Shown here piece after piece: positions 1 to 64,000 of a stretch of 64,000 nucleotides of DNA. The position numbers and the translations under genes are program-made. Below the pieces are notes generated by a model. The model had not been told where the DNA came from, ran no database searches, and saw only the letters and a program-made list of their open reading frames with translations. How positions within the stretch are numbered: position 1 is the stretch's first letter; every line of letters begins with the position of its first letter. The DNA is from Minwuia sp. (GTDB lineage: Bacteria > Pseudomonadota > Alphaproteobacteria > Minwuiales > Minwuiaceae), in the NCBI GenBank assembly GCA_029213165.1, contig JARGNO010000012.1:1-64000 (forward strand), written 5' to 3'.

Positions 1-231
1 GACGAAGACGCGCGCGCCCTCGGCCTCCACCACTTCCTCGAACTTCTTCTGCTCCGTGGCGTATTCGACATTGTAGGTCATGCCCGAACAGCCGCCGGTC
101 TTGACGCCGACGCGCACGCCAAGTGCCGTGTCGCCCTTTGCCTCCGCCCGCTGCATCAGCCGCTGCACCTGCTCGGCGGCGCGCGGCGTGACGGTCAGGA
201 TCGGTTTGCCACCCTCGGTCTGGAACATCAT
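1..231 (-). CDS. sufA: SufA/IscA-type Fe-S assembly scaffold or carrier (partial, 3' end outside window)
   Basis: A-type carrier protein that receives Fe-S clusters from the SufBCD scaffold and hands them to apo-enzymes. The first 77 residues are visible: start MMFQTEGGKPILTVT, then the diagnostic GVRVGVKTGGCSGMTY with the first of the three conserved cysteines; the CGC pair near the C-terminus lies beyond the window edge. An AGGAGTGA Shine-Dalgarno precedes the start. It is the last visible gene of the leftward suf operon, 37 bases after the sufT stop. The family could equally be called ErpA or IscA; the operon context favours SufA. Confidence 0.9.
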   Translation of the reverse strand, partial: MMFQTEGGKPILTVTPRAAEQVQRLMQRAEAKGDTALGVRVGVKTGGCSGMTYNVEYATEQKKFEEVVEAEGARVFV

Positions 232-268
232 TTCACTCCTGAACAGGTTGGTCTGGTTTCCGTATCAC

Positions 269-667
269 TCAAAACATGTCGAGGGCGAGACGGGCCTCGT
301 CCGACATGCGCTCCGGTGTCCAGGGCGGTTCGAACACCAGTTGCACGGTAACGAGCCCGGTACCTTCGACGGTGGCCACCGCATCCGCCACCCACTGTGG
401 CAATTCACCGGCCACCGGGCAGGCCGGCGCTGTCAGGGTCATGTCGACCTCCACATCGCCATCCGGCTTGGCCTCCAGCCTGTAGATAAGGCCGAGTTCA
501 TAGATGTCCACCGGGATCTCCGGATCATAGACGGTCTTCATGGCCGCGATCAGCGGCTCGGATCCGAGTTCGCTCAGGCCCTCCCGCTTCTCGCCCGCGT
601 AGGCGACGACGTCCGGGACTTCCATGAAGTCCAGCAGGCTGGGACTCTGATCAGGTGTCATGGTCAT
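269..667 (-). CDS. sufT: SUF system Fe-S assembly protein, MIP18/DUF59 family
   Basis: 132-residue protein of the MIP18 (DUF59) family, implicated in Fe-S cluster maturation. The DUF59 core is visible as MKTVYDPEIPVDIYELGL near residue 42 and the TAPACPVAGELP segment with the conserved cysteine. The N-terminal 40 residues are a poorly conserved extension. A CAGGGG element lies upstream of the chosen ATG; a second ATG two codons in is possible. It sits between sufE and sufA in the same leftward transcript, which supports the SUF role over other DUF59 roles such as phenylacetate oxygenase PaaD. Confidence 0.88.
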   Translation of the reverse strand: MTMTPDQSPSLLDFMEVPDVVAYAGEKREGLSELGSEPLIAAMKTVYDPEIPVDIYELGLIYRLEAKPDGDVEVDMTLTAPACPVAGELPQWVADAVATVEGTGLVTVQLVFEPPWTPERMSDEARLALDMF

Positions 668-703
668 TTCAATTCCCCTGTATGGAGAGCGGATGTCTGG
701 AGG

Positions 704-1132
704 TCAGGCACCGGCGGTTTCACGCGCAACCGGCTGCCCGGCCAGTTTCTGGATCTGTTTCAGCATTGCCATCATGCCGACCTGGCGCTGGAAGGTGAGG
801 GCACCCAGGTTCAGCCGCCGTACGTCATCAAGGCTGATTGCCCGGATTTCCTCCGATGTCAGGCCGCTGAAGGACTGCACCATCATGTGGACCAGCCCCT
901 TCACGATCGCGGCTTCGGAGGCACCCCGGAACCAGTGGCGACCTTCCCTTTCCTCATGCACCAGCCACACCTTGGACATGCAGCCATGCATAAGGTTCGC
1001 GTCGGTCTTCCATTCCTCCGGAAAGTCGCTCGCATCCTGTTTCTTCGCCAGATCGAGCAGGAACTCGAAGCGCATGTCGTCGTCCAGCGCCTCCAGAGCC
1101 TCCGCAAAATCCTCGTATTCCTCACGTGCCAT
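704..1132 (-). CDS. sufE: SufE sulfur acceptor protein
   Basis: Accepts persulfide sulfur from SufS and passes it to SufB; cytoplasmic. 142 residues, the usual SufE length. The acceptor cysteine is in HGCMSKVWLVHE (family form GCQSQVW), and the C-terminal half has the expected FSGLTSEEI and LGALTFQRQVGMMAML helices. It follows sufS by 9 bases and precedes sufT by 36, all leftward, so it is almost certainly co-transcribed and co-regulated with the rest of suf. Confidence 0.95.
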   Translation of the reverse strand: MAREEYEDFAEALEALDDDMRFEFLLDLAKKQDASDFPEEWKTDANLMHGCMSKVWLVHEEREGRHWFRGASEAAIVKGLVHMMVQSFSGLTSEEIRAISLDDVRRLNLGALTFQRQVGMMAMLKQIQKLAGQPVARETAGA

Positions 1133-1141
1133 GGTGTTTCC

Positions 1142-2395
1142 TCAACTCAGCATCTTCTTCGCCTTCTCGATGGCTTCCCCAAGCACATCGATCTCGGCCT
1201 TCGTGTTGTACATGGCCAGCGTCGCGCGGACGGTGCCGATGATCCCCAGCCGGTCCATCAGCGGCTCCGCGCAGTGGTGGCCGACGCGGCAGGCAACGCC
1301 CTGACGGTCCAGCACGGCGGCCACGTCATAGGGGTGCAGCCCGTCCACCAGGAAGGAAATGATGGCCGCCTTGTCCGGCGCGGTGCCGATCAGGCGCATT
1401 CCGTCAATTGCGGACAGCCGCTCATGCGCATAGTCCCGCAGGCCCGCCTCATGTGCGCGAATGGCATCGAAGCCGATGTCTGCGACATAGTTGATGGCGG
1501 CGTGAAGACCGATGGCTTCCACGATGGCTGGAGTCCCGGCCTCGAACCGGTGCGGGGCCTCCTTGAAGGTCGATCCCTTGAAGGAGACCTTGTCGATCAT
1601 GTCGCCACCACCCAGGAACGGGGGCATGCTGTTCAGGATATCCAGCTTGCCATAGAGCACCCCAAGGCCGCTCGGCCCATAGAGCTTGTGGGCGGTGAAA
1701 CCATAGAAATCGGCGTCGATGTCGCGAACGTCGACCGGGCCATGAACGACAGCCTGCGCGCCGTCGAACATCACCCTGGCACCCGCCGCATGGGCCAGCC
1801 GTGCCACTTCCTTCGCCGGGACATTGGTGCCCAGCACGTTGGAGCAATGGGTGATGGAGACCAGCTTCGTGCGGTCGTTCAGCAGTTCGGCGAACCGTTC
1901 GATCCGGAAACTGCCGTCATCCTCCACCGGTGCCACCCGCAACACGACGCCTGTCGCCTCCGCCAGCAACTGCCAGGGCACGATATTGGCGTGATGCTCC
2001 ATCTCGGAGACGATCACTTCATCCCCCGCCTTCAGGAAGGCCCGGCCATAGGCGTGGGCCACCAGGTTGATGGCAGCGGTGACATTGGGGGTGAAGATGA
2101 TCTCGTCAGGGCTGGCGGCATTGAGGAACTGCGCGACGCGGTCCCGCGCCTGTTCGAATGCATCCGTCGTCGCCGCGGACAGGTAATGCGCCCCGCGATG
2201 GACGTTGGAATACTGGTGTTCCATGCAATGGCGCATGGCGTCGATCACCTGGCGCGGCTTCTGCGCACTGGCACCGGAGTCCATGAACACGAGGGGCTTG
2301 CCGTAGACCGTTTCCGAAAGGATCGGAAAATCACGGCGCACCGCCTCCACATCCAGCACGGAACTGTTCGGGCGATCCGAAACGGTATCAGCCAT
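1142..2395 (-). CDS. sufS: SufS cysteine desulfurase (PLP enzyme)
   Basis: Removes sulfur from L-cysteine and transfers it to SufE as persulfide. Group II desulfurase of about 417 residues: PLP lysine in FTAHKLYGPSGLG, active-site cysteine in RVGHHCAEPLM, and the TEMEHHANIVPW-like segment (SEMEHHANIVPW) around the cofactor histidine. The start ATG at 2395 overlaps the sufD stop by 8 bases and has AGGTGGAGGGG upstream within sufD, so translation is probably coupled; the longer frame adds ten residues with no ribosome site. Confidence 0.96.
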   Translation of the reverse strand: MADTVSDRPNSSVLDVEAVRRDFPILSETVYGKPLVFMDSGASAQKPRQVIDAMRHCMEHQYSNVHRGAHYLSAATTDAFEQARDRVAQFLNAASPDEIIFTPNVTAAINLVAHAYGRAFLKAGDEVIVSEMEHHANIVPWQLLAEATGVVLRVAPVEDDGSFRIERFAELLNDRTKLVSITHCSNVLGTNVPAKEVARLAHAAGARVMFDGAQAVVHGPVDVRDIDADFYGFTAHKLYGPSGLGVLYGKLDILNSMPPFLGGGDMIDKVSFKGSTFKEAPHRFEAGTPAIVEAIGLHAAINYVADIGFDAIRAHEAGLRDYAHERLSAIDGMRLIGTAPDKAAIISFLVDGLHPYDVAAVLDRQGVACRVGHHCAEPLMDRLGIIGTVRATLAMYNTKAEIDVLGEAIEKAKKMLS

Positions 2396-3617
2396 GGTCC
2401 GACCCCTCCACCTGCAGGGCGTCATGCACCCGGTCCTTCAGGCGTTCGCGCAGCGCCTCGTCAGCGATGCCGTCGAAGACCTCATCCAGAAAGGCCTGCA
2501 CCAGCAGGTTCTTCGCCGCCGCCGCGTCGATGCCACGGGCGCGCAGATAGAACAGCGCATCCTCGTCGATCTCGCCCGCCGTCGCGCCATGGCTGCAGAC
2601 CACATCGTCGGCATAGATCTCCAGCGCAGGCTTGGAGTCGATCTCTGCCTGCCGCGACAGCAGCAGCGCCTTGTTCAACTGGTGCCCGGCGGTCTTCTGC
2701 GCGTCCTGCATCACCCGGATGCCACCCTGGAAGACGCCGCGGGACCGGTCATCCAGCACGCCCTTGTAGACCTCATGGCTGCTGGTGTTCGGTACCTTGT
2801 GGTCGATGTGGGTGGTGTGATCCAGATGCTGCTGCCCACGACCGGCATAGGCCCCTAGCAGGCGCACGGAACTGCCCTGGCCGTTCAGCGCCACATGCAC
2901 CTCGTCCCGTGCCAGCCGGGAACCGACGGACAGCACGAAGCGTTCACAGCTCGCATCACGCCCGATCTCCAGGGCGCAATCCGACAGATGAAATGCCGCG
3001 TCGCTCTCGTCCTGCAGTTTCACGTGACGCAGCCGCGCGCCATCGGCCAGCCGCACATCGGTGGCCAGGGTCGCGGCGTAGGCGTTGCTGCCCAGGTGAT
3101 GCTCCACCACGGTCAGCGCGCTGTTGGCGCCAAGTTCCATCTCCAGCGTGAAATGGTGACCGTCCGGCCGGCTGCCGGTGCCGATGAAGACAAGCTCCAG
3201 CGCCTGCGCCGGAGCCGCGTTTGCCTCCAGCACGATGCGCAGGCCATCGTCCGCCATGGCGATGCTGAGGTCGCGCAGGGCACGGTTGCCAGCGGTGCCC
3301 GACTGCAGACCGCTGCCCCGGCTGAGGCTCAGGCCGCCGATACCGGTGCCGGAAGCTTCGCCGTCAACGCGACCATCGATGATCACCACCCGATATGCGC
3401 CATCCACCAGCCTTCCGGGAAGGTCGGGGGTGCTGTCGTTCGCAGGTTCCGCCCGCGCGTCCAGAAACTGCGCCAGCGGTCGCAGGTTGGTGAACTTCCA
3501 GGCTTCCTGTCCGGGTGTCGGCAGGCCCGCCGCCCGGAACCGGTCCCGGGCCGCGGTCCGGTCGGCATCAGCCTCGGCGCTGAACCGTTCCAGAAGGATC
3601 TCGGCTGTACTGTCCAT
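2388..3617 (-). CDS. sufD: SufD Fe-S scaffold subunit
   Basis: Beta-helical SufB paralog that forms the SufBC2D scaffold. About 409 residues. The C-terminal half shows the family signature DHKVPNTSSHEVYKGV and the block IDSKPALEIYADDVVCSHGA near the end, including the histidine used in cluster formation. The N-terminal part (GQEAWKFTNLRPL) is typical of SufD. The ATG at 3617 lies 7 bases after the sufC stop, with GAGGCAG upstream; the upstream in-frame ATG would overlap sufC and adds 13 unconserved residues. Confidence 0.95.
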   Translation of the reverse strand: MDSTAEILLERFSAEADADRTAARDRFRAAGLPTPGQEAWKFTNLRPLAQFLDARAEPANDSTPDLPGRLVDGAYRVVIIDGRVDGEASGTGIGGLSLSRGSGLQSGTAGNRALRDLSIAMADDGLRIVLEANAAPAQALELVFIGTGSRPDGHHFTLEMELGANSALTVVEHHLGSNAYAATLATDVRLADGARLRHVKLQDESDAAFHLSDCALEIGRDASCERFVLSVGSRLARDEVHVALNGQGSSVRLLGAYAGRGQQHLDHTTHIDHKVPNTSSHEVYKGVLDDRSRGVFQGGIRVMQDAQKTAGHQLNKALLLSRQAEIDSKPALEIYADDVVCSHGATAGEIDEDALFYLRARGIDAAAAKNLLVQAFLDEVFDGIADEALRERLKDRVHDALQVEGSDHG

Positions 3618-3624
3618 GTCTGCC

Positions 3625-4377
<753 letters not shown>

Positions 4378-4435
4378 GTTGTCGCCTTCGGCTTGTCTGT
4401 CTGTTTCTTGGTGTGGATCGGTGTCGGCCGTCGCC

Positions 4436-5905
<1,470 letters not shown>

Positions 5906-5908
5906 GCG

Positions 5909-6400
5909 TCAGGCCCCCCTTGAGGTGCTGGTTGAGTGACTGTAGGCCGGACGGGACGCGTCCGGCACGGGGAATTCCATGGGTGTCAGGGCCATGTCGG
6001 CCAGGGTCACGCGGCACAGTGCGGATCGGATTGCCTCGTTTACCCGGTTCCAGTTGCCGCGCATCCCGCAAAGGCTTTCCACGTTGCAACTGTCATCTGC
6101 GCCATCGACGCAGGCGGTCAGCGCGATGGGGCCGTCCAGCGCCTGCACGATCTCGGCAATGGAAATCTGTTCCGGCATCCGCTCGATGACGTATCCGCCC
6201 TGCGCGCCACGTACGGAGCGCAGCAGCCCTGCACGGGCCAGGGACTTCAGCACCTTGGCCACGGTCGGCTGCGGTACGCCGGTATCATCGGAAAGCCGGG
6301 TGGCCGTGAACAGCACATCTGCCGTCGCGGTTTCGCTGACCTGGCCCATGTGGACCATCATCACCACCGCATAATCCGTCAGCTTGCTCAGTCGCATCAT
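5909..6400 (-). CDS. Rrf2-family Fe-S responsive regulator of the suf operon (SufR/IscR-like)
   Basis: Winged-helix Rrf2 protein of 163 residues, matching the class of SUF operon regulators found in alphaproteobacteria. The N-terminus MRLSKLTDYAVVMMVHM and the recognition helix region PQPTVAKVLKSLARAGLL are typical. Three cysteines that could hold a cluster are present as C-x7-C-x5-C (TACVDGADDSCNVESLCG), a spacing close to IscR. First gene of the suf operon; a palindrome overlapping the presumed start point of transcription suggests self-repression and control of suf by cluster status. ATG at 6400 or 6397 are both possible. It could be called IscR or SufR; the cyanobacterial SufR is a different family. 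Confidence 0.93.
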   Translation of the reverse strand: MMRLSKLTDYAVVMMVHMGQVSETATADVLFTATRLSDDTGVPQPTVAKVLKSLARAGLLRSVRGAQGGYVIERMPEQISIAEIVQALDGPIALTACVDGADDSCNVESLCGMRGNWNRVNEAIRSALCRVTLADMALTPMEFPVPDASRPAYSHSTSTSRGA

Positions 6401-6428
6401 CAGTCCATCTGCCCCTGTGCCATGAAAC

Positions 6429-6445
6429 AGGACTTCATTGGTCCT
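6429..6445. promoter_or_regulatory. 17-bp palindromic operator candidate of the suf operon
   Basis: Perfect inverted repeat AGGAC-N7-GTCCT located between the Rrf2 regulator gene start and the predicted -10 box, so it would cover the transcription start. The most likely ligand is the Rrf2 protein encoded 28 bases downstream. Size and position fit a repressor site, but the sequence is not the E. coli IscR consensus. Confidence 0.6.
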
Positions 6446-6446
6446 C

Positions 6447-6474
6447 TATCTATCGGAAGCCAGCGATAAATCAA
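6447..6474 (-). promoter_or_regulatory. suf operon promoter candidate
   Basis: On the minus strand a -35 like TTGATT (6469-6474) is followed after 16 bases by TAGATA (6447-6452). It is the only plausible sigma-70 pair in the short region between the regulator gene and the cupin gene. The predicted start falls inside the AGGAC-N7-GTCCT palindrome. Confidence 0.5.
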
Positions 6475-6501
6475 GACCGGAGCGGTACGGATTGAGTTGT
6501 T

Positions 6502-6957
6502 TCAGGCTGCGGCGCGGGCCTGCTGCTTTGCCAGACCACGGCGGAAATCATCCAGCGTGATGATGCGGTCGATGTTGCCGTCGGTGTCCAGGATCTCGTA
6601 GACGACGCCGTCCACGGCGGTCATCTGCAGCAGGATCGTGGCACCGTTCTCGCCGCCGCCCTCGATATGCGTCTCATCGCCATTGTTGGTTCCGAAACCG
6701 GCGGAGGCTCGGGAGGTATGCGGATCACCATGGTCGATCCGCGGTTCGAACAGGCGGTGCTCCCCCTCGATCACCAGCGTCTTGGTCGGCCCGACATGGC
6801 GGTGCGGCACACATTCCGCGTGCGAATCGAACTTCATCAGCATGTCCACCACCTGCGTGCGTTCATCCACCGACAGCAGGTGATAATAGAGACCTTCGAA
6901 CCCCGCGAAGGGACGCCACGGGATCTCCCCGTTTCCGAATTCGGTTGCATTGGCCAT
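6502..6957 (-). CDS. Cupin-domain protein, function unknown
   Basis: About 151 residues from MANATEFGNGEIPWRPF. A single cupin barrel is indicated by MKFDSHAECVPHRHVGPT, with HRH as likely metal ligands, then LVIEGEHRLFEP and a second acidic/histidine patch GDETHIEGGGENG. Proteins of this kind include ChrR-like sensors and small dioxygenases, but nothing here decides the substrate. It is read leftward toward the suf operon, with its stop about 100 bases from the Rrf2 gene start, and may be a single gene transcribed separately from suf. Confidence 0.75.
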   Translation of the reverse strand: MANATEFGNGEIPWRPFAGFEGLYYHLLSVDERTQVVDMLMKFDSHAECVPHRHVGPTKTLVIEGEHRLFEPRIDHGDPHTSRASAGFGTNNGDETHIEGGGENGATILLQMTAVDGVVYEILDTDGNIDRIITLDDFRRGLAKQQARAAA

Positions 6958-7091
6958 CACGTTCTCCCCCTTTGGTGTTGGTCCAGTCCAGCAAATCCTG
7001 CCGTAAGTCCTGGTGCAGATGCAATGACGGGAACGGAGTGAAACCGCTCTGACTGCATACGGCGCTTGCTTGCACCTTTGCAGTGCGTTCA

Positions 7092-7129
7092 GCCCCGATC
7101 ATCCGTCGGGGCAGGCCGGTCAATTGACC
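7092..7129. other. Hairpin and perfect palindrome downstream of glnD
   Basis: GCCCCGA-7-TCGGGGC (7092-7112) forms a 7-bp GC-rich stem, followed six bases on by the perfect 12-bp palindrome GGTCAATTGACC (7118-7129). Both lie just after the glnD stop and before the cupin gene. No T-run follows on either strand, so a simple intrinsic terminator is not clear; the palindrome could be an operator for the cupin gene. Confidence 0.4.
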
Positions 7130-7136
7130 CATCCGG

Positions 7137-9962
7137 CTAACCCTTTGCCGTCTTCTGCGCCTTTGGTGCCGGCTTTGCGGTCGCTGCCGTCGCCTTCGCC
7201 GGTTTCACAGCCGCCGGTTTCGCAGCCGCCGTTGCCGCCGCCGGCTGGATCGCCTCGATCAGGCGCTGGCGGATGCGGTCGTGGCGGTTGGGGTCGTCGA
7301 TCTTGAGACCGAACATGTCGCGGACATAGAACACGTCCACGGCGCGCTCGCCATAGGTGGCGATGCGGGCGCGTCCGACGTTCAGGGACAGGTTGAACAG
7401 CGCCCAGGCCACGTCGTGGATGAAGCCGGGACGGTCGCGGCCATTGACCTCGATCACCGTCCAGGTATTGGAGATGTTGTTGTCGATCAGGACCACCGGC
7501 TCGACCTTGAAGACACGGGTCCGCTCCGAATAGCCCGGCTTGCGACCGGCGATCACGCCACGCGGCCTGACCTCGCCCGCCAGCGTCCGGGCGACCGCGT
7601 CACGCAGCTTGTCGAGCCGTTGCGGATCGGACAGGGCGTTCTCGTCCATGTCCTGCACGAGGAAGGTGTCCACCGCCATGCCGTCATGGGTGGTGGAGAT
7701 GCGGGCATCAACGATGTTCACACGGGCAACGGCCATGGCCCCGGCGATGCGGCTGAACAGGCCCGGATGGTCGGCGGCATAGACCAGGATCTCTGTCATG
7801 GCCTTGAACTGGTCGGAGCGGGTGGCGATGGCCAGTTGCTCCTTGCTCTGGTCCGCCGTGCGCATGACCTCGGCGTGCCAGGCCTGCGTATCGGTATCGA
7901 TGCCCAGCCAGTAGCCGTCGTAGAAACGCTCCGTATGTGCTTCCAGTTCGTCCGTCGGCCAGGCGTCGAGAACTTCTGCCAGGGCTTCCTTGGCGGCGGC
8001 AACCCTTTGCTTCGGACCCCTGGCGCGCATGTCGCCGGACAGTGCTTCCTCCGCCCGGTAATACAGGTCGCGCAGCAACTGGCCCTTCCAGCCGTTCCAG
8101 ACGCCGGGACCGACGGCGCGAATGTCGGCGACGGTCAGGATAAGCAGCAGGCGCAGCCGTTCGGGGCTCTGCACGATCTCGACGAAGTCCTGGATGGTCT
8201 TGGCGTCAGACAGGTCACGCTTGAACGCGGTCGCAGACATCAGCAGGTGGGCGCGCACCAGCCAGGCCACCATCTCGGTCTCGCCTGCGCTGAAGCCCAT
8301 GCGCTTGCAGAGTTTCAGGGCCACCTTTTCGCCCAGCACCGAATGGTCGCCGCCGCGCCCCTTGGCAATGTCGTGCAGGAACACCGCCATGTAGAGCACT
8401 TCACGCGACAGCACCTGATGCACGATCTCATGGCTCAGCGGATGGTCTTCGGCCAGTTCCCCCTGCTCGATCTTCCAGACCAGCCCGACCGCGCGCAGCG
8501 TGTGCTCGTCCACCGTGTAGTGGTGGTACATGTCGTGCTGGGTCTGCGCCACGACCCGGCCGAAATCCGTGATGAACTGGCCAAGGATGCCGGCCTCGCT
8601 CATCCGCCGCAGATGGACCTCGGGTTCCTTGCGGGAGGTCATGATGTCCAGGAAGCAGCGGTTGGCCGCGGGATCGTTGCGGACGGCGCGATTGATCTTC
8701 TTGCGGTGGCGGCGCAGCAGCCGGTGGGCGTCGGGGTGGATGTCCAGATCGTTCGCCTGTGCCACCTGGAAGATGCGCAGCATGGCTGCCGGATCCTCGG
8801 CGAACATCTCGTCATCCCCGACATTCAGCCAGCTGCCTTCCGCAACGAAGCCGTCGATCTGTTTCGTGCGCAGGCCGAAGCGGGGCAGGCGGAACAGCGG
8901 CTTCTTCTGATTCTCCGCCTCGATGGAGGAGCAGATGACCCGCGTCAGGTCGCCAATGTCCCGCGCCACCAGATAGTAGTGTTTCATGAACCGCTCGATG
9001 GCCTGTGTCCCGGCATGGTCGGTATAGCCGAGACGCGATGCCAGTTCGGTCTGCACATCGAAGGTCAGGCGTTCCTCCGGCCGGTTGGTCAGCAGGTGCA
9101 GGTGAAAGCGTACCGACCAGAGAAAGCGCTCGGCCTTGACGAAGCGCCGGTACTCGGCGGCGGTCATGATGCCCCGCTCCACCAGGTCGCCGACATCTGA
9201 TACGCGATAGACGTATTTGGCGATCCAGGTCAGCGTGTGCAGGTCACGCATCCCGCCCTTGCCTTCCTTCAGGTTGGGTTCGTTCACATAGCGGGAGTCA
9301 CCGAAGCGCTGATGCCGCTCGTCGCGTTCCGCCAGTTTCATCTCGACATATTCGGTGCCGCTGCCCTGAACCACCTCGCGGCCAAAGCGCCGCTGCAGTT
9401 CCAGGAACAGGTTCTGGTCGCCGAAGATGAAACGGGCCTCCAGCAGTGCGGTGCGGATGGTCGTGTCCTGCTTCGACAGGCGGATGCAGTCGTCGATGGT
9501 GCGTGTCGAATGTCCGACCTTCAGCTTCAGGTCCCAGAGCATGTACAGCATGTATTCGATCATGCTCTCCGACCAGGCGGTCTGCTTGTAGGGCAGCAGG
9601 AACAGCAGATCCACGTCCGACTGCGGTGCCATCTGGCCCCGGCCATAGCCACCGACCGCGACAATCGACATCTGTTCGCCGTCGGTGGGGTTGGCGGCAT
9701 GAAACACGTCGTTCAGGGCATGGTCGTAGAGCAGGCGGATGACCTGATCGACCAGGAACGCCATGGCCCGTGCCGACAGGTCACCGGCCTCGCCCTCCCG
9801 GAAACGCTGCTCGATGGCCGCGCGGCCTTCCTCCATCGCCTCGCGCAGTTCGGCGAAGACGGCATTGCGCAGATCCACCTCCTGCTTCTCGGCCAGGGAG
9901 GCGATGCGTGTGCCCACGGCACGGCGGTCAATGATCTGTCGGCGATTGCGAACCTGTTCCAT
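7137..9962 (-). CDS. glnD: [Protein-PII] uridylyltransferase / uridylyl-removing enzyme GlnD
   Basis: Nitrogen sensor that uridylylates PII proteins when glutamine is low and removes UMP when it is high. About 941 residues. Order: nucleotidyltransferase with GGYGRGQMAPQSDVDLLF near residue 105, GlnE/D helper domain, HD phosphohydrolase with HDIAKGRGGDHS near residue 510, then two ACT domains (ILVYAADHPGLFSRIAGAMA and VIEVNGRDRPGFIHDVAWAL). The C-terminal 35 residues are an Ala/Lys/Pro-rich tail unlike the family core. Start at 9962 is chosen; an ATG four codons upstream is also open and neither has a strong ribosome site. Confidence 0.96.
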   Translation of the reverse strand: MEQVRNRRQIIDRRAVGTRIASLAEKQEVDLRNAVFAELREAMEEGRAAIEQRFREGEAGDLSARAMAFLVDQVIRLLYDHALNDVFHAANPTDGEQMSIVAVGGYGRGQMAPQSDVDLLFLLPYKQTAWSESMIEYMLYMLWDLKLKVGHSTRTIDDCIRLSKQDTTIRTALLEARFIFGDQNLFLELQRRFGREVVQGSGTEYVEMKLAERDERHQRFGDSRYVNEPNLKEGKGGMRDLHTLTWIAKYVYRVSDVGDLVERGIMTAAEYRRFVKAERFLWSVRFHLHLLTNRPEERLTFDVQTELASRLGYTDHAGTQAIERFMKHYYLVARDIGDLTRVICSSIEAENQKKPLFRLPRFGLRTKQIDGFVAEGSWLNVGDDEMFAEDPAAMLRIFQVAQANDLDIHPDAHRLLRRHRKKINRAVRNDPAANRCFLDIMTSRKEPEVHLRRMSEAGILGQFITDFGRVVAQTQHDMYHHYTVDEHTLRAVGLVWKIEQGELAEDHPLSHEIVHQVLSREVLYMAVFLHDIAKGRGGDHSVLGEKVALKLCKRMGFSAGETEMVAWLVRAHLLMSATAFKRDLSDAKTIQDFVEIVQSPERLRLLLILTVADIRAVGPGVWNGWKGQLLRDLYYRAEEALSGDMRARGPKQRVAAAKEALAEVLDAWPTDELEAHTERFYDGYWLGIDTDTQAWHAEVMRTADQSKEQLAIATRSDQFKAMTEILVYAADHPGLFSRIAGAMAVARVNIVDARISTTHDGMAVDTFLVQDMDENALSDPQRLDKLRDAVARTLAGEVRPRGVIAGRKPGYSERTRVFKVEPVVLIDNNISNTWTVIEVNGRDRPGFIHDVAWALFNLSLNVGRARIATYGERAVDVFYVRDMFGLKIDDPNRHDRIRQRLIEAIQPAAATAAAKPAAVKPAKATAATAKPAPKAQKTAKG

Positions 9963-10024
9963 GCGTCGCAACATACAGCAACATTCATGCAGACCAAATG
10001 ACTGCGAACCGGGGAGGGTGAGCC

Positions 10025-10969
10025 ATGTCGATGACGCTGAACGAGGGGATGAAGCTTGGGTTCATGGCGCGGATGGCGACGCGCGCCGATGCGGTTGCCG
10101 CGGTGGACCTGGCGGAGGGCAACGGCTTCGACTCGCTCTGGCTGGGCGATCATCTGGTCTTTGCCGTGCCGATCCTCGACCCCCTGATCCAGCTTGCCCA
10201 GGCGGCGGCCCTGTCCGACAAGCTGACCGTGGCGACGGGTGTCTACCTGCTGGCGTTGCGCCATCCCACGCCAACCGCGAAGATGGCGGCAACGCTGGAC
10301 CACATCTCCGGCGGACGCTTCATCTTCGGCACCGGTGTCGGGGGCGAGTTTCCCGGCGAGTTCGCCGCCGCCGGCGTCCCGCACAAGGAACGCGGCTCCC
10401 GCACCTCCGAGTCCATCGAAGTCATCCGCAAGCTCTGGTCAGGCGAGAAGATCACCCACAAGGGCCGCCATTTCGAACTGCCGCCGACCCAGATGCTGCC
10501 TGCTCCGGTGCAGGCCGGTGGCCCGCCGATCTGGGTTGGCGGTCGGTCGCCCGCCGCACTCCGCCGAGCCGCGACCCTCTCCGACGGCTGGATTTCCTAC
10601 GTGGTGACGCCGGAAATGTTCGCCGAGTCGCTGGCCACCATCCAGGCCAACATGGCAGAGGCCGGGCGCAGCGTTGACGGCTTCGGTACCGGGCACCTGC
10701 TGTTCTTCCGCATCGACGACGACTTCGACACCGCCTGGGACAAGGCCACCGATCACCTGTCGACCCGCTACGCCATGGACTTCCGCAAGCCCGCGAAACG
10801 CTACGCCGCGCTCGGCACACCGGAACAGGTGGCGGAGAGCATACGGAAGTTCCACGCGGCAGGCGTCCGCCACCTGGTGCTCGACCCCACCGGCCCGCTG
10901 GACGAAAGCAACGCCCAGCTGCAGCGCTTCGCGACGGAGGTGAGACCACTGCTGGCGGACTTGTTGTGA
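10025..10969 (+). CDS. LLM-class flavin-dependent oxidoreductase (luciferase-like monooxygenase family)
   Basis: 314-residue bacterial-luciferase-like TIM barrel, FMN- or F420-using. Family features: FDSLWLGDHLVF near residue 38, GRFIFGTGVGGEFPGEF near residue 98, and PPIWVGGRSPAALRRAATLSD near residue 160, a cofactor-binding stretch. A GGGGAGGGTG ribosome site lies just before the ATG. Divergent from glnD with only about 60 bases between them, and convergent with the DUF1223 gene. The substrate cannot be told from sequence; related proteins oxidise small aliphatics, sulfonates or F420 substrates. Confidence 0.88.
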   Translation: MSMTLNEGMKLGFMARMATRADAVAAVDLAEGNGFDSLWLGDHLVFAVPILDPLIQLAQAAALSDKLTVATGVYLLALRHPTPTAKMAATLDHISGGRFIFGTGVGGEFPGEFAAAGVPHKERGSRTSESIEVIRKLWSGEKITHKGRHFELPPTQMLPAPVQAGGPPIWVGGRSPAALRRAATLSDGWISYVVTPEMFAESLATIQANMAEAGRSVDGFGTGHLLFFRIDDDFDTAWDKATDHLSTRYAMDFRKPAKRYAALGTPEQVAESIRKFHAAGVRHLVLDPTGPLDESNAQLQRFATEVRPLLADLL

Positions 10970-11026
10970 GGTCTGACCAAGAGTCGATCAGCGGGCCGGT
11001 GCGATTCCCTCAATCGATGGAACGGC

Positions 11027-11803
11027 CTAGTTTCCCGCGATCCTTACCGCTCCCAGGATCGGGCCGAAGCCGTCTTCCTGGACGAGGACGGCGCAGCCGT
11101 CGCGGCCCTCCGCCCAGACGGCCTGCATGTCGATGGGCAGGCTGAGGGCGGATTTGCCGTCCCAGGTGCCGACGCGCTCCATCTTTCGCACGACATTGTG
11201 GTAGGCCAGCATCTTGCCCCGGTTCTCGCCGCGCTGGATATCGACATCGTGGCGATTGTCGAAGGCAACGAGCCAGATGGTTGCGGGTGTATCCAGGTCA
11301 GCGGGCGCCAGATCAACCACCCACTGGCCCTTGCCGGATCCCTTGTGGGTTGAAACATCAACCATCGGACGGCTGGCCGTGGCCTTGATCGCGGCCTCGA
11401 CTGCGCTCTTGTCATGGCCGACGACCTGTTCCTTGCCGCCGATCACCAGTTGCGGCGTGTAGACATAGCGTCCGCCGACACGGCTGACGTAGCTGCGCTG
11501 GCGCTGGCCCGACTCCGGCATCGCGAAGGTGTCGTGCCAGCCGATGTAGTCCCAGTAGTCGACGTGAAAGCTGAAGCCCAGCACATCGTCGCGCTTCACC
11601 AGTTCACCCAGCAGTTCATCGGCGGGGGGACAGGAGTTGCAGCCCTGGCTGGTGAAGAGTTCCACCACGATCAGGGGCTTGTCGGCCGCACGTGCATCCG
11701 GTGCGGCCACCAGCATGCCAAGGCCGACTGTCGCCAGCATGATGGCAGCGGTGATGCCGCGTCGTGTGCGGCCAGTGAGTCTGTTCAAGAGGTGATTTCG
11801 CAT
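11027..11803 (-). CDS. DUF1223 family secreted thioredoxin-fold protein
   Basis: 258 residues with a signal peptide (basic start MRNHLLNRLTGRTRR, hydrophobic segment to ARAADK near residue 40) and a mature domain beginning PLIVVELFTSQGCNSCPPAD. The CNSC motif after a beta strand is the thioredoxin-like active site of DUF1223. Further family blocks are VDYWDYIGWHDTFA and YTPQLVIGG. It should act in the periplasm, perhaps in thiol redox, but no substrate is known. It follows acnA in the same direction with a stable hairpin between them. Confidence 0.85.
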   Translation of the reverse strand: MRNHLLNRLTGRTRRGITAAIMLATVGLGMLVAAPDARAADKPLIVVELFTSQGCNSCPPADELLGELVKRDDVLGFSFHVDYWDYIGWHDTFAMPESGQRQRSYVSRVGGRYVYTPQLVIGGKEQVVGHDKSAVEAAIKATASRPMVDVSTHKGSGKGQWVVDLAPADLDTPATIWLVAFDNRHDVDIQRGENRGKMLAYHNVVRKMERVGTWDGKSALSLPIDMQAVWAEGRDGCAVLVQEDGFGPILGAVRIAGN

Positions 11804-11827
11804 GCTGCGAAGGTAGGCGGCAGCCGG

Positions 11828-11865
11828 GGGGGCGACGAGTCACTTGTCGGTGAAATATCGCCCCC
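11828..11865. terminator. Two-tier hairpin after acnA
   Basis: Outer stem GGGGGCGA / TCGCCCCC (11828-11835 with 11858-11865) encloses an inner TCAC/GTGA stem (11840-11843 with 11850-11853). It lies 26 bases past the acnA stop and just before the DUF1223 gene. It could end or attenuate acnA transcription, although no U-tract follows. Confidence 0.45.
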
Positions 11866-11890
11866 TCGCGCTTTCGTTACGCCGCCTTGA

Positions 11891-14563
<2,673 letters not shown>

Positions 14564-14772
14564 AAGCCAGCTCCTCTTCCCAAGAATTCATGAAACCCGA
14601 ACCATCGACGGGCGACCCCCCATGCGGACGGCGGCGCCGGAAACCGGCCTCCCGTGTCGTCCCGCAACAGTCGCTCGCGCCGATAATAGACGAAGCAGTG
14701 TCCGTATTCTTGCAATATTTACGTGACGTTCGGCAAGTCGGGGCGGGAAGTTTCCATCTCTGCGGGCCACGG

Positions 14773-14808
14773 AAAATGCCGACCGCGCCTGTTTGACGCG
14801 ACCGGCAT
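14773..14808 (-). terminator. Rho-independent terminator of wrbA
   Basis: On the minus strand, 25 bases after the wrbA stop, ATGCCG pairs with CGGCAT and the stem continues inward through two G-U and four G-C pairs, giving about 12 bp, with a nine-base loop. It is followed by TTTT. The region between it and the acnA start (14564-14772) holds the acnA promoter region; no other feature was seen there. Confidence 0.7.
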
Positions 14809-14832
14809 CCCCGGTTCCGGTGCCTCGTGGCC

Positions 14833-15435
14833 TCAGGCAGCCAGCTTTGCCGCCGTTCGGGCCACATGCGCACCCTGGAATCGCGCGCCCTCCAGTTCGA
14901 CTTCCGATGGCTGGCGGGAGCCGTCACCGTCCGCCAGCGTCGTTGCGCCATAGGGTGAACCGCCCTTGACCTCGTCGAGGCCCATCTGCCCCTGGAAGCT
15001 GTAGGGCAGTCCGACGATGACCATCCCCTGATGCAGCAGCGTGGTGTGGAATGACAGGATCGTGCTTTCCTGGCCGCCGTGCTGGCTGGCGGAGGAGACG
15101 AAGACGCTGCCGACCTTGCCCACCAGCTTGCCCTGCATCCAGAGCCCGCCGGTCTGGTCGAGGAAGTTCCGCATCTGTGCGGCCATCATGCCGAAGCGGG
15201 TCGGCGTCCCGAAGATCACGGCGTCGTAGTCCGCGAGTTCCGATGGTTCGGCGATGGGGGCTGCCTGATCGAGCTTGATCCCTGCGTTCCTGGCCGCATC
15301 TTCCGGCACCAGTTCCGGCACCCGCTTGACGGTGACTTCGGTTCCTTCGACGGAGCCTGCGCCGTCGGCAATTGCATTGGCCATGCTTTCGATATGGCCA
15401 TAAGAGCTGTAGTAGAGCACCAGTACCTTGGTCAT
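14833..15435 (-). CDS. wrbA: NAD(P)H:quinone oxidoreductase, WrbA family flavoprotein
   Basis: Flavodoxin-fold FMN enzyme that reduces quinones by two electrons. 200 residues from [19 protein letters not shown], where YYSSYGHIE is the FMN phosphate loop. Other WrbA blocks: [19 protein letters not shown] and [16 protein letters not shown]. The longer frame to 15615 adds 60 residues that do not match the family and lack a ribosome site. Single gene with its own terminator, divergent from znuC. Confidence 0.95.
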
Positions 15436-15638
15436 TTTTCCCGGATCCTTCCGTTGGGGTGTTCGATGGGGTTCCATCTGTTCGGTACGGGCCGGTTTGG
15501 CAGGGGTACGCTGACGAAATTGCCGAAGCGATGGCTCTGGCGGCACTGAATTGGCAGTTAATATGTTGAATTTACTTATGTTTCCGGGATGTAAACAATG
15601 TGTTTCGCGGGGCATGGCTTGACGTGCAGGGCAACGGG

Positions 15639-16502
15639 ATGGGTGCAGCAGCCGTGATCGGCGGGCAGGAGAATGGCACTGGTGGCCGCCACTTGCTGGC
15701 CCACGCGCGGGCGCTGGAGGTCCGGTTTGGCGGGCGTCCGGTTCTGAGCGGTGTCGATATGGAGATCGCCGCCGGAGAGATCGTGACCATCATCGGGCCG
15801 AACGGCTCCGGCAAGACAACCCTGGTGAAGGCGCTGCTTGGCCTGATCCCTGCTGCGCGTGGCAGCGCGCAACTGGTTCCGGGCACCCGGATCGGCTACG
15901 TCCCGCAACGCTTCAGCGTCGATGCTGTGCTGCCACTCCGGGTCGACCGGCTGATGACACTGACGGCACCGGCGTCTGCCAGTGCCATCGGAGCCGCGCT
16001 GGAGCGGGTTGGCGTCTCGCATCTTCGGCGTGCGGATGTCGCGAGCCTGTCCGGTGGCGAGACGCAGCGTGTGCTGCTTGCCCGCGCATTGCTGCGGCAA
16101 CCGGACCTGCTGGTTCTGGATGAGCCTGTCCAGGGTGTCGATTTTGCCGGCGAGGCAGCGCTCTATGCACTGATCGGAGAGCTTCGCGACGAGATGGGGC
16201 TTGGAGTGCTGATGGTGTCGCATGATCTGCATGTGGTCATGGCCGCAACCGATCAGGTGCTTTGTCTGAACGGTCATATCTGCTGTGCCGGTGTGCCGTC
16301 CGATGTCTCCCGCCATCCCGAATTCCTGCGCCTCTTCGGGCGTCAGGCCGCGGCCACGCTTGCCGTCTACCGGCACGATCACGATCACGACCATGATCTG
16401 CACGGACATGTGGTCGCCGATGATGCGGACGGCGACACCGCGTCCGGCCATCATCATGGACATGATCACCATTCCCACCGTCCGCAGTCAGGGCATGAGT
16501 GA
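15639..16502 (+). CDS. znuC: ZnuC-like zinc/manganese ABC transporter ATPase with His-rich tail
   Basis: ATPase of a metal-uptake ABC transporter. Walker [10 protein letters not shown], signature [15 protein letters not shown] and Walker [14 protein letters not shown] are all present. After the ATPase domain comes an unusual C-terminal tail of about 45 residues rich in His-Asp (HDHDHDHD, then [10 protein letters not shown]), probably a zinc-binding buffer or sensor. ATG at 15639 has AGGG upstream; a GTG at 15600 is in frame. TGATG overlap links it to znuB. The partner binding protein znuA is not in the cluster. Confidence 0.88.
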
Positions 16503-17314
16503 TGCTGGATGATTTCCTGGTGCGGGCGCTGCTTGGCGGTGTGATGGTGGCGCTGGTTGCGGGACCGTTGGGGTGCTTCGTGGTCTGGCGGCGCATGGCC
16601 TATTTCGGTGACACCATGGCGCATTCCGCGCTGCTGGGCGTATCGCTCGGGCTGTTGCTGTCCGTGCAGCCGGTCGTCGGTGTCGCGGTGGTGGTGGTCA
16701 TGGCCGCACTGGCCCTGTTCTGGCTCGAGCGCTTCAGATGGCTGGCCAGTGACACCGCGCTCGGCATGCTGGCGCATGGAAGCCTGGCGGTGGGGCTGGT
16801 TGTGGCATCCACGGTACCCGGTCTGCGGATCGACCTGATGAGCTACCTGTTCGGCGACATCCTGGCCATCGGGCAGCAGGATCTGGCCTGGATCGCTGCC
16901 GGTGCCTTGATCACCATGCTGACACTGGCGCTGATCTGGCGCGACCTGCTGGCCGCGACGGTGCAGGCCGATCTGGCGAAGGCGGAGGGCGTGCCGGTCG
17001 CACGGGTGCGACTGGTCTTTGCCTTGCTTGTGGCCCTGCTGATTGCGGCGGCGATGAAGGTCGTCGGGATCCTGCTGGTTACGGCCCTGCTGATCATTCC
17101 TGCCGCGGCGGCGCGCCGGGTGAGCGGCTCGCCGGAGGTCATGGCCCTCATCTCCGCCATGCTGGGGGCTGTCTCGGTCGCCGGGGGGCTGGCGCTGTCA
17201 CTCTGGATCGATTCACCTTCCGGACCCAGCATCGTCCTGTCGGCCCTCGCCCTTTTCGTGCTGGTGATTGCCGGAACAGGACTGATCGCAGGCGGCACTG
17301 ACAGACGACGGTGA
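16502..17314 (+). CDS. znuB: ZnuB-like metal ABC transporter permease
   Basis: Inner-membrane permease with about eight hydrophobic segments, 270 residues, ABC-3 family. Typical blocks: MAYFGDTMAHSALLGVSLGL near the N-terminus and MKVVGILLVTALLIIPAAAA near residue 185. Its ATG overlaps the znuC TGA by one base, so the two are translationally coupled. Metal specificity (Zn or Mn) is inferred from the partner ATPase and the neighbouring His-rich genes. Confidence 0.93.
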   Translation: MLDDFLVRALLGGVMVALVAGPLGCFVVWRRMAYFGDTMAHSALLGVSLGLLLSVQPVVGVAVVVVMAALALFWLERFRWLASDTALGMLAHGSLAVGLVVASTVPGLRIDLMSYLFGDILAIGQQDLAWIAAGALITMLTLALIWRDLLAATVQADLAKAEGVPVARVRLVFALLVALLIAAAMKVVGILLVTALLIIPAAAARRVSGSPEVMALISAMLGAVSVAGGLALSLWIDSPSGPSIVLSALALFVLVIAGTGLIAGGTDRRR

Positions 17315-17364
17315 AACGATATAGAGTGCCGTTGCAACACGCACTTCTGCTCTGGGAGGAGTAC

Positions 17365-18006
17365 ATGCGGTCACGAATTTTCGCGGGCTTCCTGCTCCTG
17401 ACAGGCATCTCCGTGGCGACAGGTGCGCTGGCGCATCCGCATGTGTGGATCGACAGCTCCGCCCGGTTCCAGTTCGACAGGTCCGGTCAGGTCAGTGCCG
17501 TCACGATCATCTGGCGGTTCGACGACCTCTACTCGGCCTTTGCCATTCAGGGGGCTGACGGGGATCAGGATGGCATCACCACGGCGGAGGACCTGACCGC
17601 CCTCGGCAGCATCAATGTCGATTACCTGAAGCAGTGGGGGTATTTCACCGACATTCTGGCAGATGGCGAGAAAGTCGCTGTCGGCACGGTCGACAGTTTC
17701 AGCAATGTGAATGACGACGGCATCCTGGTGTTCAGCTTCACGCTGCCACTGGCCACCCCGGTCGATCCCCGCAGCCAGCGGCTGCGCATGTCCAGTGTCG
17801 ACCCGAGCTATTATATCGCGTTCCAGGATGACCCGGATCGGCCGGCAGTTGCCACGGGGACGGTTCCGGCGGACTGTCGTGTCATTACCTTCGGACCGGA
17901 TGAGACCCCGCAGACGGTGAGTGATTCCCTGGCGCTGAGTCTGGCTGCGGACAAGAGCTGGGCCTCCAGCTTTGCGCCAAAGGTTGCAATTGAATGTGGC
18001 GACTGA
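17365..18006 (+). CDS. DUF1007 family periplasmic protein
   Basis: 213 residues beginning with a signal peptide ([23 protein letters not shown]) and the family motif [14 protein letters not shown], whose histidines could bind metal. An Asp-rich stretch [13 protein letters not shown] resembles a calcium-binding loop. GGAGGAG sits four bases before the ATG at 17365. DUF1007 proteins are often found beside RcnA/NreB-like transporters, as here, where the next gene overlaps by 13 bases. It may act as the periplasmic partner of that transporter or, in the absence of znuA, serve the ABC system; both are inference. Confidence 0.8.
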
Positions 18007-19064
18007 CAGTTCGCCGCCTGCCTCTGCTGCTCCTGCTGTTCGGCTGGCTGGGTGTCGCCGGGTCGGCGGCACTGGCGCAACAGCCCTCACCCTTTCAGAT
18101 GCCGGGTAAACCTGCCGCTGCCGAACCGGCGCGTGAGCCGGGAATGTACCAGCGGCTGATGTTCCAGGTCCGGCAGGTCCAGTCGGAGCTGTATCGCGAA
18201 CTGTCGCTCGGCGTGCGCGCCCTGAAAAAGGACTACAGCCTTTCCACGGCCTGGGGCCTGATCGTGATCAGCCTTCTTTACGGCGTGTTCCATGCGGTGG
18301 GGCCGGGACATGGCAAGGCCGTCATCACGTCCTATCTGCTCGCCAACGAACGCGCGGTTCGCCAGGGCATCGTGCTCTCCCTGCTGTCGTCCCTGATGCA
18401 GGGGGTCACGGCGGTGGTCCTCGTCATCGGTGGTGCCTGGGCCTTCGACCTGGCCGGTCAGCGGTTGCTCGACAGCGCCTGGTCCATGGAGCAGTTCAGT
18501 TTTGGCCTGATCGCCGCGGTGGGCCTGTTCATGGTCTGGCAGGTGCTGACCGGGCGCGGGCACCATCACCACGGTCATGACCACCACGAAGATCACGACC
18601 ATGAACACGGCCACGACCACGGCCACGACCACGACCACGGCCACGACCACGACCACGACCACGACCATGGCCACGACCATGGGCATCTGGCTCTGCCACC
18701 GGCCGGTGGCGAGGGTCAGGGACTGACGTTTCGCCGCGCCGTGCCGATCATCCTGGCCGTTGGCATCAGGCCCTGTGGCGGGGCCTTGATCGTGCTCGTC
18801 TTTGCCTTGACCAACGGGCTGGTGTTTGCCGGCATCGGGGCCACCTTTGCGATGTCTCTGGGCACCGGACTGACGGTCTCGGTCCTTGCCATCCTGACCC
18901 TGACATCGAAGGGACTTGTACTGCGTTTCGCCCGGCGGGACATGGCATGGGCAGGCCGCGTCGAGACTGGGTTGCGGCTGTTCGGCGGGCTGGCACTTCT
19001 GGCCTTCGGTGCCCTGTTCCTGCTGGCCAGCATCGGTGCGCCGCGCTCGCCCTTCGGTATCTGA
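17994..19064 (+). CDS. RcnA/NreB-like nickel-cobalt (or zinc) membrane transporter with long His loop
   Basis: 356-residue integral membrane protein of the high-affinity Ni/Co transporter superfamily. A signal-like first helix precedes a periplasmic linker; motifs [15 protein letters not shown] (near residue 100) and [20 protein letters not shown] (near residue 262) are diagnostic. Residues 190-231 form a cytoplasmic loop composed almost only of His, Asp and Gly. Overlaps the DUF1007 gene by 13 bases and ends the operon started by znuC. Direction of transport cannot be decided; RcnA homologs export. Confidence 0.85.
18561..18686 (+). repeat. Low-complexity His/Asp/Gly codon repeat inside the transporter gene
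   Basis: About 126 bases made of near-identical CAC-GAC, CAT-GGC and GGC-CAC units encoding the His-rich loop. The tract is prone to slippage in steps of three codons, which would change loop length without breaking the frame. Confidence 0.85.
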
Positions 19065-19138
19065 GTCTCCGTCCGGCTTGCCGCTGAAGCTATCTGCCCG
19101 TCATACTGCCCCGGTCAATCTCGGGGAGGATGAAGGAC

Positions 19139-19936
19139 ATGGCAGACACCGCCTGGAACGTGACGGAACCGGAGACCTATGACTGGAAGGCCATTGTCGA
19201 TGGCCTGAACCAGTATCTCAGGCTGCGCACCACACCCATCGGCATGAAACTTTTCAGCAAGGCCGAGGAAATGGAGGCGGTGCCGCGCATCCGGCGGCCG
19301 CGCGCGATCCACACGACGGATCAGATTGTCGGACAGGCGTCCCGGCTTGGCTGGACGGTCGGCATCACGATGGCGGACCTGGTCGGCGCGCAGTGCGGTG
19401 CCGTCATCGGTCTGCGTCCGCAGGATGATGAGTGGCAGTCAGGCAAGGGCATGGTTGGCGTCTGGTACGAGACGGAGACCGACACCCGCGCGCACCAGGG
19501 GGCGATGAATGTCGTTCCCGCCGGTAAGTACGAGGCCATGGCCTGCTCGCCGCTGGTGGCGGGACGCCTGAACCCGCCGGATATTGCCCTGATCTATGCG
19601 ACACCGGCGCAGATGATCCTGTTCATCAATGGTCTGCAGTGGGCGGGATACCGGAAGCTTGACTGGGCCTGCGTGGGGGAGAGTTCCTGCGCCGACAGCT
19701 GGGGCCGGGCTTTGAGTACCGGCGAACCCAGCCTGTCGATCCCCTGCTTCGCGGAGCGGCGCTACGGCGGTGTGATGGAGGATGAACTGCTGATGGCCAT
19801 CCCGCCGAAGTTCCTGCCGAAGGTCATCGACGGCCTGGCCCACCTGTCCGGCAACGGCCTGCGCTACCCCATCCCGCAGTATGGCATCCAGATGGACGTA
19901 CGCGCCGGCATGTCCGCATCCTACGGCGACCGTTAG
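19139..19936 (+). CDS. DUF169 family protein
   Basis: 265 residues from MADTAWNVTEPETYDW. Matches the DUF169 (COG2043) family: LRLRTTPIGMKLF near the N-terminus, GAQCGAVIGL, then CVGESSCADSW and IPCFAERRYGGVMEDELLMA with several conserved cysteines that might hold a metal or cluster. No biochemical function is known. AAGGA lies just upstream of the chosen ATG; the ATG three codons earlier is too close to its GGGGAGG. Single gene, ended by a strong shared hairpin facing argC. Confidence 0.75.
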   Translation: MADTAWNVTEPETYDWKAIVDGLNQYLRLRTTPIGMKLFSKAEEMEAVPRIRRPRAIHTTDQIVGQASRLGWTVGITMADLVGAQCGAVIGLRPQDDEWQSGKGMVGVWYETETDTRAHQGAMNVVPAGKYEAMACSPLVAGRLNPPDIALIYATPAQMILFINGLQWAGYRKLDWACVGESSCADSWGRALSTGEPSLSIPCFAERRYGGVMEDELLMAIPPKFLPKVIDGLAHLSGNGLRYPIPQYGIQMDVRAGMSASYGDR

Positions 19937-19950
19937 GCAGCAAGATCAAA

Positions 19951-20014
19951 GGCAAGCTCTTGCCATGACTGTGATTTCCACTCTTGGGCGCGGAATGTGC
20001 CGCAAGAGTGGAAA
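19951..20014. terminator. Strong bidirectional hairpin between DUF169 gene and argC
   Basis: ATTTCCACTCTTG (19974-19986) is perfectly complementary to CAAGAGTGGAAAT (20003-20015), a 13-bp stem with a 16-base loop. A smaller inverted repeat GGCAAG-CT-CTTGCC precedes it at 19951-19964. Placement between two convergent stop codons and A/T bases at the stem foot on both strands suggest a terminator serving both genes. Confidence 0.7.
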
Positions 20015-20032
20015 TACGGTCATCGGCCCTGA

Positions 20033-21094
20033 TCAAGGGAACAGGGCGATCTGCTCGATGCCGGTGGTCTCGGGGAAGCCGAACATCAGGTTCATGTTCT
20101 GGATTGCCTCGCCCGACGACCCCTTCACCAGATTGTCGATCACCGCCACGACGATGGCGCGCCCCGGAATCCGGTCGGCGTAGAGGCCGACCTGGCAGTA
20201 GTTGGAGCCGCGCACGTTGCGGGTGGCAGGTGCGACACCCTCCGGCACCAGATTGATGAACGGCTCGTCCGCATAGCGCGCGGCCAGCGTCTGGCGCAGG
20301 TCAGCAACCGTCGCCCCGCCAACCATCCGCACGTAGCAGGTACACAGCTCGCCCCGGTTCATCGGCATCAGGTGCGGCGTGAAGTTGACATGGGTATCCG
20401 CGCCGCCCGCAGCCTTGGCGATCTCCTGCTCGATCTCAGGTGCATGCCGGTGGGTGCCGACGGAATAGGGATGAATGCCCTCGCCGACCTCGCAGAACAG
20501 CAGGTTCTCCTTCAGGCCACGCCCGGCGCCGGATACGCCCGACTTTGCGTCGATGATCACGTCGGCCACATCCACCTGACCCGCGGCGGCGAGCGGCACC
20601 AGACCAAGCAACGCGGCGGTGGGATAGCAGCCCGGATTGGCCACCAGCCGTGATGACTTCACGCCTTCGCGGTAGAACTCCGGCAGGCCATAGACCGCCA
20701 TCGGCTGGATCTCCGGCGCATAGTGCTCGTGTCCGTACCATTCGGCATAGACGGCCGGGTCATCCAGCCGGAAATCGGCGGAAAGATCGACGACCCGGAT
20801 CCGGTCGTTCTCCGTCAGGATCTGTTTCACGATGTTCTGCGTGGTACCGTGCGGCAGGCCGCAGAAGACCACATCGGCGTCGGCTGTCGGCCAGTCGATT
20901 TCCTCGACGCTGACCAGTTTCGGCAGATCAAGGCCGATCAGATGCGGAAAGACTTCCGCGATCTGCTTGCCGGCATGCCGGTCGGCGGTCATGAAGCTGA
21001 TCTCGACATTCGGATGGCGGACGAGCAGTCGCACCAGGTCGCCGCCTGTGTAGCCGCTTGCCCCCAGAATGCCTGCCTTGATCACCTTCGCCAT
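20033..21094 (-). CDS. argC: N-acetyl-gamma-glutamyl-phosphate reductase
   Basis: Third enzyme of arginine synthesis, NADPH-dependent. 353 residues, longer-type ArgC. NADP-binding GILGASGYTGGDLVRLL at the N-terminus, active-site cysteine in VANPGCYPTAALLGL, and catalytic histidine in GTHRHAPEIEQEI. Single gene read leftward; divergent from the AEC transporter gene. Confidence 0.97.
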   Translation of the reverse strand: MAKVIKAGILGASGYTGGDLVRLLVRHPNVEISFMTADRHAGKQIAEVFPHLIGLDLPKLVSVEEIDWPTADADVVFCGLPHGTTQNIVKQILTENDRIRVVDLSADFRLDDPAVYAEWYGHEHYAPEIQPMAVYGLPEFYREGVKSSRLVANPGCYPTAALLGLVPLAAAGQVDVADVIIDAKSGVSGAGRGLKENLLFCEVGEGIHPYSVGTHRHAPEIEQEIAKAAGGADTHVNFTPHLMPMNRGELCTCYVRMVGGATVADLRQTLAARYADEPFINLVPEGVAPATRNVRGSNYCQVGLYADRIPGRAIVVAVIDNLVKGSSGEAIQNMNLMFGFPETTGIEQIALFP

Positions 21095-21250
21095 TGTTCC
21101 TGTCCCGATCTGTCGCTGCGTCCATGCAGCCGCCGGGTTTTACGGGACTGCAGGGCAGTGTTGCAAGCGGCCACTGTCAATTCCCTCCGACAGCGAAACC
21201 GGATAGCTTCCGCCGCGCCGCGCTGAAGCCGGTCCTGCCCGGGAGACGAA

Positions 21251-22189
21251 ATGGAACCGATCCTGAATATCGTGCTGCCTGTCTTTGCCATCGTGGGCGC
21301 AGGATATCTGTGCGGTATACGCGGCATTCTGGGGCAGGACAGTTCGGTTGCGCTGAACAGTTTCGTCTACTGGGTGGCGTTGCCTGCCATGCTGTTCCGC
21401 GCCATGGCGACGGTGGACCTGCAACGGGTCTTCAATCCGGATTTCTTCCTCGGCTTTCTGGGAGCCATCATCCTGATCGGGGCGGTGACCACGCTGGCGG
21501 CATGCCTGCTGTTCCGGCGCAACCTGGCCGAGGCTGCGATCCACGCCATGAACGGGGTCTATGGCAATTCAGGCTACATGGGCATTCCGCTGGCGCTGAC
21601 GGCATTCGGGGAAGTGGCGGCACTGCCCGCAATCGTTGCCACGGTCATAAATACCGCGCTGGTGGTGGGGGTCGCGATTTTCCTGATCGAGTTCGGCAGC
21701 AAGGGCGGTGGCAACCCGCTGCGGGTGCTGGGCAACGTGCTGTCGGCAATGGCGCGCAACCCGATGCTGGTGGCCCCGGTCCTGGGGCTGTGCTGGGCCG
21801 CGACCGGCATTGCGTTGCCTGTCCCCGTCGATGCCTTCACCAATATCCTCGGCGTTGCCGCAGGGCCGTGCGCGCTGTTCGCCATCGGCCTGTTCATGGT
21901 CGGCAAACCCCGAAGTGAGGGGCGGGTCGAAGTTGGTGTGATGACGTTGACCAAGCTGGTGGTCCAGCCGCTGGTCACGGCACTGATGGTGCTGGTGATC
22001 TTGCCGGTCGATCCCCTGTGGGCGAAGGTCGCGATCCTGATGGCGGCACTACCGACCGGGGCAGGCAGTTTCGTGCTGGCGCAGGCGTATGGTGTCTACG
22101 TGCTGCGTACCTCGTCCATGATCCTGACCAGCACGGTTCTCTCGGTCGCGACGATCTCGGTCTTCTTCCTGTTCTTTCCGCCGCTCTGA
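21251..22189 (+). CDS. AEC family transporter (auxin efflux carrier-like)
   Basis: 312-residue membrane protein with about ten hydrophobic segments, family of malonate/malate and small-anion carriers. Starts MEPILNIVLPVFAIVGAGYL and has the conserved NGVYGNSGYMGIPLALTAFG in the first half and a repeat-related LPTGAGSFVLAQAYGVY in the second. Substrate unknown. It is divergent from argC and convergent with the methyltransferase gene, 22 bases apart. Confidence 0.85.
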   Translation: MEPILNIVLPVFAIVGAGYLCGIRGILGQDSSVALNSFVYWVALPAMLFRAMATVDLQRVFNPDFFLGFLGAIILIGAVTTLAACLLFRRNLAEAAIHAMNGVYGNSGYMGIPLALTAFGEVAALPAIVATVINTALVVGVAIFLIEFGSKGGGNPLRVLGNVLSAMARNPMLVAPVLGLCWAATGIALPVPVDAFTNILGVAAGPCALFAIGLFMVGKPRSEGRVEVGVMTLTKLVVQPLVTALMVLVILPVDPLWAKVAILMAALPTGAGSFVLAQAYGVYVLRTSSMILTSTVLSVATISVFFLFFPPL

Positions 22190-22211
22190 GCGGCAGGGGA
22201 CGCGGTTTCGG

Positions 22212-23030
22212 TCAGGTCGTGACGGCCCAGAGACTGCTTTCCAGAACCGGGACCGGACGCGGGATGAAGCCTGCCAGCTGCGCGACATCATCAGCCATGT
22301 GATCCAGGCAGAAGCGGCTGCCGAACAGGACGCGCAGCCTGCCGCCACCCAGCAGCGGTGCCACCCCGTTCTGTTCGTTGTAGCCGCGCAAAATCCAGTC
22401 CTGCGGATAGCCGCCCGGCAGGAAGATGTCATGGATGTGGACCAGCACACCGGCGGGCAGGGCGGGAATGACGTTGTTGAGCAGGTGGTCCACATCGCTG
22501 CCCGGCATCATGATGTGGCTGGAATCAATGGCCAGCAGGTCGCCCGCGGCCAGACCGGCGAAGCTGTCAGTCGGCGCGGCCTGAACCACTGTCTGCTGGA
22601 TGCGGATACCCAGGTCACGGATATCGGCACGCGGCGCCGGATCGATCGCCAGAATGTCAGTGGTGAGACCCCCGTCATCCGCCGCGCGTTTCATGAACCG
22701 CGTCGAATGGCCGGACCCTACCTCGACGATCCGGGCCGGGCGGTGATGGCGGACCATGCAATAGGCGGCTGCGGCGTCGAGGCCGCCGAACCAGTCCTGC
22801 AGCCAGCGCGGCCGTGCCGTGTCATCGGTGGCCGAGATCGCCAGCAGGTCCGCGCGATGGTCGCGGATCTCCTGCAACAGGCTGAGGCAGTCAGGCCGCG
22901 CGGCATGGAACAGGTCCGCAATAGCGGGATAGGCGACGGCGGGCGCGGGCGATGGCATCGCGACCTCCGCCGCGTGGCGGTAGGGGATGAACCAGCCCTG
23001 CGGATCGCCGTCCATGGTCGCCGCTGCCAT
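22212..23030 (-). CDS. Class I SAM-dependent methyltransferase (Methyltransf_24 type)
   Basis: 272 residues from the first ATG. SAM-binding motif I is ARIVEVGSGHSTRFM, followed by LAIDPAPRADI and the DLLAIDSSHIMMPGSDVDHL and VLVHIHDIFLPGG segments typical of the family. Target unknown. The coding look of the sequence upstream of the ATG (FAARVRL just before it) and a CTG overlapping the stop of the preceding gene suggest the protein may start further upstream, at about 23087. It follows the MBL-fold gene in the same direction. Confidence 0.78.
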   Translation of the reverse strand: MAAATMDGDPQGWFIPYRHAAEVAMPSPAPAVAYPAIADLFHAARPDCLSLLQEIRDHRADLLAISATDDTARPRWLQDWFGGLDAAAAYCMVRHHRPARIVEVGSGHSTRFMKRAADDGGLTTDILAIDPAPRADIRDLGIRIQQTVVQAAPTDSFAGLAAGDLLAIDSSHIMMPGSDVDHLLNNVIPALPAGVLVHIHDIFLPGGYPQDWILRGYNEQNGVAPLLGGGRLRVLFGSRFCLDHMADDVAQLAGFIPRPVPVLESSLWAVTT

Positions 23031-23083
23031 CAGGCGGACGCGCGCGGCAAAATCCGGCTTCCCGGTGCTCGTAGGCTTGGTGC

Positions 23084-23917
23084 TCAGGGCTCGATCACCA
23101 TGCCCTCGCGGGCAACGATGGAGCCGGGTCGGGCGCTCTCCACATCCCTTGCCACCCCATCCATGAAGTCGTCGTCATGTTCGGGGTCGTGGTGGAAGAC
23201 GACATAGGTCTTCGCATTGGCCTCGTCACACAGCCGCGCACCGGCTTCCCAGGTGCTGTGACCCCAGCCGACGCGGGTCTTGTATTCCTCTTCATTGTAG
23301 CTGGCGTCATAGATCACGACATCGGCGTCACGCAGGAACGCCACCAGTACCGGGTCACTGCCTTCTGCCGGATGCTCCGTATCTGTGATGTAGCAGATCG
23401 ACTTGCCCCCGAACTCCACGCGGTAGCCGCTGGCGTTGTTCGGATGGATCAGGGGGGATGTGCGCACGGTTATGCCGTCGCCCAGGTCCAGGGTCTCGCC
23501 TGAGCGGAAATCGATGTAGTCGATGTTCGCGTTGAAGATCGCGGGCGGCACAGGGAACAGCGGTGCGATCATCATGTCCTCCAGCACACTGGAAAGCGTG
23601 TGGTCGGGCAACAGGTGTCCGGCCCAGACGCGGAAGCTCCAGCCCGGAATGAAGAAGGGCACGAAGAACGGCAGACCGCAGACATGGTCGAAGTGCGTGT
23701 GGGTCAGGAACAGGTCAGCCTGATGCGGCTTCTGCTGCACCATCTTCTTGCCCAGATAGCGGATGCCTGATCCGGCATCGAACAGCAGGGTCCTGTCACC
23801 GGCCGTGACCTCCAGGGAGGAGGTATTGCCGCCGTAACGGATCACATCTTCTGCCGAGCAGGCGATGGAGCCCCTTACGCCCCAGAACCGTACCGAAAAT
23901 TCATTTGTGTCGGCCAA
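23084..23917 (-). CDS. MBL-fold metallo-hydrolase
   Basis: 277-residue metallo-beta-lactamase fold enzyme. Starts VRFWGVRGSIACSAEDVIRY; metal ligands in LTHTHFDHVCGLPFF, then CYITDTEHPAEGSDP and VGWGHSTWEAGARLC with later ligands. This N-terminal GVRGS form is shared by PhnP-like and class III phosphodiesterase-like enzymes and by two-component-linked hydrolases. Substrate not decided. Probably co-transcribed with the methyltransferase that follows. Confidence 0.82.
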   Translation of the reverse strand: MADTNEFSVRFWGVRGSIACSAEDVIRYGGNTSSLEVTAGDRTLLFDAGSGIRYLGKKMVQQKPHQADLFLTHTHFDHVCGLPFFVPFFIPGWSFRVWAGHLLPDHTLSSVLEDMMIAPLFPVPPAIFNANIDYIDFRSGETLDLGDGITVRTSPLIHPNNASGYRVEFGGKSICYITDTEHPAEGSDPVLVAFLRDADVVIYDASYNEEEYKTRVGWGHSTWEAGARLCDEANAKTYVVFHHDPEHDDDFMDGVARDVESARPGSIVAREGMVIEP

Positions 23918-24092
23918 GTGGCTCCCCCGATGAAGGTGCGCGGACCATTTGCGTCATGGCTTGTGCAGCGCCCGTGGACAGTGCGCCTGCCCTTCGACTA
24001 CGTATACTGTGCTTTTGGACAGGAAAAGCCAAGAAACTGCGACGGTATGCACAGACCGGTCGGGTTTTCCATTTCTGGGGGGAGAGAAGCAC

Positions 24093-24851
24093 GTGGAACC
24101 ACTGCTGGTCACACGCGAAGGCGGTGTTGTCACCCTGCGGCTGAACCAGCCGGAGAAGCATAATGCCCTTGATCTGGCGGCCATGCGGAATCTGACCGCC
24201 GTGCTGGCCGAACTTGGCGCTGACACGGCGATCCGCGTGCTGGTCCTGACCGGGGCGGGTGAGCGGACGTTCTGCGCCGGTGCCGATCTCAGCGGCGTGG
24301 ACGAGAACTTCCCCTGGTGGGAGAACCCGCTGGACACGATCTCCTCGCGGCTGGAGGGCCTGCCTTTCGCGACCGTCTGTGCCCTGAATGGGGCGGTCTA
24401 TGGCGGTGGAACCGATCTGGCGCTGGCCTGCGACTTTCGCATCGGCAAGACAACGGCGCGCACCTTCATCCCCCCGGCACGCTTCGGCATCCACTACCCG
24501 ATCAACGGGTTGCGCCGGGCGCAGGAGCGAATTGGCATGTCCGCGGCCAAGCGGCTCTATCTGGCAGGAGAGACCTTCGACGCGGCGGAAATGAAGGCCT
24601 GCGGATTTCTGGATCACGTCGTCGAGCCGGATCAGCATGCAGGTTTCGTCGACAGCTATGTGGCCGAGCTGGCGGCAATGGCTCCGCTGGCCGTGAAAGG
24701 CATGAAGTATGTCCTGAACGCCAGCGCACGCGGCAATCTGGACTATGCCCGGGCGATGGAAGGGGTGCGCGAATGCTTCACCTCGGCTGACTTCCTTGAA
24801 GGGCGTGCCGCCATTGCGGGGAAGCGCAAACCGGTCTTCAAGGGAAACTGA
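24093..24851 (+). CDS. Enoyl-CoA hydratase/isomerase (crotonase) family protein
   Basis: 252 residues from a GTG with GGGGGGAGAG upstream; the longer frame adds 48 residues with no family match. CoA-binding/oxyanion features: QPEKHNALDLAAMRNL, CAGADLSG, and NGAVYGGGTDLALACDFRIG. The loop that carries a catalytic glutamate in true hydratases reads FIPPARFGIHYPINGLRR here with none in the usual place, so the reaction may be isomerisation, decarboxylation or hydrolysis rather than hydration. The following deacylase gene is 24 bases away in the same direction. Confidence 0.82.
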   Translation: MEPLLVTREGGVVTLRLNQPEKHNALDLAAMRNLTAVLAELGADTAIRVLVLTGAGERTFCAGADLSGVDENFPWWENPLDTISSRLEGLPFATVCALNGAVYGGGTDLALACDFRIGKTTARTFIPPARFGIHYPINGLRRAQERIGMSAAKRLYLAGETFDAAEMKACGFLDHVVEPDQHAGFVDSYVAELAAMAPLAVKGMKYVLNASARGNLDYARAMEGVRECFTSADFLEGRAAIAGKRKPVFKGN

Positions 24852-24875
24852 ACCCGGCATGGAAGGAGAGACCCG

Positions 24876-25379
24876 ATGCCCGCAACACGCGCAGACCTGC
24901 AGGCCCGGCTGGATTCCCTCGGGATCACGACCGAGACCATCGAGCATGAGGCCGTGTTCACGGTCGAGGAGGCGAAGGCCCATCGCGGCCAGATGTCGGG
25001 CGGTCACATCAAGAACCTGTTCCTGAAGGACAAGAAGGGTGGCCTCTGGCTCGTCGTCTGTCTGGAAGACCGTCGCGTGGACATGAATGCGCTCTCCAAA
25101 CGGTTGGGTGCGCCGCGGTTCAGCTTCGGCAAGCCGGACCTGCTGATGGAGGTACTGGGGGTCGAGCCTGGCTCCGTCACGCCCTTCGCCGTCATCAACG
25201 ACGGGCAGGGCCGGGTGAAGCTGGTTCTGGATGTGGAACTGATGCAGCACGATCCGATCAACGCTCACCCGCTGGTCAATACGGCGACGACGCGGATCAC
25301 GCCTGATGACCTGCTGGCGTTCTGCCGGGACTGCGGCCACGAGCCCGTCCTGAGCCCGATAGATGAGCGCCAGGACTGA
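24876..25379 (+). CDS. YbaK/ProXp-ala type aminoacyl-tRNA deacylase
   Basis: 167-residue free-standing editing domain, probably hydrolysing Ala-tRNAPro. The block GGHIKNLFLKDKKGGLWL holds the conserved catalytic lysine, and LGAPRFSFGKPDLLMEVLG and SVTPFAVINDGQGRVKLVLD are typical of the ProXp-ala/PrdX group rather than YbaK proper. An AAGGAGAG ribosome site precedes the ATG. Cytoplasmic quality control of translation. Confidence 0.85.
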   Translation: MPATRADLQARLDSLGITTETIEHEAVFTVEEAKAHRGQMSGGHIKNLFLKDKKGGLWLVVCLEDRRVDMNALSKRLGAPRFSFGKPDLLMEVLGVEPGSVTPFAVINDGQGRVKLVLDVELMQHDPINAHPLVNTATTRITPDDLLAFCRDCGHEPVLSPIDERQD

Positions 25380-25477
25380 GTGGCAGAAGCACGCATTGCC
25401 CTTCACTGCCGAACCACCTACATCTTGGCCAGCCCTGCGGACCGGGGCAGGAAATGACGTGCAGAGGTAAGACAGAC

Positions 25478-26410
25478 ATGGAAACCATCATCGGACAGCC
25501 GCAGGGTCAGGCACCGGGACAGGCCGACGCAGCGGACCTGATCAAGGACAGTTCCATCGCGACCTTCATGGAAGACGTGATCCAGGCATCGCAGGAAGTC
25601 CCCGTGCTGGTGGATTTCTGGGCGCCATGGTGCGGTCCATGCAAGCAGTTGACTCCGGTTCTGGAAAAGGTCGTTGGCGAAGCGGGCGGCAAGGTCCGCC
25701 TGGTCAAGGTCAACATCGACGAGAATCAGGAGATCGCGCAGCAGATGCGCATCCAGTCGATTCCAGCCGTCTTCGCCTTCAAGGGCGGTCAGCCGGTCGA
25801 CGGTTTCATGGGCGCGCTGCCCGAGAGCCAGGTGCGGGAGTTCATCGACAAAGTGGCTGGCGGGATTGGCCCGAGTCCGGAGGAACAGTTCCTGGAGGCC
25901 GGGACAGCGGCGCTGGAAGCGGGCGACGGCGAGACGGCGGCCGGTGCCTTCGCGCAGATGATCCAGGCAAACCCGGAAAGCCCGCAGGCCTTTGCCGGAC
26001 TGGTCCGGGCCTATGTCCTGCTTGGCGACTTCGATGGCGCGCAGCAGATCCTCGACCAGGTGCCGGTGGCGATCTCCACCCATGGCGAGATTGCCGGCGC
26101 GAAGGCGGCACTGGAACTGGCGCTGCAGTCCAGCGACCCCGCAGCGATGCAGGAAGTCAGCCGCCTCGCCGCCGCGCTGGAGGCGTCGCCTGATGACCTG
26201 CAGGTGCGCTTTGACCATGCCAACGCCCTGCTCGCCGCTGATCAGCGCGAGGAGGCGGTGGCGGAACTGCTGGAATGTTTCCGTCGTGACCGCGACTGGC
26301 AGGAGCAGGCGGTGCGCAAGAAGCTGGTGCAGCTGTTCGAAGCCTGGGGCAACAAGGATCCGCTGACACTGAAGTCCCGTCGCCGTCTCTCCACCCTGAT
26401 GTTCAGCTGA
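25478..26410 (+). CDS. cnoX: Thioredoxin with TPR-like C-terminus (CnoX/YbbN type)
   Basis: 310 residues. The N-terminal third is thioredoxin: VLVDFWAPWCGPCKQLTPVLE has an intact CGPC redox site, and IPAVFAFKGGQPVDGFMG holds the cis-proline. The rest is helical with TPR features, closing with ECFRRDRDWQEQAVRKKLVQ and a SRRRLSTLMFS end, characteristic of YbbN/CnoX chaperedoxins, which protect proteins from overoxidation and pass them to GroEL. Unlike E. coli the site has both cysteines. METIIG start chosen; an ATG eight codons earlier is also possible. Confidence 0.88.
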   Translation: METIIGQPQGQAPGQADAADLIKDSSIATFMEDVIQASQEVPVLVDFWAPWCGPCKQLTPVLEKVVGEAGGKVRLVKVNIDENQEIAQQMRIQSIPAVFAFKGGQPVDGFMGALPESQVREFIDKVAGGIGPSPEEQFLEAGTAALEAGDGETAAGAFAQMIQANPESPQAFAGLVRAYVLLGDFDGAQQILDQVPVAISTHGEIAGAKAALELALQSSDPAAMQEVSRLAAALEASPDDLQVRFDHANALLAADQREEAVAELLECFRRDRDWQEQAVRKKLVQLFEAWGNKDPLTLKSRRRLSTLMFS

Positions 26411-26429
26411 GGCGCGGGAGGCGACGCGC

Positions 26430-27095
26430 ATGGCCAATCCGGATCGCCCGACCGGGCCGGAGAGCCTGCCGGAGCGAATCACGATCTTCCCGCTGCGGGG
26501 CGCCATCCTGTTGCCCGGCGGACGCCTGCCGCTGAACATCTTTGAACCACGCTATCTCGCCATGACCCGTGACGCGATGGCGGGCGGTCGGCTGATCGGC
26601 ATGATCCAGCCGCGCGAGACGGACGAGGAAACCTATACACCGCCGATCTATGGCATCGGCTGTCTGGGGCGGATCACCGAATTCGCGGAGACCGGCGACG
26701 GTCGCTATCAGATCGCGCTGACCGGAGTCTGCCGTTTCAGGGTTTCGCAGGAAGTGGCGAGTGACACCGCCTATCGTCAGGTGTTGGCGGACTATTCCGA
26801 CTATCCGGAAGATTTTGGCGAGGAAGAGATTTCGGGTCGGACAGTTGACCGGCGCCGCCTGGTCGGTGGCCTGCAGAAGTTTCTTGATCGCCAGGGGCTG
26901 AAGGCGGACTGGGAGGCGGCGGAGCGGGCGAGCGATGTTGCGCTGATCAATTCGCTGTCCATGATGCTGCCCCTCGATCCCAGCGAGAAGCAGGCCCTGC
27001 TGGAGGCCGCGAACGTGCCGGAACGGGCGGATATCCTGACAACGCTGATCGAGATGTCGCTGATGGCCGGCGATGGTGACGCGCCGGTCCAGTGA
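26430..27095 (+). CDS. LON peptidase substrate-binding (Lon-N) domain protein
   Basis: 221-residue stand-alone PUA-like Lon-N domain without ATPase or protease. Signature IFPLRGAILLPGGRLPLNIFEPRYLAM at the N-terminus, quoted in parts: PLRGAILLPGG then LNIFEPRYLAM. C-terminal helices end in LIEMSLMAGD. Role unknown, presumed in proteostasis. It follows cnoX by 19 bases and precedes the Trm112 gene by about 50, and this cnoX-LonN-Trm112 order is common in alphaproteobacteria, suggesting one transcript. Confidence 0.88.
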   Translation: MANPDRPTGPESLPERITIFPLRGAILLPGGRLPLNIFEPRYLAMTRDAMAGGRLIGMIQPRETDEETYTPPIYGIGCLGRITEFAETGDGRYQIALTGVCRFRVSQEVASDTAYRQVLADYSDYPEDFGEEEISGRTVDRRRLVGGLQKFLDRQGLKADWEAAERASDVALINSLSMMLPLDPSEKQALLEAANVPERADILTTLIEMSLMAGDGDAPVQ

Positions 27096-27146
27096 CCGGC
27101 AGATCCGAATGGGAAACGCCCTTCAGGGGCGGGCAGGGGACAAGAG

Positions 27147-27344
27147 ATGACACAGAACACGCTGGACCCGAAGTTGCTTGAGATCCTGGTCTGTCCGCTG
27201 ACCAAGGGGCCACTGGACTATGACCGGGAGGCGCAGGAACTGATCAGTCGCCGCGCCGGTCTCGCCTTTCCGGTGCGTGACGGCATTCCCATCATGCTGG
27301 CCGATGAGGCGCGCAAGCTGGACGACGACAAGGGTGCCGCCTGA
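27147..27344 (+). CDS. Trm112 family protein
   Basis: 65 residues: [18 protein letters not shown] followed by [18 protein letters not shown], the whole length of the bacterial Trm112/YcaR family. Eukaryotic Trm112 activates methyltransferases; the bacterial role is less clear. Only one cysteine of the zinc set remains (VCPLTKG), as in many proteobacterial members. ATG preceded by AAGAG. Its stop overlaps the next start as TGATG. Confidence 0.88.
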
Positions 27345-27730
27345 TGACATCCATGGAGATGTACGAACGGGCCGGGCGACCCCAGCCCACCGAGATCCGG
27401 CTCCGGAAGGCGGAGAAGGTGCTGGAGATCGACTTCGAGGACGGACGCAGCTTCGTCTTTCCGGCCGAGTTCCTGCGGGTGGAGAGTCCCTCCGCCGAAG
27501 TGCGTGGCCATAGCCCGACTCAGCGCCAGTGGGTTCCGGGAAAACTGCATGTCGGCTTCGAGAGTCTGGAATCCGTCGGCAATTATGCCGTCCGTATCCG
27601 CTTCGATGACGGGCATGACACCGGCATCTACTCCTGGGGTTTCCTGTACGAATATGGCGACCAGTACGAACAGGTCTGGGACCGCTATTGTGAGACTCTC
27701 GACGAAATGGGCCTCAGTCGGGAGCCCTGA
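27344..27730 (+). CDS. DUF971 family protein (gamma-butyrobetaine hydroxylase-like N-terminal domain)
   Basis: 128 residues. PTEIRLRKAEKVLEIDFEDG and FPAEFLRVESPSAEVRGH are the DUF971 beta-rich fold, and FDDGHDTGIYSWGFLYEYG closes it; this module may bind zinc or Fe-S in larger proteins. Small stand-alone versions are widespread and lie near Fe-S or Mrp genes. The ATG overlaps the Trm112 stop by one base, so the pair is coupled. Confidence 0.85.
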   Translation: MTSMEMYERAGRPQPTEIRLRKAEKVLEIDFEDGRSFVFPAEFLRVESPSAEVRGHSPTQRQWVPGKLHVGFESLESVGNYAVRIRFDDGHDTGIYSWGFLYEYGDQYEQVWDRYCETLDEMGLSREP

Positions 27731-27742
27731 CGGAACGGGTGC

Positions 27743-28120
27743 TCAACCGGTCTTCAGCTTCACTGGCTGGCCATGCGGTGTGTTGCGATAGGCGCGCACC
27801 CAGTCCTGCGCGCGCAGGTCCAGGGCCTCTGAAGTGGCGAGCGCCTTCTCTGTCACCAGTGATTCAAGGGCTGTCAGCCAGTGCCGGTAGTATGTATTGC
27901 CAAGGTCTGGATCACCCGCCGCCTGCGCCGCCTTGATCTGTTGGCTCAGAGCCGTCGCCCATTCGTTCCATGTGAAGTGACCGGCGGCATGCAGTTCCAG
28001 CGTGATGGCGAAGGCACTTGCCTCCCAGGGTTCGCGGAAGACCGGTCCACCCGCGTCACGCGGCAGGTCCGGCAATGCCTCCAGCGCGGGCAACTGATCT
28101 GGCATCGGTGCGGTTGTCAT
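27743..28120 (-). CDS. Nitrile hydratase accessory (activator) protein
   Basis: 125 residues from [19 protein letters not shown]. Homologous to the N-terminal part of the nitrile hydratase beta subunit encoded just upstream: FREPWEASAFAITLELHAAG and YYRHWLTALESLVTEK correspond to [20 protein letters not shown] and [16 protein letters not shown] there. Such proteins (NthE/P14K type) form a complex with the alpha subunit and bring in the cobalt and the cysteine oxidation. The ATG overlaps the beta-subunit stop as ATGA. Confidence 0.9.
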   Translation of the reverse strand: MTTAPMPDQLPALEALPDLPRDAGGPVFREPWEASAFAITLELHAAGHFTWNEWATALSQQIKAAQAAGDPDLGNTYYRHWLTALESLVTEKALATSEALDLRAQDWVRAYRNTPHGQPVKLKTG

Positions 28121-28782
28121 GGCGTATCCAGGTAAGGTTCCCAAAGGTCCACCATGACGGAATCCCGTGCTGCCGCATCGGGTCCCCAGAGGTCGCGGGC
28201 CATGAACTGCACGGTATAGAGGTGTTCACCACGCCGGATGCCCTTCGCGCTGTCGTCAGCGAAGACGTGCCCGCCATGCCACAGCACGATCTCCCCCACA
28301 TGGCCGCGGACATAGCGGGGAATGCGTGTATGCCCGATGGGGTTCATGTTGCGGGCCAGCACCAGGTCGCCGACGCTGAACAGCGGGGCATTGTCGATGT
28401 CCATGCTGGTCGGGCCACCGGCGGAGTAGACCTTGTCCACCGCATCGGCGTTCAGAACCCGATAGCTGCCCGGTTCCGGCATCTGGTGCACGGTCGCGGT
28501 CTCCAGCTCCTCCGAGGTCAGCAGACCCTTCGCCACCACCTGCCGTGACAGGGCCTCGATCCATTTCTGGTAGTAGCTGGAGGAGGTATAGAGCACGGGA
28601 TCAAGCGATTCCCGGACCGAGCGCGCTTCATCGATCGACCATTGCCCCAGCGCGCCGCAGGCCAGGGTCAGGGCCAGCGCCTTTCGCTCCCACGTCTCAT
28701 GAAACAGCGGCTCGGCTTCCTCCGGTTCCGGATTGATGGCGCCGAAGGCATGCATTCCGCCCATGTCGTGGGGGCCGTTCAT
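28117..28782 (-). CDS. nthB: Nitrile hydratase beta subunit
   Basis: 221 residues with the classic start [19 protein letters not shown]. The C-terminal half is the SH3-like barrel: [40 protein letters not shown] and the end [11 protein letters not shown]. Forms the alpha-beta heterodimer that hydrates nitriles to amides. Overlaps the alpha gene by four bases (ATGA) and the accessory gene likewise, a tightly coupled three-gene unit. Confidence 0.96.
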
Positions 28783-29405
28783 GCGGCTGCCCCTGATGCG
28801 GGCCGGGCCTTCTCGACCCCGATCATGGAATTGCGGCTGACCAGCGGGATCAACTGTTCCATTGTCCAGCCCTCCGTCCCCTCCGGTCGTTCCGGCAGCA
28901 CCAGGAAGCGCACTTCAGAGGTCGAATCCCAGACCTTCACCTCCACATCCTCATCCAGCACCGTGCCGAACTCTGCCAGCACGCCACGTGGGTCGATGAC
29001 GGCGCGGCTGCGATAGGGGGATGACTTGTACCAGGCGGGTGGCAGGCCAAGCACCGGCCATGGATAGCAGGAGCAGAGCGTGCAGACGACAAGGTGATGC
29101 AGTTTCGGGCCGTTCTCCACGACCACCATGTGCTCCCCCTGCCGCCCGGTGTAATCCAGTTCGGTGATCGCAGCAGTGGCGTCAGCGCGCAGACGCTCCA
29201 GATAGGCCGGATCGGTCCATGCACGGGCGACCACATGTGCGCCGTTGCGCGGCCCGACGCGATTCTCGTAGCGGTCGACGATGACATCCAGCGCCTTCGG
29301 ATCGACCAACCCCTTCTCCACCAGCAGGGATTCCAGCGCCTGCACCCGCAGCGCCATCTCCGACGGTGGCTCCGTCATCTCGTCACCATGATGGTCGTGC
29401 GCCAT
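28779..29405 (-). CDS. nthA: Nitrile hydratase alpha subunit, cobalt type
   Basis: 208 residues. Metal site [21 protein letters not shown]108, C111, S112 and C113 coordinate the metal, and Thr at position 109 (VCTLCSC rather than VCSLCSC) marks the non-corrin cobalt form. The N-terminal HDHHGDE is a minor His-rich extension. GGGGG lies about seven bases upstream of the ATG. First gene of the operon. No amidase gene follows, so the amide product must be handled elsewhere. Confidence 0.96.
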
Positions 29406-29499
29406 TGCAAACCCCCGTGTTCAAGGCGGAACGGGCGAAGCTTGCCACGGACGCCGCCCGGTGTCAGCCTCCGCCCTGTCCAGAGGCAGGAGTACGGGC

Positions 29500-30900
29500 A
29501 TGAGCAGGGAAGCAGCATTGGCGGCAGCGGAAAGCTGGATCAGCGACGGCGGGTTCTTCGATGAGCTGGCGCGGCGGGTGGCCGTCCGGACGGAGAGCCA
29601 GAAGCCCGAGAGCCTGCCTGAACTGCACCGCTATCTGGACACGGAGATGCAACCTGCGTTTCAGGCGATGGGTTTCACCTGTACCAAGTACGAGAATCCG
29701 CTCGGCTTCGGCCCCGTGCTGCTGGCCACGCGGCATGAGGGCGACGATCTGCCGACCGTGCTCGGCTATGGCCATGGTGACGTGATCCGGGGGCTGGAGG
29801 ATCAGTGGAGCAAGGGGGAGGGGCCGTGGATCCTCAGCCGCGACGGGGACCGGCTGTATGGCCGCGGCACGGCGGACAACAAGGCACAGCACACCATCAA
29901 CATGGCGGCGCTGCGCCAGGTGATCGCGACACGCGGGTCGCTGGGTTTCAACGCCAAGTTCATCATCGAAACGGGGGAGGAAACCGGCTCGCGCGGTCTG
30001 CATGAGGTGATTGCCGCCAACAGGGATGCCTTCGCCGCCGATGTGTTCATTGCCTCCGACGGACCCAGGGTGAAGCCGGACCGTCCGACACTGACGCTGG
30101 GGGCACGCGGGGCGGTGAATTTCGATCTGCTGGTGGACCTGCGTGCCGGCGGGCACCATTCAGGCAACTGGGGTGGACTGATTGCCAATCCGGCGATCAT
30201 CCTCGCCCATGCGCTGGCCTCCATCGCCGGGCCGGAAGGGGCAATCCGCGTACCCGAATGGCGCCCGCCCGCGATCGACGCGGTGACCCGTGCTGCGCTG
30301 GCCGATATCGAGATCGATGCCGGGGCAGGTGGCCCGACAATCGACCGCGACTGGGGTGAGCCGGGCCTGACATCACCGGAGCGGGTCTATGCCTGGAACA
30401 GTTTCGAGGTGCTGGCCTTCCGGACCGGCAATCCTGACCGACCCGTCAACGCCATCCCGCCGCGCGCCTGGGCGCACTGCCAGTTGCGCTTTGTCACCGG
30501 CATCGATCCGGACGACATCGTGCCGGCGCTGCAGCGGCATCTGGCCCGTGGTGGCTTCGCACAGGTGCAGGTGCTGCCGCCGGACGAGAAGAATGCAGGG
30601 GCTTTCATCGCGACCCGAACCCGTCCCGACGACCCATGGGTCGAACGTATCCATGCCTCCATGGAGCGCACCATCGAGGCCGCTCCGGCAGTGATCCCGA
30701 GCCTGGGCGGGTCGATCTGCAATGAGCTGTTCACCGACCTGCTGGGGTTGCCCGCGATCTGGATTCCGCACTCCTATGCGGCCTGTTCCCAGCACGCGCC
30801 GGACGAGCATGTGCTGATGCCCTGCATGTCCAGTGCGGCCAGGATCATGACAGGTCTCTACTGGGATCTCGGCACGGCACAGGGCAGCGCGGCACACTGA
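29500..30900 (+). CDS. M20 family metallopeptidase (dipeptidase/deacylase)
   Basis: 466 residues from the ATG at 29500, which has AGGAG seven bases upstream. Zinc site features: GYGHGDVIRG, GRGTADNKAQHTINMAAL, and FIIETGEETGSRGLHEVI with the catalytic and metal-binding glutamates, then the dimerisation domain containing GGHHSGNWGGL and a late metal histidine in IPHSYAACSQHAPDEH. Likely hydrolyses a dipeptide or N-acyl amino acid. Divergent from nthA and followed by truA after one base. Confidence 0.88.
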   Translation: MSREAALAAAESWISDGGFFDELARRVAVRTESQKPESLPELHRYLDTEMQPAFQAMGFTCTKYENPLGFGPVLLATRHEGDDLPTVLGYGHGDVIRGLEDQWSKGEGPWILSRDGDRLYGRGTADNKAQHTINMAALRQVIATRGSLGFNAKFIIETGEETGSRGLHEVIAANRDAFAADVFIASDGPRVKPDRPTLTLGARGAVNFDLLVDLRAGGHHSGNWGGLIANPAIILAHALASIAGPEGAIRVPEWRPPAIDAVTRAALADIEIDAGAGGPTIDRDWGEPGLTSPERVYAWNSFEVLAFRTGNPDRPVNAIPPRAWAHCQLRFVTGIDPDDIVPALQRHLARGGFAQVQVLPPDEKNAGAFIATRTRPDDPWVERIHASMERTIEAAPAVIPSLGGSICNELFTDLLGLPAIWIPHSYAACSQHAPDEHVLMPCMSSAARIMTGLYWDLGTAQGSAAH

Positions 30901-30901
30901 C

Positions 30902-31666
30902 ATGCAGCGCTATCGACTGACCCTGGAATTCGATGGCAGCGCCTTTGTCGGCTGGCAGTACCAGACCAATGGCCTGACCGTTCAGGAAGTGGTGGAGACG
31001 GCCATCGGCCGGTTCTGCGCCACGGTGCCGCGCATCATGTCCGCCGGTCGCACGGATTCGGGCGTCCATGCGCTGGGTATGGTGGCACACGCCGATATTG
31101 ACCGGGACATGACCACCGACCGGCTGTTCGAGGCGCTGAACTTCCACATGCGACCCCATCCGGTCGTGGTGCGGGAGATCGCGCCGGTCCCTTCGGAGTT
31201 CGATGCCCGCCGAAGCTGCATCCAGCGTCACTACGTCTATCGCATCCTCAACCGCCACGCGCCGCCGGCACTCGACATGGGACGGGTATGGCATGTGGTG
31301 AAACCGCTGGACCTGGACCTGATGCGCGAAGGTGCGGCGCGTCTGGTCGGGCACCGGGATTTCGAGAGCTTCCGTTCCGCCCATTGCCAGTCGAAGACGT
31401 CCGAGAAGACTCTGGAACGGCTGGAAATCACGCGGGAGGGGGAAGAGGTGCATGTGCATGCCTCCGCCCGGTCGTTCCTGCACAATCAGGTGCGGATCCT
31501 GACCGGCACGCTGGTCGATGTCGGAAAGCGGCGCTGGACCCCGGATGATGTCACCCGCGCGCTGGAGGCGCGGGACCGTCAGGCGGCGGGGCCGACCGCC
31601 CCTGCCTGCGGGCTCTACTTCCTGCGGGCGGACTATCCTCCGGCGGCTTCCGGCAGTGCCACATAG
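30902..31666 (+). CDS. truA: tRNA pseudouridine(38-40) synthase TruA
   Basis: Modifies U38-U40 in the anticodon arm of tRNAs. 254 residues. The catalytic aspartate is in SAGRTDSGVHALGMVAH; LEFDGSAFVGWQYQTNG at the N-terminus and FLHNQVRILTGTLVDVGK near the C-terminus are standard. It begins one base after the M20 peptidase stop, so it is likely co-transcribed, and its 3' end overlaps the convergent membrane-protein gene by 34 bases. Confidence 0.97.
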   Translation: MQRYRLTLEFDGSAFVGWQYQTNGLTVQEVVETAIGRFCATVPRIMSAGRTDSGVHALGMVAHADIDRDMTTDRLFEALNFHMRPHPVVVREIAPVPSEFDARRSCIQRHYVYRILNRHAPPALDMGRVWHVVKPLDLDLMREGAARLVGHRDFESFRSAHCQSKTSEKTLERLEITREGEEVHVHASARSFLHNQVRILTGTLVDVGKRRWTPDDVTRALEARDRQAAGPTAPACGLYFLRADYPPAASGSAT

Positions 31667-32241
31667 GGCGCGACGAGCCTCAGCACCGTCAGTGACCAGG
31701 CGATACTGAGCACGAAATCGAGGAAGGCGACCCCCATCGCTGCAAGCCGGTCGATTCCGAGAATGTCCCGCGCCAGCAGGAAGCGATAGGCCAGGACCAG
31801 CAAGACGGTCAGCACCATGGCGAAGCCGCCGCTCTCCGCGCTTACCAGACCGCTCTGGCTCAGGGCCAGCAGGGGCAGCTGCAGCAGCATGATCCAGACG
31901 TGTGACCAGTTGTAGGCCACGACATAGCGTCGCCAAGCATTGCGTACGCTGAAGAAGCGCGCAACCTCGTGCGAGATCACCGGCCAGACCAGCCAGCCCG
32001 CGACATAGGCAGCCGATTCGATGGCGATCACCGCTGTCACGTCCTGTGGCGGCTGGTCCAGATAGCCCCGGATGACGGACACCAGCACATAGAGCGGCGC
32101 AATCAGGACGGCGACGAAGAACGACTTCCACACTCCGGAGACCGAGTCATCCAGCATCCAGGCAGCGGCCCTGTCGCGCAGGGCCACGCGCCAGGTTGCC
32201 TGAAGTGCAATCGCGATTTCCATTTTGCTGGGGATCAGCAT
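31633..32241 (-). CDS. Predicted membrane protein, function unknown
   Basis: 202 residues with about five hydrophobic segments: SFFVAVLIAPLYVLVSVI, VAGWLVWPVISHEV, WSHVWIMLLQLPLLAL, GFAMVLTVLLVLAYRFLLA and the C-terminal FLDFVLSIAWSLTVLRLVA. The family was not recognised; it resembles uncharacterised alphaproteobacterial inner-membrane proteins of the Yip1-like kind. Overlaps the end of truA head to head. Start could also be the internal ATG at 32223; neither has a clear ribosome site. Confidence 0.7.
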   Translation of the reverse strand: MLIPSKMEIAIALQATWRVALRDRAAAWMLDDSVSGVWKSFFVAVLIAPLYVLVSVIRGYLDQPPQDVTAVIAIESAAYVAGWLVWPVISHEVARFFSVRNAWRRYVVAYNWSHVWIMLLQLPLLALSQSGLVSAESGGFAMVLTVLLVLAYRFLLARDILGIDRLAAMGVAFLDFVLSIAWSLTVLRLVAPYVALPEAAGG

Positions 32242-32254
32242 GTCTCGAAGCGGC

Positions 32255-33103
32255 TCATTTCAGGCGGGCCACACGGTCAAGCACCGGCAGGATGTATTCC
32301 CGGAACTTCTCCGGGTTCTCCGACATGGGAAAATGTCCCAGGTCCTCCATGATCTCGGCCTCGACGCCCGGTATGTCCTTGGCTGTCCGCAAGGTGTCGG
32401 CCGGCGTGCAGGAGAAGTCATACTCGCCCGTCAGCAGGAACACCGGGCAGCGGGTGGTGTCGATCAGATGCACGCGGTCACGGAAATCCGAATCGGCGCG
32501 GTAGAAATGCAGGTCGCCCCTGAACACGCCAGGGCCGCTGCTGAGGTAACCCCACAGCGTTTCCCAGCGATAGCGATCAGGGCTCTGCGGCGCGACCAGA
32601 CCGGAAATCATGGCGGCGCAGACCTCCCCGCCATGCACGTCAGGGCGATTGAGCCATTCCGTGTCGTACCAGGGTTGCTGATGATCCGCCGCCTCCAGCC
32701 CAATGACGGCGCGAAGGTCGTCGGCATGGGCGTGGGCCAGATGCAGCACGATGCGTCCGCCCATGCTGCACCCCATGACGACTGGGCGGTCAAGCTCCAG
32801 CGCGTTCGCCACGCCCATGATCGCTGCCGTGTAGAAATCCGTGGTCAGGGCATAGTCCTCGACCTCGTACCCCTCCCACGGCAGCGACTTGCCATGCCAG
32901 GGCAGATCGAAGGCAATGACGCGGTAGCGCGCGGTGATCGCGGGGTCGAGCATCAGGTGGCGGAACTGGCGCCCGTCTGCGCCCGCCGTGTGCAGGCAGA
33001 GCAGGGGAATGCCGGACCCGGCCTCCTCGAAATAGATGCGGCAGGAACGTCCCCCGATCTGCAGGGTCATGTAGCGCCCGACAATGGGCTCCAGTTCAAC
33101 CAT
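32255..33103 (-). CDS. Alpha/beta-fold hydrolase
   Basis: 282 residues from the ATG at 33103, which has GGAGG nine bases upstream; the ATG at 33112 abuts that site. Nucleophile elbow VVMGCSMGGRIVLHLA, oxyanion loop LLCLHTAGADGRQF, aspartate in LLTGEYDFSCTP and histidine in MEDLGHFPMSENP make a complete triad. Substrate unknown. It overlaps the SCP2-like gene by a few bases and is the last gene of a four-gene leftward operon. Confidence 0.88.
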   Translation of the reverse strand: MVELEPIVGRYMTLQIGGRSCRIYFEEAGSGIPLLCLHTAGADGRQFRHLMLDPAITARYRVIAFDLPWHGKSLPWEGYEVEDYALTTDFYTAAIMGVANALELDRPVVMGCSMGGRIVLHLAHAHADDLRAVIGLEAADHQQPWYDTEWLNRPDVHGGEVCAAMISGLVAPQSPDRYRWETLWGYLSSGPGVFRGDLHFYRADSDFRDRVHLIDTTRCPVFLLTGEYDFSCTPADTLRTAKDIPGVEAEIMEDLGHFPMSENPEKFREYILPVLDRVARLK

Positions 33104-33521
33104 GGTGTCCATCCTCCGCCAGCTTGCGCGGGGCCGCCAGGACCTCCTTGAAATAGCGCAGGTTGGCCATCAGGGGCTGCAGGTTGCCGTCAATGCTGGC
33201 CCGACCGGATTTCGTCATGGCGAACAGGTCATGAAAGCCGGGGCGGGGCATCGGCACCCAGAACCGCTCCCAGCTTTCCTGCGCGCCCCGGATCGCGAAG
33301 ACGTGGGAGCGCATCAGCACCGGGCCGCGCACGAGTTCCAGGATCATGCCGCGCTGGATACTGATGAAATAGGGCACCTCCCCGATCTGCCAGAGCCACT
33401 GCAGGTCGATGAAACGCCCGCGATGCACCAGCGGCTGGTCGGCGTTCACGATATCGGCCAGGTGTTCGATGGCATGACTGGCGGGGGGACCGCCGGCGGT
33501 GCTGCGCTTTGCCATGTTCAA
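33096..33521 (-). CDS. Small conserved protein, SCP2-like fold suspected
   Basis: 141 residues. Sequence such as IGEVPYFISIQRGMILELV and GFHDLFAMTKSGRASIDGN followed by LQPLMANLRYFKEVLAAPR resembles the SCP2/sterol-carrier-like lipid-binding fold, but this is a pattern judgement only. It overlaps the PDZ protein gene by four bases (ATGA) and the hydrolase gene by several, so the three are likely made together and may act in one pathway on a hydrophobic ligand. Confidence 0.65.
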   Translation of the reverse strand: MNMAKRSTAGGPPASHAIEHLADIVNADQPLVHRGRFIDLQWLWQIGEVPYFISIQRGMILELVRGPVLMRSHVFAIRGAQESWERFWVPMPRPGFHDLFAMTKSGRASIDGNLQPLMANLRYFKEVLAAPRKLAEDGHHG

Positions 33522-34558
33522 CGCTCCCAGCGGGGGATCTTCAGGAAACTGTCTCTGGCTGCAGTGCGGATACGGCTCTCGAAGACCCGGCCATCCCGCA
33601 TCAGGGTCAGTCCGACCTCGACACCCGCCGGACCGGCACCCCAGAGTTGGTCGTAGAAATCGTTCAGACTACCGATCGCGACCTCATTGACCCGCAGGAC
33701 GACATCACCTTGCGTCAGCTTGATGGCAGCCGCAGGGCCGGATGGGGCCACGCCCATGATGATCAGATGCCCGTTCTGTTCCGCCGCATAGACTCCGATC
33801 CATGGCCGTGGCGGGCCGGCGCGGCGACCGTCCAGCAGCAACTCGTCCAGAACCGGTTCCAGCAGGTCGATGGGGACGAACATGTTGCCGATGGCTTCTT
33901 CCTCACCCTCACGGGCGTCCTCGACATACAGCGAGCCGACACCATAGAGCAAGCCGTCCAGGCCCAGCAGGGCGGCACCGCCCCAGTTCGGATGCACCGG
34001 CATGGTGAACAGCGCTTCCTCCAGACGGTATTCCCAATAGCCGCAGAAACGCCGCTTGCTGACGATCTTCTGCATGACCGTCTCCGCGCCGCCGCAACTC
34101 GCCACGACCGTCGAGCCTTCGGTCAGATCGCGGGCCGTGCCGAACTCCAGGCTCGGACGACCCAGGGGTTCGATGGCCCGGACAAGCCCGAGGCCGCTTT
34201 CGAAGTCATAGGCCACGACATCGGCCTCGATGGGTTCCCCATCGGCGTTGAGTACAGCGACGCTCTCCGCCTCGACCACCACATAGCCGATGGTGAGCAC
34301 CAGACTGTCGGAACCGATGACAATGCCACCGCCCTGACGCTCCGTGCCCAGAATGCCGGCGGTGAAGGCGTCTTCGGGAATTTCGCTCTGGATCGGTGTC
34401 AGGGCGCGGCGGGTAGCCTCGAAATCGAAAGGCAGTTCCTCCGTGCTGCCAGCCACTGGCGGGTTGACCGTACCGGTGGGGGAGAGTGCCGGATGCTTGT
34501 GGCCATTGACCTTGTGACCATTGGTGCGCGGCCCATCCTCGTGTCCGTCGTCAGCCAT
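33518..34558 (-). CDS. HtrA-like trypsin-fold/PDZ protein with all catalytic residues lost
   Basis: 346 residues: a hydrophilic N-terminus without signal peptide, a trypsin-like domain (about 60-240) and a C-terminal PDZ domain (PWIGVYAAEQNGHLIIMGV to LKIPRWER). Aligning by eye to HtrA, the catalytic His position (LTNAHVV) reads LTIGYVV with Tyr92, the Asp position (TDLAV) reads SGLGL with Gly122, and the Ser position (GNSGGPL) reads PNWGGAA with Trp192. The fold landmarks remain, so this looks like a cytoplasmic pseudoprotease used for binding. It lies 6 bases after the DsbA-type gene and overlaps the SCP2-like gene. Confidence 0.75.
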   Translation of the reverse strand: MADDGHEDGPRTNGHKVNGHKHPALSPTGTVNPPVAGSTEELPFDFEATRRALTPIQSEIPEDAFTAGILGTERQGGGIVIGSDSLVLTIGYVVVEAESVAVLNADGEPIEADVVAYDFESGLGLVRAIEPLGRPSLEFGTARDLTEGSTVVASCGGAETVMQKIVSKRRFCGYWEYRLEEALFTMPVHPNWGGAALLGLDGLLYGVGSLYVEDAREGEEEAIGNMFVPIDLLEPVLDELLLDGRRAGPPRPWIGVYAAEQNGHLIIMGVAPSGPAAAIKLTQGDVVLRVNEVAIGSLNDFYDQLWGAGPAGVEVGLTLMRDGRVFESRIRTAARDSFLKIPRWER

Positions 34559-34564
34559 TCGCGA

Positions 34565-35221
34565 TCACGCCTTGCGGGGCTGCAGGCCCGCCTTCTTCAT
34601 GCGCCAGATGCACATGTCGATCCGGTCCTGCCCGAAGAATGCCTCGCCCTTGAACGCCAGGGTCGGCACACCCCAGTGACCGGCCTTTTCCAGCGCTGCC
34701 TCATGTGCGGCAATGGCATCGCCGTATTCGCTCTCACGTCCGGCGATGGCCGCCTCCATGTCGGCGAGGTCCAGTCCGGCGCGCGCCGTTGCCTCCGCCA
34801 GGTGGGTGCCCTCATGCCACTGCTTCATCGCCCGGCCCCAGATCAGGTCGGAAACCTCCGAGATGAAGGCGAGGCCAGCCCCGCGGTTCACGGCCTCGAT
34901 CCCAAGCCGGGTGAGGCGGTGGATATAGGGCTGCTCCTTCGGGATCGTCCGGGTCGGCATGTCCATGACCACGGGGTCGGGATCCGGCCAGGAAAACGGG
35001 ACCTCAAGATAATCGGCGACCCGGAAGACATCGCGCATCAGGTACGGCGGCCAGAGCGGATTCACCTGGCTGAAGAATTCCGGTGTGCGAATCGCGATGG
35101 GGTAGACCGGCCGCACATTGATCTTCAGGTCGTAGTCCCGCTCCATCTCCCGATAGCGTGGTGTGCCGAGGTAGGAGTAGGGGCTGCGGAACGACCAGAA
35201 CAGGTCAACTTCCATGGTCAT
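34565..35221 (-). CDS. DsbA-family / 2-hydroxychromene-2-carboxylate isomerase-like protein
   Basis: 218 residues, thioredoxin-like kappa-GST fold. N-terminal VDLFWSFRSPYSYLG has serine (SPYS) in place of a CXXC site, as in HCCA isomerases, which use glutathione. The C-terminal GHWGVPTLAFKGEAFFGQDR is the cis-proline region of the family. First gene of the four-gene operon with the pseudoprotease, SCP2-like protein and hydrolase. Involvement in aromatic-compound breakdown is possible but not shown. Confidence 0.85.
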   Translation of the reverse strand: MTMEVDLFWSFRSPYSYLGTPRYREMERDYDLKINVRPVYPIAIRTPEFFSQVNPLWPPYLMRDVFRVADYLEVPFSWPDPDPVVMDMPTRTIPKEQPYIHRLTRLGIEAVNRGAGLAFISEVSDLIWGRAMKQWHEGTHLAEATARAGLDLADMEAAIAGRESEYGDAIAAHEAALEKAGHWGVPTLAFKGEAFFGQDRIDMCIWRMKKAGLQPRKA

Positions 35222-35334
35222 TGGCTCGGTCCTTGTATGAATTCCTCCGGCTCAACCGGAACGCCCGGTCAGTCTAGCCGCGGCCCCGTCCGCTTGGCAA
35301 AGCGCGTCATGTTGCAGGAAACGGAAAATCGCGC

Positions 35335-35363
35335 TTGCACAGAACCGGGGCAATCGCTAGAAC
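35335..35363 (+). promoter_or_regulatory. tRNA-Leu promoter candidate
   Basis: TTGCAC (35335-35340) and TAGAAC (35358-35363) separated by exactly 17 bases, placing the start about 20 bases before the mature tRNA 5' end at 35390. Confidence 0.6.
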
Positions 35364-35389
35364 GCGCCCTCGGCGGCTGTAAGGTCGAT

Positions 35390-35475
35390 GCCCAGGTGGC
35401 GAAATGGTAGACGCGCTAGCTTGAGGGGCTAGTTCTGGCAACGGAGTGGAGGTTCGAGTCCTCTCCTGGGCACCA
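35390..35475 (+). tRNA. tRNA-Leu (anticodon GAG)
   Basis: Acceptor GCCCAGG pairs fully with CCTGGGC (35465-35471), followed by A and an encoded CCA. Anticodon stem CTAGC/GCTAG encloses loop TTGAGGG with anticodon GAG at 35423-35425, reading CUC and CUU. A long variable arm (class II) and T-loop GGTTCGAGTCC follow, as required for leucine. No attachment-site duplication or integrase is nearby. Confidence 0.97.
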
Positions 35476-35513
35476 TTTCATGGCGATAGCCAATTGAAAT
35501 CGCGATATGAAAT
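35475..35513. other. Inverted repeat directly after tRNA-Leu
   Basis: ATTTCAT (35475-35481) pairs with ATGAAAT (35507-35513), with an inner GCGAT/ATCGC stem (35483-35487, 35499-35503). It begins at the last base of CCA and may act in 3' processing or termination. No U-tract follows. The stretch from here to 35697 has no convincing gene. Confidence 0.45.
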
Positions 35514-35697
35514 TGCCCCCACTGAAGCTCCAGTCCGGCGCATTCTTCCTGCTCGGGAACTATGGCCATTCGCATGTGGATCTGTGGTCGAATGATCCAC
35601 CTGGGGTTTCGCCTGCAGCGCGAAGCTTCACGGTCACGACCGGGGATTGTGTCAGGCCGCCGCCAGTCCAGACAAATCACGGATGACTCGCAGTCGA

Positions 35698-36756
35698 TCA
35701 GGCTTCTCCGACTTTCAGACCGGTTCCACGCGCAGAGCCGGATCTTGCTAGGGCGAAGAATCTGGTCGGGCTGTCGTGCCCGCGCAAGGTCACCTCGGGC
35801 AGGCTTTCCGCCACAATGTCATCTGGCAGGTTGAGGTCCTGCAACAGGGCCGCCGATATGATCAGGTCCTTCTTCAAGTTCTTCGCCTCGCTTTCAAGAC
35901 GTGCGGCGGTGTTCATCGTGTCACCGAAGTAGACGATGGACCTCTTTGTATCGCCGCACTCGCTGACAATCACGGGGCCCCCGTGCAGGCCTGCACGGAT
36001 CTGCGGCCTGACGCCAAACAGCTTCTCGTAGGCTTCGGCATTCGCATCCAGAACGTCCTGAACAGCATAGAAACACCGGACACAGCGGCTCTGATCGGCA
36101 CCAGCCCTGAATGGCCAGGTGATGATTGCTTCGTCGCCGACGTAGGCATGAATTTCACCCCCACTTTCCGCCACCGGTTGGCCCATGTCGAAGAAGAACC
36201 TCGTCAGCAGGCGCTGGGCACCAAGGTCACCCAGCTGTCGGGTCAGTGCGGTTGAGTCGATCAGGTCGATGAACAGGAAAATCCGGTGCTCCTCGACCGG
36301 ATTATTATAGCGCCCGATCAGCATGTTGCCGAGGATACGCGGGCCGATCATCTTGGCGATCTGAATGCAGGTCAGGACCAGTGCAACAATCAGCAGGATG
36401 TAGGGATAGAGCGACCAGCCAGTCCCGAAACCAGGGAGCAGCAGGAGTTGGCCCGATTGTATTGAACCGCTGATGGAAGCCGAGAGTGGGATGCTGACCG
36501 CAGTCAAGCCCACCAGGAACAGCACATGCCAGGGAAAGGCCAGCCGGCGCAGCGGCGCGCAGAGCCTGCTTGGCCACAGCAGCAACAATCCGCCCCAGAC
36601 CAGACCGCCGTTGATGGCTCCGTACAGCGCCAGGGTTGCAAGCGGACTGTCAGGCAGATCGGCAACGAAAATCAGGCCGTATATCGGTCCGGAGATGGCA
36701 GCCATCACAACCACGAACAGATACAGGATCAGTCTTCTTTTCGTGTGGTTCTTCAA
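35698..36756 (-). CDS. Membrane-bound class III adenylate/guanylate cyclase
   Basis: 352 residues. Five or so N-terminal membrane helices occupy residues 1-140, then a cytoplasmic CHD cyclase domain: metal aspartates in IFLFIDLIDSTALT and HAYVGDEAIITW, and YFGDTMNTAARLESEAKNL with the conserved asparagine-arginine pair. Makes cAMP (or cGMP) from NTP, possibly sensing membrane signals. The only available in-frame start is a TTG at 36756 after an upstream stop, with a weak GGATGATG ribosome site. Single gene, convergent with the tRNA. Confidence 0.88.
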   Translation of the reverse strand: MKNHTKRRLILYLFVVVMAAISGPIYGLIFVADLPDSPLATLALYGAINGGLVWGGLLLLWPSRLCAPLRRLAFPWHVLFLVGLTAVSIPLSASISGSIQSGQLLLLPGFGTGWSLYPYILLIVALVLTCIQIAKMIGPRILGNMLIGRYNNPVEEHRIFLFIDLIDSTALTRQLGDLGAQRLLTRFFFDMGQPVAESGGEIHAYVGDEAIITWPFRAGADQSRCVRCFYAVQDVLDANAEAYEKLFGVRPQIRAGLHGGPVIVSECGDTKRSIVYFGDTMNTAARLESEAKNLKKDLIISAALLQDLNLPDDIVAESLPEVTLRGHDSPTRFFALARSGSARGTGLKVGEA

Positions 36757-36863
36757 TGCTGCATCATCCGTTGCCGGTCGGTTCGAGAAAAGTAATCAAA
36801 CAGCCTAACGCGGGTTGAATCCTACCACACCAGAGTATCGGTGATCTGCAGGAGGGATGCGCA

Positions 36864-37010
36864 ATGCCAGAGAAGCCAAACACCGCAAAACCAGACGCCG
36901 CAAGACCGCGCCGCTATGCGCTGCCGAAACGTTTCTCGGCAGCCCTGTCGGAAGACGCCTACGCGCGGCTGCGGGCGTTGAACGCCAGGCACGGCTTCGG
37001 CAACAATTAG
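36864..37010 (+). CDS. 48-residue small ORF, possibly the truncated remnant of a longer protein
   Basis: Starts MPEKPNTAKPDAARPRRY and runs to HGFGNN before a TAG. AGGAGGG lies eight bases upstream of the ATG, the best ribosome site in the area. After the TAG the frame continues 13 codons (LLTIQPQALPEIS) to TAA. The segment ALSEDAYARLRALNARHGFG looks like a helical DNA-binding or ribbon-helix-helix type piece, so the TAG may have shortened the gene. Family not recognised; not known whether it is expressed. It is convergent with pcaG. Confidence 0.5.
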   Translation: MPEKPNTAKPDAARPRRYALPKRFSAALSEDAYARLRALNARHGFGNN

Positions 37011-37048
37011 CTGCTGACGATCCAGCCGCAGGCGTTGCCGGAAATTTC

Positions 37049-37639
37049 CTAAACGTCGAAGAATACGGTTTCAGCGTCACCCTGCAGGTGAATATCGAAC
37101 CGGTATACCGCGCTGCCCGGACTGTCGGCGAGTTGCGCGATCAATGTGTCCCTGCGCTCTGCCGGTACCTGCGAAAGAACCGGATCGGTCGCATTGGCCG
37201 CAGCCTCGTCGGCGAAATAGATGCGGGTAAAGGCGTGGCTTGGCAGACCACGCGCGAAGACGATCAGGTTGACATGCGGCGCATTGCCGTCGCCGGTGGA
37301 TCCGGGTTTGACAGTCTCGAAGCGAAACCGGCTCTGCGGATCGGTGCCCGTGCCCTGACGCCCGAATCCCGTGAAATCGGCATTGGAGCCACGCGGATCG
37401 CCGGGATGGGCGTAGCGGCCCTGCGCATCCGCCTGCCAGATTTCGATCATGGCATCGCAAACCACATCGCCCCGGCCATCGAAGACGCATCCCTCGATCC
37501 GGATAGGTGTCCCCGCCGTGCGGTCATCGCTGACGGCACCATCGGCGATGCTGTCCAACTCATAGCCGTACTGCTCCGGCGTCAGCCCGTAGGCGAAGAA
37601 GGGGCCGACTGTCTGGGACGGCGTCTGTTTCAGGCCCAT
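37049..37639 (-). CDS. pcaG: Protocatechuate 3,4-dioxygenase alpha subunit
   Basis: Non-catalytic-iron subunit of the enzyme that opens protocatechuate to beta-carboxy-muconate. 196 residues from MGLKQTPSQTVGPFFAYGL. Typical blocks: IRIEGCVFDGRGDVVCDAMI, EIWQADAQGRYAHPGD and FARGLPSHAFTRIYFADE. GGAGGATTGATC precedes the ATG at 37639; a TTG two codons up is less likely. It starts 2 bases after the pcaH stop. Confidence 0.95.
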   Translation of the reverse strand: MGLKQTPSQTVGPFFAYGLTPEQYGYELDSIADGAVSDDRTAGTPIRIEGCVFDGRGDVVCDAMIEIWQADAQGRYAHPGDPRGSNADFTGFGRQGTGTDPQSRFRFETVKPGSTGDGNAPHVNLIVFARGLPSHAFTRIYFADEAAANATDPVLSQVPAERRDTLIAQLADSPGSAVYRFDIHLQGDAETVFFDV

Positions 37640-37641
37640 GA

Positions 37642-38355
37642 TCAATCCTCCATCGGGGTGATGGCGCGCCCGCGAAGGACGATATCGAAGACGTAGCCCA
37701 GGGCGAAATCCGCTTCCGTCACATCTATCGAGAATTCCGCTACCAGCCGGTCCCGGGCGGTCTCCGGGATGCCAGTGAAGATCGGGTCGAGTTTCAGCAG
37801 CGGGTCGCCGGGGAAGTACATCTGGGTCACCAGCCGGGTGGCAAATGCCGGTCCGAACAGCGAGAAGTGGATGTGGTTCGGTCGCCAGGCATTGGGGTGG
37901 TTCCCCCAGGGATACGCACCCGGTTTGATGCTGTGGAACCGGTAGCGGCCTGCGCTATCGGTGATGCAGCGACCACCACCAAAGAAGTTCGGATCGACAG
38001 GCGCATCGTGCTGGTCGACCTTGTGGATGTACCGGCCTGCGGCATTGGCCTGCCAGACCTCGATCAGTGTATTGGCCTGCGGTCTTCCATCCTCGTCCAG
38101 GACCCGTCCCGTGACGACGATCCGTTCCCCCAGCGGTTCTCCGTTGCGGCGGCCATTCCGGGTCAGATCCGCATCAAGTTCCCCCACGCTGTCGTGGCCA
38201 TAGACGGGGCCGGTCAGTTCGGAAAGGGACTGTCGGATCGGAACGAGCGGCTTCGTCGGCCCCCTGAGCGCGGAAGACCTGTATCCATCGGCGCGCGGGT
38301 CGATGAACGACGGGTGAGACGACCAGTCACGTGGCCGGAACGGGGGCGAAGTCAT
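37642..38355 (-). CDS. pcaH: Protocatechuate 3,4-dioxygenase beta subunit
   Basis: Iron-bearing subunit. About 237 residues. Fe(III) ligands: first Tyr in ANAAGRYIHKVDQ, then Tyr, His and His in PGAYPWGNHPNAWRPNHIHF. Also VTGRVLDEDGRPQANTLIEV. Start at 38355 is chosen for its CAGGAG eight bases upstream; the ATG at 38376 overlapping the previous stop (ATGA) would add seven residues and has no spaced ribosome site. Confidence 0.95.
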   Translation of the reverse strand: MTSPPFRPRDWSSHPSFIDPRADGYRSSALRGPTKPLVPIRQSLSELTGPVYGHDSVGELDADLTRNGRRNGEPLGERIVVTGRVLDEDGRPQANTLIEVWQANAAGRYIHKVDQHDAPVDPNFFGGGRCITDSAGRYRFHSIKPGAYPWGNHPNAWRPNHIHFSLFGPAFATRLVTQMYFPGDPLLKLDPIFTGIPETARDRLVAEFSIDVTEADFALGYVFDIVLRGRAITPMED

Positions 38356-38372
38356 GGCGAGGCTCCTGTGGC

Positions 38373-39224
38373 TCATCCTGCGCTGTCGAACTTGTAACCG
38401 ATCCGGGCGACCGCGCGCAGTTCTTCCGGCGTGGTCGAACGCAGGCCAAAGAATTCCAGATAGGCCGGAATCTGCTCGAAAAGCATATCCACGCCGACCT
38501 GGATTTCACAGCCACGCGCCTGCGCGGCGGCCAGGAAAGGGGTGATCTTCCGGGCCATCACAACTTCACCGACCAGTGTCGATGGCGCAATCCCGGCGGC
38601 GTCCATCGGCATCGGGTCATTGGCGTTCATGCCCAGTGGCGTCGCATTGACGATCACGTCCCAACCGGCGTCCGCAGGCGCATCTGTCTGCACCGCCAGT
38701 TCAGGGTAGGCCCCTGTCAGCCGCGCGGCCAGCCTGTCCATGATCGGGTGGTTGATGTCGCGCAGCCCGATTGTGGCCACGCCTGACCGTGCCAGGGAGG
38801 CCGCGATTGCCGAGCCCACGCCGCCGCTGCCGATCACCAGAACGCGCGCGCCGCTGAGCGTGCGTCCCTTCCGCCGAAGACCGCGGACGAAGCCCTCGCC
38901 GTCGAACATGTCGCCGATCAACCGACCATCCGCGTCCCGCCGGACGGCATTGCAGGCGCCGGCAATGGAGACAGTCGTGGTGACTTCGTCCAGCAAATCC
39001 ACGGTCCGGGTCTTGTAGGGCATGGTGACCAGCGCACCGAGGAAGTTCGACAGCCGCGCGACCTGCGGCAGGAACGTGGCGTAGTCGGCCTCCTGACAGC
39101 CCATCGGCATCACGACTGCATCGATGTCGTGCTTCCCGAAATACGGATTGTAGATCATCGGCGCCATGAAGCTCCCGATCGGGCGGCCGAGGTGGGCGAT
39201 CAGTTTCGTGCGTCCGCTTATCAT
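38373..39224 (-). CDS. Shikimate/quinate dehydrogenase family protein
   Basis: About 283 residues from MISGRTKLIAHLGRPIGSFM. N-terminal substrate domain and NADP domain with LVIGSGGVGSAIAASLARSG; VNATPLGMNANDPMPMD and GVDMLFEQIPAYLEFFG complete the AroE family. In AroE the substrate motif SxS is usually present; here it reads PIGSFMAP. Co-transcription with pcaHG suggests a catabolic role, oxidising quinate or shikimate toward protocatechuate, rather than biosynthesis. Longer starts (39275, 39293) are open; none has a strong ribosome site. The stretch 39225-39412 upstream contains its promoter region; nothing else was seen. Confidence 0.83.
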   Translation of the reverse strand: MISGRTKLIAHLGRPIGSFMAPMIYNPYFGKHDIDAVVMPMGCQEADYATFLPQVARLSNFLGALVTMPYKTRTVDLLDEVTTTVSIAGACNAVRRDADGRLIGDMFDGEGFVRGLRRKGRTLSGARVLVIGSGGVGSAIAASLARSGVATIGLRDINHPIMDRLAARLTGAYPELAVQTDAPADAGWDVIVNATPLGMNANDPMPMDAAGIAPSTLVGEVVMARKITPFLAAAQARGCEIQVGVDMLFEQIPAYLEFFGLRSTTPEELRAVARIGYKFDSAG

Positions 39225-39412
39225 CGGGGCAGTGGCCTTGTCAGAAACAGGACTGGTCAGAGGCCCTGCGCCCATGCAGGCCGCATGGATCACCTGTGGT
39301 GCAGTACCCCTTGCATCCGCTGACGACGACTATGTGGAGGTTGTCCCGCCGCGACAAGTCCATCGACACCAGATCATGGCGCGAAGTCGTCCCCTAGCGG
39401 CGGTCCCTGGCC

Positions 39413-40432
39413 TCACCGCTTCACTTCAACCAGCCGCGACCCGTTCTCATGCGTCGTGACCTGAAAGCCCGTCCCGGTGAAACGCGTGATCAGCTTCGCC
39501 GCCGTCCGGCTGTGTTCGGTCAACCTGACCGTCGTGAAGGCACCGCCTTGTGCCATTGCGAAAGGCAACAGCAACTGGTCCTGCAGGTGCGGTCCGGCAA
39601 AGGCATCGGATCCGAGGTAGCCAGCCATGCGTTTCGCGGCGTTGCTTGCCAACCGTTCCGCCGGCAGGCCCAGCCGGGCGAATTCCGACCCGATTTCCGT
39701 GACATGTGCAAAACCGGCTTCGATCAGCAGGGCGTTGCCCGGCCCGCTGTCCGCTGAGAGTTGCTGTGGCACAAAGGCCTCCTCCGGCCAATCGGCCAGA
39801 ACCTTGTGCGCCGCTGCCAACTCACGCACGGCGATGTCGGGGTCGATACCTGCAATGATGGCCTTGACCGTGCCCTGTCTGAACGCGCCCCGATCGAGGC
39901 ATTCAATGGGGCGCAGCGGCGCAGGCGTGATATCGATGATGATCCTTCCGCCGCCGCGAGGGAAGAAGCCATGACGCTCCAGACGAATGTCGACCTGCGG
40001 TCCCATTCGCGCAATGACCGGCAACAGGGTCCGTTCGATGAACTCGAACGGTGGCGCAGCCAAGGTGTGTGTTCCGCCGTCGATAACCAGACGTGACGGA
40101 GCATCCGCAAGCAGCAGCGGAACCAGGACGGTCTGCAGCACCAGACCAGTGCTGCCAGCCGTGCCGACCGCGAAATGATAGTCGCCCGGCGTCACGCGAC
40201 CGGGCCGGAAGGTGATCTCGCTGGTACCCACCGTCAGGCCGGAACACTCGGCCCTGCCAATGGCGCAGGCAGCCTCCAGCGCCGTTACATGCTGGCGCAT
40301 CAAGCCGGGCCTGGCGCGGCCACCGCGAATGTTCCTGATCGTGAAAGGCTCCCCGGTCAACAGCGAGAGAGCCGCCGCATAGCGCAGCATCTGTCCGCCG
40401 CCTTCCCCTTCCGAGCCGTCTATCGTGAGCAT
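39413..40432 (-). CDS. rtcA: RNA 3'-terminal phosphate cyclase RtcA
   Basis: Converts RNA 3'-phosphate ends to 2',3'-cyclic phosphates via an adenylated enzyme. 339 residues. N-terminus IDGSEGEGGGQMLRYAAALS and GTAGSTGLVLQTVL are hallmark; the adenylated histidine lies in FAGPHLQDQLLLPFAMAQ. It is last in the leftward order rsr-RNA-RNA-rtcB-rtcA, 27 bases after rtcB, under the presumed sigma-54 promoter at 43.7 kb. Confidence 0.96.
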   Translation of the reverse strand: MLTIDGSEGEGGGQMLRYAAALSLLTGEPFTIRNIRGGRARPGLMRQHVTALEAACAIGRAECSGLTVGTSEITFRPGRVTPGDYHFAVGTAGSTGLVLQTVLVPLLLADAPSRLVIDGGTHTLAAPPFEFIERTLLPVIARMGPQVDIRLERHGFFPRGGGRIIIDITPAPLRPIECLDRGAFRQGTVKAIIAGIDPDIAVRELAAAHKVLADWPEEAFVPQQLSADSGPGNALLIEAGFAHVTEIGSEFARLGLPAERLASNAAKRMAGYLGSDAFAGPHLQDQLLLPFAMAQGGAFTTVRLTEHSRTAAKLITRFTGTGFQVTTHENGSRLVEVKR

Positions 40433-40459
40433 CAGTCCTGTTCCTTGTCCGTGCAGCGA

Positions 40460-41695
40460 TCAGCCTTTCACGCAAACCACCTGCTTAAGGGTATGAACGA
40501 TCTCCACCAGGTCAGCCTGGGCCGCCATCACGGCCCCGATGGGCTTGTAGGCACTGGGCGTCTCGTCGATCACGCCTTCATCCTTGCGGCATTCGACACC
40601 GGCGGTATCAGCGACATGCTGCTCCAGCGTCACCAGTTCCTTCGCCTGCGTACGGCTCATCACGCGACCCGCCCCATGCGAACAACTGTCGAAACTGTGG
40701 GCATTGCCGAGGCCGCGCACGATGAAGCTCTTCGCCCCCATGGATCCGGGGATGATGCCCATGGTGCCCTTTGCCGCGCGCACTGCCCCCTTGCGGGTGA
40801 CCAGCACGTTCTCGCCGAAATGGTTCTCCCGCGTCACATAGTTGTGGTGACAGTCCACGGCTTCGCATTCGGCCTCGAACGGTCGCGCGATCATGGCACG
40901 CAGGGCGTCGAGCACATGGCTCATCATCACCCTGCGGTTCAGCGCCGCGAAATCCTGCGCCCAGGCAACCGCATCGACATAGTCGTCGAAATGGCTGGTT
41001 CCTTCCGGGAAGTAGGCAAGATCCTCGTCGGGCAGGTTGATGAACCAGGTGCGCATGTCCTGCCTGGCCAGTTCGATGAAGAACCGCCCGATAGCATTGC
41101 CGACGCCACGGCTTCCCGAATGCAGCATCACCCAGACACGGTCCTGCTGATCGAGGCATAGCTCGATGAAGTGGTTCCCGGTACCGAGTGTTCCGAGGTG
41201 AACCAGATGATTGGCCTTCAGCAGACGCGGGAACTTCCCGCACAATGCGTCAAACCGTGGGTGCAGCCGCGCCCATGCGTCGACCACCGCGCGTGGCGGA
41301 TCGCCCCATGCGCCCTTGTCCTGCGACCGGTTCAGGCCCCTTCCGCCGGACCGGCCGTGCGGCACCGCCGCCTCGATGGCTGACCGGACTCCGGAGAGGT
41401 TGTCGGGCAGATCGCTCGCTGTCAGCGAGGTCCGTGCCGCCATCATGCCGCAGCCGATATCCACACCCACCGCCGCCGGAATCACAGCGCCTTTGGTTGG
41501 AATGACCGAACCCACAGTCGCGCCGATCCCCAGATGGACATCGGGCATCACGGCTACATGACTGAAGATGAATGGCATCCGGGCCACCCTGGCGAGCTGG
41601 TCCCTGGCCTTTTCGTCGACCGTCACACCACGGGTCCACATCCTGATTGGCGAACCGCCTTCGACTTCCTGAATGTCGTGTGTCATTTCGGTCAT
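40460..41695 (-). CDS. rtcB: RNA ligase RtcB
   Basis: GTP- and Mn-dependent ligase joining 2',3'-cyclic or 3'-phosphate ends to 5'-OH RNA. 411 residues. Metal and catalytic residues: cysteine in AAVGVDIGCGMMAA, histidines in TLGTGNHFIELCLD and VMLHSGSRGVGNAI, nucleophile histidine in DSCSHGAGRVMSRTQA. AGGAGG lies seven bases before the ATG, directly downstream of the second Y-like RNA, so the RNA precursor and the message are one transcript. Confidence 0.97.
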   Translation of the reverse strand: MTEMTHDIQEVEGGSPIRMWTRGVTVDEKARDQLARVARMPFIFSHVAVMPDVHLGIGATVGSVIPTKGAVIPAAVGVDIGCGMMAARTSLTASDLPDNLSGVRSAIEAAVPHGRSGGRGLNRSQDKGAWGDPPRAVVDAWARLHPRFDALCGKFPRLLKANHLVHLGTLGTGNHFIELCLDQQDRVWVMLHSGSRGVGNAIGRFFIELARQDMRTWFINLPDEDLAYFPEGTSHFDDYVDAVAWAQDFAALNRRVMMSHVLDALRAMIARPFEAECEAVDCHHNYVTRENHFGENVLVTRKGAVRAAKGTMGIIPGSMGAKSFIVRGLGNAHSFDSCSHGAGRVMSRTQAKELVTLEQHVADTAGVECRKDEGVIDETPSAYKPIGAVMAAQADLVEIVHTLKQVVCVKG

Positions 41696-41723
41696 TGCGA
41701 CCTCCTCTACTCTTCATCAAGGG

Positions 41724-41859
41724 TCACGGCGACGAGACAATGGCTGGACTTCCCGTCCTGCGGGTCGAGTTGCCGATGCGCATTTGCGTACCTGCAGAGT
41801 TTCGAACCGGCAGTCCGGCGATCAGCGTATGATGTAGTCCACGCCGGCATTCGCCGTGA
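41724..41859 (-). ncRNA. Second Y-RNA-like non-coding RNA (YrlB-like), upstream of rtcB
   Basis: On the minus strand TCACGGCGA (41851-41859) pairs perfectly with TCGCCGTGA (41724-41732) to give the terminal stem. The 5' segment TCACGGCGAATGCC and the 3' segment TCTCGTCGCCGTGACCC are identical to those of the first RNA, as expected for a shared Rsr-binding end. Inside are CCGGCG/CGCCGG and CCCG/CGGG hairpins and a GGTTCGAA element, but no full T-arm or D-arm, so the tRNA-mimic module is missing or degenerate. Ends are defined only by the stem. Confidence 0.75.
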
Positions 41860-41880
41860 TTGGCCATGATCGTGTGCTGA

Positions 41881-42031
41881 GGGGTCACGGCGACGAGAAT
41901 TGGGAAAGACAACCCCTTTCGGGACAGTGCTCTGCCTGGCTGAGCTACCGCCGGTCACCCGGCGAGCGGGGTTCGAACCCGCGTCCTCTGTAATGCAAAT
42001 GTAGTCCTTCCCGGGCATTCGCCGTGACCCG
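41881..42031 (-). ncRNA. First Y-RNA-like non-coding RNA (YrlA-like) with permuted tRNA mimic
   Basis: Terminal stem GGGTCACGGCGA (42019-42030) with TCGCCGTGACCC (41882-41893), 12 bp perfect. Between them, in order: an anticodon-like arm CTACA-TTTGCAT-TACAG (41988-42004, two adjacent A-C mismatches), T-arm GCGGG-TTCGAAC-CCCGC (41966-41982), acceptor-like stem CGCCGG-GTGA-CCGGCG closed by a GNRA loop (41949-41964), D-arm GCTC-AGCCAGGCA-GAGC (41929-41945), and a CCC-GAAA-GGG hairpin. It lies between rsr and rtcB, where enterobacterial Yrl RNAs are found. It binds Rsr by inference. Confidence 0.88.
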
Positions 42032-42037
42032 GCTCAG

Positions 42038-43597
42038 TCAGATATCCACTTCGTTGATGATTTCGACCCAATCCCGGGATTTCCCGGCTGCGAAACGTGC
42101 CATCGCGTCGAAAACGGCGTCGGTGAAGCCACCGACATTCATGATGTCCTTGCGGTCCCTTGCCTGCGTCGATCCGTAGGGCTGGATGTCGATGCAGACC
42201 AGTTTCGCACCCGGGTTGCGGGCTTTCAGCCTGTTCCATTCCCGCATTGTCGCCGTGGCGTCGCCGTATGATCGGTCAGACGGAACATCGAACCATGACT
42301 GGTTGTCCGAGACGATGATGACCGTATCGACCTTCGCCCTCTGCCGGTTCAATCGTGCGAGCGGTGCGGAAACATTGGTTCCCCCGCCACCAAGCGACGC
42401 AAGTTTCGCGGCGTTCACTGCGACGCGGGCATCGGGGTCGAGAGTCATGTCAACGACACCGACCTCGAATGGCAGGACGCGGGTTTGCGGATTGCTCCGC
42501 AGCATTGCGGCCGCCACAAGCGCGGCGATGTCGATGCAGCGCACGACCGAGGTTGCCCCCTCACGATATCCCGTCACCGGACTGTGCATCGATGCCGAGA
42601 CATCGGGACAGACGACGACATTGCCCTTCAGCCTCGGAACCTTCGCGAGCGAGCGTTCCAGAGCCTTCTCGAGCGCAGCCTGGACCGCCAGTGGAACGCT
42701 CTCCCCCACTTGCGAGAGGGCAGTCAGCAACTGGTAGGGGGCCGGGCGAACCCGCGCCATTTCCCTTTCGTCCGCCAGACGGGCGGCAACCATTTCCGTC
42801 ACGCCCCCGACACGAAACGCGCCATGCCGGGCGAGCGTGTTGAGGTTCATCCGCAACGCCTGCCAGCCCATGCGGCTGGCCAGAACTGCCCATTGCTCCG
42901 CATCCAGTTCGAATGATGTCAGCCATTCGTACGGCACATTCGGCAGGGCGCGCGAGCGGTCGGCCTTCCAGGCTTCGAAATCCCTGATCTCGACCGGCAA
43001 GGCGGCGACATCGTAGGGCTTGCCGATCAGCCAGCCATAGAAAGCGCGCCGGCTGGCATCGGCGGGGGCCGGATGAACCATCTTCACGATGTCTGCCAGA
43101 CTGGGGTTCCTGCCTGTCGCCGCCTGCGTGAGTTGACGGACTGACGCGGTCTTCAGCCACTCGCGCACCAGCCGCTTTGGTCGGGTGCCCAGCGACGTGC
43201 GTCCAGCCTGGCCGGAACGCATGATCTGCACGAAACTGCGAAGCATGCGTCCATTGTCGATCACACGCTTGAAGACGAGAACCGAGAGGTCCGGGTCCGA
43301 TATCGTGAGCAAGGCGGTCAGCAGCGCCGGAATGTCCTTCATCGCACCGGACTGCCTGGCATGGATCGCGCATTTGGCGACCCATACGGCATCCACACCA
43401 CGCGCGGCCTCGATCACATCGAAAAGCTGTGTCTGCGCGTCCGAATAATAACCGTCCGACAGCGTGCCAGTGGCGGCAAGCTGCGCCAGTCTCGTCTCCG
43501 CACCAAGGGCATAGGCAATTCCATCGGCCTCATTCACGGTGTCGACCGTCGGCAGGAATGTTACCAACGGCGAGGAGAACAGGAATTTGTTGGCCAT
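42038..43597 (-). CDS. rsr: Ro60 ortholog Rsr (TROVE and von Willebrand A domains)
   Basis: Ring-shaped RNA-binding protein that holds Y RNAs and helps RNases handle misfolded or damaged RNA. 519 residues. TROVE HEAT-repeat ring occupies about residues 20-325 (AVWVAKCAIHARQSGAMKDI, RRAFYGWLIGKPYDVAALP); the vWA domain begins near 330 with the MIDAS motif VVCPDVSASMHSPV and continues TVIIVSDNQSWFD. GGAG seven bases upstream of the ATG. First gene of the leftward RNA-repair operon; its stop is seven bases from the first Y-like RNA. Confidence 0.96.
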   Translation of the reverse strand: MANKFLFSSPLVTFLPTVDTVNEADGIAYALGAETRLAQLAATGTLSDGYYSDAQTQLFDVIEAARGVDAVWVAKCAIHARQSGAMKDIPALLTALLTISDPDLSVLVFKRVIDNGRMLRSFVQIMRSGQAGRTSLGTRPKRLVREWLKTASVRQLTQAATGRNPSLADIVKMVHPAPADASRRAFYGWLIGKPYDVAALPVEIRDFEAWKADRSRALPNVPYEWLTSFELDAEQWAVLASRMGWQALRMNLNTLARHGAFRVGGVTEMVAARLADEREMARVRPAPYQLLTALSQVGESVPLAVQAALEKALERSLAKVPRLKGNVVVCPDVSASMHSPVTGYREGATSVVRCIDIAALVAAAMLRSNPQTRVLPFEVGVVDMTLDPDARVAVNAAKLASLGGGGTNVSAPLARLNRQRAKVDTVIIVSDNQSWFDVPSDRSYGDATATMREWNRLKARNPGAKLVCIDIQPYGSTQARDRKDIMNVGGFTDAVFDAMARFAAGKSRDWVEIINEVDI

Positions 43598-43706
43598 GGT
43601 CCGGCTCCATTCTTCGAACTGCTCCGGAGGCCTGGCGGCTGGCTCATTCCGGCCGCCTCTGCCCCGCTTCGCATCGGACAGTCGAGATGCCCGATGGTTC
43701 CGGTAT

Positions 43707-43722
43707 CGCAGGGGCCATGCCA
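43707..43722 (-). promoter_or_regulatory. Sigma-54 promoter of the rsr-rtcBA operon
   Basis: Minus strand TGGCATGGCCCCTGCG: the GG at -24 and GC at -12 are separated by exactly ten bases, close to TGGCAC-N5-TTGCA. About 110 bases upstream of rsr. The divergent gene encodes a sigma-54 activator, which makes this reading strong. Confidence 0.75.
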
Positions 43723-43768
43723 GTTTCTCCGGTAGGTCGCGACATGCCTGTAAATATTTGAAAAATAA

Positions 43769-43786
43769 TAGAAGAATAGATTTCTA
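43769..43786. promoter_or_regulatory. Possible RtcR upstream activator site
   Basis: Inverted repeat TAGAA-N8-TTCTA about 50 bases upstream of the -24 element, inside an AT-rich block (35 G/C of 123 bases from 43741 to 43863). Position suits an enhancer site for RtcR; the sequence itself is only a candidate. Confidence 0.4.
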
Positions 43787-43830
43787 CGGCATCGAAGTGA
43801 GAAAATTTCCCGTCAGAATTTATCCATTGA

Positions 43831-43836
43831 TATAAT
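43831..43836 (+). promoter_or_regulatory. rtcR -10 element candidate
   Basis: A perfect TATAAT 28 bases before the rtcR ATG. No good -35 hexamer is visible 16-18 bases upstream, so basal expression may be weak or activator dependent. Confidence 0.4.
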
Positions 43837-43863
43837 TTTAGATACGGTAGTATATTATTTTCT

Positions 43864-45492
43864 ATGCGATCATTGACTGTCATCGGGTTTCTTGGTTCGA
43901 CCCTGGATGCCGCCCGGTTCGATCCCTCGCGCTGGGACAAGTGGCGCCCGACGGTCAGCATCTGCATGCAGGAGGACCTGCGTGTGGATCGCTTTGTGCT
44001 GATCCACGGAAGCCAGCACCAGCGGCTTGCAGAGTTCGTGGCGCAGGATATCTGCGATGTCTCTCCCGAGACCGCGGTCTCTCCGCATATGATGGATTTC
44101 GACGACGCGTGGGACTTCGAGGAGGTCTACGGCAAGCTGCTGGATTTCGCGCGCGGGTATCCGTTCGACCCCGATGCGGAGGATTATCTGGTCCATATCA
44201 CCACCGGAACGCATGTGGCCCAGATCTGCCTGTTCCTGTTGACTGAGGCCCGCTATCTGCCAGGCCGGCTGCTGCAGACACAGACGCAGAAGCGTGGTCC
44301 GCGATCCCTGGGCAAATGGGCTGTGATCGACCTGGATCTGTCACGCTATGATTCAATTGCGACCCGCTTCGCGGAGGCAAGTGCGGAGAGCACGAGTTTC
44401 CTGAAGCGTGGAATCAATACCCGCAACCCGCATTTCAACCGGATGATCGAGGAGATCGAGCAGGTGGCCGTGCGCAGCCGCGCGCCGATCCTGCTGATGG
44501 GGCCGACAGGCGCGGGCAAGAGCCAACTGGCGCGCAAGGTCCACGAACTGAAGAAGTTGCGGCATCAGATCAACGGTCCGTTTGTCGAAGTGAACTGCGC
44601 GACGCTGAAGGGCGACAGCGCCATGTCGGCGTTGTTCGGTCACAGGAAAGGGGCCTTCACCGGGGCCGTGCAGGACCGCCCCGGCCTGCTCAGGGGCGCG
44701 GACAAGGGATTGCTTTTTCTGGACGAGATCGGAGAGCTTGGCCTCGACGAACAGGCGATGATCCTTCGTGCGATCGAAGAGGGGCGTTTCCTGCCTGTCG
44801 GCGCGGACAGCGAAGTGAAGAGCGAATTCCAGCTTCTCGCCGGGACCAACCGAAATCTGATGAACGAGGTCGCCGCCGGGAACTTCCGCGACGACCTGTT
44901 CGCCCGTCTGAACCTCTGGACCTTCTTCCTGCCGGGTCTGGCGGAGCGACGGGAGGATATTGCGCCGAACCTCGATTACGAACTGGAACGTTTCGCTGAG
45001 CGAGAGGGGACACGTGTGACCTTCAACAGGGAGGCCCGCGGGCGCTACCTGGCATTCGCGGAGAGTCCGTCAGCGCTGTGGAAAGGCAATTTCCGCGATC
45101 TGGCGGCCAGCGTGACACGCATGGCAACGCTCAGCCCGACGGGGCGCATCGACAGGGCTGCTGTTGATCTCGAAGTGTCGCGCCTGACACGGCTCTGGTC
45201 GGGGCAGGAAGGCGGCGAAGCCTCTCACGGCAGTCTGCTCGGGGCTGAGATGGCAGCGGAGATCGATCCCTTCGACCGGGTCCAACTCGACTACGTGCTT
45301 GAAACCTGTCGGCGCTGCCGCAGCCTGTCCGAAGCGGGGCGAACCCTCTTCGCGGTTTCCAGGAAGCAGCGAAAATCCACCAATGACGCCGACCGGCTGC
45401 GAAAGTATCTGGCCCGGTTCGGCATGAGCTGGGATGACGTCAGTGGGCCCGGCGCTCCCCTGCGCATGGGTCGAAATCCGGACGGCAACTGA
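43864..45492 (+). CDS. rtcR: RtcR, sigma-54-dependent activator of the RNA repair operon
   Basis: 542 residues. N-terminal CARF-like sensor domain (MRSLTVIGFLGSTLDAARF to about 180), which in the family is thought to bind a nucleotide ligand made on RNA damage; AAA+ domain with Walker A MGPTGAGKSQ near residue 213 and the sigma-54 contacting GAFTGA loop near 263 (GHRKGAFTGA), Walker B LLFLDEIGELG; C-terminal helix-turn-helix region ending in RKYLARFGMSW. Divergent from rsr. No clear ribosome site before the ATG, whose leader is very AT-rich. Confidence 0.95.
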   Translation: MRSLTVIGFLGSTLDAARFDPSRWDKWRPTVSICMQEDLRVDRFVLIHGSQHQRLAEFVAQDICDVSPETAVSPHMMDFDDAWDFEEVYGKLLDFARGYPFDPDAEDYLVHITTGTHVAQICLFLLTEARYLPGRLLQTQTQKRGPRSLGKWAVIDLDLSRYDSIATRFAEASAESTSFLKRGINTRNPHFNRMIEEIEQVAVRSRAPILLMGPTGAGKSQLARKVHELKKLRHQINGPFVEVNCATLKGDSAMSALFGHRKGAFTGAVQDRPGLLRGADKGLLFLDEIGELGLDEQAMILRAIEEGRFLPVGADSEVKSEFQLLAGTNRNLMNEVAAGNFRDDLFARLNLWTFFLPGLAERREDIAPNLDYELERFAEREGTRVTFNREARGRYLAFAESPSALWKGNFRDLAASVTRMATLSPTGRIDRAAVDLEVSRLTRLWSGQEGGEASHGSLLGAEMAAEIDPFDRVQLDYVLETCRRCRSLSEAGRTLFAVSRKQRKSTNDADRLRKYLARFGMSWDDVSGPGAPLRMGRNPDGN

Positions 45493-45532
45493 ATCCGGGA
45501 TGACAGGGGGCTGCCGGGTTTCTCCGGTTGGC

Positions 45533-46252
45533 TCAGCGCGCCAGCGTTTCCGGACCGGCCATGCGTTCGGCGCGGAAGGCCAGCGAGTCGCGGTCCCAGA
45601 TGTAGAGGCTCTTGCCCTTCTTCTTCACGATCTCTTCCTGCGCCAGTTGACCGATGACGCGGGCCACGGTCTCGCGTGTGGTGGAGGCGCGGGCGGCAAT
45701 GTTGCTCTGGGTCGGCATGGGATAGATCACCCATGATCCCGGCGTGACCGGATCCTCATCAGCCAGACGCAGCAGTTCGAGATAGACCCGCTGCACGGCA
45801 CCCAGCGTCGAGAGGTCCATGATCCGCTCATCACAGGTGCGGATGATCTTGGCCAGCCGCTGCATCACCTGATGGGCGACACCGGGGTGGTTGGCGACAT
45901 ATTCCATGAAGGCATTGGGGGCGACGAGCGCCAGCACGCAACTGCCCACGGCCACGGCGGAGGCCGAACGTGCCTGGCCGTCGATGGCGGCCAGTTCCCC
46001 GAAATATCCGCCCTGCCGGACCGTGGCATAGGCAATCTCCCGCCCCGACGCGGAGTAGTTGACGATCTGCACCTGGCCTTCGGTGACGAAGAACACGTCA
46101 CGTGAATCGTTGTTGCGATCCAGTATCTGCTCACCATTCTTGAACCTGCGCCAGGTGCAGCGTCGCTCAAGTGCGAGGATTTCTTCTTCCGGCAGTCCCT
46201 CAAGCAGTTCAACACCACTCAGGTTGCCCGGAACCTGTTGCTGTGCGGACAT
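45533..46252 (-). CDS. Crp/Fnr family transcription regulator
   Basis: 239 residues. N-terminal cyclic-nucleotide-binding fold with DVFFVTEGQVQIVNYSASGR and GGYFGELAAIDGQARSASAV, then a C-terminal HTH_Crp: MPTQSNIAARASTTRETVAR. The cysteine set of FNR is absent. Whether it binds cAMP is open; a class III cyclase is encoded at 35.7 kb. Convergent with rtcR, 40 bases apart, and read in the same direction as the TVP38 gene downstream is not: that gene lies behind it on the same strand. Confidence 0.88.
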   Translation of the reverse strand: MSAQQQVPGNLSGVELLEGLPEEEILALERRCTWRRFKNGEQILDRNNDSRDVFFVTEGQVQIVNYSASGREIAYATVRQGGYFGELAAIDGQARSASAVAVGSCVLALVAPNAFMEYVANHPGVAHQVMQRLAKIIRTCDERIMDLSTLGAVQRVYLELLRLADEDPVTPGSWVIYPMPTQSNIAARASTTRETVARVIGQLAQEEIVKKKGKSLYIWDRDSLAFRAERMAGPETLAR

Positions 46253-46371
46253 TCGACCCTCTGACTTACCCCGTCGCAGGGTTCGGCATTTGCCGACCCC
46301 GTCATCCCATCATCGTGGCAGTATAACGAAACAGCGCAAGTTGTCCGCAATCCTTTGCTGTGACGGTGGGC

Positions 46372-47130
46372 TCAGTCAGGCTTTCGCCGCAGGCGCTTGA
46401 CGATCACGGGCAGGATCGAAAGAACAGCCAGCGCAACCAGTGCGATAACGACATCTGTCGTGAGCACGGTGGATATATCCGGTTCCCCGCCGGTCGCCAG
46501 AACACTGTCCAGCCCCCGACCGACCTGCGCGAAGACGAATGTGCCGGGGATGATCCCGATCAGCGTGGCGATGATGAAGGTATGGGTCGGCACGCCGAGG
46601 AATGCCGGCACCAGATTGACGACGAAGAACGGGAACAGCGGAACCAGCCGCAGGAACAGCAGGTAGTTGAAGGCATCCTTGCGGAATCCATCCTCCATCC
46701 GTTTCAGCGCCGGTCCGGCCTTCTTTCGCAGGCTGTCGCCCAGTGCCGTGCGGGCGGCGAGAAAGATGCCTGTGGCACCGACCGTGGCTCCCATGACCGC
46801 CCAGAGGGTGCCGAAGACATTGCCGAACAGGAAGCCGCCGGTCACTGTCAGCACCAGTCCGCCGGGCAGGGACAGCGCCACGGCGACCATGTAGATGGCG
46901 ATATAGAGCAGCACCGCAACAACGGCGTTCTCGCTGACAAACACCTGAAGCGTATCGCGGTTGTCACGCAGTGTGTCGAAACTGATGAACCGCTGCAGGT
47001 CCAGCGCCAGGAACAGCCCCGTCGCCAGTACGATGACGGCGAGCGGCATGAACCGCCGGACAACGGACTTCCTGGAGGTCGCTGCGGCCTCGGGTTCGTC
47101 ATCGTCGGCGTGTTGATCGTTGTCCGCCAT
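46372..47130 (-). CDS. TVP38/TMEM64 (SNARE-associated, DedA-like) membrane protein
   Basis: 252 residues from MADNDQHADDDEPE with AGGCGG upstream. An acidic N-terminus is followed by about six membrane helices; the family block LPGGLVLTVTGGFLFGNVFG and LRLVPLFPFFVVNLVPAFLG with the re-entrant glycine/proline pattern are clear. DedA/TVP38 proteins are linked to lipid scrambling or undecaprenyl phosphate recycling in some bacteria; role here unknown. Precedes the Crp-family gene on the same strand by about 120 bases. Confidence 0.88.
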   Translation of the reverse strand: MADNDQHADDDEPEAAATSRKSVVRRFMPLAVIVLATGLFLALDLQRFISFDTLRDNRDTLQVFVSENAVVAVLLYIAIYMVAVALSLPGGLVLTVTGGFLFGNVFGTLWAVMGATVGATGIFLAARTALGDSLRKKAGPALKRMEDGFRKDAFNYLLFLRLVPLFPFFVVNLVPAFLGVPTHTFIIATLIGIIPGTFVFAQVGRGLDSVLATGGEPDISTVLTTDVVIALVALAVLSILPVIVKRLRRKPD

Positions 47131-47295
47131 CGGGTAGCCGCCTGCAGAGATGTGCCTGTCACCGACATAGTGCACCGGCGATCACGTTGCGAACAAACTG
47201 GGCGTGATCGTGCCGTGCGTTTGCCTGCATTGTGGTTCCGCCCGATCTGCGCCAGACTTTGCCCCGGAACACGGCCAACATCCGGGGAGGGACCG

Positions 47296-48189
47296 ATGAC
47301 CGTTCAGGAACTCGACACACTGATTGAACTGCTGACCAGCCGTCCGGCACCGGAGAACCCGCCGCCGGCGGAGATGCGGGAGCGGTTCGAGAAGCTTGCG
47401 GCCTTCCTGCCGCTGCCCGAGGGCACGGCGGTGGAGACCGTTGACGCGGGCGGCGTCCCGTCCGAATGGGTGACGGCCAAGGGCGTTTCGGGTAACCGGA
47501 CGATCCTGTACCTGCATGGTGGCGGCTATGTCATCGGTTCACTGAACACCCACCGGACGCTGGCATCGAACATGTCGAAGGCGGCAGATGCGAAGGTGCT
47601 GGTGATCGACTATCGGCTGGCGCCGGAGCATCCGTTCCCGGCAGCCGTCGATGACGCCGTCGCGGCCTATGGCTGGCTGCTGGATCAGGGCATTCCGGCC
47701 GGCAATATCGCGGTATCGGGCGATTCCGCCGGTGGGGGACTGACTGTGGCTGCGCTGGTTGCGATCCGGGACAAGGGGCTGGCAATGCCGGCCTGTGCCG
47801 TGCCGGTCTCCCCCTGGGTGGATCTGGAAGGGACCGGCGAGACCATGGTGACGCTGCATGATGCCGATCCGATGGTGAAGCAGCCCGGTCTTGGCCGGAT
47901 GGCAGACATGTATCTCGGTGGCGCCGACCCGAAGTCACCGCTGGCATCGCCGATGCATGCCGATCTGACCGGTCTGCCGCCCCTGCTCATCCAGGTGGGC
48001 ACGCGTGAGACCCTGCTGGACGACTCGCGACGGCTGCACCGCAATGCGTTGGCCGCCGGTGTCACCTCCTCGCTGGAGGAAGCAGGCGGGATGATCCATG
48101 TCTGGCACCTGTTCGGCCCCATGCTGACAGAGGCGCGGGAGGCAATCGGACGCGCTGGGGCCTTCATCAACGCGCACGCGGCGGGTTGA
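47296..48189 (+). CDS. Alpha/beta hydrolase, hormone-sensitive lipase family esterase
   Basis: 297 residues from MTVQELDTLIELLTSR; GGGGAGGG lies five bases before the ATG. Oxyanion motif YLHGGGYVIGS, nucleophile GDSAGGGLTV, acid near LLIQVGTRETLLDDSR and histidine in GMIHVWHLFGP complete the HSL-type triad. Likely hydrolyses short acyl esters. Single gene with its own promoter region in the divergent gap with TVP38 and a strong terminator downstream. Confidence 0.9.
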   Translation: MTVQELDTLIELLTSRPAPENPPPAEMRERFEKLAAFLPLPEGTAVETVDAGGVPSEWVTAKGVSGNRTILYLHGGGYVIGSLNTHRTLASNMSKAADAKVLVIDYRLAPEHPFPAAVDDAVAAYGWLLDQGIPAGNIAVSGDSAGGGLTVAALVAIRDKGLAMPACAVPVSPWVDLEGTGETMVTLHDADPMVKQPGLGRMADMYLGGADPKSPLASPMHADLTGLPPLLIQVGTRETLLDDSRRLHRNALAAGVTSSLEEAGGMIHVWHLFGPMLTEAREAIGRAGAFINAHAAG

Positions 48190-48237
48190 GGCAGGGTGGA
48201 ACGGTCGTGAACTCCATGACGCAGCGTCAGGGAAGGG

Positions 48238-48263
48238 CGGCGGGCCTTGAAATCCGCCGTTTT
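48238..48263 (+). terminator. Intrinsic terminator of the esterase gene
   Basis: CGGCGG (48238-48243), a ten-base loop, CCGCCG (48254-48259) and TTTT directly after. 49 bases past the esterase stop. Confidence 0.8.
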
Positions 48264-48288
48264 CATTCAACCTTCTACGACCTATAAG
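48260..48288 (+). promoter_or_regulatory. DAHP synthase promoter candidate
   Basis: TTTTCA (48260-48265) and TATAAG (48283-48288) separated by 17 bases; the -35 reuses the T-run of the preceding terminator. Confidence 0.55.
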
Positions 48289-48294
48289 GTGCGC

Positions 48295-48314
48295 TGCCCT
48301 GCGTATTCAGGGCA
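48295..48314 (+). other. Hairpin at the predicted start of the DAHP synthase leader
   Basis: TGCCCTG-CGTATT-CAGGGCA, a perfect 7-bp stem with six-base loop lying at +1 of the predicted transcript. May be a repressor site or a 5' stabilising hairpin; no T-run follows. Confidence 0.45.
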
Positions 48315-48342
48315 TCACCGATGTGTTTCTGGAGTTGGAACG

Positions 48343-49728
48343 ATGGCTGCGACGAACTGGACCCCGCAATCCTGGCAAGACAAGCCCGCGAGGCAGATGC
48401 CGGATTATGCGGACAAGGCGGCGCTGGACGATGTCGAGGCGCGACTGCGGCGGAACCCGCCACTGGTCTTTGCCGGTGAGACACGGAACCTGAAGTCCCG
48501 GCTGGCGGAAGTGGCCGAAGGCCGCGCGTTTCTGCTGCAGGGCGGAGATTGTGCCGAGAGCTTCGCCGAGTTCCATGCCGACAACATCCGCGACACCTTC
48601 AAGGTGCTGCTGCAGATGGCTGTCGTCCTGACCTATGGTGCGCAGGTGCCGGTGGTGAAGGTCGGGCGTCTGGCCGGTCAGTTCGCCAAGCCACGCTCCT
48701 CCCCCACCGAGATGGTGAACGGTGTCGAACTGCCGATCTACCGCGGCGACATCATCAATGCGATCGAGGAGGATCCTGCCGCCCGGCAGCCGAACCCCGA
48801 CCGAATGTTGCGTGCCTATGCCCAGTCGGCCAGCACGCTGAACCTGCTGCGGGCCTTCGCCCAGGGTGGTTTCGCGGACCTGAACCGGGTGCACCAGTGG
48901 AACATGGGGTTCGTCGCCGACAGCCCGGCGGGTGAGCGCTATCAGGAGATGGCCGACCGTATCGCCGATGCCCTGGCGTTCATGGAGGCCTGTGGAATCA
49001 GTGCCGACAGCTCGCCTTCGGTGGGCCAGGTCGATTTCTACACCAGTCACGAGGCGCTGCTGCTGCGCTACGAGGAAGCGCTGACGCGGATGGATTCGAC
49101 CAGTGGCACATGGGTCGATACGTCCGCCCACATGCTCTGGATCGGGGATCGCACCCGTGACCCGGAAGAGGCGCATGTGGAGTTCATGCGGGGGATCACC
49201 AATCCCATCGGCATCAAGTGTGGCCCCAGCCTGGATGCCGATGGCCTGATGCGCCTGCTCGACATCCTCAGCCCGGACAATGAGGCGGGGCGGATCACGC
49301 TGATTTCCCGTTACGGCGCGGGCAAGGCGGGCGAGCATCTGGTCAGTCTGGTGCGTCGCGTGCAGCAGGAAGGGCGGAAGGTCGTCTGGTCCTGTGATCC
49401 GATGCACGGGAACACGATCAAGTCCGCCTCCGGCTACAAGACCCGGCCCGTCGACCGGATCCTGCAGGAGGTCAAGGAAGTGTTCGAGGTACATATCGCC
49501 GAGGGTTCCTGCCTTGGTGGTGTGCATTTCGAGATGACCGGTCAGGATGTGACCGAGTGCATTGGCGGCGCCCAGGCGATCTCCGACGAGACCCTGTCCG
49601 ACCGCTACCACACCCACTGCGATCCGCGGCTGAATGCCAGCCAGGCACTGGAACTGGCATTCCTGATTGCGGAGATGCTGAGAAAGCAAAGGGGAGAGCG
49701 TGATGTCGCCCTCCGGGAAGCTTCCTGA
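48343..49728 (+). CDS. aroG: Class II 3-deoxy-7-phosphoheptulonate (DAHP) synthase
   Basis: First step of aromatic amino acid synthesis from PEP and erythrose 4-phosphate. 461 residues, the plant/mycobacterial class II type: [20 protein letters not shown] at the N-terminus, [14 protein letters not shown] with the metal cysteine, [10 protein letters not shown], and [18 protein letters not shown] near the end. The start with GGAG upstream removes 32 residues of the longest frame. Its 3' end overlaps the following gene by about 26 bases, implying coupling. Feeds the trp genes at the right of the window. Confidence 0.96.
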
Positions 49729-50908
49729 ACTTCGCGTTGTTGGACGCTCTGACGCGTCCGGCGCCGCAAACGACCGGGTGCCGGATCCGGCACTGGAACA
49801 CGACATTGCCGATCGGACGGATCACTATTTCCGCCGGACCAAGGCAATCGTCGCACAACTGGGTGACATGCCTGTCACCTACGCCGTGTTCATGCGCCGT
49901 CCGGTCATCTTCTCGCCGCGCCTTGCCGTGGCGCTGCTGGAGAAGGCGGCGGACGAACGGGGCGTCACCTTCAAGATCGAGCTCTGCCACACTGAAGGTA
50001 ACTGGGTCGGCGCCGGCGATCCGCTGTTCTACATCAGCGGCAGCCTGAAGCACCTGGTGGATCTGGAAACGCTGTACCTGCAGAAACTGGGTGCGGCCTG
50101 CGTCGCGGCCTACAACGCCTTCGCCATGTGCAGCGACCTGCCATACGCCGGGTTCCTGGCTATGGATGCCCGACATTGCACCGGCCCTGACATGGCCGAA
50201 CTGATGGCCTATGCCGCATCTGTCGGCTCGGCTGCGGCCAAGCGGGACAACCCGGCGGTCGTGGGGTTCATCGGCAATGCGACCGATGCAACTGCGCATT
50301 TCTTCGGCCAGGACAGTGGTCTCGGCACCATGCCCCATGCCCTGATCGGCTATGCCGGATCGACACTGCGTGCGGCGGAGATGTTCCGGGAGGTATATCC
50401 GGACGATCCGATCACCGTGCTGGTGGATTATTTCGGGCGCGAGGTGACGGATGCGCTGACGGTCTGCCGGCGCTTCCCGGACGTGGCAAGTGAAGGCAAC
50501 ATGTCCATCCGTCTCGACACCCACGGAAGCCGCTATGTGGAGGGACTGGACCCCAGTTCGTCCTATGCGGTGCTGGAACGCCACGTGCCCAATGCAACGC
50601 GGCAATACCGCAACGAGACGGAGCTGCGCTATCTGATCGGCACCGGGGTCTCCGCAGCAGCCATCTTCCACCTGCGGGAGCGGCTGGACATGGAAGGCTT
50701 CCAGAACGTCAAGATCGTGGCGTCCTCCGGTTTCGGACCGGAGAAATGCCGGGTCATGGGATCGGTCAAGGCACCGATCAACGTGGTGGGTACGGGATCG
50801 TACCTGCCCGACCGCTGGACGGAGACCTATGCCACGGCGGACATCATCGAATATGACGGTCAGCCGCGGGTGAAGCTGGGGCGGGAGTTCCTGCTCCGGC
50901 GGACCTGA
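49703..50908 (+). CDS. pncB: Nicotinate phosphoribosyltransferase
   Basis: 401 residues; NAD salvage from nicotinate and [59 protein letters not shown] and [19 protein letters not shown] fit the alphaproteobacterial NAPRTase-like group. GGGGAG lies six bases before the ATG at 49703, inside the end of the DAHP synthase gene. Distant from the E. coli PncB type, so the substrate call is likely but not certain. Confidence 0.82.
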
Positions 50909-50927
50909 GCCGGGCGGGCTTGAAACC

Positions 50928-51407
50928 GTGACCCTGTCGATCCGCCCGGCGCGAACGCCAACGGAGATCAGGGTCGCACGGAAATTGTTCGTGGCCTATT
51001 CCGAGAGGCTCGACTTCGACCTCTGCTTCCAGGGCTTTGATGCCGAGATGGCCCGGTTTCCCGGTGAATACGTGCCGCCCGCCGGGGATCTGCTGCTGGC
51101 CTGGCGGGGCACGGACGCGGTGGGTGTCGTGGCACTGCGCCGCTTCGGTGACGGTATCGCGGAGATGAAACGGCTCTATCTGAGCGATGCTGCCCGCGGT
51201 CTGGGGGCGGGAAGGAAGCTGGCGGAGCAGGTCGTCGCCTCGGCCAGATCGTTGGGCTATCGCAGTCTGCGGCTGGATACGGCGACCAGCATGACTGCCG
51301 CAATCAGGCTCTATGAAACCATGGGTTTCCGGCGGATTGCGGGGCCGGAATCCGCGACCGGCCAGTCAGAGACACCGGAACTGATCTACTTCGAACTGGA
51401 TCTCTGA
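50928..51407 (+). CDS. GNAT family N-acetyltransferase
   Basis: 159 residues beginning at a GTG. Acetyl-CoA loop is in YLSDAARGLGAGRKLAEQVV with the R-G-x-G-A/G pattern, followed by LRLDTATSMTAAIRLYETMG, the beta-5/alpha-4 region. Substrate unknown. Follows the nicotinate gene by 19 bases, so probably in the same transcript; convergent with the small gene behind gltA. Confidence 0.85.
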   Translation: MTLSIRPARTPTEIRVARKLFVAYSERLDFDLCFQGFDAEMARFPGEYVPPAGDLLLAWRGTDAVGVVALRRFGDGIAEMKRLYLSDAARGLGAGRKLAEQVVASARSLGYRSLRLDTATSMTAAIRLYETMGFRRIAGPESATGQSETPELIYFELDL

Positions 51408-51411
51408 GTGG

Positions 51412-51630
51412 TCACACCGCCAGAACCACACCTGCCAGCACGATTCCCAGCGCACAGGCTGCTGCGATGCCGATCAGAAGGCGTCGCCGTCCTGTGGGCC
51501 GGTTGTCGTTCGCGGCATGCAGGAAGGCGACACGGGCGGGAGTGTCGAACCGCCGCCCACCCGCTGCAATGCCGACCCGGGGCGCATGTCTGGCGCCCCG
51601 GGTGGTGCCGACAGCCCGGTTTCGGGCCAC
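51412..51630 (-). CDS. 72-residue protein with one C-terminal membrane helix
   Basis: Basic, disordered N-terminus (MARNRAVGTTRGARHAPRVG) with a central AANDNRPTGRRR segment, then a single hydrophobic helix LLIGIAAACALGIVLAGVVLA at the end. GTG start with AGGTAAGGA just before it, overlapping the gltA stop region, so it is likely translated by coupling. Tail-anchored type membrane protein; function unknown. Confidence 0.55.
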   Translation of the reverse strand: MARNRAVGTTRGARHAPRVGIAAGGRRFDTPARVAFLHAANDNRPTGRRRLLIGIAAACALGIVLAGVVLAV

Positions 51631-51636
51631 CGGTCC

Positions 51637-52941
51637 TTACCTCTTGTGGATCGGAACGAACGAACGCTGCGCCGGGCCCGTGTAGAGCTGACGCGGGCGA
51701 CCGATCTTCTGGTGCGGATCCTGAATCATCTCGTTCCACTGGGCGACCCAGCCAACGGTCCGGGCCAGGGCAAACAGCACCGTGAACATGTCCACGGGGA
51801 AGCCCATCGCCTTCAGGATGATGCCTGAATAGAAGTCGACGTTCGGATACAGCTTCTTCTCGACGAAGTACGGATCCTCCAGCGCGACCTTCTCCAGCGC
51901 CATGGCGATCTGCAACAGCGGGTCGTCCTGTACGCCCAGACGGTCCAGAACCTCGTGACAGGTCTGCTGCATCACGGTCGCGCGCGGGTCGTAGTTCTTG
52001 TAGACGCGGTGTCCGAAGCCCATCAGGCGGAACGGATCATCCTTGTCCTTGGCCTTCTTCACGAACTCGCCGACGCGATCAGGCGTCCCGATTTCGTTCA
52101 ACATCTTCAGCACCGCCTCGTTGGCGCCGCCATGCGCCGGACCCCAGAGGCTGGCGATGCCTGCCGCGATGCAGGCAAACGGATTGGCACCCGACGAACC
52201 GGCCAGGCGGACGGTCGAAGTCGATGCATTCTGCTCATGATCCGCATGCAGGATGAAGATCTTGTCCATCGCCTTGGCCAGGATCGGATCGATCCGGTAT
52301 TCCTCCGCCGGGACAGCGAACATCATGTCCAGGAAACGCTCCGAATAGGTCAGATCGTTCTTCGGATAGATGAAGGGCTGGCCGATGGAATACTTGTAGG
52401 CCCAGGCGGCGATGGTCGGCATCTTGGCGACCAGGCGGTAGGACGCGATTTCCCGCTGCTTCGGGTCATTGATGTCGGTGGAGTCGTGGTAGAAGGCGCT
52501 CATGGCGCCGACAACGCCGACCATGATCGCCATCGGATGCGCATCGCGGCGGAAGCCACGGAAGAAGTAGTTCATCTGGTCATGCAGCATCGTGTGACGC
52601 GTGACGGTATTCACGTAGTCCGCCTTTTCCTCCGCTGAAGGCAGTTCGCCGTTCAGCAGCAGGTAGCAGACCTCCAGGTAATCGGAATGCTCCGCCAGTT
52701 CATCGATGCTGTAACCGCGGTGCAGCAATACCCCGGCGTCGCCGTCGATATAGGAAATCTCCGACTGGCAACTGGCCGTCGAGGTGAATCCAGGATCGTA
52801 GGTGAACTGCCCCGTCTGGGCATAGAGCTTGCGGATATCAACAACGTCAGGACCAACCGTACCGGAAAGCACATCAAAATCGATGCTTGATCCCCCACCG
52901 GTTGCAAGGCTGGCGCTGCCGGTTTTCTTCGCTTCATCCAT
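51637..52941 (-). CDS. gltA: Citrate synthase
   Basis: TCA-cycle condensation of acetyl-CoA and oxaloacetate. 434 residues, hexameric NADH-sensitive-type length. N-terminal [20 protein letters not shown], catalytic histidines in [20 protein letters not shown] and [16 protein letters not shown], and the catalytic aspartate in [16 protein letters not shown]. The ATG at 52941 has GAGGGG about eight bases upstream; the longest frame adds ten residues. Confidence 0.97.
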
Positions 52942-53001
52942 TATCTGACCCCTCATCTGTTGCATCCGCACGCTAATTCGTCGGTACCAGAAAATCGATA
53001 C

Positions 53002-53021
53002 CGCACGTGCGAACCATTATA
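53002..53021 (-). promoter_or_regulatory. gltA promoter element with adjacent palindrome
   Basis: Minus-strand TATAAT at 53016-53021 about 75 bases before the gltA start, with the perfect palindrome CGCACGTGCG (53002-53011) at the expected start point. No strong -35 hexamer. The palindrome may be a repressor site. Confidence 0.42.
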
Positions 53022-53082
53022 CCCAAAGCCGGACCATTGCATACGTCCCGCGTCTCCTCCGCGTGGAACCCGAGATAGCGCG

Positions 53083-54477
53083 TCAGAGGCAATCGCCGAT
53101 CCGCGCCAGGGATTCCTCGCGGCCCAGAGCCACCAGAACATCAAAGATGCCGGGAGACATGTTGGAGCCTGTCAGCGCCGCGCGCAATGGCTGAGCGACC
53201 TTTCCGAGCTTCAGTTCGTTCGATTCCGCAAAGTCCCGGACAGCCGCATCCGTGGTTTCCGCATCCCAGGTCTGCAATGCTGCAAGTGCGGCATGCACAC
53301 CCGTCAGAACACCCTTTGCATCCCCGTCCACCAGCTTGGCCGCCTTGGCGTTCATGCTGATCGGTCGCGAGGCGATCAGGAACGCGGCGCTGTCGGCCAG
53401 TTCGATGACGGTCTTCGCCCGTTCCTTCAGGCCGTCCATCAGGCCGTTGATCCGCGCGACGGCTGCGGTGTCGCCGGAAATGCCCAGCCGGTCAGCAACC
53501 AGCCCGGTCAGGCGATCATTGTCGCCTTCACGGAGGTAATGGCCGTTGAGATTCTCCAGCTTGGCGAAATCGAAACGCGAGGCACCGCGACCAATGGCGT
53601 CCAGCCCGAACCACTCGATCGCCTGCTCCATCGAGAAGATCTCGTCGTCACCATGCGCCCAGCCAAGGCGGACGAGGTAATTCAATACCGCCTCCGGCAG
53701 GTATCCCATCTCCCGATAGGCATCGACGCCAAGTGCGCCATGCCGCTTCGACAGTTTTGCGCCGTCCGCGCCATGGATCAGCGGGATATGGGCGTAGACA
53801 GGCAGGTCCCAGCCCAGTGCCTGATAGATCAGGCTCTGCCGCGCGGCATTCACCAGATGATCGTCACCCCGGATGACGTGGCTGACATTCATGTCGTGAT
53901 CATCGACGACGACGGACAGCATATAGGTCGGTGTACCGTCAGCCCGCAGCAGGATCAGATCGTCCAACTGGTCGTTCTGGAACGTCACATCGCCCTGAAC
54001 GGCGTCCGCGATCACCGTACTGCCGGTCTGCGGCGCGCGCAGCCGGATGACGGGATCCACGCCGGCCGGAGCCTCTGAGGGGTCGCGGTCCCGCCAGCGT
54101 CCGTCATAGCGGACGGGCTGGCTGGCAGCGCGCTGCGCCTCCCGCATCGCGGTCAGTTCCTCGGGGCTGGTGTAGCAGCGATAGGCGTTGCCACTGTCCA
54201 GCAATGCCTGCGCCACCTCGGCGTGCCGCGCGGCACGGGCAAACTGGAACACCGGTTCCTCGTCACCCTGCAACCCGAGCCAGCTCAGGCCATCGAAGAT
54301 CGCGTCAATTGCCTCGGGCGTGGAACGCTGGCGGTCCGTATCCTCGATCCGCAGCAGGAACCGGCCACCATGGTGGCGGGCAAACAGCCAGTTGAACAGG
54401 GCCGTCCGTGCCCCGCCGATATGCAGGAACCCGGTGGGGGAGGGGGCGAACCGTGTCACCACTTCCGAACGCGCCAT
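53083..54477 (-). CDS. gltX: Glutamate-tRNA ligase
   Basis: Class I aminoacyl-tRNA synthetase, 464 residues from [20 protein letters not shown], with the HIGH-type motif HIGG near residue 16 and KMSKS-type KLSKRHG near residue 238 ([20 protein letters not shown]). Anticodon-binding domain at the C-terminus. The 18 residues before this ATG in the longest frame do not match the family. Divergent from comEC, about 50 bases apart. Confidence 0.97.
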
Positions 54478-54529
54478 CAATGTTTCTCCAGTTGGCAGAA
54501 AGACATAAAGTCCCGGGCGGGAGGCGGTC

Positions 54530-56692
54530 ATGTATCACATCGCCCGGCAGGTGACGAGACGACTGGGAACGATGGCTGCGATTGCCAGCGCGTCCCTGGT
54601 GCGTCCCGTGGACACGATCGGGATTCTTCTGACGCAGGAGCGGGATCGCCTGTTCTTCTGGCTGCCGGTCGTGTTCGGCAGCGGAATCGGCCTCTATTTC
54701 GCGCTGCCCATGGAGCCAGACTTGTCCATTGCCGGGGTCGTCGGACTTCTGGCCCTGTTCGCGATGTGGCAACTGCGCCGCACGGCAATGGCCCCCGTGG
54801 CGCTCGTGTTCGGTCTTGTTGCACTCGGAATGGCGGCGGCGGTCTTGCGTACGATGCTTGTCGCGGCACCGGTGCTGCCCGCGGAAATCGGACCGTCGCA
54901 GCTTTCCGGAACGGTCGAGCGGGTTGAGGTCCGGGAGGGTGATATGCGCCTGACCGTCCGGCCCACCGGCTTTGCCGGCCTGCGCCCTGCCGATCTGCCA
55001 CAACGGGTGCGGGTCACGGTGCGCACACGCGGTGACAAGGCCCGCCCAGGCGACCGGATCGAAGTGCTGGCCAATCTGTTGCCGCCGTCGCCGCCAGTGG
55101 AGCCGGGAGCCTTCGACTTCCAGCGACATGCCTTCTTCCGGGGTATTGGTGCCAGTGGCTATGTCCTCGGACCGGTCCGGGTCGTTACCCCGGGCACATC
55201 CGCGGATCAGGCCGTGTCCCGGCTGCGCGATCACATGGCCGCACGGATCCGGGCGGCGTTGGAGGGGGCTGCGGGAGGTGTCGCGGTGGCCCTGCTGATC
55301 GGCGACCGGGGCGGCATTCCGGCCAGGGACACCCAGGCACTGCGGGACGCCGGACTGGCGCATCTGCTCGCCATCTCCGGGCTGCACATGGGGTTGGTGA
55401 GCGGCTTTCTGTTCTGGCTGGTCCGCTTCGGACTGGCGCTGCGCCCGAAGATCGCCCTGTACCTGCCGATCAAGAAGATCGCCGCCGTCGCGGCCCTGTG
55501 CGGCGGGCTGTTCTATCTGGTGCTGACCGGCGCGTCGGTGCCGACCATCCGGGCTTTCATCATGGTCGCACTGGTGATGCTCGCCGTACTGACCGACAGG
55601 CGGGCCATTTCGTTGCGTACCGTGGCCATCGCGGCACTTGCGGTGTTGCTGATGACGCCGGAAGCCCTGACGGAGCCAGGCTTCCAGATGTCCTTCGCTG
55701 CCGTGACCGCCCTGGTCGCGGTCTACGAGCGTTTCGGCGACAGGATGCTGCGCCGGACCAGCGACACGGGTCCGGTGGGCCGCGGGCTGATCTATCTTGC
55801 CGGTGTCGGCGTCACCACCATCATTGCCGGTCTCGCGACCGCGCCCTTCGCGATCTACCACTTCGGACGGGTGGCGGATTATGGCGTCATTGCCAATCTG
55901 GCGGCGGTGCCGGTTACCGGGTTCTGGGTCATGCCGACGGGGACACTCGCCCTGATCGCCATGCCTTTCGGACTGGAGGCGGTGCCGCTGTGGCTGATGG
56001 GGCAGGGGATCGACCTGATCCTTCGCATTGCGCATGGCGTGGCCGCGCTGGACGGGGCGGTACGACTGGTGCCCGCCATGCCCGCTGCCGGACTGGTCAC
56101 GGTGACCCTCGGCGGACTGTGGCTGTGCCTGTGGTCCGGGGCCTGGCGGAACCTGGGCTGGCTGGCGATCCTGCTCGGCATGGCCAGCCCCTACATGGCG
56201 GACAGTCCGCTGGTGCGGGTGTCCGGCGATGGACGCCTGACTGCAGTGACCGCGCCGGATGGCGGACTGATGCTGTCGACGCTGCGGCGGGACAGGTTCG
56301 TGGCGCAACAATGGCTCGCGCGCACGGGCGCGTCGGAACCGGGCGGACGCTGGCCACTGGATGGCGCGAGCGTTGACGGCAGTTTGCGCTGCGACCTGCT
56401 GGGCTGCATCCTGCGCCGCGACGGCTGGATGATCGCATTGCCGGTCGACGAGCGTGCCGTAAGGGACGATTGCGGTCGCGCAGACGTGGTGATCGCGACG
56501 GTCCCGGTGCGCGGCCGGTGCCCCTCGGCACGGATCGTGACCGATGTCTTCGATCTCTGGCGCGATGGCCCGCATGTCCTGTACCTGGATGCCCGCTCAG
56601 GGCCGTCCATGCAGTCGGTCAACGCAAGCCGTGGCCATCGGCCATGGGTCTGGCGACCGATCCCGCGCAGCGAACACTACTGGCGAGACTGA
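54530..56692 (+). CDS. comEC: ComEC/Rec2 family DNA-uptake membrane protein
   Basis: 720 residues. N-terminal DUF4131 region with two helices, then the Competence domain ([50 protein letters not shown]) with about ten membrane segments. The C-terminal 200 residues correspond to the metallo-beta-lactamase-like domain but no HxHxDH motif is visible, so the nuclease part appears degenerate. GGGAGGCGG ribosome site. Forms the inner-membrane channel for single-stranded DNA in transformable bacteria; no other com genes lie nearby. Confidence 0.9.
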
Positions 56693-56731
56693 TCGTGATC
56701 GGCTGACGCCTGGTTGCCGCAGCAGCCGCCC

Positions 56732-57460
56732 TCAATACTGCCGGAACAGGGCCACCAGACGCCCCTGCACGCGCACCTGATCGGGGCGATAGATCCGGGT
56801 CTCGTAGGCCGGGTTCTCCGGCTCCAGCGCGATGGCGTTGCTGCGGCGGCGCAGGCGTTTCAGGGTGACTTCCTCCCCCTCCACCAGCGCCACGACAATG
56901 CTGCCGTTGTCGGCGACATCACCGCGTTCGACGATCACCGTGTCGCCGTCCAGAATGCCGGCGTTGATCATCGAATCACCGGCGACCTCAAGCGCGTAAT
57001 GTTCACCGCGCCCGACCATGTGGGACGGTACATCGACATAGTTCGAATGGTCGCGCAGGGCCTCGATCGGTGTACCGGCCGCGATCCGGCCATAGAGCGG
57101 CAGGCTGACGGTATCGCTTGCCGCGCGGGAGGCGGGCGGCGGTGCGGACGACAGCGGCAGATCCGGGTTGTTCACCACCGTCGGGCGGAATCCACTGGAA
57201 CTCAGCACGGGCTCCCCGGATGCACGGCGGCCTGCCGGGGTCGCAGCATCCGGCAGGCGCAGGACCTCCAGCGCGCGGGCACGATGCGGAAGGCGGCGGA
57301 TGAAACCGCGTTCCTCCAGTGCCGAGATCAGGCGGTGAATGCCCGACTTGGATTTCAGGTTCAGGGCGTCCTTCATTTCGTCGAAGGACGGTGAGACACC
57401 ATTCTCGTTCAGGTGCCTGTCCACGAACAGAAGCAGTTCGTGCTGTTTCCGGGTCAGCAT
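56732..57460 (-). CDS. lexA: LexA repressor
   Basis: SOS repressor, 242 residues from [19 protein letters not shown]. Winged helix [20 protein letters not shown]; self-cleavage at Ala128-Gly129 (GRIAAGTP), catalytic Ser163 in [10 protein letters not shown] and Lys201 in EEVTLKRL. The linker between domains is long, as in alphaproteobacteria. An SOS box lies 111 bases upstream, implying autoregulation. Convergent with comEC and placed behind moeA on the same strand. Confidence 0.97.
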
Positions 57461-57570
57461 GGCGATCCCCCGCTGAAAGCACATCTGTGTGTGCGTTGCT
57501 GGTTCGTCTTTCCGCATGTGTGTCCGGGCGGCTTGAAACCCGAAACGAATCACTTGGTCAGACCGCCTAT

Positions 57571-57585
57571 GTTCTATGAAAGTTC
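57571..57585. promoter_or_regulatory. LexA box (SOS operator) upstream of lexA
   Basis: GTTCTATGAAAGTTC: GTTC-N7-GTTC, the direct-repeat operator of alphaproteobacterial LexA, in the 190-base gap between the moeA stop and the lexA start. Confidence 0.85.
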
Positions 57586-57651
57586 CGGAATTCCGTCAAT
57601 GTTCCTGTTTCAACCCGGCGTTGGTCCCATGTGGTTCCGGCGCGGGCTGTG

Positions 57652-58857
57652 TCAGATCATGCCGGTCAGGGGGATATAGGGAATCGGGCTTCCCGCCGCC
57701 TGCGCCCCGGCGTGGGGTGCACGTATGGCGAGTGCCCCGGCGCGGGAGAGGACATGCAGCATCGACGAGTCCTGTCGCGCGAAGGGGGTAACCATCGCGT
57801 GGCCGTCAGCGTCGAGATGCAACTCGCTGCGCAGATAGTCCTCCCGCCGGTCATTCTCGGCCAGATCGCGGCCCAGCGTGGCGGTGCGCACCTCCGGTTC
57901 CACATCGTCCGCACCCAGCATCCGGCGGATGGCGGGACGCAGGAACAGCAGGCCACAGACCACCGCCGAGACCGGGTTGCCGGGCAGGCCCAGCAGGCGC
58001 ACGTCACCGAACTGCCCGAACATCAGCGGCTTGCCCGGACGCATGGCGATGCGCCAGAAATCCAGCGCCAGTCCCCTGTCGCCCAGCACGTCCTGCACCA
58101 GGTCATGGTCACCGACCGATGCGCCACCGAGCGTGACCAGCATGTCGCAACCTGCGGCACGCGCGGCAGCCTGCGCCAGGGCATCCGGGCGATCCTCCGC
58201 AATGCCGATGTCCACCGGTTCCGCACCGGCGCGGCGGACCAGGGCCGCCAGTGAGATCGCGTTGGAGGACACGATCTGGTTCGGACCCAGCGCCTCACCC
58301 GGTCGGACAAGTTCGTCGCCGGTGGAGAGCAGCGCGATGCGCGGGCGTCGGCGGACACCGACCCAGGGTACATTCATCGCGGCAAGCAGGCCAAGGTCAC
58401 GGGGGCCGATGTCCCGACCCGGCTGAAGACCTGTTTCACCTGCCCTGAAATCAAGACCGGCACGGCGGACGTAGGTGCCGGTCTTCAGCGCCTCATTCGT
58501 GACAATTGTGGTGCCTGAAACATCCGCGTCTTCCTGGATCAGGATCGTATCCGTACCGGGGGGCAGGGGAGCGCCCGTGAAGATGCGGACGCATTCGCCC
58601 GGTTTCACTGCGCCGTCGAAGGCGTGTCCCGCCGCTGATTCACCGATGCAGTTCAGGCTGGCCCCGGCAGATACAACGTCCGATCCGAGAACCGCGTACC
58701 CATCCATGGCGGAGAGGTCGGCGGGCGGCTGGGTGCGCTGGGCGATGGCGGGTTCGGCAAGCACACGTCCATCGGCCTCGGCAATGGATATCCACTCGGC
58801 AGGCATCTGCGGCATCTGCGCCAGGATGCGCGCACGCGCTTCCGCGACCGGGATCAT
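57652..58857 (-). CDS. moeA: Molybdopterin molybdenumtransferase MoeA
   Basis: Inserts molybdate into adenylated molybdopterin. 401 residues from [50 protein letters not shown] (written across the domain as [16 protein letters not shown]) and [20 protein letters not shown] are family blocks, with [19 protein letters not shown] as the MoCF motif. Its ATG overlaps the moaC stop as ATGA, so the two are coupled. Confidence 0.96.
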
Positions 58858-59333
58858 GGCGCCGTGTAGCGTCCGGACTTGCCGCCGTCCTTGAACAGCA
58901 GCCGCACGTTGCAGATTTCCATGCCCCGGTCCACGGCCTTGCACATGTCGTAGACCGTCAGGGCAGCGATGGAGGCGGCAGTCAGTGCCTCCATCTCTAC
59001 ACCGGTCTTGCCGCGCAGCTTGCAGGTGGCGCGGATGACAACGGCAGGATCTGGGGCGTCTTCGGTGGTCAGTTCCAGTTCGACATTGGTCAGGGCCAGC
59101 GGATGGCAGAGCGGGATCAGGTCCGGGGTCTTCTTCGCCCCCATGATCCCGGCCAGCCGCGCGACACCCAGCACATCGCCTTTCTTCGCCCTGCCTTCCC
59201 GGATCAGCGCCAGCGTCTCCGGCTGCATGGTGATGCGGGCCTCTGCGGTGGCCGTGCGCTCTGTCTCGTCCTTGGCGCCGACATCGACCATGCGGGCGGC
59301 ACCCTTGTCATCGAAATGGGTGAACCCGGACAT
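58854..59333 (-). CDS. moaC: Cyclic pyranopterin monophosphate synthase MoaC
   Basis: Forms cyclic pyranopterin from the MoaA product. 159 residues: [20 protein letters not shown] at the N-terminus, [17 protein letters not shown] and [20 protein letters not shown], ending in the catalytic DGGKSG. Begins 2 bases after trpC, so the molybdopterin pair reads on from the trp genes as one transcript. moaA, moaB and moaE are not in the window. Confidence 0.97.
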
Positions 59334-59335
59334 GG

Positions 59336-60169
59336 TCAGGAAGCCGCCTGCAGGGATGCTGCGGGGTCGCGCAGCAGCGCCTGTACGGCGGCGGAGACAT
59401 CATCCTGGCGCATCAGGCTCTCCCCGATCAGGAAGCTGCGACAGCCCGCTTCAGCCATGCGATCCAGATCGGCGCGGCTGTTCAGCCCGCTCTCGCTGAC
59501 CGCGACGCAATCCCGGGGAAGCGCGCGGGCGCATTCGATGGTGGTTTCCAGACTGACGTCCAGGGTCTTGAGATTGCGGTTGTTGATGCCGATCAGGCGG
59601 CTCTTCAGGTGGGTGCGGGCGCGCTCCAGTTCCCCGATGTCATGCACCTCCACCAGCACGTCCATGCCCCAGCCGATGGCCGCATCTTCCAGTTCGCGGG
59701 CCTGATCATCGGACAGCGCGGCCATGATCAGCAGGATGCAGTCGGCACCAAGCGCCCGTGCCTCTGCCACCTGGTAGGTGTCGAGCATGAAGTCCTTGCG
59801 CAGCGCAGGCAGGGACACGGCGGTCCGCGCGGCGACAAGATAGCCGTCCGCCCCCTGGAAATAGGGAATGTCGGTCAGCACGGAAAGGCAGGACGCCCCG
59901 CCGGCCTCATAGGCGCGGGCCAGCGAAGGCGGGTCGAAATCGGCACGTATCAGGCCCTTCGACGGCGACGCCTTCTTGATCTCCGTGATAAGCCCGTAAC
60001 GCCCCGCAGCCTGATCGCGTTCCAGCGCCGCAATGAAGCCCCGTGGCGTGTCAGCCGCGCGGGCGGCAGCCTCGACGGCGGCCAGCGGGCGTTCCGCCTT
60101 GCAGGCAGCGATGTGATCCCGCTTGTCGGCGCAGATGCGATCCAGAACCGTTCCGGTATCCTTGGCCAT
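59336..60169 (-). CDS. trpC: Indole-3-glycerol phosphate synthase
   Basis: 277 residues, single-domain Trp[21 protein letters not shown] with the catalytic lysines, [40 protein letters not shown] and [18 protein letters not shown], all TIM-barrel active-site blocks. Starts 3 bases after trpD in the order trpG-trpD-trpC. Confidence 0.97.
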
Positions 60170-60172
60170 GCC

Positions 60173-61210
60173 TCAGGCCCCTCCGCCTTCGTTGGAGATG
60201 GCGACCAGCTGTTCCAGCCGGGCGAGTGCCTTGCCATTGTCCAGCACCTCCGCCGCCATGGCCGCGCCTTCGCGCAGGGTCTCCGTCTTCTCGGCAACGA
60301 TCAGACCGGCAGCAGCGTTCAGCAGCACGATATCGCGGAACGCGTTCTTCTGCCCCTGCAGCACACCGCGCAGGGCAGCCGCGTTCCCGGCCGGTTCCCC
60401 GCCCTTCAGATCATCGGGCGAAGCCAGCGGCAGACCGGCGTCTTCCGGGGTTACGTCGAAGGTGCGGACCTGCCCGTTCACCAGTTCCGCCACATGGGTG
60501 ACGCCGGTGGTGGTCAGTTCGTCCATGCCGTCCGCGCCATGCATGACCCAGACACGCTCTGCGCCCAACTGGTTCTGCACATGGGCCAGCGGCTCGACCC
60601 ATTGTTTTGCGAACACGCCCATGATCTGCCGTTTCGCGCCCGCCGGATTGGACAGCGGTCCCAGCAGGTTGAAGATCGTGCGCGTCCCCAGTTCCACCCG
60701 CGTCGGGCCGACATGGCGCATGGCGCCGTGATGCCGCGGGGCCATCAGGAAGCCGATGCAGGCATCCCTGAGCGACTTCTCCACCAGCGGGAACGGGCAT
60801 TCGATGTTGACGCCCAGGGCGGTGAGAACATCCGCCGCGCCGGTCTTCGACGACAGGGCGCGATTGCCATGCTTGGCCACCGGGATATCGTGCGCGGCCA
60901 GCACGAAACTGACGGCGGTGGAGACGTTCCATGTGCCCTTGGCGTCACCACCGGTGCCGCAGGTGTCGATGGCGTTTGCCGGGGCGGTGATACCCTGTGC
61001 CTTGGCGCGCATGGCCATGGCACCGCCGGTCAGCTCATCCACGGTCTCGCCGCGCACCCTGAGTGCCATCAGGAAAGCACCCATCTGCGACGGGGTTGCG
61101 TCACCCGACATCATGATGTCGAAAGCGGTGCGGGCATCATCGACGGAAAGTTCCTGGCGCTCGGCAACGCGGCCGATCAGCCCCTTGAAGGTCTCGATCT
61201 CATTGGTCAT
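60173..61210 (-). CDS. trpD: Anthranilate phosphoribosyltransferase
   Basis: 345 residues. PRPP-binding DTCGTGGDAKGTWNVSTAVS, HGNRALSSKTGAADVLTALG, and GPLSNPAGAKRQIMGVF are the family landmarks. The ATG overlaps the trpG stop by one base (TGATG), so translation is coupled. Confidence 0.97.
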   Translation of the reverse strand: MTNEIETFKGLIGRVAERQELSVDDARTAFDIMMSGDATPSQMGAFLMALRVRGETVDELTGGAMAMRAKAQGITAPANAIDTCGTGGDAKGTWNVSTAVSFVLAAHDIPVAKHGNRALSSKTGAADVLTALGVNIECPFPLVEKSLRDACIGFLMAPRHHGAMRHVGPTRVELGTRTIFNLLGPLSNPAGAKRQIMGVFAKQWVEPLAHVQNQLGAERVWVMHGADGMDELTTTGVTHVAELVNGQVRTFDVTPEDAGLPLASPDDLKGGEPAGNAAALRGVLQGQKNAFRDIVLLNAAAGLIVAEKTETLREGAAMAAEVLDNGKALARLEQLVAISNEGGGA

Positions 61211-61794
61211 CAGGCTGCCCTTTTCAGTCCGGCAGAATTCAGGAAATTGCCGAGCAGGGCATGGCCATGCTCCGAGGCAATGCTCTCCGGGTGGAACTGG
61301 ACCCCGTGTACCGGGCGGTCCCGGTGCTGCAGGCCCATGATCACGCCATCGTCGGTGCGGGCGGTGACCTCCAGGACGTCCGGCACGCTGGCCGGTGCAA
61401 CGGTGAGCGAATGGTAGCGCGTGGCGGAGAAGCCGTCGGGCAGGCCCTCGAATACACCTGTGCCCGCGTGACGAACCCGAGATGTCTTGCCATGCATCAG
61501 TTCGTCGGCGCGAACGACCTCCGCCCCGAAAGCCTCCCCGATGGTCTGGTGGCCCAGGCAGACGCCGAAGATCGGCAGGTCTGCGGGCGCATTGCGCACC
61601 AGATCAAGGGAAATTCCGGCACTTTCCGGCCGACCCGGGCCGGGGGAAAGCACGACAGCCTCCGGCTTCAGGGCCAGGGCATCCGCGACGCTGATCATGT
61701 CGTTTCGCCAGACTGTGACGCTGGCACCCAGTTCGCCCAGATAGTGAACGAGGTTATAGGTGAAACTGTCATAGTTATCGATCAGCAGAATCAT
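61210..61794 (-). CDS. trpG: Anthranilate synthase component II (glutamine amidotransferase)
   Basis: 194 residues. Class I amidotransferase triad: cysteine in [20 protein letters not shown], histidine and glutamate in [17 protein letters not shown]-terminal [20 protein letters not shown]. Supplies ammonia to TrpE, whose gene is read on the same strand about 1 kb upstream with one opposed gene between them. First gene of the trpGDC-moaC-moeA run. Confidence 0.97.
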
Positions 61795-61892
61795 GGTGTC
61801 AGTCCCAGGCGAACAGCGCCGGAGGGCGCGCCGAATTCCGCCGCACCGTCAGGGCGGCGTCAAGAAAACAGTGCGAACGCGGGGCGTCAAGC

Positions 61893-62813
61893 ATGTCGCA
61901 GCATGAAGGCAGGGGTGGAAGGACGCTGCGGATGCGTCGGCTGGGGCTTGGCGTGCTGCTGCTGGCCCTTGCCGCGCTGGCGCTGACCCTGATCTGGCCG
62001 GATCGCGTTGTGGAGCCGACAGTGCTTCAGGCGGACCAGCGGCTGGGTGCCCGGTCGGGTGACACCGGTCCGGTGCCGGATGCCCTGGTGGCGATCTATC
62101 CGCGCCTGACAGCAACCGTCCCGATGCCCATGCCGGACAGCCGCGCCCGCGTCGCCATCGTGCTGGACGACATGGGGCCGGATCGTGCTGCCCTGACACG
62201 CGCCTCCGGCTTGCCGGCCGCGGTCAGTTTCGCCTTTCTGCCCTATGCCGCGAATGTGCGGGAACTGGCTGAGAATGAACGGCGTTCGGGCCGGACGGTG
62301 CTGCTGCATATGCCTATGGAACCGCTTGGCGCGGCGGATCCCGGCCCCGGCGCCCTGCTGATGGATCAGCCACCGGCGGAGCAGATTGCGAGGCTGGATG
62401 CGGCGCTGGCGAAGTTCGGCCGACTGGACGGCGTCAACAACCACATGGGCAGTCGGATCACGGCGGACAGGGGCGCGATGGACCGGGTCATGACGCGGCT
62501 GGCCGGGCAGGGTCTGTTCTTCCTCGATTCCCGGACCACGGCGGAGACGGTCGCCGCGCAGGCCGCAGAAGGTGCCGGGCTGCCGACCCTTTCGCGCGAT
62601 GTGTTCCTGGATCCCGACGGGACGGGAGCAATGGCGGAGGCGCAGTTGCAGCGTACGCTGACGATTGCATCGGCGACCGGGCAGGCCATCGCCATCGGCC
62701 ATCCGCATCACCTGACGCTGGACGCGCTGGAGCGATTTGTGGCCACGCTGGACCGGAGCCGGTTCCGGCTGGTCCGGCTCTCCGACCTGGTTCGGGTCAG
62801 CGCGGCGCGTTGA
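61893..62813 (+). CDS. Divergent polysaccharide deacetylase family protein (YibQ/DUF610 type)
   Basis: 306 residues with an N-terminal membrane anchor (LGLGVLLLALAALALTLIW) and a periplasmic NodB-like barrel: RVAIVLDDMGPDRAAL, VSFAFLPYAANVRELAE, TVLLHMPMEPLGAADPG, NNHMGSRITADRGAMD and LDSRTTAETVAA. Catalytic set differs from classic deacetylases, so the substrate is unclear; envelope maintenance is likely. Located between trpG (divergent) and trpE (convergent, overlapping by 17 bases). Confidence 0.88.
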   Translation: MSQHEGRGGRTLRMRRLGLGVLLLALAALALTLIWPDRVVEPTVLQADQRLGARSGDTGPVPDALVAIYPRLTATVPMPMPDSRARVAIVLDDMGPDRAALTRASGLPAAVSFAFLPYAANVRELAENERRSGRTVLLHMPMEPLGAADPGPGALLMDQPPAEQIARLDAALAKFGRLDGVNNHMGSRITADRGAMDRVMTRLAGQGLFFLDSRTTAETVAAQAAEGAGLPTLSRDVFLDPDGTGAMAEAQLQRTLTIASATGQAIAIGHPHHLTLDALERFVATLDRSRFRLVRLSDLVRVSAAR

Positions 62814-64000
62814 CACCGCCGCTCTGGGCGAAGCGCACGGCTTCCTCCGCCGCGCGCATCAGCGCCTTGGCCTTGTTCACGGTCTCCTGATACTCGGCTT
62901 CCGGATCGCTGTCGGCGACCACGCCACCGCCTGCCTGCACATGCATCACCCCGTCCTTGACGATGGCGGTCCGCAGGATGATGGCCGTGTCCATCGCACC
63001 GCTGGCGGAGAAATAGCCGATACCGCCCGCGTAGAGGTGGCGCTTGTCGCGCTCCAGTTCGTCGATGATCTCCATCGCGCGGATCTTCGGCGCACCGCTG
63101 ACCGTGCCAGCCGGGAAGCCGCCGATCAGGGCATCCAGCGCGTCATGCGCCGGGTCCATCTCGCCTTCCACATTGGAGACGATGTGCATGACCTGGCTGT
63201 AGCGCTCGATGGCGAATTCCTCGGTCACCCTGACGGTGCCGATCTTCGCGACACGTCCCACATCATTGCGGCCCAGGTCGAGCAGCATCAGATGTTCTGC
63301 CAGCTCCTTCGGGTCGGCCAGCAGTTCCTTCTCCAGCGCCAGATCCTCCGCCGGGGTGGCGCCGCGTGGACGGGTTCCGGCAAGCGGGCGGACGGTTACC
63401 TGGCCGTCGCGCACGCGCACCAGGATCTCCGGGCTGGAACCGACGACCGAGAAGCCGCCGAAATTGAGGTAGTACATGAAGGGTGAGGGATTGGTCCGGC
63501 GCAGGGCGCGATAGAGCGCGAACGGCGGCAGTTCGAAAGGTACCTCGAAGCGTTGCGAAGGCACCACCTGGAAGATATCACCGGCGCGGATGTACTCCTT
63601 CGCCTTCTCCACCATGGCGTAGTACTCGGGGCGCGTCATGTTGGACTTCGGCTCGGGCAGGCTCGCCAGATTGTCCACACCGCCGCGGCTGTAGGGCAGG
63701 GCACGTTCGAAATCCGCCACCGTGTCCGCCAGCCGTTCGCAGGCGCGGTTGTAGGCCTGGCGCGCGCCAACGCCGGGCTGTGGCCAGACCGGGGTCACGA
63801 TGCTGACCATGTCGCGCACGGAATCGAAGATGGCAATGACGGTCGGGCGCACATACAGCGCGTCCGGCACGCCCAGCACATCCCTGTTGGCGGCGGGCAG
63901 CCGCTCCATCAGTTTCACGGTGTCATAGGCCATGTAACCGAACAGCCCGGCCGACATCGGCGGCAACTGGTGCGGCATGTCGATATGCATTTCCGCCACC
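62797..64000 (-). CDS. trpE: Anthranilate synthase component I (partial, 5' end outside window)
   Basis: About 400 C-terminal residues; roughly 100 N-terminal ones are missing. Chorismate-binding core: FGYMAYDTVKLMERLP near the visible start, DIFQVVPSQRFEVPFELPP, FGGFSVVGSSPEILVRVRDG, RPLAGTRPRGATPAEDLALE, LMLLDLGRNDVGRVAKIGTV and YAGGIGYFSASGAMDTAIIL. Works with TrpG. Its 3' end overlaps the opposed deacetylase gene by 17 bases. Any trp leader or attenuator would lie beyond the window edge. Confidence 0.96.
   Translation of the reverse strand, partial: VAEMHIDMPHQLPPMSAGLFGYMAYDTVKLMERLPAANRDVLGVPDALYVRPTVIAIFDSVRDMVSIVTPVWPQPGVGARQAYNRACERLADTVADFERALPYSRGGVDNLASLPEPKSNMTRPEYYAMVEKAKEYIRAGDIFQVVPSQRFEVPFELPPFALYRALRRTNPSPFMYYLNFGGFSVVGSSPEILVRVRDGQVTVRPLAGTRPRGATPAEDLALEKELLADPKELAEHLMLLDLGRNDVGRVAKIGTVRVTEEFAIERYSQVMHIVSNVEGEMDPAHDALDALIGGFPAGTVSGAPKIRAMEIIDELERDKRHLYAGGIGYFSASGAMDTAIILRTAIVKDGVMHVQAGGGVVADSDPEAEYQETVNKAKALMRAAEEAVRFAQSGGVNAPR

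Follow-up and report, generated by a model that had tools for sequence, protein, structure and literature searches.

The locus described here has the make-up of the rsr-yrl-rtcBA operon of Salmonella (PMC7790460, PMC9879122). In Salmonella, its inducers are 5' tRNA halves with a cyclic phosphate, which result from anticodon-loop cleavage and activate RtcR (PMC7790460). PNPase is bound by both Salmonella Rsr and YrlA (PMC9879122, PMC8394870). YrlA has been proposed as an anticodon nuclease competitor, and an SOS-induced anticodon nuclease left Salmonella YrlA uncleaved (PMC7790460), which argues against a cleavable bait but not against a competitor. Circularly permuted tRNA mimicry by YrlA has already been published (ARTEMIS paper, PMC11472068, on PDB 6CU1).

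The window analyzed here, a whole stretch of 64,000 nucleotides, has the gene order of the Salmonella operon. Y RNA unit 1 lies between rsr/Ro60 and rtcB-rtcA, about 6 bases beyond the end of rsr; a second Y RNA precedes rtcB, and rtcR is divergent (Table 1). An adjacent rsr, a basal stem with the GGCGAAUGC motif and a permuted T/acceptor/D module, three marks of YrlA, were present in the window. With good confidence as to identity and architecture, the feature under study is the tRNA-like, putative effector module of a Y RNA of the YrlA type, encoded in an operon for Ro60 and RNA repair.

Table 1. Positions of the Y RNA parts and neighboring genes in the window
Feature	Positions	Strand	Evidence or remark
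rtcA RNA 3'-phosphate cyclase	39413..40432	-	Pfam RTC 4e-72
rtcB RNA ligase	40460..41695	-	Pfam RtcB 4.4e-128
Second Y RNA	41718..41861	-	Same basal motifs; fold z -1.95; RF02553 only 15.6 bits
YrlA-type Y RNA unit 1 (152 nt)	41881..42032	-	RF02553 45.2 bits, E 6e-9; fold z -4.4; orthologues right after rsr
Basal stem 3' strand, CGTCGCC	41881..41897	-	
Side hairpin CCC-GAAA-GGG, between anticodon strand and second stem	41913..41923	-	MFE
Anticodon stem 5' strand CUGU (27-30), beyond permutation junction	41924..41927	-	Predicted partner ACAG 41988-41991
D-arm GCTC-AGCCAGGCA-GAGC, GG in loop	41929..41945	-	Stem invariant in 14 orthologues
Acceptor-like stem TCGCCGG-GTGA-CCGGCGG, 7 bp including one G-U	41948..41965	-	GTGA cap instead of NCCA
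T-arm GCGGG-TTCGAAC-CCCGC	41966..41982	-	
Variable loop AGGAC (44-48)	41983..41987	-	G46, C48 unchanged across 14 orthologues
Anticodon stem 3' strand UACAG (39-43)	41988..41992	-	Covariation with strand 3' of D-arm
Probable anticodon loop UUUGCAU, positions 32-38, anticodon UGC	41993..41999	-	6/7 vs E. coli tRNA-Ala(UGC); genuine anticodon loops frequent at this offset in relatives
Second stem 5' strand GGGAAGGAC	42004..42012	-	Partner 41902-41910 (fold)
Basal stem 5' strand with GGCGAATGC motif (putative Rsr/Ro60 handle)	42013..42030	-	12-bp helix with 41882-41893
rsr (bacterial Ro60)	42038..43597	-	Pfam vWA_Ro60 4.4e-14
Sigma-54-type promoter box TGGCATGGCCCCTGC, upstream of rsr	43708..43722	-	Consensus match
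rtcR, CARF/sigma-54 activator	43864..45492	+	Pfam RtcR 6.3e-81

The operon and the permuted tRNA-like module

The ring domain of the window Rsr (42038-43597, minus strand) is divergent: the protein matched the vWA_Ro60 domain but had no Pfam TROVE match at an E value of 0.001. Sigma-54-type boxes like that of the window were found at -115 to -123 in four of the six relatives checked (L012, L021, L023, and L025), and no such box was found upstream of rsr in the other two (L009 and L017). Six relatives (L009, L010, L011, L014, L017, and L021) have a gap of 450-900 bases between rtcB and rtcA, a gap that is almost nil in the window; the Y motif scan detected no Y RNA unit in these gaps.

The operon was absent from the sampled members of the window's genus, rsr was present in 6 of 385 sampled genomes of the class, and YrlA in 1 of 9 sampled in the order. 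The nearest rsr genes belong to Hwanghaeella and Erythrobacteraceae, and horizontal transfer of the operon is likely. No close Rsr relatives were found in viral contigs. Myxococcus phage Mx1 (L131) carries a 45% identical rsr relative near tRNA-Gly and peptidyl-tRNA hydrolase genes, and no Y array was seen in the 650 bases downstream of it.

A sequence-only reading of this DNA had described a Y-like RNA holding a tRNA mimic that is circularly permuted and sealed again where the acceptor ends meet. The T-arm, the 7-bp acceptor-like stem with its GTGA tetraloop, and the D-arm were all recovered on the minus strand where that reading had placed them. A T-arm/acceptor/D-arm descriptor matched once in the 64 kb window, at this module, and in none of 300 mononucleotide shuffles; the permuted module is real and lies far above chance level. 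We aligned 14 unit-1 orthologues (alignment A1), which are mutually related, so that cell counts are not independent events. The acceptor helix was paired in 97.7% of cells, with compensatory changes in five of seven pairs, and the window module keeps the tRNA core letters U8, A14, G15, G18G19, A21, G46, C48, and A58, both of which bear out the permuted mimic. Compensatory changes were seen in the acceptor stem and in the stem across the junction (see below); the T and D stems, paired in 100% of cells, were almost invariant.

The module is predicted to be almost a whole tRNA. A GNRA-type tetraloop would seal its covalent circle at the acceptor end, and the circle would open within the 5' strand of the anticodon stem, in the window between positions 30 and 31. 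The earlier placement of the cut, between the anticodon and D arms, was not supported. Both loose ends of the opened tRNA lead into the predicted Ro60-binding stem, whose GGCGAATGC motif is common to all Y units in relatives. The true outer limits of the permuted module are approximately 41921-42007. The 82-nt interval first noted lacks the Y stem and for that reason gave no excess stability when folded by itself (z -0.76). The GAGGAC that had been called variable-like was partly correct: AGGAC is the variable loop, whereas the first G is G43. The side hairpin CCC-GAAA-GGG is variable, being present in some orthologues and missing in others. No single parent tRNA was assignable to the window module; the best scores were those of Pro (34) and of Asp and Lys (31), with null scores of up to 23.

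The anticodon stem and the probable anticodon loop

For the ACAG 3' strand, the predicted partner is CUGU, which follows the D-arm on the far side of the permutation junction. The helix 27-29:41-43 was paired in 100% of 42 cells among the 14 orthologues, with compensatory changes in three of three pairs (16 cells) and a covariation score of 1.055 versus 0.346 in shuffles. The composite stem of the window has 5 bp, made up of ACAG-CUGU (4 bp) and A31-U39. Fold energies were -75.5 kcal/mol for the MFE, -74.9 kcal/mol with ACAG-CUGU, and -67.0 kcal/mol with the CUACA-UACAG hairpin, corresponding to costs of 0.6 and 8.5 kcal/mol relative to the MFE. Since the single-sequence MFE does not select the composite stem, the case for it rests on covariation. 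Two A-C mismatches had been read as a hint of deliberate loosening or decay of the anticodon stem. That idea was discarded, since the strand with which the stem properly pairs is found downstream. With CUGU as the partner of ACAG both mismatches vanish; they are products of wrong pairing partners and arise solely when CUACA is set against UACAG.

As had been proposed, UUUGCAU probably represents a genuine anticodon loop with anticodon UGC; it differs from the UUUGCAC of E. coli tRNA-Ala(UGC) only at position 38 (U38 versus C38). In relatives the 7 nt preceding the 3' strand likewise read as an anticodon loop, CUGCCAA in Hwanghaeella, CUCAGGA in Qipengyuania, and UUGAUAA in Novosphingobium. When 130 T-arms from relatives were used as anchors, the offset predicted from tRNA gave 16 exact anticodon-loop matches (approximately 0.4 expected), and other offsets gave 0-5. 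Hairpins with 7-nt loops after the Y motif (n = 63) contained U33 together with R37 in 38 cases (null 3.2) and exact tRNA anticodon loops in 20 (null 0.02).

We then considered 33 distinct modules with a closed anticodon stem, chosen by the inner hairpin alone; their rows are related, and the counts are not independent events. U33 and A37 were each present in 31 of the 33, together with 17 different anticodon triplets, and the pairs 27-28:42-43 were formed in 66 of 66 cases (on average 45.9 in shuffles, none of 2000 of which reached 66). The loop is not essential to unit 1, as three orthologues (L011, L023, and L025) have lost it. Isolated anticodon hairpins, with neither T-arm nor D-arm, were also observed (L013_1, L016_1, and L132_1). 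Sequence and covariation together establish the predicted architecture, its array context, and a tRNA-like constraint on the loop.

Y RNA arrays in related loci

Thirty-eight loci, a few of them duplicates of one genome, were scanned for Y units. Every locus but the window, which has two, contained 3-6 units downstream of rsr, and the arrays sit between rsr and rtcB wherever rtcB is in reach. Each Y unit of the arrays in L009-L027 and L113-L127 has a different tRNA-like module. Unit 3 of relatives is almost a whole tRNA, with a 7-bp acceptor, mostly ACCA, and a linker; some copies have the ACCA degraded to AACA, AGCA, ATAA, or ATCA. The Erythrobacter longus unit 3 (L017:5930-6099) keeps its ACCA and is a permuted copy that agrees with a host tRNA(CAU) at 55 of 58 positions outside the anticodon arm. 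The second Y RNA of the window has a degenerate tRNA-like interior resembling array unit 3, in which the T-arm no longer pairs.

In a second class of units the cut falls within the D-loop, and it is the D stem that forms across the junction (GCTC/GAGC, GCTT/AAGC, or GCAT/ATGC); the anticodon loop of these units is often a tetraloop. Rfam calls units 1 and 3 YrlA and misses the other units, except for one weak exception in L021; the D-loop-cut class has no Rfam family. A Salmonella-type record (L129), a short unverified contig that carries a phage label, contains YrlB, YrlA, and then a third Y RNA (L129:922-1036), which appears from its sequence to be of the D-loop-cut kind. This third RNA had no Rfam match and no copy in the E. 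coli collection. On a Xanthomonas sacchari plasmid (L136:4099-4228, 4360-4488), two near-identical tandem Y RNAs carry different loops, CUCCGAA (Arg CCG) and CUCUUAA (Lys CUU).

Possible function and comparison with known systems

A mechanism can be proposed in which anticodon nucleases or other damage would generate tRNA halves, and RtcR would then turn the operon on. Rsr-bound Y RNAs, as mimics of tRNA and its anticodon loop, would serve as decoys or competitors for enzymes that cut or bind tRNA, RtcA and RtcB would meanwhile repair the real tRNAs, and the diversity of anticodons over units and species would track the diversity of attackers. An RtcR-induced, Ro60-tethered decoy or competitor function is plausible, at somewhat less than even chances. 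More tentatively still, the Y RNA arrays of Ro60 operons may be modular tRNA decoys whose units expose different tRNA parts in at least two permutations (anticodon stem or D-loop), with interchangeable bait-like loops against anticodon nucleases and an RtcR-controlled supply. The role of Y RNAs in RNA-repair operons was posed as an open question (PMC7790460). The arrays, with constrained loops and variable anticodons, turn it into a concrete one, namely whether anticodon nucleases are kept off tRNAs by these RNAs and whether the anticodon decides which ones. Two permutation topologies in one operon also provide a natural series of tRNA mimics for probing which tRNA parts Ro60 partners, PNPase, RtcB, and modification enzymes recognize.

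The module might instead act only as an adaptor that docks PNPase, as exonuclease, or tRNA-binding proteins to Rsr, with no role for the anticodon loop. PNPase binding in Salmonella (PMC9879122, PMC8394870) and the orthologues without an anticodon loop are consistent with this, but it leaves unexplained both the U33/A37 constraint with 17 variable triplets and the isolated anticodon hairpins, and we consider it rather unlikely. A lower probability is given to passive relics, that is, modules captured from various tRNAs whose anticodon loops are functionless, drifting leftovers. Such capture would suit the near-identity of the Erythrobacter longus unit 3 to a host tRNA and the U38 of the window where E. 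coli tRNA-Ala has C38; drift, however, should neither hold U33 and A37 in 31 of 33 modules while positions 34-36 vary nor preserve the across-junction stems by compensatory change.

The sequence-only reading had favored a self-contained hairpin, CUACA-UUUGCAU-UACAG, a cut at the anticodon/D boundary, and descent from tRNA-Ala. Its loop is indeed like that of tRNA-Ala(UGC), and in L012, L121, and L123 all of CUACA can pair with the 3' strand. However, among Y units CUACA is a motif that hardly varies, and covariation contradicts the hairpin: its upper part (CUA with CAG) was paired in 71% of cells among the 14 orthologues with no compensatory change, and the pairing lies 8.5 kcal/mol above the MFE. 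AlaRS reads G3:U70 in the acceptor stem. The window module has G-C at positions 3-70 and no Ala signature elsewhere, it resembles tRNAs for Pro and Asp most, and other anticodons occur in the orthologues; descent from tRNA-Ala is not upheld, and this model as a whole is very unlikely. Even less probable is a permuted tRNA gene from which RNase P, CCA end formation, and RtcB ligation would produce a working tRNA. The 7-bp acceptor, the mostly retained ACCA, and the linker in unit 3 of relatives, and the adjacent RtcB, fit such a gene, but the window unit has a GTGA tetraloop and neither a CCA end nor a processing site between the halves, the ACCA is degraded in some unit 3 copies, and bodies and anticodons are not of the same amino acid. 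An ordinary tRNA-Ala gene, as called by ARAGORN at 41957-42026 (minus strand), is scarcely credible: the RF00005 tRNA score was 21.9 bits, under the cut-off of 29, the 5' strand of ARAGORN's 'acceptor' is the conserved stem predicted to bind Ro60, and the Y RNA fold and synteny contradict the call.

The preferred reading, a YrlA-type Y RNA with a permuted tRNA-like module, can be set beside four known systems. The Y RNA of Deinococcus tethers the Ro60 ring protein to an effector in RYPER, and the window Y RNA is likened to it by description, not by sequence. Permuted tRNA genes of red algae carry the 3' half before the 5' half and mature into tRNAs; the window module has the same order of halves but, unlike them, a tetraloop-capped acceptor and ends fused to the Ro60 stem. 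YrlB (RF02565) belongs to the same operon and shares the basal stem, but unlike unit 1 it is short and has no tRNA-like T- or D-arm. YrlA (RF02553; Salmonella YrlA, PDB 6CU1) is likewise located between rsr and rtcB and shares the basal stem motifs and the circularly permuted order of T-arm, acceptor stem, and D-arm. Unit 1 scored 45.2 bits with RF02553 against a gathering cut-off of 69, Salmonella YrlA scored 70.9, and most relatives scored 48-68. Two features set the window unit apart from YrlA, a probable anticodon loop of 7 nt with U33/A37 and a stem predicted to close across the junction. This loop is missing from the RF02553 consensus, and that of Salmonella YrlA is, by our own reading, approximately 6 nt. 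Judged against Rfam and the open literature searched, the anticodon loops, the D-loop-cut units, and the large arrays appear to be new, as do arrays of tRNA mimics with different anticodon loops in relatives.
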